A stretch of 44,136 nucleotides of DNA from an uncultured Alphaproteobacteria bacterium (GTDB taxonomy: Bacteria; Pseudomonadota; Alphaproteobacteria; Bin95): the NCBI GenBank assembly GCA_937891825.1, contig CALAHN010000141.1:1-44136 (forward strand). Direction: 5' to 3'. Positions 1 through 44,136 of this stretch are shown here, piece after piece. The notes beneath the pieces are model-generated. The model worked only from the letters and a program-made list of their open reading frames with translations. It made no database searches and had not been told where the DNA came from. Positions within the stretch are counted from its first letter, which is position 1. The number at the start of each line of letters is the position of its first letter. Both the position numbers and the translations under genes were made by a program.

Positions 1-2095
1 TGGCGCCCGGCCCGGCCCCGGAACCGGCCCGCGCGGCGCGCCGCGCCGTCCCGCGGTCGATGTGGCGAACGCTCCGCCAGAAGATCTGCCGCCCGGCGGC
101 CGGACCCGCGAGGACGACCGTCGCCGCGCCCGTCCCGTCGAGGAAGAACGCCGCGCCGCGCCGAAGCGCGCCGAACGGGGCGGCGATGAACGTCGCCGCA
201 CGGGCAAGCTGACGATCAGCCAGGCGCTCGACGACAATGTCGCCGAGGAGCGGACGCGCAGTCTGGCGTCTGTCCGCCGCGCCAGGGAGCGCGAGAAGCA
301 ACAGCGCCGCGAGCGCGGCAACCAGGATCCGACGTTCGTCGTGCGCGAAGTGCGGGTGCCGGAAGTCATCGTCGTCAGCGAACTGGCGAACCGCATGGCG
401 GTACGCGGCGCGGACGTGGTGCGCAAGCTGATGCAGCTTGGCGTCATGGCGACCATGAACCAGATCATCGACGCCGACACGGCCGAACTGGTCGTCGAGG
501 AATTCGGCCACCGGTTCCGGCGCGTGTCCGCGGCCGATGTCGAGATCGGCCTCGACGCCCCGGTGGATAGCGACGGCGATCTGCAGCCGCGTCCTCCGGT
601 CGTCACGATCATGGGGCATGTCGATCACGGCAAGACCTCGCTGCTCGACGCCCTGCGCAAGACCAACGTCGTCCAGGGCGAAGCCGGCGGCATCACCCAG
701 CATATCGGCGCTTATCAGGTGACGTTGCCGGACGAGACGAAGATCACCTTCCTCGATACGCCCGGCCATGCCGCGTTCTCGGCCATGCGCCAGCGCGGCG
801 CGAGCGTCACGGATATCGTCATCCTTGTGGTCGCGGCCGACGATGGCGTGCAGCCCCAGACGATCGAAGCGATCAATCATGCGAAGGCGGCGAAGGCGCC
901 GATCATCGTCGCGATCAACAAGATGGATAAGCCGGACGCCAATCCGGATATCGCCAAGCAGGGCCTCTTGAGCCATGAGGTGATCGCGGAAGATTTTGGC
1001 GGCGACGTTCAGATGGTGCCGGTTTCGGCGCTGACCGGCGACGGCCTCGACCAATTGCTCGAAGCTGTGGCGCTGCAAGCCGAATTGCTTGAGCTGCGCG
1101 CCAATCCCGACCGGGAAGCGCGCGGCGCGGTGATCGAAGCCAAGTTGGATCGCGGCCGCGGCGCGGTCGCGACGGTGCTGATCCAGTCGGGCACCTTGCG
1201 TCGCGGCGATATCCTGGTCGCCGGCGGCGTCTGGGGCAGGGTGCGGGCATTGACCGACGAGCGCGGCCAGACCGTCGACGAGGCGGGACCGTCGCTGCCG
1301 GTCGAAGTGCTGGGCCTCTCGGGCGTGCCGATGGCGGGCGATGAAGTCGTCGTCGTCGAGAACGATGCGCGGGCGCGGGAAGTCACCGACTACCGGCAGC
1401 GGATCGAGCGGGACAAGCGCACGGCGACAGCGCCGCGCGGCACGATCGACGAGATGTTCGGCCGGATCGCGACGGGCGAATCGAAAGAACTGCCCGTCGT
1501 CGTCAAGGCGGATGTGCAGGGCAGCCTCGAGGCGATCATGGGCTCGCTGGAGAAATTCCAGAACGAGGAAGTCTCGATCCGCGTCTTGCATGGCGGCGTC
1601 GGCGCGATCAGCGAATCCGATGTGACGCTGGCGCAGTCGGTCGGCGGGTTCCTTCTGGGCTTCAACGTCCGCGCCGGCGCGGCCGCGCGGACCCAGGCCC
1701 AGGCCGCAGGCGTCGATATCCGCTACTACTCGATCATCTACGAGCTGCTGGATGACATGAAAGCTGCTGTCGAAGGCTTGCTGGCGCCCGAACAGCGCGA
1801 GAAGTTCATCGGCAACGCGGAAATCCGCGAAGTCTTCAACATCACGAAGGTCGGCAAGATCGCCGGCTGTCGGATCACGGATGGCATCGTCCGTCGCGGC
1901 GCGGGCGTCCGCCTGCTGCGCGACAACGTCGTCATCCACGAAGGCAAGCTCGGCACGCTCAAACGCTTCAAGGACGAAGTCCGGGAAGTGCGCGAAGGCT
2001 TCGAATGCGGCATGGGCTTCGAGAACTATCACGACCTGCAGGTTGGCGATGTGATCGAGTGCTATGAGGTCGAAGAAGTCGCGCGGGCTCTGTGA
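1..2095 (+). CDS. infB: Translation initiation factor IF-2 (5' truncated by window edge)
   Basis: GTPase that delivers initiator fMet-tRNA to the 30S subunit and promotes subunit joining in the cytoplasm. The frame is open to the first base of the window, so the first in-frame GTG (62) is not the true start and part of the low-complexity N-terminal region is missing. What remains shows an Arg/Glu-rich N-terminal linker, then the G domain with G1 GHVDHGKTS (about nt 614-640), G3 DTPGHAAF, G4 NKMDKP and G5 SALTGDG, followed by the C-terminal beta-barrel and initiator-tRNA-binding regions ending near VGDVIECYE. The stop codon overlaps the next start (GTGA), so translation of rbfA is probably coupled. 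The gene order infB-rbfA-truB-rpsO-pnp is the classic one. Identification is certain; only the 5' extent is unknown. Confidence 0.98.
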
Positions 2096-2526
2096 GTACG
2101 CCGATGAGCGCTAGAAGCGGACGCGCGCCTAGCCAGCGGGCGCGCCGGATGGGCGAGGTTGTGCGTCATGCGCTGGCCGAGGTGCTGGCGCGCGGCGACT
2201 TGCGCGACCCCGACCTGACCGGCGTGGCGATCACCGTGACCGAAGTGCGGCCAAGCCAGGATCTGAAATCGGCGACCGTATTCGTCACGCCGCTTGGCGG
2301 CGTCGGCGACATCGATCTGATCGTCAAGGCGTTGAAACGAGCGCGGGGGCATCTCCGCGCGGAAGTTGGGCATATGGTCGAGGCGAAATTTACCCCGGAA
2401 CTGCGGTTCGTCGCCGATACGGCGTTCGAGCAAAGCCAGCGCCTGTCCGAAGTCCTGCGCGATGTCGCGGCGCGCGACGCGGACCGTTCGACGGGCGAGG
2501 ATCCGGAGCAGAACGATGGCGCGTAA
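2092..2526 (+). CDS. rbfA: 30S ribosome-binding factor A
   Basis: Small KH-fold protein that binds 30S precursors and assists late 16S rRNA 5'-end maturation and cold adaptation. The 144-residue product has the RbfA hallmarks [14 protein letters not shown] near the N-terminus and the [13 protein letters not shown]-type core followed by SEVLRD near the end of the fold. The chosen start is GTG 2092, giving a 4-bp GTGA overlap with infB. ATG 2104 (MSARSGR) is an equally plausible start, because neither has a strong Shine-Dalgarno. The 3' end overlaps the truB start by 11 bp, so the pair is translationally coupled. The length is slightly above the usual 120-135 residues, with a charged C-terminal tail. 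Confidence 0.96.
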
Positions 2527-3463
2527 GCGGAAACCAGCGCCGGATGCGCCGAATGGCTGGCTTGTGGTCGACAAGCCCTCGGGCATGACGTCGACCGCCG
2601 TATCCAACATCATCAAGCGGATGGCGCTTGGGGCGAAGTGCGGCCATGGCGGCACGCTCGATCCGCTGGCGACCGGCTTGCTGCCGATCGCGCTCGGCGC
2701 GGCGACGAAGACCGTGCCCTATGCCATGGACGGACGCAAAGCCTATCGGTTCACCGTCCGCTGGGGCGAGGCGCGGGACACAGACGATTCCGATGGGTCG
2801 ATCGTCGCAACCTCCGACAAGCGCCCGACCGAAGCCGAGATTCTGGCGGCGCTGCCCGCCCTACGCGGCATGATCCAGCAGACGCCGCCGCGCTATTCGG
2901 CGATCAAGGTCGATGGCGCCCGGGCCTACGATCTCGCGCGGGATGACGCGGACTTCGAACTGAAGCCCAGGACCATCGAGATCGCCCGTTTCGATCTGGT
3001 CGAAATGCCGGACGCCGACACCGCGATCTTCGACGTGGAGAGCGGCAAGGGCGCCTATATGCGCGGCCTGGCGCGCGATCTTGGGCAGGCGCTGGGCTGC
3101 CTTGGCCATATTGCGGCCTTGCGCCGCACGCGCGTCGGGCCATTCCGGCTCGACCAGGGCCATGAACTCGAATACTTGAAATCGCTTGGCCGCATCGATA
3201 ATGCGTGCCCGGCGTTGCTGCCGGTCAAGACCGCGCTGGACGACATCCCGGCGCTGGCCATTTCCGACAGCGAAGCGGCGGACTTCCGCAATGGGCGAGC
3301 GGTCCGTCTCCTGCGCAAAGGCGATCTCGAACGGATCGAAGCGCTTGGCCTGGACGACCAGGGCGAGGGCGTCGAATTCCGGGTCGAAACGCGAACCGGC
3401 CTGGTCGGCATCGCGCGTTTCGAGGCCGGCGAGATCAAGCCGCAGCGCGTCCTCAACTTCTAA
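2516..3463 (+). CDS. truB: tRNA pseudouridine(55) synthase
   Basis: Converts U55 in the T-loop of tRNAs to pseudouridine. The 315-residue product starts [10 protein letters not shown] and carries the TruB motif [13 protein letters not shown], whose Asp49 is the catalytic nucleophile. [10 protein letters not shown] and [12 protein letters not shown] are further conserved blocks, and a C-terminal PUA-like segment follows. The start is ATG 2516 inside the last codons of rbfA. The same frame is open further upstream, to 2366, but that part lies within rbfA and lacks family similarity. Cotranscribed with infB and rbfA. Confidence 0.97.
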
Positions 3464-3480
3464 CCCAAAAAGGAACCTCG

Positions 3481-3750
3481 ATGTCGATCACCAAAGAACG
3501 CACCGAAGAACTGGTCAAGGAATATGGCAAATCCGAAGGCGATACAGGCTCGCCCGAGGTGCAGATCGCAATTCTGACCGAACGCATTCGCAACCTGACC
3601 GACCACATGCTGACCCATAAGAAGGACCTGCACTCCCGTCGCGGGCTGCTCATTATGGTCGGCCAGCGCCGTCGGTTGCTTGACTATCTGCGCCGCAAGG
3701 ATGACGCCCGCTATCAGGACGCGATCCAGCGGCTTGGCCTGCGTCGCTAG
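3481..3750 (+). CDS. rpsO: 30S ribosomal protein S15
   Basis: Primary 16S rRNA-binding protein of the 30S platform, also contacting the intersubunit bridge. The 89-residue product has the family's exact length. It contains the conserved [11 protein letters not shown] and LTEHM-like segments, the [12 protein letters not shown] helix and the C-terminal [12 protein letters not shown]. The start is ATG 3481, preceded by an AAGGA Shine-Dalgarno at about 3469-3473. It lies 17 bp after truB and is followed by a hairpin and the pnp leader, the same arrangement as in Escherichia coli. Confidence 0.98.
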
Positions 3751-3754
3751 GCGA

Positions 3755-3785
3755 CCCGTGTCCTGGCGGCAGCGCCAGGACGGGG
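3755..3785 (+). terminator. Hairpin after rpsO (attenuator or processing site)
   Basis: A perfect 8-bp stem TCCTGGCG/CGCCAGGA (3761-3768 with 3773-3780) closes a 4-nt loop and can be extended by CCC/GGG with a bulge. No T-tract follows, so it is not a textbook intrinsic terminator. By position it corresponds to the partial terminator between rpsO and pnp in enterobacteria. It could reduce read-through or protect the rpsO 3' end. Confidence 0.55.
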
Positions 3786-3904
3786 ATACGTTGATCGGCA
3801 TCGACAGGACGGAAGCATGGAGCGCGCGTTCGCCTGGACGCGCCATCCTCCGGAACGACACGACAGGCATTGCGCGGCGCGGATTGACGCCGCGCCAGGC
3901 GGCA

Positions 3905-4032
3905 GGGGCGCGACGGTCGCGCCCCCGTCGTGGGCATGCGGGTACGTAACGCCTGCCCGAAATAACGGTCGGTCCAAGGGGACCGCCCTAATGCGGCGCT
4001 CGCATCATGGCTGTGAGACAGCATGAGCGCCG
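3905..4032 (+). promoter_or_regulatory. Structured pnp 5' leader with three hairpins
   Basis: Three strong inverted repeats lie in the gap between rpsO and pnp. The first is GGGGCGCGA/TCGCGCCCC (3905-3913 with 3917-3925). The second is CGGTCC/GGACCG (3970-3975 with 3980-3985). The third is a long hairpin with outer stem CGGCGCTC/GAGCGCCG (3994-4001 with 4025-4032) and inner GCTGT/ACAGC pairing. The last hairpin ends just before the pnp ribosome-binding site (GGAAGGAAAG, about 4036-4045). In E. coli an RNase III-cleaved leader stem in the same place mediates PNPase autoregulation; an equivalent role here is inferred from position and shape. Confidence 0.6.
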
Positions 4033-4052
4033 ATTGGAAGGAAAGACGATAG

Positions 4053-6167
<2,115 letters not shown>

Positions 6168-6192
6168 GCTCTATTCGTGTGCTAGAATGCCG

Positions 6193-6240
6193 GGCGGGGC
6201 GCCGCATGCGCATGCGGCGCCCCGCCTAGCATCGCAATTT
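6193..6240 (+). terminator. Terminator after pnp, 34-bp perfect palindrome
   Basis: Positions 6193-6209 and 6210-6226 are exact reverse complements (17 bp each, arm beginning GGCGGGGCGCCG), with only a short T-tract (TTT at 6238-6240) downstream. It begins 26 bp after the pnp stop and most likely ends the infB-pnp transcription unit. It also rules out an upstream ATG (6187) as the start of the next gene. Confidence 0.75.
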
Positions 6241-6258
6241 GACGGAGCTGACAACCGA

Positions 6259-7653
6259 ATGATCGTGCAGCCGATGACTGTTTCCGGCGCGGAGGTCCTG
6301 CCGCTTGTTGAAGGCGGCAAGGGCGTATCTGCGACCAACGGCCATAGCGCGGGCGCCTGGGCGCGCGCCGGCGGCATTGGGACGTTCTCCGGCGTGAACG
6401 CCGACTCGTTCACGCCGAACGGAGAGTTGATCCCGCAGACCTATTACGGCCGGACCCGCATGGACCGCCATGAAGAACTGGTGGCGCACGGCGTGCGCGG
6501 CGCCATTCACCAAGCGCGGGTCGCCCATGACGTCTCCGGCGGCGCCGGGCGCATTCATATCAACGTGCTATGGGAAATGGGCGGCGCCGATCGGGTGTTG
6601 ATCGGCGCGCTCGAAGGCGCCAAGGGCCTGATCCACGGCGTGACCTGCGGCGCGGGCATGCCTTACCGGCTGGCGGAGATCGCCTCGTCCTACGGCGTGT
6701 TCTATTACCCCATCATCTCCTCGGCGCGGGCGTTTCGGGCGCTCTGGAAGCGGGCTTACAGCAAGCATGCGGAATTCCTGGGCGGCGTCGTCTATGAGGA
6801 TCCGTGGCTGGCGGGCGGCCACAATGGCCTGTCCAACAGCGAAGACCCGCACGCGCCGGAACCGCCGCGCGGGCGCGTCGTGGAACTGCGCGCGCAGATG
6901 AACGCGGCCGGGCTCAATACCGTGCCGATCGTCATGGCGGGCGGCGTCTGGCGGCTCGACGAATGGTCCGACTGGATGGACGATCCCGAGATCGCGCCGG
7001 TGGCGTTCCAGTTCGGCACCCGACCGCTGCTCACCCAGGAAAGCCCGATCCCGGACATCTGGAAAGCCAAGCTCGCGACCTTGAAGCCGGGTGATGTCTT
7101 TTTGCAGCGTTTCAGCCCGACGGGCTTTTATTCGTCCGCCGTGCGCAATCCCTTTCTCGACTCGCTGGCGGAGCGGTCGAACCGGCAGATCGCCTATTCC
7201 ATCGAAGCGGTCGGCGATCATGCGGCGGAGCTCGCGGTCGGCGCCAGGGGGCGGAAGGTTTTCGTGACGCCCCATGACAAGGCGCGGGCCGAAGCTTGGG
7301 TCGCCGATGGCTTCACCGAAGGCCTGCGCACCCCGGATTCGACCCTGGTGTTCGAAACGCCCGCCGCGGCCCGGCAGATCCACAAGGACCAGGTTGGGTG
7401 CATGGGCTGCCTTTCCCAGTGTCGGTTCTCGAACTGGTCCGAAGGCGAAACCGGCACGAACGGGCGGAAGCCGGATCCCCGGTCCTTCTGTATCCAGAAG
7501 ACCCTGCAGGCGATCGCGCACGGCGACCCGCCGGAAGACCATTTGATGTTCGCCGGCCATAATGCCTATCGCTTTGCGCAGGACCCCTGGTACGACAATG
7601 GCTTCATTCCGACGGTGAAGCAGCTTGTCGACCGGATCACGACCGGCCAGTAG
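6259..7653 (+). CDS. Nitronate monooxygenase / 2-nitropropane dioxygenase-like flavoprotein
   Basis: Predicted FMN-dependent TIM-barrel enzyme of the nitronate monooxygenase superfamily. It is about 464 residues from ATG 6259, which has a GGAG Shine-Dalgarno 11 nt upstream. Visible barrel motifs are AGGIGTFSG near the N-terminus, HGVTCGAGMPYRLAE in the middle, PIVMAGGVWRLDEW, and FQFGTRPLLTQESPIP in the flavin phosphate-binding region. It is longer than the usual 320-380 residues. The extra C-terminal part has a compact cysteine cluster GCMGCLSQC (C-x2-C-x3-C) that might bind metal or an Fe-S cluster. It sits alone between two terminators. The true substrate is unknown, because most members of this superfamily are not characterised as nitronate oxidases. 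Confidence 0.8.
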   Translation: MIVQPMTVSGAEVLPLVEGGKGVSATNGHSAGAWARAGGIGTFSGVNADSFTPNGELIPQTYYGRTRMDRHEELVAHGVRGAIHQARVAHDVSGGAGRIHINVLWEMGGADRVLIGALEGAKGLIHGVTCGAGMPYRLAEIASSYGVFYYPIISSARAFRALWKRAYSKHAEFLGGVVYEDPWLAGGHNGLSNSEDPHAPEPPRGRVVELRAQMNAAGLNTVPIVMAGGVWRLDEWSDWMDDPEIAPVAFQFGTRPLLTQESPIPDIWKAKLATLKPGDVFLQRFSPTGFYSSAVRNPFLDSLAERSNRQIAYSIEAVGDHAAELAVGARGRKVFVTPHDKARAEAWVADGFTEGLRTPDSTLVFETPAAARQIHKDQVGCMGCLSQCRFSNWSEGETGTNGRKPDPRSFCIQKTLQAIAHGDPPEDHLMFAGHNAYRFAQDPWYDNGFIPTVKQLVDRITTGQ

Positions 7654-7692
7654 TCGGCTGGCGCGGAATAGGGCGCCGGGACTGGTTTTTTT
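7647..7692 (+). terminator. Intrinsic terminator after the nitronate monooxygenase-like gene
   Basis: Outer stem CCAGT/ACTGG (7647-7651 with 7681-7685) overlaps the stop codon. Inner stem GGCGC/GCGCC (7660-7664 with 7673-7677) lies within it, and seven T residues (7686-7692) follow directly. It separates this gene from irr. Confidence 0.6.
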
Positions 7693-7742
7693 GCAGGGTG
7701 CGTCTAAGTTATAGTCAGCTTTGCTTGTGAAGGACCGCCGAT

Positions 7743-8177
7743 TTGCCGAAGCGTCGCCTCGATAATGACTTTGCGCTCAAGGCGCAGGACCGGTTGCGCG
7801 CCGCTGGGCTCCGCCCGACGCGGCAGCGCGTCGGGCTGGCGCAATTGCTGTTCAACGGCCCCTGCAGGCATCTGACGGCGGAGGATCTGTTCGCCGAAGC
7901 GGCGGCGGCGGAAATCAGCGTGTCGCTCGCGACGGTCTATAATACCCTGCACCAGTTCGTTGAAGCTGGGTTGCTCCGCGAAGTCCTGGCAGAGCCGGGC
8001 CGCGCCTATTTCGACACGGACGTTTCCAATCACCACCATTTCTTCCATGCCGATACCGGTATGCTGCAGGATATCCCCGAGGATGCGGTGGTCATCGCCG
8101 CGTTGCCGGCCGCGCCCGAGGGCGCGCGCATCGGCCGGGTCGAGGTGGTGATCCGGCTGGAGAAAGCCGGCGCCTGA
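7743..8177 (+). CDS. irr: Irr-type iron response regulator (Fur family)
   Basis: Fur-superfamily transcription factor. The 144 residues have an N-terminal winged helix (LRPTRQRVGLAQLLF; SLATVYNTLHQFVEAGLL) and a C-terminal dimerisation part. The HHH stretch at residues 97-99 (SNHHHFFH) is characteristic of Irr, which senses haem or iron status in alphaproteobacteria. The Cys-Pro haem-regulatory motif of Bradyrhizobium Irr is absent, and the one cysteine (Cys41) is in GPCRH. The start is TTG 7743 with AAGGA at 7730-7734; a TATAGT -10-like hexamer lies at 7710-7715. A perfect Irr-box palindrome lies just downstream, in front of rubrerythrin, which supports Irr over Fur, Mur or PerR. Confidence 0.88.
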   Translation: MPKRRLDNDFALKAQDRLRAAGLRPTRQRVGLAQLLFNGPCRHLTAEDLFAEAAAAEISVSLATVYNTLHQFVEAGLLREVLAEPGRAYFDTDVSNHHHFFHADTGMLQDIPEDAVVIAALPAAPEGARIGRVEVVIRLEKAGA

Positions 8178-8207
8178 CATCCCGGCGGCTCAGGCGGAAT
8201 TTCCTCC

Positions 8208-8254
8208 TTAGAATCCTTCTAAATTGTTGACATGCGGCTCCTCTGGTTCATATT
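8208..8254 (+). promoter_or_regulatory. Irr box (ICE motif) plus sigma-70 promoter of the rubrerythrin operon
   Basis: TTAGAATCCTTCTAA at 8208-8222 is a perfect TTAGAA-N3-TTCTAA palindrome matching the iron-control element bound by Irr. Four bases later comes an exact TTGACA -35 (8227-8232), with a -10-like CATATT (8249-8254, 16-bp spacer). The operator lies immediately upstream of the -35, so Irr binding could act positively or negatively. The leader to rubrerythrin would be roughly 100 nt. Confidence 0.8.
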
Positions 8255-8361
8255 CCTGTCAAGGCGGTATGATGGGCTGGCGCTAGTCGCTGCGGGGAGC
8301 AGCGCGGCGACGTTTGGCCGGTCGCTCATGCCTGGTCTTTAATGAAGGAGGGAGAATTCGT

Positions 8362-8778
8362 ATGTCGCTCAAAGGCACGAAAACCGAAGATAACCTGAAG
8401 GCGGCGTTTGCCGGCGAAAGCCAGGCGAACCGTCGCTATCTGTATTTCGCACAGAAGGCGGATGTTGAGGGCTACAACGATGTCGCCGCCGTCTTCCGCT
8501 CGACGGCCGAAGGCGAGACCGGCCATGCGCATGGCCACCTCGAATATCTCGAGGAAACCGGCGATCCGGCGACCGGCCTGCCGATCGGCGCGACCGACGA
8601 CAACCTCCGTGCGGCGGTCGCCGGCGAAACCCACGAATACACCGACATGTATCCGGGCATGGCGCGCACGGCGCGCGATGAAGGGTTCGACGAAGTCGCT
8701 GACTGGTTCGAAACCCTGGCGAAGGCCGAACGCAGCCACGCCGGCCGTTTCCAGAAGGCGCTCGACGAACTGTCGTAA
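8362..8778 (+). CDS. Rubrerythrin (diiron domain only)
   Basis: Ferritin-like diiron protein that reduces hydrogen peroxide. All ligand positions of the family are visible in the 138 residues: Glu19 ([10 protein letters not shown]), Glu52 and His55 (ExxH), Glu89 and Glu92 (GETHEY), Glu123 and His126 (ERSH). The C-terminal rubredoxin domain of classical rubrerythrin is missing, so an external electron donor is needed; the adjacent Fe-S oxidoreductase is an obvious candidate (inference). The start is ATG 8362, behind AAGGAGGGA (8345-8353). An in-frame ATG upstream at 8314 has no such site. Transcription is probably from the Irr-box promoter. Confidence 0.95.
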
Positions 8779-8866
8779 GCGCATTGCATGATTGTCGCCG
8801 GCGGCGGGCGGTTGCTCCGCCGCCGGCGCACTCATCCCCTATTCCCTTTCCGCCAAGGCAGATGCG

Positions 8867-10231
8867 ATGAGCGAAGGCAGTTTGGAAGCCCCGACCCGGC
8901 ATGCGCTGGATTGGAACAATCCGGATTTTACTGACCCCGCGAAGCTCGATGCAGAAATGCGTCGCATCTTCGACATCTGCCATGGCTGCCGTCGCTGCTT
9001 CAATCTGTGCGACAGCTTCCCGCGCCTGTTCGACCTTGTCGACGCCGCGCCGTCGGAAGAGCTCGACACCGTCGATTCCAAAGGTTTTCAGGGCGTCGTC
9101 GACGCCTGTACGCTGTGCGATCTTTGCTTCATGACGAAGTGCCCTTATGTGCCGCCCCATGAATTCGACCTGGATTTCCCGCATTTGATGCTGCGCTACC
9201 GGTTTGCCGAGAAGCAGGCGGGCAAGGTCGGCCTGATCGAGCGGCAGTTGACCGAGACGGACCGCAATGGCCGCCTGGCGGCGATTGCGCCCGGCGTCGC
9301 CAATTGGGCGAGCGCCACGGACAACAAGCTGACCCGCCCCTTGATGGAAAAAACCGTCGGCCTGCATCGGGACGCGGACCTGCCGAAATTCGTCGGCAAG
9401 CCCCTGGTCGCCCAGGCGGCCGCCAACCCCGCCGTCGTCAACGCCGCAGCGCCGGCCTATGGCCGCAAGGCCGTGATCTACGCGACCTGCTTCGCGAATT
9501 ACAACGAGCCGGATATCGGCATGGCGGCGCGGGACGTGCTGGCGAAGAACGGCGTTCAGACGGAAGTCACCTATGCCGGCTGCTGCGGCATGCCGCAATT
9601 GGAGCAGGGTGATATCGCTCGCGTCGCCGATCGGGCGAAGGCGATCGCGGCCGAAATGGTCCGCTGGGTCGACGATGGCTACGATGTGGTGGCATTGGTG
9701 CCATCCTGCGCGCTGATGCTGAAGTTCGAATGGCCGCTGATCCTCCCCGACGACGCGAACGTCAAACGCCTCGCGGCGGCGACCCGGGATGTCGCGGAGT
9801 ATGTCGTCGAAATTGCGAAGCGGGAGGGGCTGGCGGAAGGCCTGGCGCCGCTCGACGGCAATGTGACGGTGCATCTTGCCTGCCATGCCCGCGCCCAGAA
9901 CATGGGGCCGAAGGCGGCGGAGATGCTGCGAATGATCCCGGAGACCCGGATCGCCGTGATCGAGCGTTGCTCCGGCCATGGCGGCTCCTGGGGCGCCATG
10001 AAGGACAATTTCGAAGTCGCGCTCAAGGTCGGCAAGCCCGTCGCCCGGCAGGCCGTCAAGGCGCTAAAGCAAGCCGAGGAGAAGGGCAAGACGCAATATA
10101 TCGCGTCCGAGTGTCCGCTCGCCGGCCAGCACATCATTCAAGGGATCGAGCGGGAGGATGCGACCGCGAAGATCGCCCATGCCCCGCATCCGATCAAACT
10201 GTTCGCGCGCGCGTTTGGACTGCCGTACTAG
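8867..10231 (+). CDS. GlpC/HdrB-like iron-sulfur oxidoreductase
   Basis: Predicted soluble electron-transfer protein of 454 residues. The N-terminal third has two 4Fe-4S motifs: CHGCRRCFNLC, and CTLCDLCFMTKCP. The rest carries two cysteine-rich CCG-type domains as in GlpC and heterodisulfide reductase subunit B. The first has YAGCCGMPQ and PSCALMLK. The second has HLACHARAQNMG, ERCSGHGGSWG (Ser where the second Cys of CCG is usual) and SECPLAG. No membrane segment is seen. The start is ATG 8867, 88 bp after rubrerythrin, with a weak AAGG site; the frame is open further upstream. Likely cotranscribed with rubrerythrin and the DUF3501 gene, perhaps as the rubrerythrin reductase. Its substrate is unproven. 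Confidence 0.85.
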   Translation: MSEGSLEAPTRHALDWNNPDFTDPAKLDAEMRRIFDICHGCRRCFNLCDSFPRLFDLVDAAPSEELDTVDSKGFQGVVDACTLCDLCFMTKCPYVPPHEFDLDFPHLMLRYRFAEKQAGKVGLIERQLTETDRNGRLAAIAPGVANWASATDNKLTRPLMEKTVGLHRDADLPKFVGKPLVAQAAANPAVVNAAAPAYGRKAVIYATCFANYNEPDIGMAARDVLAKNGVQTEVTYAGCCGMPQLEQGDIARVADRAKAIAAEMVRWVDDGYDVVALVPSCALMLKFEWPLILPDDANVKRLAAATRDVAEYVVEIAKREGLAEGLAPLDGNVTVHLACHARAQNMGPKAAEMLRMIPETRIAVIERCSGHGGSWGAMKDNFEVALKVGKPVARQAVKALKQAEEKGKTQYIASECPLAGQHIIQGIEREDATAKIAHAPHPIKLFARAFGLPY

Positions 10232-10356
10232 ATCGATCTGCCAGTCTGGCGGAACCGCCCCCGTGGCGGATGCGTTGATCGGTACTAGATAAGCAGGGCG
10301 CGGACCGCGCGCCGCCTCGGATGCGCCGCCCCATAACGAAGAAGGAGACCTGCGCC

Positions 10357-10944
10357 ATGCCGCAGCGCCAGATCACGCTTGCCGACATCATGCCGCTTGA
10401 AGCCTATCTGCCGGTCCGCAAGGAAAAGCGGCGGGAAATGGCGGCGATCAAGAAGCATCGCCGGGTTGCGGTCGGCCCGTTCGCGACGTTCTATTTCGAA
10501 AGCTACGGGACCATGCTCTATCAAGTGCATGAGATGCTGGCGATCGAGAAGGGCGGCGCGGCGCAGATCCCCGACGAACTGGCGGCCTACAACCCCCTCA
10601 TTCCCCAGGGCCGCGAACTGGTCGCGACCGTGATGTTCGAAATCGACGATCCGGTGCGCCGGAAGACCGAGCTCGACCGCATGGGTGGCGTCGAGGACTT
10701 CATGTATCTGGAAATCGACGGCGAGCGGGCCGAGGGCCGGCCGGAAGAAGACGTCGACCGCACATCGGCGGACGGCAAGGCCTCAAGCGTGCAGTTCGTG
10801 CATTTCGACCTGACCGATGCGCAGGCGAAGGCGTTCGCCCAGCCGGGCGCACGGATTTTCGTCGGCATCGGCCATCCGAACTACAATCACATGGCTGGAA
10901 TGTCTGAAGCGACGCGGCAAGCCCTCGCATCCGATCTGGACTGA
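10357..10944 (+). CDS. DUF3501 family protein
   Basis: Conserved protein of unknown function, 195 residues, starting MPQRQITLADIMP at ATG 10357 behind GAAGGAG (10341-10347). Family-typical features include an early YLPVRKEKRREM segment, VGPFATFYFESYGTMLYQVHEM in two blocks, VATVMFEIDDP, and a C-terminal VGIGHPNYNHM with a His and Tyr that could be functional. There is no signal peptide and no membrane helix. It lies third in the rubrerythrin and Fe-S oxidoreductase cluster; from memory the same trio recurs in other bacteria. A role in peroxide or iron-redox stress is inferred only from this context. Confidence 0.85.
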   Translation: MPQRQITLADIMPLEAYLPVRKEKRREMAAIKKHRRVAVGPFATFYFESYGTMLYQVHEMLAIEKGGAAQIPDELAAYNPLIPQGRELVATVMFEIDDPVRRKTELDRMGGVEDFMYLEIDGERAEGRPEEDVDRTSADGKASSVQFVHFDLTDAQAKAFAQPGARIFVGIGHPNYNHMAGMSEATRQALASDLD

Positions 10945-11003
10945 CGCCGCGATGCTTCTCGGCTAGACTTCGGCCTAAGTTTTCAGAACGGGACGCCGCG
11001 GAC

Positions 11004-11714
11004 ATGAAGACGGAAACCCATGGCAAGCTGATGCAAGTGTCGGTCGCGACCCTGGCGACGGCGCTGTTCAAGCGCGGCCTTCGCGGGCAGACCATCCAGG
11101 ACGTTCGGCCGGTGAAGCCGAAGGGCCGCAACATGGTCGGACCGGCCTTCACGCTCCGCTACATCCCGGCCCGGGAGGATCTGAACCAACTGGCTGCGTT
11201 CCGTAACCCGGATCATCCCCAGCGGAAGGCGGTCGAGACCTGTCCGCCGGGCTCGGTCCTGATCATGGACAGCCGGAAGGACCCGCGCGCCGCAAGCGCG
11301 GGCGATATTCTGGTGACGCGCTTGCAGATGCGCGGCGTCGCCGGCGTCGTGACCGACGGCGGTTTCCGCGATGCGATGCGGATCGGCGAACTGGAGATCC
11401 CGGCCTATCACAATCGGCCGAGCTCCCCGACCAATCTGACGCTGCATCAAGCTATTGAATTAGAAGGGCCGATTGGCTGCGGCGATGTCGGCGTCTTTCC
11501 GGGCGATATCCTGGTCGGCGACGACGACAGCGTCATCGTGATCCCCCAGCATCTGGCCGACGAGGTCGCCGACGAGGCGGTCGAGATGACCGCCTATGAG
11601 GATTTCGTCGTCGAGGAAGTGCGGGCAGGCAAGTCGATCACAGGTTTGTATCCGCCGACCAATGACGCCTCCCTAGCCGCCTTCGAGCTATGGCGGAAGG
11701 CCAACGGGCGGTAA
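11004..11714 (+). CDS. RraA-like / HMG aldolase family protein
   Basis: 236 residues of the RraA superfamily, whose members act as divalent-metal-dependent 4-hydroxy-4-methyl-2-oxoglutarate or oxaloacetate lyases or, in E. coli, as an RNase E inhibitor. Visible motifs are VATALFKRGLRG, GPAFTLRY, VTDGGFRD (substrate and metal loop) and GDILVGDDDSVIVIP. The GDVGVFPGD region is also conserved. The start is ATG 11004. It ends 7 bp before the ECF sigma gene, so the two are likely cotranscribed. Enzymatic lyase activity is more likely than RNase E regulation given its length and its C-terminal extension (inference). Confidence 0.85.
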   Translation: MKTETHGKLMQVSVATLATALFKRGLRGQTIQDVRPVKPKGRNMVGPAFTLRYIPAREDLNQLAAFRNPDHPQRKAVETCPPGSVLIMDSRKDPRAASAGDILVTRLQMRGVAGVVTDGGFRDAMRIGELEIPAYHNRPSSPTNLTLHQAIELEGPIGCGDVGVFPGDILVGDDDSVIVIPQHLADEVADEAVEMTAYEDFVVEEVRAGKSITGLYPPTNDASLAAFELWRKANGR

Positions 11715-11721
11715 CGCTCTC

Positions 11722-12270
11722 ATGGCGGAGACCCCGGAAAGTCTGGCGGCGCTGCTGGCCTCGGTCGCCGATGGCGACCGGAGCGCCTTCAAGTCGCTCT
11801 ATGAAGCGACGCATCTGAAACTTTTCGGCGTTATCGTGCGTATCTTGCAGCGTCGGTCGGTCGCCGAGGAGACCCTGCAGGACGTCTATCTCCGGGTCTG
11901 GAACAATGCGGGCGCATTCGACCCGTCGCGCGCCTCCGCCATCACCTGGATGGCGACGATCGCGCGGAACCGGGCCATCGACGAAGCGCGGCGCCGGACG
12001 CCCAGACTGGCTGTCGACGATGGGGAACTGGAGCGGGTCGTGGACCCGCAGCCGTCGCCCGCCCAGGCGGCGGAGCAATCGGAGGAAGCGGCGCGATTGA
12101 CGGAGTGCCTGGACGGGTTGGACAACGATCAGGCGGCGATGGTGCGCCTAGCTTATCTTGACGGCGCGACGCGGGAGATGCTTTCGAGCCGGTTCGGCTT
12201 GCCGGTCAGCACGGTGAAAACGCAACTCCGGCGCAGCTTGCTCAGGCTGCGCGCATGTCTGGAGGCATGA
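11722..12270 (+). CDS. ECF-type RNA polymerase sigma factor
   Basis: 182-residue group IV sigma factor. Region 2 includes EETLQDVYLRVWNN and ITWMATIARNRAIDEARRR. Region 4 is a helix-turn-helix with REMLSSRFGLPVSTVKTQLRR. Regions 1 and 3 are absent, as expected for ECF. The stop overlaps the anti-sigma start (ATGA), a usual arrangement for sigma/anti-sigma pairs of the SigK/RskA kind. A probable target promoter lies just after the anti-sigma gene (13061-13088). No sensor protein is seen besides the anti-sigma factor itself. Confidence 0.95.
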   Translation: MAETPESLAALLASVADGDRSAFKSLYEATHLKLFGVIVRILQRRSVAEETLQDVYLRVWNNAGAFDPSRASAITWMATIARNRAIDEARRRTPRLAVDDGELERVVDPQPSPAQAAEQSEEAARLTECLDGLDNDQAAMVRLAYLDGATREMLSSRFGLPVSTVKTQLRRSLLRLRACLEA

Positions 12271-13049
12271 TGGCGGGAGAGGACGACAGCATCGACCTGC
12301 TTGCTGCCGAGTATGTGCTCGGTACGCTGGATGCGGCTGAGCGGACCGCCGTCGCGGACCGGCGCGTCCATGACGCGGCACTGGATCGGGCGATCCGCGC
12401 CTGGGACGACCGGCTGGCGCCCTTGCTTGAAGGCGTGGGCGACGCCGCGCCCGGCGCGGGCGTGCTGGCGGCCGTCATGGCAAAAATCGACGATGGCGCG
12501 GCGCCGAAGCCATTGCGCGCGGAGGCGCGTCGTCCGCTCGTCAGCGGATCGAGCGAAGTCCTGGTCCTGCGGCGGCGGGTCGGGCGCTGGCGCGCCATCG
12601 CGGGCCTTGCCGTCGCAGCTTCGGTCGTGCTTGCGGCCGTTGTCGCGGTCAAGCCGAGCTTGATTGTCCCGGCGCCGGCCCCGCCGGATACCTATGTCGC
12701 GGTCTTCAATGATGGGGATGCGCGGCCGTCGTTCCTCTTGTCAATCGATCTGACGACCAGGCAGATGAGCATCCGTCCCATCGGCGCCGGTCGGCAGCCT
12801 GGCAAGGACTATGAGTTGTGGATTGTCTCCGAAGACCTGGGCGGCGCGCCGAGGTCGCTTGGCCTGTTGAACCCGGCTGAGCAATGGACGACCCGCCGCT
12901 TGAGCGACCTGACTCCGGGCCTGCTGCGCCGGGCGACCTTCGGCGTCAGCCTCGAGCCTGTGGGCGGCTCGCCGACCGGGCGGCCGACCGGACCGGCCCT
13001 GCATGGGACATTGCTGCCTGTAGACAATGACAGCGGCGGCGAAAAATAA
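12267..13049 (+). CDS. RskA-like transmembrane anti-sigma factor
   Basis: 260 residues. The N-terminal cytoplasmic part has the AAEYVLGTLDAAER signature of RskA-type anti-sigma domains without the zinc-binding HxxxCxxC of ZAS proteins. One membrane helix follows (about residues 110-128, IAGLAVAASVVLAAVVAV). The rest is a periplasmic RskA C-terminal domain (GKDYELWIVSE, FGVSLEPVGGSPTGRPTG). The start is chosen at ATG 12267, in a 4-bp overlap with the sigma gene; a GGAGG at 12261-12265 could serve this ATG or the next (12270). It presumably sequesters the neighbouring sigma factor until an envelope signal acts. Confidence 0.92.
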   Translation: MMAGEDDSIDLLAAEYVLGTLDAAERTAVADRRVHDAALDRAIRAWDDRLAPLLEGVGDAAPGAGVLAAVMAKIDDGAAPKPLRAEARRPLVSGSSEVLVLRRRVGRWRAIAGLAVAASVVLAAVVAVKPSLIVPAPAPPDTYVAVFNDGDARPSFLLSIDLTTRQMSIRPIGAGRQPGKDYELWIVSEDLGGAPRSLGLLNPAEQWTTRRLSDLTPGLLRRATFGVSLEPVGGSPTGRPTGPALHGTLLPVDNDSGGEK

Positions 13050-13060
13050 TCCCGGCGCGC

Positions 13061-13088
13061 TGAAACCTTCCATAACCTCCGACGTATC
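13061..13088 (+). promoter_or_regulatory. Putative ECF-sigma promoter (TGAAAC-N16-CGTATC)
   Basis: TGAAAC at 13061-13066 and CGTATC at 13083-13088 are separated by 16 bp. AAC in the -35 and CGT in the -10 are hallmarks of ECF promoters, and the pair equals the well-known SigW-type consensus. It starts 12 bp after the anti-sigma stop and points at the secreted DUF7282 gene about 190 nt downstream. This suggests that this gene is the local sigma factor's target. Confidence 0.55.
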
Positions 13089-13275
13089 TATCGGCGAGCC
13101 CACGTCATGGGCCGGGCTCTTGCGCGCCATCTGGCGTCAAGGGCGACGTGACATGCAGCGCAACGCGCCTTCGGGCGGACGCGCCGGCCATGCTCGCATC
13201 GATTGAAAACGATCGACATAGCCGCATTTCGGCGATCTTGCCGCAATCCGGGTCGATCAAGAACGGAGCGCATCC

Positions 13276-13695
13276 ATGAAACTCAAGACATCTCTCCTCG
13301 GATTCTCCGCCGCCGCCGTGCTGGCGACGTCAGCCTTCGCCGCTGCGCACATGCAGCTTGCCGTCATGGGCCAGGACCAGAGCGTCAATGCGGGCGCCAT
13401 CGTCGTCACTCAGGCCGTATCGGCCAATCGGGGCTGGCTGGTCGTGCACCGGACCGGCGACGACATGAAGCCCGGTCCGGTCATCGGTCATGCGCCGCTG
13501 CAGAAGGGCGAGAACCCAAACCTCGTCGTGACGCTGGATGAGGCCGTGACTCCCGGCCAGAAGCTGATGCTGATGCTGCACGGCGAGGAAGGCGGCATGC
13601 AGCCGGGCGTCTTCGAGTACTATTTGGGCGCTAAGGAAGACGGCCCCGTCAAGGTCGACGGCAAGCTCGTCATGGATGTCATCACCATCAAGTAA
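13276..13695 (+). CDS. Secreted DUF7282-type protein
   Basis: 139 residues with a signal peptide (KLKTSLLGFSAAAVLATSAFA, cleavage likely around residue 22-24), followed by one beta-rich domain. That domain has the pattern RGWLVVH, GPVIGHAPLQKGEN, LMLMLHGEEG and FEYYLG, resembling the DUF7282 family. No catalytic site is obvious. The start is ATG 13276 behind GGAG. It is monocistronic, with a structured 5' region and a perfect hairpin after its stop. It is probably a periplasmic or surface protein expressed from the ECF-type promoter as part of an envelope stress response (inference). Confidence 0.75.
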   Translation: MKLKTSLLGFSAAAVLATSAFAAAHMQLAVMGQDQSVNAGAIVVTQAVSANRGWLVVHRTGDDMKPGPVIGHAPLQKGENPNLVVTLDEAVTPGQKLMLMLHGEEGGMQPGVFEYYLGAKEDGPVKVDGKLVMDVITIK

Positions 13696-13709
13696 ACGAT
13701 GGCGATCTG

Positions 13710-13742
13710 CCGAACCGGCGCTGCCTTGTGGCGCCGGTTCGG
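13710..13742. terminator. Bidirectional terminator hairpin
   Basis: A perfect 12-bp inverted repeat CCGAACCGGCGC/GCGCCGGTTCGG (13710-13721 with 13731-13742) with a 9-nt loop lies between the convergent DUF7282 and TauD-like genes. There is no T-tract on either side. It may still stop both transcripts with Rho or protect their 3' ends. Confidence 0.65.
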
Positions 13743-13754
13743 ATGGCGCCAGGC

Positions 13755-14684
13755 TTACTCCGCCGCCGCAGCCGGCAGCCGTGCGAGACGGCGGGCGATT
13801 TCATCCGTTGCGATGGTGGGCGCGTCGCCGGCGACGGTGGAGCGGACCATGACGCGGCGATGGCGATTGTAGTCGAAGGCGTTGCCGCGATGCTGCACCG
13901 CCCGATTGTCCCACATCACGAGATCCCACGGGCGCCAGGCATGATGGTATACGAACTGTTCCTGGGTCGCGTGGGCCATCAAGGCGTCGAGGAACTCCCG
14001 GCCTTTCGCCATATCCCAGCCGAGGATCCGGTAGGCATGGCTGGCGGTGTAGATCGCCTTCCGGCCATTGCGCGGGTTTTCGACGATCAGGGCCTGCGGC
14101 ACTGGCGGCGTCTCGGCTTTCTGCTCCTCGGTCAGGAAATCGTCCTTGGCGGTGAGGCTGCGGCTGTAGACGAACCAATGCTCGGCGACGAGGCTTTCAA
14201 GTTCAGCCTGCTGGCCGGGCTTCAAGGCGTCATAGGCGGCGCGCATGGAGGCGAAGCTGGTCTCGCCGCCCGAAGGCGGCACTTCACGGCCATGCAGCAA
14301 TGAGGCCTTGGCGCCGACCGGTTTGAACGAACTGTCCGTATGCCAAAGCTCGTTGGAATATTGCCGCTGCATGCGCGGATCGTCGGTCCTGATGATGGTA
14401 TCGGTCTTGGGATCGACATTGCCGATATAGGCGAGATAGCTGTCGCTCTTGGCGTTGAAGCCCTTCAGCATCGTCTCCAGCGGGCCGAACCGCTCCGAGA
14501 AGGCGATGAGGTCTGCGTCGTCGAGCTTCTGGTTCGGAAAGACGACCACCGAATACTCGTCGAACGCCGCCTCGATTTCGGCGAAGGTCGCGTCGTCGAC
14601 GCCGCCCTTGATGTCGACGCCGTGAATGCGGGCTGCAAACAGCGGATGCAGCGGCTCGGTCCGGATGCGCTTGAAGTCGGTCAT
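13755..14684 (-). CDS. TauD/TfdA-family alpha-ketoglutarate-dependent dioxygenase
   Basis: 309-residue non-haem Fe(II) oxygenase that couples 2-oxoglutarate decarboxylation to substrate hydroxylation. The iron ligands are visible as His115 and Asp117 (WHTDSSF) and His265 (NRAVQHRG). An Arg for 2-oxoglutarate follows (HRRVMVRSTVAG, Arg277 or Arg281). GGETSFASM is another family block. It is the last gene of a minus-strand group (dehydrogenase, SCP2-like, hydrolase), 54 bp after the hydrolase. TfdA-like enzymes often open ether or sulfonate substrates; the substrate here is unknown. The start is ATG 14684. Confidence 0.9.
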   Translation of the reverse strand: MTDFKRIRTEPLHPLFAARIHGVDIKGGVDDATFAEIEAAFDEYSVVVFPNQKLDDADLIAFSERFGPLETMLKGFNAKSDSYLAYIGNVDPKTDTIIRTDDPRMQRQYSNELWHTDSSFKPVGAKASLLHGREVPPSGGETSFASMRAAYDALKPGQQAELESLVAEHWFVYSRSLTAKDDFLTEEQKAETPPVPQALIVENPRNGRKAIYTASHAYRILGWDMAKGREFLDALMAHATQEQFVYHHAWRPWDLVMWDNRAVQHRGNAFDYNRHRRVMVRSTVAGDAPTIATDEIARRLARLPAAAAE

Positions 14685-14738
14685 GATGGCTGCGCCTTTC
14701 GGTATTGGGCCACGTTAGCCTGACGATAGCCCTCGCGC

Positions 14739-15575
14739 CTAACCCGCGGCAAGCCGCTCCAGGACAGGCAGGATATAGTCGCGGAAGCGGTCCGGATGTT
14801 CGCTCATGGGGAAGTGGCCCATCTCGCGCATCACGATCGCTTCCGCGCCCTGAATATTGGCGGCGGTCTGCCCGGCGCCTGCGGGGGTGCAGGAATAGTC
14901 ATACACGCCCGTCATCAGAATGAGCGGGCAGCCCGCCGTCCGGTCGCCCGCAAAGTCGGAATCGGTGCGGAAGAAGTGCATGTCGCCCTTGAATATGCCG
15001 GAACCGCTCTGCCAATAGTGCCAGAGCGTCTCGTTCAGGTATTCCGGCGGGCTGTGCGGCGAGGCGAGGCCCGAGACGACGGCTGCGCAAAAGTCGCCGC
15101 GCGCGAAGAGGTCGCTTTCCAGCCAGGTATCGTCCCACCAGGGCGACGGCCGGTCGGTGCCTTCCAGGCCGATTGCCGCCCGGAAGCGTGCGCCATGCCG
15201 GCAGGCGAGGCGGACGGCGACGCGCCCGCCCATGGAGCAGCCCAGGACGACGGGCTGCGCGAGGTCCAGGGCGTCCGCGAACGCCAGGATGGCGGCGACA
15301 TAGAAATCGGCCGTCAGTTGGTAGTCCTGCCGCTCCCAGCCGACGGGCGGGTTGGACTTGCCGTGCCACGGAAGGTCGAAGGCGATGACCCGGTAGCGGT
15401 CCGTCACGGCGGCGTCGCACATCAGGTGCCGGAACTGGCTGGAATGGGCGCCGGCCGTATGCAGGCAAAGCAGGGGGATGCCGGCGCCAGCTTCCTCGAA
15501 ATAGATCCGGTAGGGCTGGCCCTGGATGTCCAGGCGCACATACCGGCCGACGATGGGCTCGAACTCGGCCGCCAT
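14739..15575 (-). CDS. Alpha/beta-fold hydrolase
   Basis: 278-residue serine hydrolase. The catalytic triad reads Ser114 (nucleophile elbow GCSMGG), Asp226 (TGVYDYS) and His254 (REMGHFPMSEHP). The oxyanion-hole region is LLCLHTAGAHSSQF. There is no signal peptide. Its start is 3 bp from the stop of the small SCP2-like gene, so the two are translationally close. It is likely a C-C bond hydrolase or esterase acting in a catabolic pathway with the flanking dehydrogenase and dioxygenase (inference from context). Confidence 0.88.
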   Translation of the reverse strand: MAAEFEPIVGRYVRLDIQGQPYRIYFEEAGAGIPLLCLHTAGAHSSQFRHLMCDAAVTDRYRVIAFDLPWHGKSNPPVGWERQDYQLTADFYVAAILAFADALDLAQPVVLGCSMGGRVAVRLACRHGARFRAAIGLEGTDRPSPWWDDTWLESDLFARGDFCAAVVSGLASPHSPPEYLNETLWHYWQSGSGIFKGDMHFFRTDSDFAGDRTAGCPLILMTGVYDYSCTPAGAGQTAANIQGAEAIVMREMGHFPMSEHPDRFRDYILPVLERLAAG

Positions 15576-15578
15576 GGT

Positions 15579-15938
15579 TCAGGCCTCCTGCCGAAGGGAT
15601 GCGATCAGCGCCTTGAAAAACCCGAGATGGCCGAGCAGCACGGCCATGTCGCCTTCGATCCGCGCGGCGCCGGTCGCCGACATGGCGAAGATGTCGTGGA
15701 AGCCCGGCGGCGGCTTCGGGGTCATGAAGCGGGCCCAGGCGGCGTCGGACGCCGCGACCTGAAAGGCGGCGCTGCGCATCTTGAAGGGGCCGCGGCTGAC
15801 GCCCGTCACAAGGCCGGCGGCGACGCTGACATGGAAAGCCGCATCGCCGGCCATGAGCATGAAGTCGGCCGTGCAGGTCCGTCCCAGGCGGCGGACGTTC
15901 GGATCGGCGTTGGCCTTGTCTTGCAAGCCCTCGAACAT
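15579..15938 (-). CDS. Small SCP2-like (sterol carrier fold) protein
   Basis: 119 residues whose strand pattern (TADFMLMAGDAAFHVSV, GPFKMRSAAFQVAAS) and C-terminal helical end (GHLGFFKALIASLR, preceded by IEGDMAVLL) resemble the SCP2 lipid-binding fold. Such stand-alone proteins occur beside hydrolases and dehydrogenases of hydrophobic-compound catabolism. It is packed between a hydroxyacid dehydrogenase (3-bp gap) and a hydrolase (3-bp gap). It may bind a lipophilic substrate for its neighbours. The assignment rests on overall pattern and is moderate. Confidence 0.6.
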   Translation of the reverse strand: MFEGLQDKANADPNVRRLGRTCTADFMLMAGDAAFHVSVAAGLVTGVSRGPFKMRSAAFQVAASDAAWARFMTPKPPPGFHDIFAMSATGAARIEGDMAVLLGHLGFFKALIASLRQEA

Positions 15939-15941
15939 GGT

Positions 15942-16925
15942 TCAGAGCATCCGTTCTTCCGGGCGAATGAGATGCCAGGGCGTTTCGCCCTGAAGCGCCC
16001 GGGCGCAATTCTCGACCGCCCGGCGCACGACCATATGGCGCCAGACCCCGACCGAGGCGGAGTTATGCGGCGAGCCGATGACATTCGGCAGGTCCAGGAA
16101 CGGACGCTTCATGCTGAACGCGCCGTGGCGCACAGGCTCCACCCACCAGGCGTCGATACAGGCGACGAAGGTCGGGCAGGCCACGAGATGGTCATAGAGC
16201 GCGTCTTCGTCGATGATCTCGCCGCGCGCCAGATTGACCAGAATGGCGTCCGGCTTCATCAGGGCGAAGCGGCGCGCATCGAACAGCTTCTCCGTCGTCT
16301 GGCTGAGCGGCAGGCTCAGCACGACCACGTCCGAGGCGGCGAGCAGGGTGTCCAGGTCGTCGGTTCCGCCGATCCAGTCGACCGGCTCGTCGGTCGCGCC
16401 GCGTCGGTTGATGGCGTGCACCTGCATCCCGATGGCCTTGAACAGCTTCGCCATGGCGACGCCGATGCCGCCGAATCCGACGATCCCGGCGACGCCGCCT
16501 AGGAAGAGTTTGTTGCGGACGAACTGGTTGAACTCGCCCGTCTTCATTTTTTCGTGCTCGACCGCGAGGCGCTTGCCGCCGGCGAGCGCCATTGCGAGGC
16601 CATGTTCCGCCATCGGCTCGGCGAAGGCGCCGCCGTTGCCGGCGATCGGCAGCGCCTCCGGAAGCTGCTTCAACGGCAGGAAATCGACGCCGGCGGAGTA
16701 GAATTGCAGCAGTTTGCAATTCGTCCCGATGTCGCGGCCGAGGTCCGGCAACTGCTTGACATGGCTCGCGAAAATCGCCCCGGCCGCCCGGACGGCGGCA
16801 GGTCGGTCGGCCTCTGCCAGATCCGCCAGGTAGACGGCCTCGCCAGCATCCCCAAGGGCATCGGCGATGATGGCGCGGCGATCGGCGTCGGCTTCGACGG
16901 CGACAAGGAGCGTGGGCTTGGTCAT
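15942..16925 (-). CDS. D-2-hydroxyacid dehydrogenase family protein
   Basis: 327-residue NAD(P)-dependent 2-ketoacid reductase. The Rossmann motif is GIVGFGGIG (Gly150-Gly155). The catalytic set is Arg234 (NLARGE), Glu263 (WVEPV) and His287 (IGSPHNSAS). SAGVDFLP forms part of the substrate site. The start is ATG 16925. It is first in the four-gene minus-strand group and divergent from the MFS gene, with only about 60 bp between them to hold two promoters. The substrate cannot be inferred; glyoxylate/hydroxypyruvate-type and aromatic-type members look alike at this level. Confidence 0.9.
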   Translation of the reverse strand: MTKPTLLVAVEADADRRAIIADALGDAGEAVYLADLAEADRPAAVRAAGAIFASHVKQLPDLGRDIGTNCKLLQFYSAGVDFLPLKQLPEALPIAGNGGAFAEPMAEHGLAMALAGGKRLAVEHEKMKTGEFNQFVRNKLFLGGVAGIVGFGGIGVAMAKLFKAIGMQVHAINRRGATDEPVDWIGGTDDLDTLLAASDVVVLSLPLSQTTEKLFDARRFALMKPDAILVNLARGEIIDEDALYDHLVACPTFVACIDAWWVEPVRHGAFSMKRPFLDLPNVIGSPHNSASVGVWRHMVVRRAVENCARALQGETPWHLIRPEERML

Positions 16926-16993
16926 GGGCTGGCTGGCGCTTTCGGTTGGACGGTGCAGGGGTTCTACCTACAGGAGGCGCAGCATGACTGACA

Positions 16994-18544
16994 ATGCGCG
17001 CCGGGCGCGCGTATGCTTGGCCCATGGCCTTGCTCCCGCCCTCCGGCCCGTATTCGCGCGGTCAACGCATCCTCATTACCGTTCCGGTTCTGATGGCATC
17101 GCTGCTGCATGCGGTAAACATGAGCACGGCCTATGTCGCCTTGCCGAGCATCCAGGGCAATCTCGCCGCGACGCCGGACCAGGTCGGCTGGATCATCACC
17201 GCGTTCGTGGTCGCGACCGCGATCGGCACGGTCCTGACCGGCTGGGCCGCGCAGCAGTTCGGCAGGCGGGCGGTGTTTCTGGCCTCGATCGCGGGCTTCA
17301 CGGTGACGAGCGTGATGTGCGCCGGCGCGGCCGACCTGCAGCAACTGGTGTTATTTCGGATGCTGCAGGGCTTCGTCAGCGCGCCGCTGCTGCCGCTGTC
17401 GCAATCGATCATGCTGGACACATATCCGCGCTCGAAGCACGGCTTCGCCATGAGCATCTGGTCCATGGGCATGATCCTGGGGCCGGTGATCGGGCCGACG
17501 ATCGGGGCGATCGTCACGGAGTTCTATGGCTGGCGCTATCTGTTCCTGATCAACGTGCCCTTGGGGATCGCGGCGCTGCTGGCGATCTGGCCGACCCTGC
17601 CGCGCACGCCGAACCGGCCCGGCGGCCTGGACTGGGTCGGCGTGACCGCCTTGATCGTCGCTGTCGCCGCCTTCCAGTTGATGCTCGACCGGGGCGAGCG
17701 GCAGGACTGGTTCGAATCCACGGAAATCATCCTTGAGGCCGGGATCGCGCTGCTCGCCGCGTACATTTTCGTCGTGCACTCGATGACCGCGAAGCAGCCC
17801 TATATCAACCTCGCGATCTTCAAGGACCGGAATTACGTCATCGGCTGCTGCCTGATCTTCGTGTTCGGGATCGCGGTGTTTTCCAGCCTGTTCGTGCTGC
17901 CGTTGTTCCTGCAGAACATCCAGGGCTATCCCGTGATCTCAGCCGGCTGGGTGGTCTCGGCGCGCGGCGTCGGCACGATGTTCGCCATGCTGTCCGGCGG
18001 GTTTCTGGCGGATCGCTTTCAGGCGAAGCATCTGATGCTGACTGGGCTGGCCTGTGTCGGCGCCAGCAACTTCGCGATGACCGGCTGGTCGGCCGACGTC
18101 GCGCTGGACGCCATCATCTGGGTGACGCTGATCAACGGCTTCGGCATGGGCGTCATGTGGGTCACGCTGTCGACCGTGACGTTTTCCACCCTCGCGCCGG
18201 AATTGCGCGTCGAGGGGGCCGCCCTGTTCGCGCTGATCCGCGCCATCGGCGCCAGCGTCGGCACCTCGCTAATCGTGATGATCTTGGTGCGCTCTACCCA
18301 GATCAACTACAACGAACTGCGCGATCACATCCACTATGGCAATGAGGCATTGCGCAATCTCGGCGCCGCGGCCCCCTGGAGCCTCGAAACTGCGAGCGGG
18401 ATTGCGGCGCTGGGCAAGCTGGTCGCGCGCGAAGCCATGATGATCGGCTTCCTGAACGATTTCGTCTTCCTGGTCGTGGTCGCGGCAGTCGGCGTGCCCC
18501 TGGTCTTCCTGTTGCAGAAGCCCAAGCCCGCGGTCAGCAGCTAA
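16994..18544 (+). CDS. MFS transporter, DHA2 (EmrB/QacA-like) family
   Basis: About 516 residues with some 14 predicted hydrophobic segments, the size and topology of drug:H+ antiporter family 2. The MFS motif A region is GWAAQQFGRRAVF and the motif C-like segment is GMILGPVIGPTIGA. The start is uncertain. ATG 16994 is in frame but 16 nt from a strong AGGAGG (16972-16977). That site is ideally spaced for ATG 16984, which is out of frame. ATG 17024 (MALLPPSG) is a third possibility. No EmrA-like adaptor gene is nearby. It ends 20 bp from the convergent kinase gene. Confidence 0.9.
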   Translation: MRAGRAYAWPMALLPPSGPYSRGQRILITVPVLMASLLHAVNMSTAYVALPSIQGNLAATPDQVGWIITAFVVATAIGTVLTGWAAQQFGRRAVFLASIAGFTVTSVMCAGAADLQQLVLFRMLQGFVSAPLLPLSQSIMLDTYPRSKHGFAMSIWSMGMILGPVIGPTIGAIVTEFYGWRYLFLINVPLGIAALLAIWPTLPRTPNRPGGLDWVGVTALIVAVAAFQLMLDRGERQDWFESTEIILEAGIALLAAYIFVVHSMTAKQPYINLAIFKDRNYVIGCCLIFVFGIAVFSSLFVLPLFLQNIQGYPVISAGWVVSARGVGTMFAMLSGGFLADRFQAKHLMLTGLACVGASNFAMTGWSADVALDAIIWVTLINGFGMGVMWVTLSTVTFSTLAPELRVEGAALFALIRAIGASVGTSLIVMILVRSTQINYNELRDHIHYGNEALRNLGAAAPWSLETASGIAALGKLVAREAMMIGFLNDFVFLVVVAAVGVPLVFLLQKPKPAVSS

Positions 18545-18564
18545 ATCGAACCGACCTGTCGAGG

Positions 18565-19803
18565 CTAAACTGCTTCCGATTCGGGCGGGTCGATGAATTC
18601 GACGCGGCTCTGAACCGACCAGGCGAACTTGTCGGCGAGCAGGCGGCTGCGCGGGATCATCAGGCGCACGGCCGTGCCCTTGCCGACTTCGCTTTCGAAC
18701 AGCACCTCGCCGCCATGGGCCTGCATCAGCGCCTTGGTGATCGTCAGGCCAAGGCCGGTGCCTTCCTGGGGCCGCTCCCCGGCATCTTCCAATTGCTCGA
18801 ACGGCTTGAACAGCCGGCGCAGGTCCTCCTGCTTTATGCCGATGCCCGTATCCCAGATTTCCAGCCAGGCCCAACCGCGATCGGCATCCACCCGGACGCC
18901 GGCTTCGCCGCCTTTCGGCGTGAACTTGATCGCGTTCGACAGGAGATTGACGATCGCCTGCTGCAGTCGCCGCTCATCGGCCCGGACGGTCCAGGGCGTC
19001 GCGCCAAGCTCGCTGTGCAAGCTGATGTGCTTGTCGGCGGCGATCGGGGCGACCATGCGCAGCGACCGTCCGGCGAGATCCCTGAGGTCGACGAAACGCT
19101 CATGCAGCGTGATGCGCCCGGCCTCAATCTTCGCCAGGTCCAGGATATCGTTGATGATCCCGATCAGATGCTGGCCGCTCGCGACGATATCGCGGGCATA
19201 GGCGGCATATTCGGGCGCGCCCAGGGGGCCATGCACCTCGGCTTCGAGGAGTTGGCCGAAGCCGATGACGCCATTCAGGGGCGTCCGCAACTCATGGGTC
19301 ATGTTGGCGAGAAAACGGGTCTTGCCTTTGACGGCGCGCTCGGCCTCGCGGCGGGCGGCGTCGGCTTCGAGCGTCTGGTGGCGCAGATGGTCCGCCATGA
19401 TCCGCATCAACCCGACGGTCGAGCCCAGCCCGAAATAGTGGCCGTCCTCGACCACGATGAAATTCGGCGCGGTCGCATCCGAACTGGCGTTGAAAACCAG
19501 ATCGGTCACTGTCTGGACATCGACGCGGCGCTCGACGATCAGCGGCGACTGATCCATCAGGTGAGCGATCGGCTTCTGTTCGAAAAGGCTGCGGCCCAGC
19601 GCGTCCGCCAGGCGCGACATGAAGCGATAGCGATCGATCACGCCGACCGGCAATGTATCGTCATCGACAATGGCCAGGGCGAACAGGGCGGGGTCGGCGG
19701 CGAATCGCTGGAAGACGTCCGAGCAAGGGACATGACGGCGGATTGTGTCTGCACGGACACAAATCGCTGTCAGATCAATCGTGTAGCTTTCCGCCGCAGT
19801 CAT
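18565..19803 (-). CDS. Sensor histidine kinase with N-terminal CBS-like pair
   Basis: 412 residues with no membrane helices. The N-terminal 135 residues resemble the CBS-type sensor seen in front of some GGDEF and kinase domains (LPVGVIDRYRFMSRL, LFEQKPIAHLMDQSPLIV, FIVVEDGHYFGLG). A short coiled linker leads to HisKA with phospho-acceptor His170 (FLANMTHELRTPLNG). The HATPase domain has N-box LLSNAIKFTPKGG, G1 DTGIGI and G2 GTGLGLTI. No response regulator is adjacent; the single-domain receiver at 38535 is a distant possible partner. It is downstream of the FAH-family gene on the same strand with a 132-bp gap. Confidence 0.93.
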   Translation of the reverse strand: MTAAESYTIDLTAICVRADTIRRHVPCSDVFQRFAADPALFALAIVDDDTLPVGVIDRYRFMSRLADALGRSLFEQKPIAHLMDQSPLIVERRVDVQTVTDLVFNASSDATAPNFIVVEDGHYFGLGSTVGLMRIMADHLRHQTLEADAARREAERAVKGKTRFLANMTHELRTPLNGVIGFGQLLEAEVHGPLGAPEYAAYARDIVASGQHLIGIINDILDLAKIEAGRITLHERFVDLRDLAGRSLRMVAPIAADKHISLHSELGATPWTVRADERRLQQAIVNLLSNAIKFTPKGGEAGVRVDADRGWAWLEIWDTGIGIKQEDLRRLFKPFEQLEDAGERPQEGTGLGLTITKALMQAHGGEVLFESEVGKGTAVRLMIPRSRLLADKFAWSVQSRVEFIDPPESEAV

Positions 19804-19935
19804 TCAACCCACTCTGTAGCAGTGTGCGGCGACGACTGTGCGATGGAACCGATTTAATTGAGGTAAATCGCCGCCGTCATGTCCCCGGCAATTCGACTGG
19901 GGCGACGGCGGCGGCGAGGGCGCGGCGTCGGCCGT

Positions 19936-20790
19936 CTATTCGGCGACGACCGTGTTGGAAAGGACGCCGACCTGCTCGACTTCGATGTCGACGCGGTCGC
20001 CCGGAACCAGCCAGCGCGGGGGCTTGCGAGCATAGCCGACGCCTTCCGGCGTGCCCGTCACAACGATATCCCCAGCTTCCAGGGTCATGACCTCGGTCAG
20101 GTGATAGATCAGCTTCGCGATCGGGAAGATCAGGTCGCGGGTATTGGCGTTCTGCATGGTCTCGCCGGACACATGGGTCTTCAACTGCAGGCCGACGGCG
20201 CCGGGGGTCACTTCGTCCACGGTGACGATGTCGGGGCCGAAAGCGCCGGTGCCATCGAAGTTCTTGCCCATCGTCCACTGGCTGGCCTTGCGCTGATAGT
20301 CGCGCACGCTGCCGTCGTTGAACAGCGACCAGCCGTAGATCATGTCGTAGGCGTCCGCTTCGGCGATATGCCGGCCGGTCTTGCCGATCACCAGCACCAG
20401 TTCGCCCTCGAAGTCGAACTTCTCGGAGGCTTTCGGCACGACCAGCGCTTCGCCGTGCGCGACCAGGGAGGAGGGCGTGCGCACGAACACTTCCGGGAAG
20501 GTCGGCGGCGCGGCGCCGCCTTCAGCGGCATGGGCGGCGTAATTGCGGCCGATGCAGAGGATCTTGCCGGGGCTCGGGATCGGCGGCAGCAGCTTCACGC
20601 TCGCCATCGGCGCGCCCTTGCCGCCCTTGGCCGCGGCCGCCAGCGCCGTTTGTGCGGCCTTGCCGCCTTTGATGACGCCGATCATGTCGCCGCCGAACGC
20701 TGCGGCTGCGGCGGAAACATCAATGATCGCGTCGCCGTCACGGACGCCGATTTTCGCTGTTCCGCCGTCGCTGAAAGTTACAAGACGCAT
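19936..20790 (-). CDS. Fumarylacetoacetate hydrolase (FAH) family protein
   Basis: 284 residues. The C-terminal FAH fold has the metal-binding acidic residues in FDFEGELVLVIGK and YGWSLFNDGSVRDYQ, a catalytic-like RNYAAHAAEG segment, and DIVVTGTPEGVGYARKP near the end. Members hydrolyse fumarylpyruvate or acylpyruvates, or decarboxylate oxaloacetate or 2-oxo-3-enoates. The start is ATG 20790 with a G-rich ribosome-binding site (GGGGGG). It is a stand-alone or two-gene unit with the downstream kinase. The exact substrate is undetermined. Confidence 0.9.
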   Translation of the reverse strand: MRLVTFSDGGTAKIGVRDGDAIIDVSAAAAAFGGDMIGVIKGGKAAQTALAAAAKGGKGAPMASVKLLPPIPSPGKILCIGRNYAAHAAEGGAAPPTFPEVFVRTPSSLVAHGEALVVPKASEKFDFEGELVLVIGKTGRHIAEADAYDMIYGWSLFNDGSVRDYQRKASQWTMGKNFDGTGAFGPDIVTVDEVTPGAVGLQLKTHVSGETMQNANTRDLIFPIAKLIYHLTEVMTLEAGDIVVTGTPEGVGYARKPPRWLVPGDRVDIEVEQVGVLSNTVVAE

Positions 20791-20972
20791 GGTGGTCCCC
20801 CCGTAAATCCTGTTGGAAATGATTGCGGGCCGGACTTTCGCCGATGTTGCCGAGAAATGCCAGCCAGACCGCCCTGCATTCCGGGTTGTCTTTCATGATC
20901 TCATCGCACCAGCGCATGACGCAGGTAGGAATATATGCGACTGTGGAGCATGTTTTCCCAGAAGGTATGAAA

Positions 20973-21236
20973 ATGCCGATGGTCAAGAAGAGCATTTCGG
21001 TCACAGGCCAGTAGGATGAATGGATCAAGGCACAGATCGCCAAGGGCCACTACGGCAACGACAGCGAAGTGATCCGCGAGCTGATTCGTGAAAGGCAGAT
21101 CAGGGAGCAGGAGACTTCCGCCGAGATCAAGGCGGTCCGCCGGATGCTGAAGACTGCGGAACAGGCCGGCTTTACTTCACAGTCGTCCGCTGAAATTCTG
21201 TCCGGAATCAAAGCCGATCTGGGGCTGAATGGCTGA
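20973..21236 (+). pseudogene. parD: ParD-like antitoxin relic with internal amber codon
   Basis: Reading from ATG 20973 (AGAAGG site 7 nt upstream) gives MPMVKKSISVTGQ, then TAG at 21012-21014, then in the same frame DEWIKAQIAKGHYGNDSEVIRELIRE and a charged tail to TGA 21234-21236. This is the ribbon-helix-helix start and body of a type II ParD antitoxin. Family members typically have Gln at the stop position (SVTEQQDAWI), so one CAG to TAG change explains it. Length without the stop is about 87 residues, normal for ParD. The stop falls in the DNA-binding part, so no functional repressor is expected unless amber is read through. The toxin relic overlaps its end. Confidence 0.85.
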
Positions 21237-21369
21237 CTTCCGCCTCAATGAGGCAGCCGGGCAGGACCTCGCTCGCATCTCCCGGCGCGGCTTTGAGCAA
21301 TTCGGCGAGACGTAGGCTGACGCCTATCATCGCGCCTTCTTCCGGCGCTTCGAGCTGATCGCCGCACAG
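21229..21369 (+). pseudogene. parE: ParE-like toxin relic, amber codon and lost C-terminus
   Basis: From ATG 21229, overlapping the antitoxin stop, the frame reads MADFRLNEAAGQDLARISRRGFEQFGET in pieces typical of RelE/ParE toxins, then TAG at 21313-21315, then ADAYHRAFFRRFELIAAQL. Family members have Gln in the place of the stop (FGEAQADAYH). Similarity ends at about 21369, where the convergent GST gene begins, so the last third of the toxin (about 45-50 residues) is missing. It is a dead gene, consistent with a decaying parDE locus. Confidence 0.8.
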
Positions 21370-22038
21370 CTAAAATGGCTGCTCCGCCGCGTCTTCGTGG
21401 GGGATGCGCCAGGGTTCTTTCAGGGCGGCGGCGCTCCAGGCTTCGACGTCGGCGTGGCTGAGCACGGCTTCGACATAGGCGGCGGCGGCGGCGCCGAGCG
21501 GCAGGCCATAGGTGCGGCAGCGGCTTGCGGCTGGAGCGAAGAACACATCGGCGAGCGTCCAGCGCCCGAACAGATACGGACCGGCGGCGCCGAACGTCGT
21601 GCGCGCCGTCGCCCAGGCCGCATCCAGGCGCGCCAGATCGGCCGCGACTTCAACAGGCGGGTTGGGCACGGAGACGCTGCCGCGGATATCCATCGGGCAG
21701 CGATTGCGGATGCCCATGAAACCGGAATGCATTTCGGCCGCGAGGCTGCGCGCCATGGCGCGCGCCGCCGGGCTTTCCGGCCACATGGCGGCGTCGGGCC
21801 GCAGTTCGTTCAGGTACTCGGCGATCGCGAGCGTATCCCAGACCCGCACGGACCCGTGCTCCAGGCAGGGCACGCGCTTGTTCGGGCTGACGGCGGCGAT
21901 CGCCGCCGCCGTTTCCGGTCGATCCAGCGGAATCAGGCGTTCTTCGAAGTCGATCCCGGCAAGGCGGCACGCCAGCCAGCCGCGAAACGACCAGCTTGAG
22001 TAGTTCTTGTTGCCGATGTGCAGGATGAAGCTTGCCAT
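21370..22038 (-). CDS. Glutathione S-transferase family protein
   Basis: 222 residues. The N-terminal thioredoxin-like domain starts FILHIGNKNYSSWSFRGWLA, and its Ser is a likely glutathione-activating residue. SPNKRVPCLEHG and VWDTLAIAEYLNE form the cis-Pro and glutathione-binding region. The C-terminal all-helical domain has GPYLFGRWTLADVFFAP, the usual N-capping box and hydrophobic staple. The start is ATG 22038. The DUF1127 gene lies 16 bp upstream on the same strand, so the two are probably cotranscribed. The 3' end abuts the parE relic. Confidence 0.92.
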   Translation of the reverse strand: MASFILHIGNKNYSSWSFRGWLACRLAGIDFEERLIPLDRPETAAAIAAVSPNKRVPCLEHGSVRVWDTLAIAEYLNELRPDAAMWPESPAARAMARSLAAEMHSGFMGIRNRCPMDIRGSVSVPNPPVEVAADLARLDAAWATARTTFGAAGPYLFGRWTLADVFFAPAASRCRTYGLPLGAAAAAYVEAVLSHADVEAWSAAALKEPWRIPHEDAAEQPF

Positions 22039-22054
22039 GGATCGCCGTCCCTGC

Positions 22055-22279
22055 TCAGTTCTGCCAGAAGGGCCTGCCGGCCTCGTCGGCGAGCGTCGCC
22101 CGCGTCAGCGCAACGTCCTTGAGCATCCGGTCGTCGGCCCGCTCCAGAAAATGCCGGATCTGGGCGCGATCTTCCAGGTTCTGGCGCCATGCCCAGACGA
22201 CCTGCAGCGCCTTGGCGAACGGCGCGCGGATCGTCGACTTGCCGGGCTGCACGGGTTGCAGGGAGATTGATACGGACAT
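22055..22279 (-). CDS. Small DUF1127 (YjiS-like) protein
   Basis: 74 residues. The C-terminal half has the DUF1127 pattern, a Trp/Arg-rich helix (VVWAWRQNLEDRAQIRHFLER) followed by the DDRMLKDVALTRATL-type segment. Such small proteins are common in alphaproteobacteria, where some bind RNA or affect phosphate and carbon metabolism; the role here is unknown. The start is ATG 22279 behind GAGGAGG with an 8-nt spacer. It is divergent from the LysR gene and followed by the GST gene, which may be a joint target of that regulator. Confidence 0.85.
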   Translation of the reverse strand: MSVSISLQPVQPGKSTIRAPFAKALQVVWAWRQNLEDRAQIRHFLERADDRMLKDVALTRATLADEAGRPFWQN

Positions 22280-22321
22280 TGCGCCATCCTCCTCGGAATG
22301 GGAATTCGGATTAAGACTGTT

Positions 22322-22357
22322 CCATGAACAAACCGAATATAGAGATAGTTTTCATGG
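22322..22357. promoter_or_regulatory. Inverted repeat in the LysR / DUF1127 divergent promoter region
   Basis: CCATGAA (22322-22328) and TTCATGG (22351-22357) form a spaced palindrome in an AT-rich 132-bp gap. A second smaller repeat TTAG-N5-CTAA lies at 22388-22400, just ahead of lysR. LysR proteins usually bind such a site in the divergent promoter, so autoregulation and control of the DUF1127-GST pair are plausible. This is not tested by sequence alone. Confidence 0.35.
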
Positions 22358-22411
22358 CCTCTTAGCGATATGTTCTGATGCTTGAGATTAGAAAAACTAA
22401 CGGAATAGGTC

Positions 22412-23350
22412 ATGCGACTGCCATCGTTGACCGCGCTCAGGGCCTTTGAGGCTGCGGCGCGCCTTGGATCGTTCGCGCGGGCGGCCGATGAACTGCATGT
22501 GACGGCGGCCGCGATCAGCCAGCAGGTGCGCGCCCTGGAGGACGACATCGGCATGCCGTTGTTCGAGCGGATCGGCCGGCGCATCAAGCTGACGGAGGCC
22601 GGCCGCGCCTATGCGCCGGGGCTGGCCGATGGCTTCGCCCGGATATCGGCGGCGACGGCGGCGACCCGGGGCGGCGCTCGGCCGCGCGTCAGCCTGCGGA
22701 TCAGCTTGCTGCCGTCCTTCGCGTTTGGGTGGCTGAATGTGCGCCTTACGGATTTCCGCCAGCGCCATCCCGATATCGATCTCCTGATCGACGCCAGCCA
22801 GCGCAATGCCGACCTGCGTCGCGGCGAGGCCGATCTCGCGATCCGCTATGGCATCGGCATCGTCGAGGACGGGCTGATCTGCGATCCCCTGTTGGAGGAG
22901 GATGTGTTTCCGGTCTGCAGTCCGGCCTTGCTGAACGGCCCGCTGCCGCTCCGCCGGCTCAAGGACCTGGCCGAGCATACCTTGATCCATGACCTGTTCG
23001 CCCATCCAGGCGAGCCCTGGAACGCCTGGGCCGCGTGGTTCGCGCTCGCCGGCATTCCGCACGCGCCACAAGCCGGCCCGCGCTATAACGACACGATCCT
23101 GATCAATCAGGCGGCGATCCAGGGGCAGGGCATCGCCATCGGCCGGAGCGCGCTGGTCGACGACGCGCTGACCCAGGGTCTGCTGGTCCGGCCGTTCGAT
23201 GCGGTCCGGCAGGCCGACTATTCCTATTGGATCGTCATGACGCCCGAGGCAGCGGCGACGCGCGCGGCGGCCGCCTTCCGGGACTGGCTGCTGATGATGG
23301 CGCGGGAAGCCGCCGGCGGCGGACGCGCGCCGGCGCCGCGCATGCTGTAG
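22412..23350 (+). CDS. LysR-family transcriptional regulator (GcvA-like)
   Basis: 312 residues. The N-terminal winged helix-turn-helix is LPSLTALRAFEAAARLGSF followed by AADELHVTAAAISQQVRALE. A linker helix leads to a type 2 periplasmic-binding-like effector domain (DIDLLIDASQRNADLRRGEADLAIRYG in pieces, GQGIAIGRSALVDD). The opening PSLTALRAFEAAARLGSF is typical of the GcvA/AmpR-like subgroup. It is transcribed divergently from the DUF1127-GST pair. The effector is unknown. Confidence 0.93.
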   Translation: MRLPSLTALRAFEAAARLGSFARAADELHVTAAAISQQVRALEDDIGMPLFERIGRRIKLTEAGRAYAPGLADGFARISAATAATRGGARPRVSLRISLLPSFAFGWLNVRLTDFRQRHPDIDLLIDASQRNADLRRGEADLAIRYGIGIVEDGLICDPLLEEDVFPVCSPALLNGPLPLRRLKDLAEHTLIHDLFAHPGEPWNAWAAWFALAGIPHAPQAGPRYNDTILINQAAIQGQGIAIGRSALVDDALTQGLLVRPFDAVRQADYSYWIVMTPEAAATRAAAAFRDWLLMMAREAAGGGRAPAPRML

Positions 23351-23499
23351 GCCGACTGGCTTTCCACGCCCGAAAAAGTGCATTAGATCAACGGTCGGCC
23401 TCGAATGCGCTGGCGATGGGCGGCGGCGCATTGCCGAAGCCCATGCCCGCGCCATACTCTTGACCCACGCGAAGCACGGTTTCCCGGAGACAGCAAACA

Positions 23500-24663
23500 A
23501 TGGCGACAGGCGGATTTCGTTTCCCCAAGATCGAGTATACGCAAGAGCTGAAAGACTTGCAGGCAGAGGTCCGGCATTTCCTCGCGGATGAACGGGCGTC
23601 CGGCGGGTTCACGCCCGTCGCCGACGGTTGGGCGTTCGGCGTCGACCTGGAATTCAGCCGCAAGCTCGGCGCCAAGGGCTGGCTCGGCATGACCTGGCCA
23701 AAGCAGTATGGCGGCCACGAACGCTCCTCGATGGAACGCTATGTCGTGACGGAAGAATTGCTGGCCGCCGGCGCGCCAGTCTCGGCGCACTGGGTGGCGG
23801 ACCGGCAGTCAGGCCCGATGCTGCTGAAGAACGGCACCGAAGCCCAGAAGCTGGAAATTTTGCCGCGGATCGCCGCCGGCGAGTGCTATTTCGCCATTGG
23901 CATGAGCGAGCCGGATTCGGGTTCGGACCTGGCGTCGCTGCGCACGACCGCGACCAAGGTCGATGGCGGCTACAAGATCAACGGCCGCAAGATCTGGTCC
24001 TCGGGCGCTCATTTCTGCCATTACATGATCGCGACCGTCCGCACTGGCGGCGCCCGCGATGACAAGAATCGCCACGAAGGCCTGTCCCAGTTCCTGGTCG
24101 ACCTGAAAGGCCCCGGCATCGAGATTCGCGGCATCCGCAACATGGCGGGCGACGTCCACTTCAACGAGACCGTCTTCGACGACGCCTTCGTCCCGGAGGA
24201 TTGCCTGCTCGGCGAGGAGGGCGAAGGCTGGCATCAGGTGACGAGCGAGCTTGGGCTTGAGCGGTCGGGGCCGGAACGGTTCCTCTCGTCCGCGATCACC
24301 CTGACCGAGGCGGCGCGTCGGATCGGCCCGACGCCGGACGACGCCCAGGCCTTGGGGCTCGGGCGCGTCACGGCGCGGCTGAAGGCGATGCGGCGGATGT
24401 CGCTTGGGGTTTCGGCCCTGCTACAGGAAGGCGAGTCGCCGACGGTCGAGGCGGCGCTGGTAAAGGACCTCGGCACAGCCTTCGAAAGCACCTTGCTCAA
24501 CGATATCCGCCAGTTGCTGCCGACCGAGCCGATCGGCCAATCGTCCGACGCCTTCGCGCGCACCATGGCCGAAGGCTTGCTGCGCGTGCCATCATCGACG
24601 ATCCGAGGCGGCACCAACGAAGTGCTCCGCGGCATTGTCGCCCGGCAACTTGGCCTCCGCTAA
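23500..24663 (+). CDS. Acyl-CoA dehydrogenase, large (catalytic) subunit
   Basis: 387-residue FAD enzyme that introduces an alpha,beta double bond into acyl-CoA. It has the FAD-binding block AIGMSEPDSGSDLASL and a C-terminal RGGTNEVLRGIVARQLG. The position used as catalytic Glu by short-chain enzymes (EGT) is Gly here. A Glu at about residue 253 in ELGLERS sits where isovaleryl- and long-chain-type dehydrogenases keep theirs, so that is the likely base. The next gene (28 bp on) is a shorter dehydrogenase-like partner, suggesting an alpha2beta2 enzyme as in sterol or branched-chain oxidation. The substrate is unknown. Confidence 0.92.
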   Translation: MATGGFRFPKIEYTQELKDLQAEVRHFLADERASGGFTPVADGWAFGVDLEFSRKLGAKGWLGMTWPKQYGGHERSSMERYVVTEELLAAGAPVSAHWVADRQSGPMLLKNGTEAQKLEILPRIAAGECYFAIGMSEPDSGSDLASLRTTATKVDGGYKINGRKIWSSGAHFCHYMIATVRTGGARDDKNRHEGLSQFLVDLKGPGIEIRGIRNMAGDVHFNETVFDDAFVPEDCLLGEEGEGWHQVTSELGLERSGPERFLSSAITLTEAARRIGPTPDDAQALGLGRVTARLKAMRRMSLGVSALLQEGESPTVEAALVKDLGTAFESTLLNDIRQLLPTEPIGQSSDAFARTMAEGLLRVPSSTIRGGTNEVLRGIVARQLGLR

Positions 24664-24690
24664 CTGCAAGACCCAACTGGATCGAGTCCC

Positions 24691-25755
24691 ATGAGCACTG
24701 AAGATAATCTGATCGTCGACGCGGCCGCGCGCATTTTCCAGGACATGGTCGAGGCGAGCGTCATCAACGCGGCCGAGACGGGAACCTGGCCCGCCGCGCT
24801 ATGGGATACGCTGGAGGAGTCGGGCCTGACGCTCGCCTGGGCGGATGACGCTCGTGGCGGCGCCGGCATCGACATGCTGGACGGCTTCGCGCTGCTGAAA
24901 GTGGCCGGCCGGTTCTCCGTCCCCGTGCCGATGGCGGAGACCCTGCTGGCGGCATGGCTGCTCGATCACGGCAAGATGGACCTGCCCTCCGGGCCGATGA
25001 CGATCGCGCCGACCCAGGCCGAAGCGCGGATCGCGCTGGGCGCCGACGGTCTGCTGTCCGGCACGGCCCGGTATGTGCCGTTCGGCCGGAATGCCCAGCA
25101 TATCGCAGTGTTGGCCCGGTCCGGCGCCAAGCCGGTGATCGCGCTGGTCGCCAGGGAAGCTTGCGCCATCGTCGAGAATATCGGACTTGCGGGCGAGCCT
25201 GCCGACGATGTGTCCTTCGACGGCGTCAAGCCGGTCGCGACAGCGCCGGCGCCCGACGGGCTGGATGAAAGCGCGCTCTTCGCCATGGGCGCCGCCGTTC
25301 GGGCCATGCAGATGGCCGGCGGGTTGGAGAAGATCCTGGATCAGTCCGTGCAATATGCGCTTGAGCGCTCGCAGTTCGGGCGGCCGATCGGCAAGTTCCA
25401 GGCGATCCAGCATGGCCTGGCGCAGTTGGCGGGCGAGACCGCGGCCGCCGGCGCCGCGGCCGACGCGGCGGCTGAGGCGATCGTGAAGACCCGCGGTCTG
25501 GGGGAGGGCGCCCGTGCGGAGGTCGCCGCCGCCAAGACCCGGGTCGGGGAAGCTGCGACGACGGGCGCGGCCATCGCGCACCAGACGCACGGCGCCATGG
25601 GCTTCACCTATGAGCATACGTTGCACCATGCGACGCGGCGGCTCTGGGCCTGGCGGGACGAGTTCGGCAACGAATCCTATTGGGCCATTCAATTGGGACG
25701 GATGGTCGCCGCGCGCGGCGCCGACAATCTCTGGCCGTTCGTCACGGGCGATTGA
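24691..25755 (+). CDS. Acyl-CoA dehydrogenase-like protein, small subunit
   Basis: 354 residues, shorter and more divergent than its neighbour. It retains N-terminal (DTLEESGLTLAWADDARGG) and C-terminal helical parts of the acyl-CoA dehydrogenase fold (ERSQFGRPIGKFQAIQH; HGAMGFTYEHTLHHATRRLW). The middle beta domain is degenerate and the SEPxSGSD FAD motif is not seen. This is the usual appearance of the second subunit of heteromeric dehydrogenases. It follows the large subunit by 28 bp in the same operon. Homodimer activity on its own is unlikely (inference). Confidence 0.88.
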   Translation: MSTEDNLIVDAAARIFQDMVEASVINAAETGTWPAALWDTLEESGLTLAWADDARGGAGIDMLDGFALLKVAGRFSVPVPMAETLLAAWLLDHGKMDLPSGPMTIAPTQAEARIALGADGLLSGTARYVPFGRNAQHIAVLARSGAKPVIALVAREACAIVENIGLAGEPADDVSFDGVKPVATAPAPDGLDESALFAMGAAVRAMQMAGGLEKILDQSVQYALERSQFGRPIGKFQAIQHGLAQLAGETAAAGAAADAAAEAIVKTRGLGEGARAEVAAAKTRVGEAATTGAAIAHQTHGAMGFTYEHTLHHATRRLWAWRDEFGNESYWAIQLGRMVAARGADNLWPFVTGD

Positions 25756-25820
25756 AGCGGGGCGCGTCGAATCCAGGCGCGTTAACATCCCCTGAACCAT
25801 AACGCCCGTATGGTCTGGCC

Positions 25821-26315
25821 ATGCCATTGGCCATCCGGATCCTGCAACACGCGCTGTTCGTCGCCATGCTGGCGCTGCCGCATGCCGCGGCGGCGCAGCG
25901 CGCGTCCGTGACCGACATCTCCAATGCCGTTCGCACCGACATCAAGACCGTCGCGGCCGGTCCGAGCGGCCGGCAGGAGCCGGTGACGACGGTCGACGGG
26001 CGCGAGTATGTCTATGTCGACGCAGTCCGGATCACATCGATCCGCGACCGCCGCGCTTCCCGCAGCTATGCCGTCTGGCCGCGCATCACGATGGCGAAGG
26101 GCGCGAACTCCCGTCACCTCGTTGCGTCGATGCCGCGGGTCAGGGACGCTGTCGTCACGGCGTTGAACGAAGTCACCCAGATCGACTGGCCGGGTCCGAC
26201 CAAGCTCGACACGGACGTTGCGATTTCATTTATTAAACAACGACTTGACCGTATCGTCGGCGCGGGCGCCGTCGATGCTATCGACTTTATGCATGTCGAG
26301 GTGCGGGTTTTCTGA
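25821..26315 (+). CDS. Small exported hypothetical protein
   Basis: 164 residues starting at ATG 25821 with a hydrophobic signal (LQHALFVAMLALPHAAAAQ), probably cleaved after AAA-Q around residue 25. I do not recognise a family. The C-terminal half (VRDAVVTALNEVTQIDW to FMHVEVRVF) has the layout of FliL-like tails, in which a helix precedes a final strand, but no other FliL feature or flagellar gene is present. It lies between the acyl-CoA dehydrogenase pair and an MFS gene, on the same strand, with an AT-containing gap of 65 bp before it. Confidence 0.6.
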   Translation: MPLAIRILQHALFVAMLALPHAAAAQRASVTDISNAVRTDIKTVAAGPSGRQEPVTTVDGREYVYVDAVRITSIRDRRASRSYAVWPRITMAKGANSRHLVASMPRVRDAVVTALNEVTQIDWPGPTKLDTDVAISFIKQRLDRIVGAGAVDAIDFMHVEVRVF

Positions 26316-26375
26316 CGGCGCGGCTGGAGTCGGGCCATTATCCGCCTTTCTGGCCGTTTTTATGGACATCGTCCC

Positions 26376-27560
26376 GTGTTTTCAGACCCCGCCAAGCGGA
26401 ACGTCCTTATTCTTGCCGTCTGCCAGGCGCTTTATATGACTGGCACGTCCCTGATGATCGCGACCGGCCCGCTCGCCGGCAAGATTCTGACGCCCTCGCC
26501 GGGGTGGGAGACCTTGCCGCTTGCCGCCCATCATGCGGGCGTCATGCTCGCGACGATCCCGGCCAGCCACCTGATGCGGCGCATCGGGCGGCGGGCGGGC
26601 TTCATGTTCTCCACCTGGTTTGGCGTCGCGGGCGCGATCATCGCGGGCGTCGCGATGCTGCAGGGCTCGTTTTGGCTGCTGTGCGTCGGCGTCTGCATTG
26701 TCGGCTGGTTCAACGGCTTCGCGGTTTTCTATCGCTTCGCCGCCGCCGATACGGCCTCGCCGGAATTTCGCCCGAAAGCGATTTCCTGGGTGATGACAGG
26801 CGGCCTGTTCGCGGCGTTCCTGGGGCCGGAACTCGCGAACGCCACCATGGACGTGCTGTCGCCTGCGATTTTTGCCGGCAGCTATTTTTCCCTGATCGGC
26901 GTCTACATCTTGTCCTTCATCCTGCTCTCCGGCGTTCGCATCCCAAAGCTGACGCAGGAGGAACGGCAAACATCCGGGCGGCCGCTTCTGGAAATTCTGG
27001 CGCAGCCGAAATGCATGGTCGCGGTCTGTTCGGCGTTCATCGCCTATGGCGTCATGGCGCTGTTGATGACGTCGACGCCGCTGGCGATGGCGAATTGCGG
27101 CTTTCAGTTTGTCGATTCGAAGTGGGTCATACAGGCGCATATCATCGGCATGTTCGCGCCGTCGTTTTTCACCGGCGACATCATCAAGCGATTCGGCGCA
27201 TTGAATGTCATCCTTGTCGGCGCGGCGTTGAACCTAGTCGCGGTCTCGGCGCATTTGAGCGGGATCGACTTCGAGAATTTCGCCTTTGGGCTTCTGGTGG
27301 TCGGCATCGGCTGGAATTTCATGTTCATCGGCGCAACGACGCTGCTGACGGAGACCTACCGGCCGGAGGAGCGCGCCAAGGTGCAAGGGTTCAACGATTT
27401 CCTGATATTTGGCACGGTCGCGACTGCCGCATTGTCGTCCGGGCACCTGCTCGCGGTGTTCGATTGGTCGATCGTGAACTACGGCGTCGCGCCGCTGCTT
27501 GCGATCGCGGTGCTTGCGGTTGTCGCCCTGAAACTGACCGACAGACGGCGTACCGGCTAG
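26376..27560 (+). CDS. MFS transporter
   Basis: 394 residues with about 12 hydrophobic segments, the length of a standard MFS carrier. Motif A-like RIGRRAGFMF occurs after the second helix. TYRPEERAKVQGFNDFLIF near the tenth helix is a pattern of the YajR/Ynfm-like group. The start is GTG 26376 (MFSDPAKRN), the only sensible initiation codon in frame before the first helix. It stands alone, 60 bp after a small exported protein, and ends at a small hairpin. The substrate is unknown. Confidence 0.9.
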   Translation: MFSDPAKRNVLILAVCQALYMTGTSLMIATGPLAGKILTPSPGWETLPLAAHHAGVMLATIPASHLMRRIGRRAGFMFSTWFGVAGAIIAGVAMLQGSFWLLCVGVCIVGWFNGFAVFYRFAAADTASPEFRPKAISWVMTGGLFAAFLGPELANATMDVLSPAIFAGSYFSLIGVYILSFILLSGVRIPKLTQEERQTSGRPLLEILAQPKCMVAVCSAFIAYGVMALLMTSTPLAMANCGFQFVDSKWVIQAHIIGMFAPSFFTGDIIKRFGALNVILVGAALNLVAVSAHLSGIDFENFAFGLLVVGIGWNFMFIGATTLLTETYRPEERAKVQGFNDFLIFGTVATAALSSGHLLAVFDWSIVNYGVAPLLAIAVLAVVALKLTDRRRTG

Positions 27561-27566
27561 ATCGAT

Positions 27567-27580
27567 CCGCCTTCCGGCGG
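27567..27580 (+). terminator. Small hairpin after MFS gene
   Basis: CCGCC/GGCGG stem (27567-27571 with 27576-27580) with a 4-nt loop, followed by CTTTG. It starts 7 bp after the MFS stop. The T-tract is weak, so it may be only a 3'-end structure. Confidence 0.4.
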
Positions 27581-27720
27581 CTTTGTCGCATCGCCCCTCG
27601 CTTGCCAGCCGGTCGCTCATCTGGCATAGACCCGGCGCTTGAGCGCGCTTTGGCCGGATAACGGGGGCCTTGGCGTGCGCTTATCCATTTTTGACAGCAA
27701 CAGCTTGGGGGCCCCGTTCG

Positions 27721-29829
27721 ATGGAATTGGCCTATGTCTTTGTCTTGCTATGTGGGGCCGCCGCGGTCGTGTATGGCGTAATCACCGGACGGTCGATCCT
27801 CGCCGCCCCGGCGGGCAATGCCCGAATGCAGGAAATCGCCAGCGCAATTCGTGAAGGCGCCGGCGCTTACCTGAAGCGCCAGTACATGACGATCGCCATG
27901 GTCGGCGCGGTGATCTTTGTGCTGACCTGGCTGCTGCTGGGCTTCATGTCGGCCCTTGGCTTTGTCATCGGCGCGACGCTTTCCGGCCTCGCAGGCTATG
28001 TCGGCATGCTGATCTCGGTCCGCGCCAACGTGCGCACGACCGAAGCCTCCCGCACCAGCCTCGAAGCTGGCCTGGCGATCGCCTTCAAGTCGGGCGCCGT
28101 CACGGGCATGCTGGTCGCTGGCCTGGCGCTCCTCGGCGTCGCCGGTTACTACGGCGTGCTTCGCGGCATGGGCGCGCTGGACCGCGAACTGATCGATCCG
28201 CTGGTCGCGTTGGGCTTCGGCGCTTCGCTGATTTCGATTTTCGCCCGTCTCGGCGGCGGCATCTTCACCAAGGGCGCCGACGTCGGCGCCGATCTGGTGG
28301 GCAAGGTCGAAGCTGGCATTCCCGAAGACGACCCCCGCAATCCCGCCGTCATCGCCGATAACGTCGGCGACAATGTCGGCGACTGCGCCGGCATGGCGGC
28401 CGACCTTTTCGAGACCTACGCGGTCACGATCGTCGCGACCATGGTGCTCGGCCTGATCTTCTTCAGCGCCGGCGATCAATGGGAACAGATCCTGATGTAT
28501 CCGCTGGCGATCGGCGGCGTTTCGATTATCGCTTCGATCATCGGCACCTATTTCGTGAAGCTTGGCGCTTCGCGGAACATCATGGGCGCGCTCTATAAGG
28601 GCTTCATCGTCTCGGCGGTGCTGTCGCTGGTCTTCATCTTCGGCGTGACCGCGGTAATCCTTGGCCTCGGGACGCAGTTCCAGACGCCGAACGGTTCGTT
28701 CACAGGCGGCGGACTCTTCGCCTGCGCCGTGATCGGCGTCGTCGTCACGGGCCTGATCATCTGGATCACCGAATATTACACCGGCACCAACTACCGTCCG
28801 GTCCGCAGCGTCGCGCAAGCGTCGACGACGGGCCATGGCACGAACGTCATCCAGGGCCTCGCCATCTCGATGGAAGCCACCGCCGGTCCGGCGCTGGTCA
28901 TCTGCGTCGCGATCATCACGACCTACATGATCGCGGGCATATTCGGCATCGCGATCGCGGTGACTGCAATGCTGGCGCTGGCGGGCATGGTCGTGGCGCT
29001 CGACGCATACGGCCCGGTCACGGACAATGCCGGCGGCATTGCCGAAATGGCCGATCTCGAAAGCGAAGTGCGCACGATCACGGACGCGCTCGACGCCGTC
29101 GGCAACACCACGAAGGCCGTCACGAAGGGCTATGCGATCGGCTCTGCCGGTCTGGGCGCTTTGATCCTGTTCGGCGCCTATACGGCCGACCTGGAGCATT
29201 TCGCGGCCAATCCGGAGAAATATCCGTTCTTCGCGAACGTCGATCCGAACTTCTCGCTCTCCAACCCCTATGTCGTCGTCGGCCTCTTCATCGGCGGCTT
29301 GCTGCCTTACATGTTCGGCGCGATGAGCATGACGGCCGTCGGCCGTGCGGCGGGCGCGGTCGTCGAGGAAGTGCGGCGTCAGTTCCGGGACATTCCGGGC
29401 ATCATGGAAGGCACGGGCCGGCCGCGCTATGACGCGTGCGTCGATCTGCTGACGAAGGCGGCGATCAAGGAAATGATCGTTCCGTCCTTGCTGCCAGTGC
29501 TGGCCCCGATCGCGCTCTACATCGTGATCTGGGGGATCGCCGGCAAGTCGGCGGCGTTCTCGGCGCTCGGCGCGATGCTGCTCGGCGTGATCGTGACCGG
29601 CCTCTATGTCGCGATTTCCATGACCGCCGGCGGCGGCGCCTGGGACAATGCGAAGAAGTACATCGAAGACGGCAATCACGGCGGCAAGGGCTCTGAAGCC
29701 CACAAGGCGGCCGTGACGGGCGATACCGTCGGCGATCCCTACAAGGATACGGCCGGCCCGGCCGTCAACCCGATGATCAAGATCACGAACATCGTCGCGT
29801 TGCTCTTGCTGGCGGTTATGGCCCACTGA
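27721..29829 (+). CDS. hppA: K+-independent proton-translocating pyrophosphatase
   Basis: Integral membrane pump that couples PPi hydrolysis to H+ export; 702 residues with about 16 membrane segments. The catalytic core motif [19 protein letters not shown] and the acidic loops [19 protein letters not shown] and [15 protein letters not shown] are intact. Lys in [10 protein letters not shown], in place of the Ala of K+-dependent enzymes, marks the K+-independent subfamily. The start is ATG 27721, because the next in-frame upstream codon (27670) would add an unrelated segment. It is followed by a two-stage terminator. Confidence 0.97.
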
Positions 29830-29836
29830 TCAAACT

Positions 29837-29862
29837 GCTCTCAGGCCGAAACGCCTGAGAGC
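29837..29862 (+). terminator. First hairpin after hppA
   Basis: A perfect 10-bp stem GCTCTCAGGC/GCCTGAGAGC (29837-29846 with 29853-29862) with a 6-nt loop lies 7 bp after the hppA stop. It has no T-tract and is probably an RNA-stabilising structure preceding the true terminator. Confidence 0.6.
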
Positions 29863-29902
29863 CGATGCCTCGCCGCGTTTGTTTCAGCGGCGGACACACA
29901 AG

Positions 29903-29935
29903 AACCCCTGGAGCACGCGCTCCGGGGGTTTTTTT
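29903..29935 (+). terminator. Rho-independent terminator of hppA
   Basis: A 12-bp stem, AACCCCTGGAGC with GCTCCGGGGGTT (29903-29914 with 29919-29930), includes one G-T wobble. It has a 4-nt loop and runs into T7 (29929-29935). It is a canonical intrinsic terminator and also separates hppA from the convergent toxin/immunity pair. Confidence 0.9.
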
Positions 29936-29942
29936 ATTTGCT

Positions 29943-30236
29943 TCAGCAGGCGTCGCGGGCCCGGCGGCGGAGGTCTTCGGCCCATGCGGCCAGGTCGGGG
30001 CCGAAGGCGGCGGCATCGACCTCGGCGGCGGCGAGAATCGCGGCCCAGCCGGCGTGCGGCAGGCCAAGCGACTGGATCACCGCCAGTTCCTCGGCGAGCT
30101 GAGCCGCCTCGGTTTTGCTTGCGTCCCTGAGGAAGGCTTCGGCCGGCGCCGGCCAGGGCGCCCTCCGTCGATCCCAGTCCTCATTGGCGTAGGCCTTGAG
30201 GAGTTGCCAGAGCATGCCGTCCTCATGCAGCGCCAT
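29943..30236 (-). CDS. CdiI-like immunity protein candidate
   Basis: 97 residues, acidic and helical, with no signal peptide. The start LWQLLKAYANEDWD followed by FLRD, TEAAQLAEELAVIQSLGL and AAWAEDLRR resembles small immunity proteins of contact-dependent inhibition systems (the pattern of YFHQDW-type CdiI proteins). Its start lies 5 bp after the stop of the upstream RNase A-like toxin gene, the expected toxin then immunity order. The first start is ATG 30236. ATG 30215 has a better site (GAGG with 5-nt spacing) and gives the family-like start MLWQLLKAY. It would neutralise the toxin in the cytoplasm (inference). Confidence 0.65.
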   Translation of the reverse strand: MALHEDGMLWQLLKAYANEDWDRRRAPWPAPAEAFLRDASKTEAAQLAEELAVIQSLGLPHAGWAAILAAAEVDAAAFGPDLAAWAEDLRRRARDAC

Positions 30237-30241
30237 CGCCC

Positions 30242-30868
30242 CTAGCGCTCCACATAGGCGGTCAGCAGGCGGTAGCCGGGTCGCCCGTCGTTATCCCACT
30301 TGGTCAGCACGGCGACGGCGGTGCGGCCGTCGGCGGCGTCGCCGTCCCCGTAGACGATGCGGCCGATCGGCTTATCGAACAGGCGGCGAAGGGCGAGGCG
30401 GCGCTGACTTTCATTATCGCCGAGCCACCGCCTGACCCGTTCGTCGTTCGGCTGGTGCTTGATCGTCCGGACAATGGCGATGGCCGCGGTCTCCAGGTCC
30501 GTGAAGCCGGATGACGCGGCGATGCCGTCGCGGTCTAGCCGGGCTTTCAATTCGCGATCGGACTTGCCCACATGGCGGGCGATGGCGTGGCCGCGATGCT
30601 CTCCGCCTTCCTGGCTCTCCAGCCAGCGAATGGCATTGGCGATCGCCTGCGCGCGCTCGCTTGGCTGGGCCTGGGCTTCGCCTGTCGGCGTCGCGGCCGG
30701 ACGGGGCGGCAAAACGGTTTCCGCGCCGCGGACGCCGCCCGGCGCCGCATCGCGCGCCTTGTCCGGATCCTCCTGGAGGAACCCGATCAGCAAGGCGACG
30801 CCGAGCGCGATCAACGACAGCAGAATGCGCTGCGCGCGCGACGAAAGTCCAAACCGGTTGAAAATCAT
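30242..30868 (-). CDS. Membrane-anchored RNase A-like (CdiA-CT type) toxin
   Basis: 208 residues. A basic N-terminus leads to one membrane helix (about residues 14-31, ILLSLIALGVALLIGFL) with no clear cleavage site, then a Pro/Ala/Gln linker, then a C-terminal domain from about residue 90. That domain has the RNase A-like polymorphic toxin pattern: GHAIARHVGKSD (His94, His99), LKARL (Arg110), SSGFTDLETA, WLG, and final LLTAYVER (Thr203, Tyr205). The catalytic-type His, Arg, Thr and Tyr are all kept. ATG 30868 is preferred over TTG 30874. The whole toxin is only 208 residues and is not attached to a CdiA, Rhs or other delivery protein. The immunity-like gene follows directly. Confidence 0.75.
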   Translation of the reverse strand: MIFNRFGLSSRAQRILLSLIALGVALLIGFLQEDPDKARDAAPGGVRGAETVLPPRPAATPTGEAQAQPSERAQAIANAIRWLESQEGGEHRGHAIARHVGKSDRELKARLDRDGIAASSGFTDLETAAIAIVRTIKHQPNDERVRRWLGDNESQRRLALRRLFDKPIGRIVYGDGDAADGRTAVAVLTKWDNDGRPGYRLLTAYVER

Positions 30869-31043
30869 GCGCAATGCCTATCCGCGCCAACGCTGGCTCC
30901 AGGTCAATGACCGATGGCACATTATGCCAACTCTCTGAACCCAACGCTAACGCGCAGTCTGCGCGCCCAGGCGGGGATGGGCGTCAGGCGGCGGGCGCGG
31001 GAGGCTGGCGAATAGTCTCCCGCATGCGCCCGGCGCCGCCCCG

Positions 31044-31553
31044 TCACATGCCGTCGAAGCTCTTGGTGAAGCCTTGCAGGGAAAGCGTGAGATCGACCGA
31101 GCGGCGGCGGATATCCTGAATGACGACCTTGCCGGAAGACCCGCGCTTCATCTGGTTGATCAACCCGGCCGAGAGCGGGATCTGCGCGATGCAGCCTTCA
31201 CGGAAGCAGAAATCGAACGCCAGTTCCTGCTTGGCTCCGCCGTCGACGGAGAGTTGGACGCCGGGCCGGAGCCAGACCCCCAGGGGCGCCACGACACGGA
31301 GCAGCGCGTCCGGCCCCTTGGCCGGCTTGATCAGCGCCACCCGCATGACGGAATTGCCGTCCTTCGGATTCTTCAGGTCCTGCGTCATCAGGCAGACGCG
31401 GGCCGTGCTGCCCTGGGGCGACCCGCATTCAAGCGCCCAATCGCCGTTCTGCGTCTTGGTGACGTTCTCCAGTTGCTGCTGCTGTTGCTGTTGCGCCGCA
31501 GCCGGCGTCGCCAGAAGCCCTAAGGCCAAAGCTGCCGAAACTAACCTAAACAT
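31044..31553 (-). CDS. Invasion-associated locus B (IalB)-family exported protein
   Basis: 169 residues with signal peptide (MFRLVSAALALGLLATPAAAQ). Right after it comes a seven-Gln run, then the IalB-type domain: GDWALECG, ARVCLMTQDLKNP, PLGVWLRPGVQL, and a cysteine pair in FDFCFREGCIAQIPL, which suits disulfide formation in the periplasm. The start is ATG 31553 with GGGAGAAG upstream; the frame is open further upstream but without such features. Family function is unclear beyond a link to envelope and host-interaction proteins in Bartonella. It is a single gene. Confidence 0.85.
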   Translation of the reverse strand: MFRLVSAALALGLLATPAAAQQQQQQQLENVTKTQNGDWALECGSPQGSTARVCLMTQDLKNPKDGNSVMRVALIKPAKGPDALLRVVAPLGVWLRPGVQLSVDGGAKQELAFDFCFREGCIAQIPLSAGLINQMKRGSSGKVVIQDIRRRSVDLTLSLQGFTKSFDGM

Positions 31554-31727
31554 GGACCACACTTCTCCCAGGCTTCTACCGCCCCCCTTGATGGCGGGAC
31601 ACTGCTTTATCGCCCGCCCGGATGCAAGAGGCAGCGGCGCAATTCGGGTCGATTCGATGCCCCATGGACGCATCGATCGCCGCTGATTCCATAAATATAT
31701 TTCCGCAAGCAGCCTTGCGCTGCGGCG

Positions 31728-32873
31728 TCAGCGATCGCGCCGTTCGTTATGTCGCGGCCAGTGAAGATGTGGAAAGGCGGCGAAGGGGCCGGGGGGATAC
31801 GCTGGCGTTCCCGCGGTCAGGTAGCTCTGGTCCAGATCCGCGAAGCGCTGGACCCCGAGCAGGCCAAGGGCGATCTCGCACTCCCGCTCCAGCAACTCGA
31901 GCATCCGGCGAACGCCGGCCGCGCCGCCGGCGGCCAGGGCATAGCCATGCATGCGCCCCAGGCCGACCGCATCCGCGCCCAGGATCATCGCCTTGACGAT
32001 GTCGGTGCCCCGGCAGAAGCCGCCGTCGATGGCGATCTCCGCCTTGCCGCCGACCGCCGCGACCACTTCCGGCAGCACCTCGATAGCGCCCCGGCCATAG
32101 TCGAGCTGGCGCCCGCCATGGTTCGACACATAGATACAGTCGACGCCGTGCTCGACCGCTGTCGCCGCATCCTCGGCCGTCGCGATGCCTTTCAGAATCA
32201 GCGGGATCGTGTGCTTGTCCTTGAAACGCTTCACATTGTCCCAGTTGAAGGACATCTGCCAATTGTGGCCAGTGCGGTTGACGCCGCGAGCGCGCCCGGC
32301 CGGCAGATAGCGCTTGATGATGTCGCGCTCGCGCCTGGAATAATGGGCGGTGTCGACGGTGATCGCAAAGGCCCGGAACCCGGCGTCGACGGCGCGCGCC
32401 ACATAGCCGTCGACGAAAGCGTCGTCGCCGCGAACATAGAGCTGAAACAGCGTCGCCTGCTTGACGTTGCCCGCGACGGTTTCGAGGTCGGGCTGGGTCA
32501 CCGAGCTCAGCATGTGGTCGACGCCGAATGCCTCCGCGCCCTGCGCCGCCGCGACGCCGCCGCCGGCCGCGAAGCTTTCCAGGCTGCCGATCGGCGCCAG
32601 GAACACGGGCAGGCGCAGCTTCCGGCCAAGGAAACTGCCGGTGACGTCAACCTTTGCGACGTCACGGCAGACCCGCGGCCGAAACGCCAGGCTGTCGAGC
32701 GCCATGCGATTGCGGAGGTAGGTCGTCTCCGTTTCGGCGGCGCCCGCGAGGTAGTCCCAGGCGGTGTCCGCAAGGTTCATGCGGGCCCGTTCGGGCAGTT
32801 CTTGTAAGGTCAGGAATTCGACTGGCTGATAGCCTGTCGCGCGGAGGCTATTACCGGGAGCGGCGCCGGACAT
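31728..32873 (-). CDS. FMN-dependent alpha-hydroxy-acid oxidase/dehydrogenase
   Basis: 381 residues of the lactate dehydrogenase (LldD)/glycolate oxidase family. FMN and active-site blocks are visible: PVFLAPIGSLESFA, ITVDTAHYSRRERDI, LILKGIATAEDA, YVSNHGGRQLDYG with the catalytic base His252 and following Arg, and EIAIDGGFCRGTDIVKA. There is no membrane anchor. Oxidises a 2-hydroxyacid to the 2-oxoacid; the substrate is not determined. The start is ATG 32873. It is downstream of the LonH-like gene, 42 bp away on the same strand, and may share its transcript. Confidence 0.92.
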   Translation of the reverse strand: MSGAAPGNSLRATGYQPVEFLTLQELPERARMNLADTAWDYLAGAAETETTYLRNRMALDSLAFRPRVCRDVAKVDVTGSFLGRKLRLPVFLAPIGSLESFAAGGGVAAAQGAEAFGVDHMLSSVTQPDLETVAGNVKQATLFQLYVRGDDAFVDGYVARAVDAGFRAFAITVDTAHYSRRERDIIKRYLPAGRARGVNRTGHNWQMSFNWDNVKRFKDKHTIPLILKGIATAEDAATAVEHGVDCIYVSNHGGRQLDYGRGAIEVLPEVVAAVGGKAEIAIDGGFCRGTDIVKAMILGADAVGLGRMHGYALAAGGAAGVRRMLELLERECEIALGLLGVQRFADLDQSYLTAGTPAYPPGPFAAFPHLHWPRHNERRDR

Positions 32874-32915
32874 GGGCAGGATTTCGCTTTCTGGGCTTAG
32901 GCGGGGGGCGCCGGG

Positions 32916-35285
32916 TTAACCGATCATCCGCTCGGCGCGGACAAGTTCAGCATGGAACATACGAAGCGTCGCCTGGACTCGTCCATAGACCGACGCTTCC
33001 GGATACTGGCCGTCGGCATCCGCTTCGCCGACGGGCGTGTCCAGCATCAGCGTCAGCGCGTCGTCCAGATGGTCGACCGTCCAGACATGGAACTGCCCGG
33101 CCCGCATCGCCGCCTCGACCTCATGGCTGAGCAGCAATTGTTCGGCGTTGTTCGCCGGCACGATCGCGCCCTGGCTGCCGGTCAAGCCGCCTTCGGCTTC
33201 CTGGCAGACCTGGAAAAAGCCTTCGAGCTTGTGGTAGACGCCGCCGACGGCTTGCGCCTTGCCGAACTGGTTCATCGATCCCGTGATCGCGATATCCTGA
33301 CGGACCGGCAGCCCCGCCAGATCCGACACGATCGCGACTGCTTCGGCAAGCGTGGCGCTATCGCCTTCGACGCCGCCATAGTTCTGCTCGAACGTCATCG
33401 ACGCCGTAAACGCCAGCGGCATCCGTCGGGCGAATTGTCCGGTGAAGAAACCATGCAGGATCATCGCCGCCTTCTGCTGTATCGGCCCGCCCATCGCGAC
33501 ATCCCGCTCGATATTGACGACGCCGCGCCGGCCGATCGATGTCCGCGCCGTCACCCGGGACGGACCGCCGAAGGCATGGTCGCCGATATCGCGCACCGTC
33601 AGGCCATTGACCTGACCGACGACAGCGCCCTTGACGTCGATCTTGACGCCGCCCCGCCGGATCATTTCCTGGGACCGGTCCGCGATGCGGCCGTTGCGGC
33701 GCGCCCGGGCCTTGCGGGCGGCGCGAATGTCGTCCGCTTCGATTGTCGCCTTGCGGTCCGCCCTTTGCGCGATCTTGACGGCTTCCGCCACAAGGTCGTC
33801 CATGCGCTCGAACTGCGCGGAAAGCTTCGTCCGGTCGCCGGCCCAGCGGCTGGAAAGCCCGAACAATTCGGCCAGCGCCGCCGCGGAACAGACGCAGGAG
33901 CCGCGTTTCGCCGCCATCGCCTGCACGATCGCGCCAAGGCCCTTGAGGTTGGCTTCGCTCGCTTCCATGTCTGAATCGATATCGGCCTTGATCTTGAAAT
34001 AGGTCTGAAAGTCGGGGTCGGCCGAAAAGAACGTGTAGTACCAGCGCGGCGCGCCGACGATCACGATCTTGACGTTCAGCGGAATTTCCTTCGGCCGCGG
34101 CGCGCCGGCGATCGGGATGCCGTTGGAGCGGTATAATTCCTCCAACTGGATGACCTGGTCGCGGATCGCGCCTTTCAGAAAGCGCCAGCTGTCGCCCTGG
34201 GCGGCCAGCGCTTCGGCGCGCAGCACCAGGACGCCGCCATTGGCGCGATGCAAGGCGCCGGGCTGGATCAGCGAAAAGTCGGTTTCGACGATGCCGCCGA
34301 CCTGGCGGTATTCCATCCGCCCGAACAGGTTCTGATAGCTGGGGTTCGGCTCAAGCACGACATTGGGATGCTCGTTGTCGCTGTGATCGACCAGCAGGTT
34401 GACGGCATAGCGGCGCTCCGGCGGCTCGTAGCCCGGCGGCGGCGGCTGGCCGGGGGGCAGGGGGGCGAAGTTCTGCAAATGCTCGACCGCGTCGGCCTTG
34501 AGCGTATCGAGCCAGTGGGAGACGTTGGTATACTCGGCGAATTCCACCTTGACCCCGTCGACCAGAAGCGCGATCGCCTGCTCGGCGATGGTCTTGCTGA
34601 GGCTCTGGGCGCGTTCGGCGATGGCCCGTTGCTGTTCTGCCGCCCATTTGTTGACCGCGCCCAATTTCTGGCCGATCTCGCGTCCGACGGCCTCGATCCG
34701 ACGGCGATCCTCCTCCGGCAGGGTCATCCAGTCGGGCGCATCGTCCCCGCCGGCGCGCACGATCTGCATGCCCTGCGGCGTTTGAGCGAGATCGAGGCTG
34801 CTTGCGCGCGCTTCGACGCGCAACGCCTCGATGCGCTTTGCAAGTTCGGCGCCCAGCGCCTCCTGCTCCTTGCGCAGGTCCGCTTGGGCGGATTCCTCGC
34901 CAAACGCATGGGCCAGGCCCTCGCGGAGTTGCGGGATCAGCGCTTCCATCCGATCCCGGAACCGGCGGCCGACGCCGGCCGGAACCGCCAGCGGCCGGGG
35001 CCGGTGGGCGCGGCGGAAATTGTTCACATAGAGCCAGTCGGACGGCGCTGTGCGTTTCGCCATCTCGGCCTCAAGAAAAGCCAGCGTCCCCGTCATCCGC
35101 CCGGCTCGGTCATCGCCGACGACGAAGATATTGAACCCCAGGTCCCGCATCTCAAGGCCAAGCTCAAGCGCTTCCCGGGCGCGGGCATGGCTTGAAAGCG
35201 CGAAGAGGTCGGCCGACGGCGCCGGCTCGGTCGCCGGAAACATCGGCAGGCCGGCAGCTTCCGGCTGGACGGCGATAGCGGCCAT
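32916..35285 (-). CDS. LonH/LonB-type ATP-binding protease
   Basis: 789 residues. It has an N-terminal AAA-like part with a degenerate Walker A (VVGDDRAGRMTG), a long helical insertion and a C-terminal Lon protease domain. The protease Ser-Lys dyad appears as GVEGDSATLAEA (Ser) and AVGGVYHKLEGFF (Lys). There are no membrane helices, and the length matches the E. coli YcbZ (LonH) type rather than LonA. The stretch GGVLVLRAEALAAQGDSW is the sensor-like region after Walker B. The start is ATG 35285, 4 bp after the HAD gene stop, so coupling is likely. Substrates are unknown. Confidence 0.88.
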   Translation of the reverse strand: MAAIAVQPEAAGLPMFPATEPAPSADLFALSSHARAREALELGLEMRDLGFNIFVVGDDRAGRMTGTLAFLEAEMAKRTAPSDWLYVNNFRRAHRPRPLAVPAGVGRRFRDRMEALIPQLREGLAHAFGEESAQADLRKEQEALGAELAKRIEALRVEARASSLDLAQTPQGMQIVRAGGDDAPDWMTLPEEDRRRIEAVGREIGQKLGAVNKWAAEQQRAIAERAQSLSKTIAEQAIALLVDGVKVEFAEYTNVSHWLDTLKADAVEHLQNFAPLPPGQPPPPGYEPPERRYAVNLLVDHSDNEHPNVVLEPNPSYQNLFGRMEYRQVGGIVETDFSLIQPGALHRANGGVLVLRAEALAAQGDSWRFLKGAIRDQVIQLEELYRSNGIPIAGAPRPKEIPLNVKIVIVGAPRWYYTFFSADPDFQTYFKIKADIDSDMEASEANLKGLGAIVQAMAAKRGSCVCSAAALAELFGLSSRWAGDRTKLSAQFERMDDLVAEAVKIAQRADRKATIEADDIRAARKARARRNGRIADRSQEMIRRGGVKIDVKGAVVGQVNGLTVRDIGDHAFGGPSRVTARTSIGRRGVVNIERDVAMGGPIQQKAAMILHGFFTGQFARRMPLAFTASMTFEQNYGGVEGDSATLAEAVAIVSDLAGLPVRQDIAITGSMNQFGKAQAVGGVYHKLEGFFQVCQEAEGGLTGSQGAIVPANNAEQLLLSHEVEAAMRAGQFHVWTVDHLDDALTLMLDTPVGEADADGQYPEASVYGRVQATLRMFHAELVRAERMIG

Positions 35286-35289
35286 GGCT

Positions 35290-35976
35290 CTATAATCCCA
35301 ACATGGGCAAGACTTCGGTCAGGGTTTTCACTTCGACGACCGGCGCGCCGGGCAAGCGTTCCTTGGGCGCGCCGCCGCGATTGCACCAGACGGTCTGGAA
35401 GCCGAACGTCGCGGCGCCCGCGACATCCCAGGCATTCGAGGAGAAAAAGGCGATCTCGGCCGGCGGCAGCTTCAGCTTGTCGGCGGCCATCTGATACACG
35501 CGGGCGTCAGGCTTGTAGACGCCGACATCCTCAACCGAAAGCACCACGTCGAGCGACGGCGAGATCTTGGCGCAGTTGACCGCGGAGGTCAGCATCATCG
35601 GCGCGCCGTTCGAGAGGACGCCCGTCTTCAGGCCGCCCTCCTTCAGGGCGGCGAGCACGCTGGGCACTTCCTCATAGGTCGGCAGGGACAGATAAAGCTC
35701 CATCAGATCGGCGCGCAAGCTGGGATCGGAGATCTTCAGAGCGTCCATGGCGAAATCGAGAGCGTCGCCCGTGACCCGCCAGAAATCCACATGCTGGCCC
35801 ATCAGGGACCGCAGCCAGGAATACTCGAGCTGTTTGCGGCGCCAAAGTTCGCTGAGCGCCTGGGCCTTGTCGCCGACCTTGGCGGCGCGGGCGGCGACCG
35901 GATTGATGAGGTCGAACAGCGTGCCATAAGCGTCGAAAATGCAAGCGCCGACAGTCGGCATGGTGCTGCTTGCCAT
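35290..35976 (-). CDS. Haloacid dehalogenase, type II (L-2-haloacid dehalogenase-like)
   Basis: 228 residues of the HAD superfamily. Asp15 in ACIFDAYGTLFD is the nucleophile. VLSNGAPMML holds the motif II Ser. VYKPDARVYQM gives the motif III Lys, and FFSSNAWDVAGAATFG the last motif. These are typical for 2-haloacid dehalogenases (SSNAWD in particular). The start is ATG 35976. It is the first gene of the run HAD-LonH-hydroxyacid oxidase. The products of haloacid dehalogenation are 2-hydroxyacids, which the oxidase two genes on could use (inference). Confidence 0.93.
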   Translation of the reverse strand: MASSTMPTVGACIFDAYGTLFDLINPVAARAAKVGDKAQALSELWRRKQLEYSWLRSLMGQHVDFWRVTGDALDFAMDALKISDPSLRADLMELYLSLPTYEEVPSVLAALKEGGLKTGVLSNGAPMMLTSAVNCAKISPSLDVVLSVEDVGVYKPDARVYQMAADKLKLPPAEIAFFSSNAWDVAGAATFGFQTVWCNRGGAPKERLPGAPVVEVKTLTEVLPMLGL

Positions 35977-36116
35977 CCCTGTATTCCTTTAAGCATGGGT
36001 TTGCGCGGACCAATCTAAGCGACCCGGCGCTCATCGCAAGGGCGCTTCCTTGCGGGGCCTGTCCGGGCGGCGTATCTTCGGGCGTTGCATAAGGCGCGAG
36101 TTGCGCGGAGGTTATG

Positions 36117-36989
36117 ATGTTCAAGGGATCCATGCCCGCCCTGATTACGCCGTTCAAGAATGGCGCGGTCGACAAACAAGCGTTCCAGGATTTCGTGGAA
36201 TGGCAGATCGCGGAAGGCAGCCATGGGCTGGTTCCGTGCGGGACGACGGGCGAGTCGCCGACCCTCAGCCATGACGAACACAAGATGGTGGTCGAATTGT
36301 GCATCGAAGTGGCGGCGGGCCGGGTTCCGGTGATCGCCGGCGCCGGCTCGAACTCGACCGACGAAGCCATCGATCTGGCGCGCCATGCCAAGGGCGCTGG
36401 CGCGGACGGCATTCTGGTGGTCGCGCCCTACTACAACAAGCCAAGCCAGGAAGGTCTGTTTCGCCATTACGAGGCGATCAGCGACGCCGTCGAAATTCCG
36501 ATGATCGTCTACAACATCCCGCCGCGCTCGATTGTCGACATTCTGCCGGCCACGATGGCGCGCATCGCTGGGCTGGCGAATGTCGTCGGCGTCAAGGATG
36601 CGACCATGGACCTGGCCCGTCCCTTGCGGGAACGGAACCTGATCGGTCCAGACTGGTGCATGCTCTCCGGCGAGGACGGCACGGCGATCCCCTATCTGGC
36701 GCAGGGCGGCGTCGGCTGCATTTCCGTCACAGCGAACGTCGCGCCGAAGCTTTGCTCGATGATGCACGAAGCCTGGCAGCAGGGCGCCATGGAGCGGGTG
36801 CGGCAGTTGAACGAAAGCCTGATGCCCCTCCATGACGCGATCTTCTGTGAGCCGAGCCCGGCGCCGGTGAAATATGGCGCGAGTTTGCTTGGCCGCGCGT
36901 CCGACGAAGTGCGCCTGCCGCTGGTGAAAGCGACAGACGCCGCGCGCGCCCGGGTCAAGGACGCCATGAAGGCGCTCGACCTGATTTGA
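36117..36989 (+). CDS. dapA: 4-hydroxy-tetrahydrodipicolinate synthase
   Basis: First committed step of lysine and diaminopimelate synthesis: condenses pyruvate and aspartate semialdehyde. The 290 residues start [13 protein letters not shown]. Schiff-base Lys160 ([10 protein letters not shown]), the [10 protein letters not shown] motif with Thr43 and Thr44, Tyr132 in IVYNIPPRS and Arg137 are all present. The start is ATG 36117, 5 nt after GGAGG (36107-36111); the immediately preceding ATG 36114 is only 2 nt from it. It is followed after 63 bp by smpB on the same strand. Confidence 0.97.
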
Positions 36990-37052
36990 CCGCGCTGAAT
37001 TTGTTCGTATCCGGCCGGAGCGTTCCTGACGTCCGGACCTGAAAGCGTCGCC

Positions 37053-37541
37053 ATGGCCGCCAAGACAAAAAAAGGCGGCGGCATGATCTCCCACGGTCTT
37101 GTCGCCCAGAATCGCCGCGCGCGCTATGACTATTCCATCGAGGATTCGATGGAGGCGGGCATTGTGCTGACCGGCAGCGAGGTCAAGAGCCTGCGCCTTG
37201 GCCGGGGCAGCATCAATGAAGCTTTCGCCGGCGAAAAAGGCGGCGAAATCTGGCTGATGAACGCCCATTTTCCCGAGTATGAGGGCGCCCGCAATTTCGG
37301 CCATGCGCCGCGCCGGGAGCGGAAGCTCTTGCTGCACCGCCGCCAGATCGAACGGCTGATCGGCGCAGTGCGGCGGGACGGCGTCACGCTGGTGCCGCTC
37401 CGCCTCTACTTCAACGACCGCGGCCGCGCGAAGGTGGAAGTCGGCCTCGCCAAGGGCAAGCGCACCATCGACAAGCGCCGGGATGTGAAGGACCGCGAGT
37501 GGAAGCGCGACCAGCAGCGCGCCATGCGCCGCGAGGTCTGA
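37053..37541 (+). CDS. smpB: SsrA-binding protein
   Basis: Binds tmRNA and delivers it to stalled ribosomes in trans-translation. 162 residues with the conserved start [29 protein letters not shown] in overlapping blocks, then [21 protein letters not shown] and the basic C-terminal tail [19 protein letters not shown], which inserts in the decoding site. dapA-smpB order is common in alphaproteobacteria. The start is ATG 37053; the N-terminus AAKTKKGGG is typical. The tmRNA gene itself is not in the window. Confidence 0.97.
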
Positions 37542-37552
37542 CCCGGCGCAAC

Positions 37553-37571
37553 GCCCAGTTCACCGCTGGGC
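37553..37571. terminator. Short convergent terminator hairpin
   Basis: GCCCAG/CTGGGC (37553-37558 with 37566-37571), loop of 7 nt, between the convergent smpB and hypothetical genes. It overlaps the minus-strand stop and has no T-run. Confidence 0.4.
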
Positions 37572-38169
37572 CTTGATTGCCTGGAGGGCCGCATCCCTGG
37601 TCGGTAGAAGATCGTCGCCCGCGGCATGCTCGACCGCCTGGCCGGATTTGGGATCGGCGGCGTAGCGGGCCGACGAGAGCGCATAGTTCAGATTGACCTT
37701 CTTGCCCCGGTGGGCGAACGCGACCCAGGCCTCCGGCCAGACCTGGCAATTCCGGAAATTGACGATGACATGCCATTTCCGCCCGCTTGCTTCGACGCGG
37801 GCGTCGATGACGTCGTAGAATGCGTCCACCATGGCGGCCGTCTCGAACACATAGTCGCTGAAGTCGAGGTCCAGGACCTGAAGCTCGGCCAGGAACGCGA
37901 TGCGGGCGTCGAAGGCGCGCTCGGTCGGATCGCGCGTCGGGCGCGGCGCTTCGGCGTCCGGGTAGACAGTCGCGGCAAGAGCATCGATCCCATGGGCGAG
38001 GCGCGCGCATGCTCGGAGCGCCACGTCGATGAAGCCCTGACGCTCTGCCGGGGAGAGGTCGGCAAACTTCCAAAGCGCCCCGCGCCGCCGCCAGGGGCGC
38101 GATGAAATCCGCTTCAAGCGCGGTGTTGAGCGCGGCGCGGGACCGCCGGTCGGGCGCGTTATCCGTCAT
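37560..38169 (-). pseudogene. Hypothetical gene with an apparent +1 frameshift
   Basis: Two reading frames form one gene. ATG 38169 has a good Shine-Dalgarno (GGAGG on the minus strand, 7-nt spacing) and codes for MTDNAPDRRSRAALNTALEADF and a few more residues. The second frame, starting only at a poor TTG (38117), codes for about 175 convincing residues (FADLSPAERQG, IDVALRACARLA, FDARIAFLAELQ, FYDVIDARVEASG, WHVIVNFRNCQVWPEAW). Dropping one base at the C4 run 38078-38081 joins the frames. No family is recognised; WHVIVNFRNC is compatible with SpoIIAA/STAS-like folds but weak. The shift may be a sequencing indel, a true mutation or a programmed slip. Confidence 0.6.
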
Positions 38170-38534
38170 GTCCCATCCTCCATCGCAGCTCGATCAAACC
38201 ATGCTCGCGCGAATAATTCGATCGATTCCATCAAGTTGGTCCAACGTCCGCGCGTTCGTCCGAGCGCGCCATGCTTTAGCGCATGCAGTTCAACGACTGA
38301 ACCGGGCCAAAGTCAATTGGTCAATAACGAATTGAAGACGCGAGTATTTTCTGTAAACATCACCGCTGGGAACGCGGCGATATTGTAAAGCATTGACAGA
38401 TAGTTCTGGCCTTGCGGCGCAAGCTGGCGTAGTCGCTATCCGAGAAACGCATTGCCACGCGCCGGGAAACGGCGTCCAATTGCGGGAACGCCCGCGGATG
38501 ACGGGCGATGCAAGCACGAGGGGAGGGCGATGCC
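38170..38534. other. Intergenic region upstream of the response regulator
   Basis: 365 bp between divergent genes, more AT-rich than average. It holds the Shine-Dalgarno of the minus-strand gene, a CGAATAATTCG palindrome at 38210-38220, a possible weak promoter (TTGAAG 38332-38337 with TAAACA 38354-38359), a TTGACA at 38393-38398 without a -10, and a short CTTGCG-G-CGCAAG repeat at 38411-38423. No ORF with coding signs is seen. Confidence 0.4.
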
Positions 38535-38924
38535 ATGCAGAAGCGCGTCCTGTTGGCGGAGGATGAGCCGAATATCGTGACGTCGCTCCGGTTCCTGCTG
38601 GAGCGAGCCGGTTTTGCCGTCGATGTCTGGGACAACGGCGCGGCCGCTTGTACGGAGGCGCTGCGCCAGCCGCCAGATCTGCTCATTCTGGATGTGATGC
38701 TGCCGGAGATGGACGGCATCGAGATCCTGCGCCGGGTTCGGGCCGATAAGGGCGCCAGCCGGACCCCCGTGATCGTCCTGACGGCGAAAGGCGTTCGCGA
38801 AACCCAGGAAACCGCGCTCGCCGCCGGAGCGGACGCCTTCATCACCAAGCCGTTCTCCAACGCCGATGTGATCGCGGCCGCCGAACGTCTGACTGGCGCT
38901 GCGTCGGCTGCCAGATCGTCATAG
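38535..38924 (+). CDS. Single-domain response regulator (CheY-like)
   Basis: 129 residues, receiver domain only. The acidic pocket is Glu9-Asp10-Glu11 (LLAEDEPNI), the phospho-acceptor is Asp53 (LLILDVMLPEMDG), with Thr83 (VLTAKG) and Lys105 (ITKPF) also in place. There is no output domain, so it acts through protein contact or as a phosphate relay. ATG 38535 is chosen for the GGGAGGG site 8 nt upstream; an earlier in-frame ATG (38508) has none. No kinase is adjacent. The hybrid-like kinase at 18565 is on the same replicon but not linked. Confidence 0.93.
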   Translation: MQKRVLLAEDEPNIVTSLRFLLERAGFAVDVWDNGAAACTEALRQPPDLLILDVMLPEMDGIEILRRVRADKGASRTPVIVLTAKGVRETQETALAAGADAFITKPFSNADVIAAAERLTGAASAARSS

Positions 38925-39049
38925 AGCAGGCGGCCGGGCGGCCCAGGCGCTTCTGAATTGGCTAAGCGCCGGTCGTCAGTTGGACGCAAGTCGGCATTTT
39001 TGGGCCGCTGCGCCATTGACGCCAGCCGAAGAGCCTGAATAATCCCTGC

Positions 39050-39245
39050 CAGCGTCGGTTCCCCCACTTGGGAAGCAAAAGGGAACAAGGAAAAGGACGT
39101 TCGGGCGGTCGCCCGCGCTGCCTTAAGCCTTGGCTGTCCCCGCAACTGTAAGCGGCGAACGCGCATCCGAACTATGGCCACTGGGCAACTGGGAAGGCTG
39201 GATGCAAAGCGTGACGACCCGCGAGCCAGGAGACCTGCCGACGCC
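39050..39245 (+). promoter_or_regulatory. Cobalamin (adenosylcobalamin) riboswitch
   Basis: Ordered conserved blocks: GTCGGTTCCCCC start, GGGAACAAGG, the core CCGCAACTGTAAGCGG (39138 onward), GCCACTGGGCAACTGGGAAGG and the B12 box AGCCAGGAGACCTGCC (39224-39239). It lies about 160 nt upstream of the B12 receptor gene and controls the operon. In the bound state a downstream expression platform should reduce btuB expression. The GC-rich 39246-39401 stretch with AGACGCGCGTCT (39313-39324) could be that platform. Confidence 0.93.
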
Positions 39246-39401
39246 AGTATCGCCCCTGCGTGGTCCGGGATATGGCCGCGCGACGGAACTCCGTTTCAGG
39301 CGATGCGCGGGAGACGCGCGTCTGCCAGGCTGCCTTGAGCGGCCGCCGGAGCCGCATGTCGTCCTTCGCTTGAAACGCAGGATCAACGAAGGGGCATCGC
39401 C

Positions 39402-41312
39402 TTGTATAAGATTTCATGTATTGCCGGGGCCGCGATCGCGGCGCTGGCCGCGCCCGCATTCGGGCAAACCGTCAGGACCCTGCCGGACGTCGTCGTCTCG
39501 GCCAGCGCCGCGCCGTTGCCGTCCGATCAGGTCGGCAGCGCCGTCACCGTCATCGAGCGGGAGGCCATTCAACGCAAACAGGCGCGGTTCGTCTCCGATC
39601 TCCTGCGGGAAGTTCCGGGCGTTGCGCTCAGCCGGTCGGGTCCCGTCGGCTCGATCACGCAAGTCCGGATCCGCGGCGCGGAAGCGAACCAGACATTAGT
39701 GCTGATCGACGGGGTGGAAGTGAACGACCCCAGCGGCGCCAGCGAATTCGACCTGTCGACCCTGCTGGCCGACGATGTGGAGCGGATCGAGATCCTGCGC
39801 GGCCCGCAAAGCGCGCTTTATGGATCCGACGCCATTGGCGGCGTCATCAATATCATTACCGTGAAGGGCAAGGGCGCCCCTCGCGTCGCCGCCCGGGCCG
39901 AGGGCGGGTCGTTCAATACCGCGAGCGCCGCGGCGGGCGTCTCCGGCGGCGGCGATGCGTTCGACTATGCGCTGAATGTCGCCGGCTTTCGGACGGCAGG
40001 CGTCTCCTCCGCGCCCAAGTCCCAGGGCAATACCGAACGGGACGGCTATGAGAACCTGACGGCGTCCGCCAAGATCGGCTGGCGGCCGACGGAAATTCTG
40101 GAGTTCGAAGCGTTCGGCCGGATCATGGATTCGTCGGTTGAAAGCGACCCGCAGCCGGCTGTCGCCGGGCCCATCGTTGTCGTCGACGGCGATACGATCA
40201 CCACGTCCGATCAGGCGATCGGCCGCATCCAGGCGAAAGCCACGCTGCTCGACGGCGCTTGGGAGCAGATCGTGTCGCTCGGTCATGCCCAGGACGATCA
40301 GGATACGTTCGAGAACGGCGTCAGATCCTTCACCGCCAACGGCGACAAGACCCGCCTGACGACCCAGACCAATCTCTTCTTCGAGACGCCGGGTTTCGCC
40401 AGCGCGACCCACGGCGTCACGCTGATGGCCGAGCGCGAGTATGAGGCCCAGGAGACGCGGAGCCTGTCCGGCGATTCCAATCTCGACATCGTGAACCACG
40501 GCTTCGTCGGCGAATATCGCCTTGGCCTTTGGGATCGGCTGTTTCTCTCCTTCAGCGGCCGCTATGACGATAGCGACATTTTCGAAGACGCGACGACGGT
40601 CCGCGCGACGGCGGCCTATAATCATGTGGAGACGGGCACGCGCTTGCACGGCAGCTACGGCGAGGGCGTGAAGAACCCGACCTTGTTCGAGCTGTTCGGC
40701 TTCGGTCCCAACTTCGTCCCGAACCCGGCGCTCAAGCCGGAGCGCAGCGAGGGCTGGGATTTCGGCGTCGAGCAATCGCTGTTTGGCGGAAAGGCCATCG
40801 TCGACGTGACCTATTTCGAGAATGCGATCACCGACCTGATTCAAGGGGCCGGGAACACATCGGTCAATCTGGGCGGGACCTCGAACATTCGCGGCGTCGA
40901 GCTTTCGGCCGCGGTCCAGCTTTTCGAGAATACCGCGATCCAGGGCCAGTTTACCTACATGCAGGGGGAAGACGCCGCCGGCGACACGTTGCTGCGCCGG
41001 CCGAACGTACTGGCGAGTCTCAACCTGTCTCACCGGTTTCTGGACGACAAGGCGTCGGTCGATCTCGGCGTCGACTATCATGGCTCCCAGGAGGATCTGG
41101 CGTTCTCCAATTTCTTTGCGAACGCCGACCGGGTGACGCTGGACGATTATACCCTGGTCAATGTCGGCGCTGCCTTCGCCGTGACGGACGGCGTCGAAGT
41201 GTTCGGCCGCATCGAGAACCTCCTGGATGAGCAATATGAGGATGTCTTCGGGTTCGCCAATCCCGGGATCGGCGCGTTCATCGGCGTCCGCGCGACGCTT
41301 GGGCCGTTCTAG
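39402..41312 (+). CDS. btuB: TonB-dependent vitamin B12 outer-membrane receptor
   Basis: 636 residues. Signal peptide to about residue 21, then a TonB-box-like stretch (RTLPDVVVSASA), a plug domain (FVSDLLREVPGVALSRSG; VLIDGVEVNDP; IEILRGPQSALYGSDAIGGVINIIT) and a 22-strand barrel ending in VRATLGPF, with the usual terminal Phe. The start is TTG 39402 with GAAGGGG 7 nt upstream. It is preceded by the cobalamin riboswitch and followed, touching, by btuF, so the assignment to B12 uptake is firm. Imports cobalamin to the periplasm using the TonB gene at the end of this operon. Confidence 0.95.
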   Translation: MYKISCIAGAAIAALAAPAFGQTVRTLPDVVVSASAAPLPSDQVGSAVTVIEREAIQRKQARFVSDLLREVPGVALSRSGPVGSITQVRIRGAEANQTLVLIDGVEVNDPSGASEFDLSTLLADDVERIEILRGPQSALYGSDAIGGVINIITVKGKGAPRVAARAEGGSFNTASAAAGVSGGGDAFDYALNVAGFRTAGVSSAPKSQGNTERDGYENLTASAKIGWRPTEILEFEAFGRIMDSSVESDPQPAVAGPIVVVDGDTITTSDQAIGRIQAKATLLDGAWEQIVSLGHAQDDQDTFENGVRSFTANGDKTRLTTQTNLFFETPGFASATHGVTLMAEREYEAQETRSLSGDSNLDIVNHGFVGEYRLGLWDRLFLSFSGRYDDSDIFEDATTVRATAAYNHVETGTRLHGSYGEGVKNPTLFELFGFGPNFVPNPALKPERSEGWDFGVEQSLFGGKAIVDVTYFENAITDLIQGAGNTSVNLGGTSNIRGVELSAAVQLFENTAIQGQFTYMQGEDAAGDTLLRRPNVLASLNLSHRFLDDKASVDLGVDYHGSQEDLAFSNFFANADRVTLDDYTLVNVGAAFAVTDGVEVFGRIENLLDEQYEDVFGFANPGIGAFIGVRATLGPF

Positions 41313-42149
41313 ATGACGCTACGCGCCGCCGCCTTTGCGATCGTCGTCGCCGCTGGGCTCTGGTCCGGCGGCGGCGGCGTGGCGGCGGCGGCGCCCGAGC
41401 GCGTCGTCTCGACCCACCTCTGCGCGGATGTCCTGCTGCTGCTGCTGGCCGACCGGTCGCAGATCGCCTCCCTCAGCTATTTCGCGACCGACGGCAATTT
41501 CACGACGGAGGCGGATGCGGCCCAGGGCCTGCCCCTCAATCATGGCCTGGCGGAAGAGATCTTGCCCCTGGCGCCGGATCTGGTGTTCGCCGGCGCCTTC
41601 GCGGCGCGCCCGTTGAGTTTTCTATTGCGCCGCCAGAATATTCCGGTCGTCGACCTGCCGCTCGCGGACAGCTTCGAGGAAATTCGCCGCAATATCCGCC
41701 TGGTCGCTGGCTTGCTCGGAACGGAGGCCCGTGGCGCGCGCCTGATCGCGGCGTTCGACGCGGCCTTGCCGCCGGCCGCCGCGCCCGACCCGACGCCGCC
41801 TGTCGTCGCGCTTTACTGGTCGAAAGGCTACACCCCCGCCAGCGCCTCGCTCGCCGGGGCGGCGGCGCGGCATGTCGGCTTTGTCGATCTGGGCCAGGCG
41901 CTCGGGCTGGACGGGGCGGCGCGGGTCTCGCTTGAGACGCTGTTGCTCGCCGATCCGGCGCTTCTGGCGAAGGCCGGGCGCGACGCCGCCGCGCTGGCGG
42001 ACCTGCCGCTTGCCCATCCCGCGTTGCGCGGCGCCTTCAAGGGGCCGCGCACGGTCACGATTCCGGACAAGCTTTGGGTATGCGGCGCGCCCTCGGTCGC
42101 CGATGCAGCTTGGCTGATGTCCGATGCGCGCAAGCGCCTGGCGCCATGA
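41313..42149 (+). CDS. btuF: Cobalamin ABC transporter, periplasmic binding protein
   Basis: 278 residues with a signal peptide (LRAAAFAIVVAAGLWSGGG) and the two-lobed helical-backbone fold of class III binding proteins (PERVVSTHLCADVLLLLLAD; LAPDLVFAGAFAA; ADSFEEIRRNIRLVAGLLG). ATG 41313 directly follows the btuB stop. Its own stop overlaps the btuC start in an ATGA. Binds B12 in the periplasm and passes it to the BtuCD complex. Confidence 0.92.
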   Translation: MTLRAAAFAIVVAAGLWSGGGGVAAAAPERVVSTHLCADVLLLLLADRSQIASLSYFATDGNFTTEADAAQGLPLNHGLAEEILPLAPDLVFAGAFAARPLSFLLRRQNIPVVDLPLADSFEEIRRNIRLVAGLLGTEARGARLIAAFDAALPPAAAPDPTPPVVALYWSKGYTPASASLAGAAARHVGFVDLGQALGLDGAARVSLETLLLADPALLAKAGRDAAALADLPLAHPALRGAFKGPRTVTIPDKLWVCGAPSVADAAWLMSDARKRLAP

Positions 42150-43132
42150 AGCCGGGCCTTGCCATCGGCCTTGGACTGGCGCTCGTGGGCGCTTTCCTCG
42201 CCTCGCTCACGCTCGGCGCTGCCTCGATTGCGCCGGCGGACGCGCTCTCCGCGCTGTTCGGCGCCGGCGACGCGACGCTCAGGATCATCGTGATCGAGGT
42301 GCGGCTGCCGCGCGCGCTGCTCGCCCTCCTGATCGGCGCGACGCTTGGGCTGTCGGGCGCGGCCCTGCAGGGGTTACTGCGGAACCCCCTGGCGGAGCCG
42401 GGCCTGATCGGCGCGAGCGCGGCGGCGGCGCTTGGGGCTGTCCTCGTCTTCTACAGCGGCCTGGCGGCGATGTTTGTCTGGGCGCTGCCGCTTGGCGGTA
42501 TCCTGGGGGCATTGGCGGCGGTCGGTCTGGTCTGGCTGCTGGCGGGCCGAAGCGGCGACAGCCTCAGCTTGATCCTGGCCGGCGTCGCCGTCGCCAGCCT
42601 GGCTGGGGCCTTGACGGCGCTTGCCCTGAACTTCGCGCCCAATCCCTTCGCGGCTTCGGAAATCATGTTCTGGATGATGGGCTCGCTCGCCGACCGGAGC
42701 TTCGAGCATGTCTGGCTGGCGGCGCCGTTCATGGCGGCCGGGGCATGGCTGATCCTGCGCCAGGCGCCGGCGCTCGATGCCCTGACGCTTGGGCCGGATA
42801 CCGCCCGGACGCTTGGGTTCGATATGGGGAGGACCGCGCGCGGCATCGTGCTGGGCGTCGCGCTTGGCGTCGGCGCGGCGACGGCGGTCGCGGGCGCGAT
42901 CGGGTTCGTCGGCCTCGTGACGCCGCACCTGCTGCGCCCGCTCGTCGGCTATCGGCCCCGCCCGCTATTGCTGGCGAGCGCGCTTGGCGGCGCGGTGCTG
43001 ACGCTGTTCGCCGATATCGGCGCCCGGCTGGCGGCCCCGGCGGAGGAACTGAAGCTGGGAGTCTTGACTGCGCTCGTCGGCGCGCCGTTCTTCCTCTACC
43101 TGATCTATAGCCAGCGGCGGAATCCGCAATGA
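42146..43132 (+). CDS. btuC: Cobalamin ABC transporter permease (FecCD family)
   Basis: 328 residues, about 10 membrane helices, FecCD-type. Characteristic blocks are RLPRALLALLIGATLGLSGAALQG, LRNPLAEPGLIGASAAAALG, MGSLADRSFEHVW and the coupling region GAIGFVGLVTPHLLRPLVG. The start is ATG 42146, overlapping the btuF stop by 4 bp; frames upstream of it only repeat btuF sequence. The stop overlaps btuD (ATGA). Channel half of the B12 importer. Confidence 0.94.
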   Translation: MKPGLAIGLGLALVGAFLASLTLGAASIAPADALSALFGAGDATLRIIVIEVRLPRALLALLIGATLGLSGAALQGLLRNPLAEPGLIGASAAAALGAVLVFYSGLAAMFVWALPLGGILGALAAVGLVWLLAGRSGDSLSLILAGVAVASLAGALTALALNFAPNPFAASEIMFWMMGSLADRSFEHVWLAAPFMAAGAWLILRQAPALDALTLGPDTARTLGFDMGRTARGIVLGVALGVGAATAVAGAIGFVGLVTPHLLRPLVGYRPRPLLLASALGGAVLTLFADIGARLAAPAEELKLGVLTALVGAPFFLYLIYSQRRNPQ

Positions 43133-43887
43133 GCAAGCTGGTCTTCGAAAGCGTATCGGCGCGCCTTGGACGCCATCTGGCGCTCCAGGAGGTTTCGCTT
43201 GCGGTCGAGGCGGGGTCGCTCCTGGCGCTGGTCGGGCCGAACGGCGCGGGCAAGACGACCGCTCTCCGCACAATGGCCGGCCTCGTGCCGCCGGCTTCGG
43301 GGCGGGTGTTGCTGGATGGGCAGGTTCTGGGCGAGACGCCGGCCAGTCTGCGCGCCCGCCGCATCGCCTATCTGGCCCAGGACAGTCAGGCCCACTGGCC
43401 GATCACGGTCTGGGACCTGGCGCTGCTTGGCCGCTTGCCCCACGGCCAGCGCGTCACAGCGGCGGACCGCGCTATCGTCGAGCGGACGCTCCAAGCCCAT
43501 GACCTGATGAGCCTCAAGGACCGGCCGGCGACAGCGCTTTCGGGCGGCGAACTCCGCCGGGCGCTGCTGGCCCGGGCGCTCGCGACGGAGCCGGACGTGC
43601 TGCTGGCCGACGAGCCGACGGCGGCGCTCGACCCCGGCCATGGGCTCGATGTGATGGCGGCATTGCGGCGGGCGGCCGGTGACGGCATGGCGGTCGTCGT
43701 CGTCACGCACGATCTCGGCCTCGCCCAGCGCTTCGCCGACCGGCTGGCGCTGCTGCATGAAGGCCGGCTCCGTGCGATCGGCCCGGCCGGGGACGTGCTG
43801 ACGGCGGATAATCTCGCCCGCTGCTATGGCGTTCGGGGCGACCCCCTGGGCATGCTGGAGCGGATCGATGCAAGCGCGCGCTGCTGA
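43129..43887 (+). CDS. btuD: Cobalamin ABC transporter ATP-binding protein
   Basis: 252-residue ATPase. Walker A GPNGAGKTT, Q-loop YLAQDSQ, ABC signature LSGGELRR, Walker B DVLLADEPTAALD and the switch His in VVVTHDLG are all intact. It overlaps btuC by 4 bp and the next gene (tonB) by about 20 bp. Drives the BtuC channel; it could also serve a haem or siderophore importer in other contexts, but the riboswitch fixes it as B12 here. Confidence 0.94.
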   Translation: MSKLVFESVSARLGRHLALQEVSLAVEAGSLLALVGPNGAGKTTALRTMAGLVPPASGRVLLDGQVLGETPASLRARRIAYLAQDSQAHWPITVWDLALLGRLPHGQRVTAADRAIVERTLQAHDLMSLKDRPATALSGGELRRALLARALATEPDVLLADEPTAALDPGHGLDVMAALRRAAGDGMAVVVVTHDLGLAQRFADRLALLHEGRLRAIGPAGDVLTADNLARCYGVRGDPLGMLERIDASARC

Positions 43888-44136
43888 ACGCTCCGCCGGT
43901 CCGGCGCGGCATCCGGCGCGGCGCGGCCGCCTGGCGGCGGCGGTATGTCTGTCGCTTGGCGTGCATGCCGCAGCGGCCGCGGCCTGGTTGCTGGCCCCGG
44001 ACCCCGTGGCGACGCCGCCCCAGCCCATGGCGATCGCCGTGACCTTCGCCATGGCGCCGGGCGAGGCTGTCGCTGCCGCGCCGACAGGCGCTCCGGCGGC
44101 CGCTGCGGTCCCGGCGGCGGCCGCTGCCGCGCGCGC
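43868..44136 (+). CDS. tonB: Energy transducer TonB (3' truncated by window end)
   Basis: The frame from ATG 43868, inside the last codons of btuD, is open to the window end (89 codons). It shows a basic N-terminus, one membrane helix (LAAAVCLSLGVHAAAAAWLLA), then a Pro/Ala-rich start of a periplasmic linker, exactly the layout of TonB. The His of the helix (GVHA) corresponds to the ExbB/D-responsive His of TonB. The last part, with the C-terminal domain that meets btuB, is outside. A dedicated TonB in the B12 operon is implied. Confidence 0.75.
   Translation, partial: MQARAAERSAGPARHPARRGRLAAAVCLSLGVHAAAAAAWLLAPDPVATPPQPMAIAVTFAMAPGEAVAAAPTGAPAAAAVPAAAAAAR

Follow-up and report, generated by a model that had tools for sequence, protein, structure and literature searches.

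A SigK-type sigma factor probably drives two promoters at the locus described here, that of a DUF7282 gene and, within its own coding sequence, one that serves its anti-sigma factor; this is, in our view, the best explanation of what was found in the window (the whole stretch of 44,136 nucleotides analysed). Both sites are copies of one bipartite motif, and their positions relative to the genes are given in table 1. If this reading is confirmed, the recognition sequence of the sigma factor would be readable from its own codons, promoter and protein evolution would be coupled at single bases, and an unusual feedback design that acts on the brake only would become testable. DUF7282, for its part, gains a likely regulator and likely regulon mates (fasciclin and MsrB).

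Table 1. Features of the sigma locus, with positions in the window.
Feature	Position	Strand	Basis
RraA-like gene, 7 bases upstream of the sigma start	11004..11714	+	gene calls, domain match
SigK-type ECF sigma gene, 182 aa, two SigK-type cysteines	11722..12270	+	Pfam Sigma70_r2/r4
Intragenic promoter copy (predicted), TGAAAC-N17-CGTATC, sigma codons 32-41	11816..11844	+	exact match
RskA-type anti-sigma gene, 264 aa, overlaps the end of the sigma gene	12255..13049	+	RskA_C PF10099, E 1.3e-19
ECF promoter (predicted) of the DUF7282 gene: -35 TGAAAC 13061-13066, 16-bp spacer, -10 CGTATC 13083-13088	13061..13088	+	
DUF7282 gene, 139 aa, start ATG 13276	13276..13695	+	PF23951, E 2.1e-19

The sigma/anti-sigma pair and the site ahead of DUF7282

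The gene identities given in the earlier note were correct, the domain matches being sigma-70 regions 2 and 4, RskA_C and DUF7282. The sigma factor consists of regions 2 and 4 only, and the adjacent anti-sigma gene, which encodes the RskA_C domain, ends with TAA at 13047-13049. The DUF7282 match scores 70.2 bits against a cut-off of 27; the protein starts with what looks by eye like a signal peptide, contains seven methionines besides the first and is the only DUF7282 copy in the genome. Its structure is predicted as an all-beta, immunoglobulin-like sandwich (model mean pLDDT 74), and the fold search with this model returned chiefly immunoglobulin-like sandwiches. Foldseek gave no match at E 0.001 or better, and VIA-align scored highest, at Z 9.1, with one portion of a biofilm protein, all others reaching 7.1 or less; the model points to no specific fold relative. 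A literature search for DUF7282 by name found no paper.

The earlier note had spoken of a ‘SigW-type’ promoter. The consensus of Bacillus subtilis SigW promoters is TGAAAC-N16-CGTA, and the motif resembles it in both box sequences and spacing, so that this part of the description stands; the sequence of the sigma factor, by contrast, is of the SigK/RskA type. Its best solved relative is Mycobacterium tuberculosis SigK (4nqw, E 1.6e-30), far nearer than SigW (E 3.9e-10), and its partner is RskA-type; SigW membership was rejected on these grounds and on the scores of the SigW equivalogs (68.4 bits versus a cut-off of 209, and 59.5 versus 243). Both cysteines of the sigma factor align with cysteines of 4nqw, and both columns hold Cys in 43/43 thinned sigma relatives. 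As the NCBIfam SigK subfamily scores 153 bits, below its cut-off of 226, the protein is filed as SigK-type and not as SigK itself.

The motif reported just after the anti-sigma stop, ahead of the secreted gene, was found again: TGAAACCTTCCATAACCTCCGACGTATC occupies positions 13061-13088 of the + strand, with 11 bases between it and that stop. TGAAAC-N15-17-CGTATC has two matches in the window and none in 100 shuffles, and a scan of the 4.30-Mb genome, as proposed in the earlier note, returned these same two copies and no others. The neighbours recur as well. The order sigma/anti-sigma/DUF7282 on one strand is present in the window and in 11 further loci from alpha- and gammaproteobacteria, and TGAAAC-N15-17-CGTA lies between the anti-sigma stop and DUF7282 in every one of them (12/12, i.e. 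the window and 11/11 relatives).

The same association extends to loci in which the genes are separated. Relatives of DUF7282 were taken from 55 loci of named genomes, to which loci from other genomes were added; TGAAAC-N15-17-CGT occurs at most 300 bases upstream of DUF7282 in 40/61 loci, against 0.37 expected from the motif rate in the remainder of the same 61 loci. Most DUF7282 genes do not adjoin a sigma gene, and in the loci where it does not directly follow the pair, DUF7282 is in most cases nevertheless preceded by the motif. An RskA_C anti-sigma was detected in 31 of the 32 genomes of this latter kind versus 42/372 genomes of the class sample, two sets that differ in taxonomy, so that the figures describe an association and not a controlled rate; within the 32, one locus (L053) has the pair about 3.7 kb from DUF7282, two (L025 and L030) come from the same species, and the single genome lacking an RskA_C match is that of L059.

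The strict motif is absent upstream of DUF7282 in 21/61 loci. Four of these carry CGAAAC forms with CGT (L031, L035, L062 and L063) and five carry changed boxes (L050, L057, L066, L067 and L068), which leaves 12/61 with no fitting motif (L026, L027, L036, L040, L056, L058, L059, L070, L073, L005, L006 and L018). Weaker sites of the TTGAAC or CTGAAC type stand ahead of DUF7282 in L027, L036 and L059, and L005 offers only 126 bases of upstream DNA; the sigma search left out the genomes of L027, L036, L037, L040, L056, L060, L062, L070 and L073. Taken together, these comparisons show 13061-13088 to be the conserved promoter-like site of DUF7282, which marks the likely target of the sigma factor, and the earlier prediction of both recognition sequence and target is supported by the syntenic relatives and the wider set of loci alike.

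The DUF7282 transcript would have a 5' leader of about 181 bases, at the beginning of which two strong hairpins are predicted (13095-13150; -28.6 kcal/mol, z -2.7).

A second copy within the sigma gene

The only other exact copy of the motif in the genome lies inside the sigma gene, where it overlaps the residues L-K-L-F-G-V-I-V-R-I and is oriented towards the anti-sigma gene, which starts 411 bases downstream. In most relatives the same stretch of the sigma gene reads NNG AAA CTT TTY ... CGT ATC. Codon columns were compared across a set of 43 sigma genes that had been thinned at 80% codon identity; presence of the motif played no part in their selection. The Lys codon is AAA in 41/41 genes, other Lys columns being a mixture of AAG and AAA; the Arg codon is CGT in 39/41, and the codon preceding Lys is GCG, CCG, CGG or TCG in 38/43. 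The columns between the boxes are near expectation, with the exception of one Gly column, and so are those over most of the gene; excess uniformity was also seen elsewhere, e.g. at columns 138, 157, 167 and 168, with no promoter pattern.

At the level of the whole site, GAAAC-N17-CGT is present in 41/47 sigma genes from DUF7282-bearing alpha- and gammaproteobacterial genomes, when synonymous resampling by each gene's own codon usage gave a mean of 1.0 gene and a maximum of 6 in 1000 draws. An outside group of RskA-partnered sigma genes has it in 8/67 (resampling mean 0.6), six of the eight at the same codons. On a tree of 123 sigma factors, computed with the site columns left out by a fast method that gives weak deep support, the site requires 8 changes versus 39 for shuffled labels. 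Among 26 other sigma-70-family genes from five of these genomes, GAAAC-N16/17-CGT is absent in 25, and the sole positive adjoins another gene that looks RskA-like by eye; these 26 are what remains of 30 loci examined out of 67 matches when four already known RskA-partnered sigmas are set aside, and several of the longer ones are probably not ECF. On these comparisons of sequence, chance is rejected as the origin of the intragenic copy.

Two single cases may be noted. In genome G426, a second sigma gene (L264) that lies beside an RskA-like gene likewise carries the intragenic site, which occupies the same codons. The sigma gene of a Paracoccus marcusii plasmid (L216) falls within a motif-bearing part of the tree, yet is devoid of the site, and a short hypothetical protein gene stands where the anti-sigma gene is expected.

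The boxes of the intragenic site also change with those of the targets. Indeed, the boxes upstream of DUF7282 are those of the genome's own sigma gene in 46/48 paired genomes (41/42, 3/3, 1/1 and 1/1 by box type, with other types in none of these), although the genomes are related, many of them drafts, and some pairs nearly identical, so that the co-variation represents about four evolutionary events. The non-standard matching pairs are GGT with GGT in three close relatives, CGA with CGA in one genome and GCATC with GCATC in another. In the three Stappia-like loci with GGT, the DUF7282 promoter is TGAAAC-N17-GGTA and the fasciclin promoter has GGTA; the matching codons within the sigma gene are AAA CTT ... 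GGT ATC, Gly replacing a near-universal Arg. L050 has CGAAAC-N17-CGAA ahead of DUF7282 and CGA ATC in the sigma gene, Arg being retained. With L057, TGCATC-N17-CGTA forms the promoters of both DUF7282 and fasciclin in one genome, whose sigma gene has TCG CAT CTG ... CGT ATC, with His for Lys. The three box changes (CGT to GGT, CGT to CGA and GAAAC to GCATC) are thus all mirrored inside the gene, in two of the three at the cost of an amino-acid change. A similar tendency concerns the fourth base of the -10 box, which is G in the promoter of 6/6 genomes with an intragenic G versus 3/35 others (Fisher 1.9e-5), the six sigmas forming one small clade with one other row on the 123-sigma tree. Two loci depart from the pattern: L026 has an intragenic site and no motif ahead of DUF7282, and L058 has an intragenic TAGAT/CGC that does not match the GGT-type site ahead of its DUF7282. 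The loci with changed boxes supply the strongest evidence, and in the reading proposed here the intragenic site would be recognised by the same sigma factor.

Other variants were encountered. Two related sigma genes (L144 and L146) have an intragenic GAAAC...AGTATC or AGTATT, with Ser for Arg, and the stretch examined around them holds no matching AGT -10 site outside the sigma gene. In some RskA-type sigmas of the outside group, the codons resemble -35 boxes of the form GCATC or GCAAC. When 17 genomes were scanned for such codon-suggested boxes, the yield stayed at background, with 16 matches versus 16 for the reversed pattern; an extension of the scheme to RskA-type sigmas with other boxes is not supported.

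According to the earlier note, the motif is absent upstream of the sigma gene, which is true of the window, and the circuit may not be autoregulated at that point; this suggestion overlooks the intragenic copy, with its conserved codons and co-varying boxes. Among 47 motif-bearing sigma genes with at least 240 bases upstream (the rows of L016, a cut locus, being left out), 46 show no copy in the stretch of about 350 bases that precedes them. A TGAAAC-type promoter ahead of the sigma gene was likewise searched for and rejected in the 10 linked loci with enough DNA and in 30 loci of other genomes; L010 has only 18 bases ahead of its sigma gene, and L046 shows one loose AAC-N17-CGT. The one positive gene (L158, genome G353) has TGAAAC-N16-CGTATC at 989-1019, which is about 190 bases upstream, and the intragenic site as well; it could be under both positive and negative self-control.

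Proposed circuit, alternatives and regulon

In the circuit that we propose, the RskA-type anti-sigma would hold the SigK-type sigma factor, the release of which would bring RNA polymerase to promoters of the form TGAAAC-N16/17-CGTA. DUF7282 would then be transcribed, and in relatives also the fasciclin and msrB genes. Transcription starting from the intragenic site would yield a message with the anti-sigma gene and without a complete sigma gene; since it lacks the latter, the brake alone would be under self-control, and the active sigma factor would raise its own inhibitor and not itself, i.e. a negative rather than positive autoregulation. The sigma factor would have to be supplied from other promoters, and in the window its gene may be expressed, by co-transcription, from the unit of the RraA-like gene just upstream. 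The usual description of ECF sigmas is one of positive autoregulation, and the self-regulated promoter is what their target motifs are usually predicted from (PMC8103513). Several observations count against the proposed circuit: the distance from the intragenic site to the anti-sigma start makes for a long leader, the RskA-type sigmas of the outside group mostly lack the site, two of the 48 paired genomes disagree, other columns of the sigma gene show excess uniformity too, and 12 of the 61 DUF7282 loci have no fitting motif. For this clade of SigK-type sigma genes, we lean towards the view that a self-promoter lying in region 2 codons has been pulled along with a drifting promoter preference and has in places altered residues (Arg to Gly, Ile to Val, Lys to His) so as to keep pace with the target promoters, that self-regulation is purely negative and that each such gene carries a readable copy of its own recognition sequence.

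The holoenzyme could also bind at the intragenic site without making useful mRNA, the site acting as a pause, block or decoy, in which case negative autoregulation would result from interference. We consider this unlikely, even though the same codon conservation and the same box co-variation would be expected and the available excerpt of PMC10771440 describes intragenic sigma-binding sites as mostly inactive, with promoter-like pausing sequences. Indeed, the site faces an anti-sigma gene that overlaps the sigma gene, and in Corynebacterium glutamicum a promoter inside sigH does yield an anti-sigma transcript, as stated in the accessible part of PMC3489674. A start at this site might otherwise serve chiefly to produce a shortened sigma factor that lacks the first part of region 2 and is dominant-negative or altered. 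Many of the relatives inspected do have an in-frame ATG about 70-105 bases downstream of the site, but several loci (e.g. L080, L095, L174 and L214) have none nearby, and we regard this possibility as improbable.

Least credible of all is that the codons are kept by protein conservation together with codon bias or recent shared ancestry, the promoter match being fortuitous. It is true that the site lies over codons of sigma region 2 whose residues are conserved in any case. However, protein conservation would hardly account for a Lys codon that is invariant at the box and split between AAG and AAA elsewhere in a gene mostly near expectation, nor for 41 genes with the site against a resampled mean of 1.0; in a set of 17 sigmas that have this Lys-Leu and no motif, including the four with changed -10 boxes, AAG is used in 9 and AAA in 8. 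The sister sigma genes, 25/26 of which lack the site, and the intragenic boxes that changed along with the target boxes speak against it as well. A promoter for the anti-sigma gene, read by the sigma factor in whose gene it lies, is the explanation that we retain as probable.

The regulon in relatives gives an indication of what this circuit would control. The pattern TGAAACYYT-N12-14-CGTNNCT has 51 matches in 26 of 31 genomes versus 7 for the reversed pattern; these include promoters of DUF7282 along with sites shortly downstream of rskA and in other places, and some look like chance (e.g. that of L223, inside a gene). [TC]GAAAC-N15-17-CGT was detected at most 450 bases downstream of rskA in 18/30 genes, i.e. 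those from the fetched genomes of the 32-genome set, versus 1/67 in the outside group, a few members of which have under 200 bases downstream. At the sites inspected, the downstream genes are mostly MPT70/83-type fasciclin-domain proteins and MsrB. For five of these Pfam was used, which identified two as fasciclin, two as MsrB and one as a TPR protein, and the others were judged by eye; one of the two MsrB proteins has a twin-arginine signal just under the cut-off. In two related genomes (L116 and L118), the motif lies ahead of a secreted-looking TPR-repeat protein.

In the window genome, the patterns searched give the two sites of table 1 and one weaker match, at G000:C135:36343-36368 (L105), about 115 bases ahead of a LuxR-type response-regulator-like gene. 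The regulon may be very small there, or may have been partly missed, looser forms of the motif being outside the pattern scans.

The fasciclin proteins, the exported-looking MsrB and the methionine-containing DUF7282 suggest a common output in the protection of exported proteins against oxidation; we would hold the protection of exported proteins to be probable, and oxidation as its cause only perhaps so. Upstream of the sigma locus, consecutive genes for a Fur-family regulator, rubrerythrin, a cysteine-rich (CCG) protein and DUF3501 (7743-10944) form a possible peroxide-stress unit. Such neighbours agree with a role in protection from oxidation and prove nothing.

Comparison with known systems

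Besides the SigW promoter discussed above, three described systems share part of these features. The ECF16/NrsF (DUF1109) systems, BcrS-AbcS of Brucella and EcfF-OsrA of Bradyrhizobium, resemble the present one in that the targets of an ECF sigma are Msr genes and small secreted proteins. As far as the available parts of PMC8315932 and PMC3420878 go, they differ in their sigma and anti-sigma families, in the sequence recognised, (T/C)GTAAC-N17-CGAA, and in that their sigma gene is preceded by an autoregulated promoter of the conventional kind.

A second one is the SigK-RskA/MPT70/MPT83 system, with which the window locus has in common the sigma/RskA pair, both SigK cysteines and secreted targets; in some relatives of the window locus the motif also precedes fasciclin (MPT83-like) genes. 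The mpt83-sigK-rskA cassette occurs in Mycobacterium and also in Yersinia, and the genomic sigK of M. tuberculosis is autoregulated through Rv0449cp (PMC7509140, from the part available, which mentions no promoter inside sigK). The window differs in its linked target, DUF7282, and a search of its genome found no fasciclin match; the fasciclin target is a feature of the SigK-RskA cassette and not of the sigma family.

Our literature search found no description of a site early in a sigma gene that is conserved across classes, held by codons and co-varying with targets. The one experimental precedent that it did find is PrshA of C. glutamicum, which lies inside sigH, is sigma-dependent and transcribes only the anti-sigma gene, as shown experimentally, when the sigH-rshA transcript itself is SigH-independent (PMC3489674, as far as its text was available). 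PrshA lies towards the end of sigH and starts 62-66 bases upstream of the anti-sigma start, unlike the window site with its position in the early part of the coding sequence; the two sigma factors differ, the anti-sigma of C. glutamicum is ZAS-type, and the same portion of PMC3489674 makes no mention of conservation, codon constraint or co-variation. In both cases, on experimental evidence for PrshA and from sequence alone here, a promoter of the type used by the sigma factor would lie within the sigma coding region and face the anti-sigma gene.

What the first reader, a model, noticed from the sequence alone, without database searches (positions are those of the whole stretch)
29943..30868. 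Stand-alone membrane-anchored RNase A-like toxin with a CdiI-like immunity partner
Seen: a 208-residue protein with one N-terminal membrane helix, a Pro/Gln linker and a C-terminal domain with GHAIARHVGKSD, LKARL and a final TAY. This is the pattern of the RNase A-like toxin tip of CdiA-type effectors. Only 5 bp later follows a 97-residue acidic protein of CdiI-like appearance. Known: such tips normally sit at the end of huge CdiA, Rhs or T6SS effectors. Inference: here the tip has been fitted directly to a short membrane anchor, with no delivery protein in view. It could be a self-acting or kin-directed toxin, a domesticated RNase or a new delivery mode. The positively charged N-terminus suggests N-in topology with the toxin domain outside the cytoplasm.
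Basis: partly seen in the sequence, partly recalled or inferred. Interest (0 to 1): 0.75.

Follow-up and report, generated by a model that had tools for sequence, protein, structure and literature searches.

The report
Membrane-tethered RNase with its inhibitor gene
An uncultured alphaproteobacterium carries a small RNA-cutting toxin domain, of the kind usually found at the tip of huge bacterial weapons, fixed to a simple membrane anchor beside the gene for its inhibitor; similar small exported pairs turn up in several other bacterial phyla, which makes it a little-described variant of a known toxin family and not a new kind of system.

Summary
Window 30242-30868(-) encodes 208 aa: one N-terminal hydrophobic segment, a Pro/Gln linker and a bacterial RNase A domain (PF18431, E 9e-22). 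All four active-site residues of the Y. kristensenii CDI toxin are present (H99, R110, T203, Y205). Five bases downstream, a 97-aa acidic protein is predicted to fold like that toxin's inhibitor, CdiI (5E3E chain A, Z 9.0). The two neighbours therefore match the two chains of one solved toxin-inhibitor complex.

It is not a broken effector. The pair, with similar lengths and the same upstream genes, recurs in two other genomes of the genus under purifying selection, and is cleanly absent in a third. This genome has no match to the T6SS sheath protein VipB or to the CdiB-type transporter ShlB.

The layout is not unique. In a biased survey, 21 of 58 relatives were short exported single-domain proteins from seven phyla. 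Fourteen of them have a CdiI-like partner, fused in one case. Best reading: an exported, membrane-held RNase with a cytosolic inhibitor, working like barnase-barstar. Whether it attacks rivals is open. Closest known: CDI RNase A tips, NCBIfam's RNase A lipoprotein, Ribocin. New variant of a known kind; interest 0.4.

The parts
30242..30868 (-). CDS of the membrane-anchored RNase A-like protein, 208 aa, ATG start
   Evidence: PF18431 E 9.1e-22
30773..30832 (-). N-terminal membrane segment, about residues 13-32; no Cys in the whole protein, hence no lipobox
   Evidence: Kyte-Doolittle peak; 17 of 20 residues identical to the G001 relative, no Cys
30617..30772 (-). variable Pro/Gln/Ala linker, about residues 33-84
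   Evidence: aligns poorly within the genus, unlike anchor and domain
30254..30592 (-). RNAse_A_bac domain, residues 93-205
30572..30574 (-). H99, equivalent of catalytic His175 of CdiA-CT Ykris
   Evidence: alignment; active-site residues from PMC9086364
30539..30541 (-). R110, equivalent of Arg186
30260..30262 (-). T203, equivalent of Thr276
30254..30256 (-). Y205, equivalent of Tyr278
29943..30236 (-). CDS of the CdiI-type inhibitor, 97 aa, acidic, all-helical, no export signal seen
   Evidence: PF18593 E 2e-5, below cut-off; model pLDDT 84; 5E3E_A Z 9.0 over 92 residues
31044..31553 (-). upstream neighbour (by eye like invasion-associated locus B, not searched by profile), adjacent to the pair in all three carriers; also present in a genome without the pair
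29900..29933 (+). terminator-like hairpin of the convergent proton-pyrophosphatase gene, which bounds the pair downstream

Best explanation
The pair is an exported ribonuclease with its own cytosolic inhibitor, working like barnase and barstar but built from the RNase A/CdiI protein pair. The hydrophobic N-terminus acts as an uncleaved signal anchor. The Sec machinery (inferred) threads the protein through the inner membrane, so that the RNase A domain hangs on the periplasmic side on a flexible linker. Any copy that folds in the cytosol before or instead of export, or that enters from outside, is bound at its active site by the CdiI-like partner encoded 5 bp downstream, so the maker's own RNA is spared. 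Shown here: the domain, the four active-site residues, the partner's predicted CdiI fold, joint inheritance and purifying selection, and absence of the tested CDI and T6SS delivery markers. Inferred: catalytic activity, binding of the two proteins, outward orientation. Open: the RNA that is cut, either RNA reaching the envelope (scavenging or protection) or RNA of a competing cell.
For: PF18431 E 9.1e-22. Four active-site residues conserved. Partner model matches CdiI of the same solved complex at Z 9.0, next best Z 2.6, and is Foldseek rank 1 at TM 0.64. Pair conserved in G001 and G003 with dN/dS 0.075 (toxin) and 0.143 (partner). Homologues in seven phyla carry signal peptides, lipoboxes or membrane helices, and 14 of 21 have a CdiI-like partner downstream or fused. 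Partners show no export signal by eye and so should stay in the cytosol. No match to VipB or ShlB in this genome. Barnase-barstar as precedent for secreted RNase plus intracellular inhibitor: PMC8625414.
Against: No biochemical data. Topology rests on weak charge bias and on homologues. Foldseek E for the partner is 2.1, so that match rests on rank, coverage and Z. Five exported relatives (four from the Thalassobaculum group, and L024) show no CdiI-like neighbour, so an inhibitor is not always needed or lies elsewhere. In L048 the inhibitor is fused to the exported RNase, which does not fit a purely cytosolic inhibitor. A complex could not be predicted with the tools.
Confidence: 0.55

Rival explanations
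1. It is an inter-bacterial weapon: the envelope-held RNase is handed to neighbouring cells (membrane exchange, vesicles or an unknown contact route), enters their cytosol, and the CdiI-like partner is kin immunity.
For: Domain and partner are those of a CDI toxin-immunity pair. Lipoprotein toxins with C-terminal CDI-type nuclease domains and cytosolic-acting immunity are known to be delivered by outer membrane exchange (SitA/SitI, PMC5562445). Secreted MafB/MafI toxins exist (PMC4287609). Related domains sit beside T6SS genes in Rhizobium tumorigenes.
Against: No delivery system found: no match to VipB or ShlB. No lipobox (no Cys). The anchor is not shared with any other toxin in the genus. 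One fixed site and slow divergence within the genus, with no sign of toxin swapping.
Confidence: 0.27
2. The domain faces the cytosol (N-out) and the pair is an intracellular toxin-antitoxin or phage-defence module released when the inhibitor is lost.
For: Adjacent two-gene layout with a small acidic partner; charge bias across the helix is weak.
Against: Homologues with clear signal peptides or lipoboxes. No PADLOC match for either protein. No match in phage records. No defence neighbours seen in the ORF listing around it. Positive-inside bias favours N-in.
Confidence: 0.1
3. A degraded leftover of a longer CdiA/Rhs effector.
For: Such domains are known as tips of large proteins; relatives with 490 to over 2000 aa exist.
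Against: Similar short length and same anchor in three genomes, dN/dS 0.075 for the G001/G003 pair, intact catalytic residues, intact unrelated gene directly upstream.
Confidence: 0.02

Closest known systems
CdiA-CT/CdiI of Yersinia kristensenii (PDB 5E3E; Pfam RNAse_A_bac and CdiI_2)
   Same: RNase A domain with the same four active-site residues; partner with the predicted CdiI fold encoded directly downstream
   Different: There the domain is the tip of a huge CdiA secreted by CdiB; here it is on a single membrane segment in a genome without a CdiB match
NCBIfam NF041883, RNase A-like domain-containing lipoprotein
   Same: Short exported single-domain RNase A-like protein; profile match over residues 65-205, E 8.8e-19
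   Different: 68 bits against a cut-off of 200; no Cys, hence no lipobox, here
Ribocin (RbcN) of Pseudomonas aeruginosa (PMC13189344)
   Same: Exported stand-alone nuclease with the RNase A fold; His, Thr and Tyr required for activity
   Different: Signal peptide; acts on eukaryotic ribosomes; described as very divergent in sequence from CdiA-CT Ykris; no partner gene mentioned in the parts read
Barnase-barstar
   Same: Exported RNase with an intracellular inhibitor that protects the producer (PMC8625414)
   Different: Different RNase family (N1/T1) and unrelated inhibitor; functional analogy only
SitA/SitI of myxobacteria (PMC5562445)
   Same: Envelope-anchored short toxin with C-terminal nuclease domain and adjacent immunity gene
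   Different: SitA are lipoproteins delivered by TraAB outer membrane exchange and reported only in myxobacteria

Membership tests
Bacterial RNase A branch (PF18431) | Profile match above curated cut-off | tested here: met
   78.5 bits, cut-off 27
Bacterial RNase A branch (PF18431) | Active-site His, Arg, Thr, Tyr | tested here: met
   H99, R110, T203, Y205
Bacterial RNase A branch (PF18431) | RNase A fold | tested here: inconclusive
   The window protein itself was not modelled; a relative at 26-28% identity (L048) has a confident domain matching 5E3E_B at TM 0.87
Bacterial RNase A branch (PF18431) | Metal-independent RNase activity | not testable with these tools
   needs an enzyme assay
CdiI of RNase A toxins (PF18593 CdiI_2) | Profile match above cut-off | tested here: inconclusive
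   E 2e-5 but 25.7 against 26.7 bits; genus relative E 8e-4
CdiI of RNase A toxins (PF18593 CdiI_2) | Fold of CdiI Ykris | tested here: met
   5E3E_A Z 9.0, 92 residues, rmsd 3.1; next Z 2.6
CdiI of RNase A toxins (PF18593 CdiI_2) | Binds the active site of the adjacent toxin | not testable with these tools
   no complex prediction available
CDI (CdiBAI) system | Large CdiA exoprotein carrying the domain | tested here: not met
   208-aa ORF, short length conserved in the genus
CDI (CdiBAI) system | CdiB-type outer-membrane transporter (ShlB, PF03865) | tested here: not met
   no match in G000
T6SS effector | T6SS sheath VipB/TssC in the genome | tested here: not met
   no match in G000; one in relative G002, which lacks the toxin
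NF041883 RNase A lipoprotein | Score above 200 bits and a lipobox Cys | tested here: not met
   68 bits; no Cys
SitA lipoprotein toxins | Lipobox | tested here: not met
   no Cys in the protein
SitA lipoprotein toxins | TraAB outer membrane exchange | not tested
   not searched

The most novel reading that the evidence does not exclude
Short exported RNase A/CdiI pairs are a widespread antagonism class of their own, in which a membrane-held RNase is passed to neighbouring cells without CdiA, T6SS or Rhs carriers, by a route not yet described.
Probability: 0.2. Interest if true: 0.65.

Novelty: new variant of a known kind. Interest (0 to 1): 0.4.

Why it matters
[quoted passage not shown] Here, and in relatives from seven phyla, the same toxin-inhibitor pair travels with only a membrane anchor, lipobox or signal peptide. 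That makes a simple question testable in a laboratory strain: is the CdiI-type partner kin immunity, or a barstar-like guard of the producer's cytosol?

Tried and rejected
Broken-effector reading: rejected. Phage or defence origin: no match in phage records and no PADLOC match; PHROG 25038 matches but has unknown function. Polymorphic-toxin reading through a shared N-terminus: the first 38 residues occur nowhere else in the genus. Complex by natural fusion: I folded the Maritalea toxin-inhibitor fusion L048 as a stand-in for a complex. The toxin half was confident (pLDDT above 90 for most of it), but the inhibitor half was not (about 40-55), because the aligner would not place inhibitor rows on the C-terminal half; no interface can be claimed. 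Solved-structure search with the partner by sequence gave nothing meaningful. VIA-align listed only three chains for the partner, so other folds are not excluded.

Full report
WHAT IS THERE. On the minus strand, 30868-30242 encodes 208 aa and 30236-29943 encodes 97 aa, with 5 bp between. The first protein has one hydrophobic segment (about residues 13-32), a Pro/Gln linker, and residues 93-205 matching Pfam RNAse_A_bac at E 9.1e-22 and the toxin chain of PDB 5E3E (CdiA-CT of Y. kristensenii) at E 4.6e-6. A review (PMC9086364) gives the active site of that toxin as His175, Arg186, Thr276 and Tyr278. In the alignment these correspond to H99, R110, T203 and Y205 (residue letters checked). I numbered the equivalents from the spacing of the aligned motifs; the original structure paper was not available.

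THE PARTNER. The 97-aa protein matches Pfam CdiI_2 at E 2e-5 but one bit under the curated cut-off. Its model, built from an alignment of 11 partners, is all-helical with mean pLDDT 84. The top Foldseek hit among 350,542 PDB chains is 5E3E chain A, the CdiI of the same complex (TM 0.64, E 2.1). VIA-align gives Z 9.0 over 92 residues, with the next chain at Z 2.6. Taken alone, Z 9 for a helical protein is not decisive. Together with the profile match and the position 5 bp behind the matching toxin, it is convincing. The toxin is basic (pI 9.9) and the partner acidic (4.7).

CONSERVATION. Of five genomes in the genus, three carry the gene. G001 and G003 keep the pair (toxin 204 aa) and the upstream neighbours (IalB-like gene, FMN-dependent dehydrogenase, named by eye), but have different downstream genes. 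G002 shows the empty site: the IalB-like gene and the proton-pyrophosphatase gene are separated by 400 bp with no trace of either gene. In G004 no match was found, and its contig ends near the site. Between G001 and G003, dN/dS is 0.075 for the toxin and 0.143 for the partner. Divergence of the pair between the window and G001 is similar to that of the upstream IalB-like gene, so vertical descent with loss in G002 and G004 is likely (inference). The membrane segment is better conserved (17 of 20) than the linker.

DELIVERY. The genome (99.97% complete) gives no match to the T6SS sheath VipB or to the CdiB-type transporter ShlB. The anchor region occurs nowhere else in the genus. Other secretion systems were not searched.

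RELATIVES. A genome scan with a seven-row alignment gave 55 loci, and searches of sampled genomes added more. Of 58 distinct domain sequences, I classed 21 as short exported single-domain proteins, from Pseudomonadota, Aquificota, Planctomycetota, Cyanobacteriota, Acidobacteriota, Actinomycetota and Nitrospirota. Export signals were judged by eye and by hydropathy: lipoboxes in L023 and L064, cleavable-looking signal peptides in the cyanobacterial, Thalassobaculum and other loci, membrane helix plus linker in the window genus and L045. The scan used one motif and my own query, so 21 of 58 is not an unbiased fraction. A profile of 11 partners finds a partner downstream on the same strand in 13 of the 21; in L048 it is fused to the toxin in one ORF. 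Most of those 13 partners, or close copies of them, went into the profile; L029 is an independent match (E 3e-6). The same profile, weakly, finds partners behind many longer effectors that were not used to build it. Five exported loci (L006, L032, L033, L037, L024) show none; L019 has an overlapping ORF that the profile does not recognise; L063 is cut by a contig end. In the domain tree the exported label needs at least four changes (strongly supported branches force two), so the layout probably arose more than once, though gain and loss cannot be told apart.

FOLD CHECK. The fused L048 protein was folded: its RNase half is confident and matches 5E3E_B (TM 0.87 by target length, E 1e-8); its inhibitor half is not confident. 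No statement on the interface is possible.

MECHANISM. The simplest reading is an exported, membrane-held ribonuclease with a cytosolic inhibitor, like barnase and barstar (PMC8625414). Positive-inside bias is weak here (+2 against 0; 0 against -1 in G001). The orientation therefore rests mainly on homologues with signal peptides or lipoboxes. The weapon reading has precedents in SitA/SitI (PMC5562445) and MafB/MafI (PMC4287609), but nothing here shows transfer to other cells.

NOVELTY. The domain, the partner and even short exported forms are known in part: NCBIfam names an RNase A-like lipoprotein, and Ribocin is an exported stand-alone RNase A-fold nuclease (PMC13189344). What I did not find described in the library searched is the recurring short exported RNase plus CdiI-type partner across phyla. 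That library lacks most subscription journals. I rate it a new variant of a known kind.

Noticed in passing
L048:5875-6696: Maritalea myrionectae: exported RNase A-like domain and CdiI-like inhibitor fused in one reading frame, so both would be exported together unless the internal ATG is also used.
   Followed up: partly
L006, L032, L033, L037: Thalassobaculum-type secreted RNase A-like proteins with conserved active-site motifs and no CdiI-like neighbour; in three of the four a membrane-protein gene (by eye TauE/SafE-like) follows directly.
   Followed up: partly
L008:1081-1887 and L014:646-1887: RNase A domain behind a region that looks like a phage MuF-type head protein (by eye), possibly a phage-packaged toxin.
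   Followed up: no
L010:2006-3568: Rhizobium tumorigenes plasmid: RNase A-like protein and annotated CDI immunity gene sit between hcp and vgrG of a T6SS.
   Followed up: no
L005, L022, L027, L046, L058, L065 and others: A recurring N-terminal region of about 160 aa (SPVQLAA...) with hydrophobic stretches carries the RNase A domain in many Pseudomonadota; its delivery function was not identified.
   Followed up: no
G002:C116:19317-20216: A strong T6SS VipB match in a genus member that lacks the RNase pair, while the three genomes with the pair have none.
   Followed up: no
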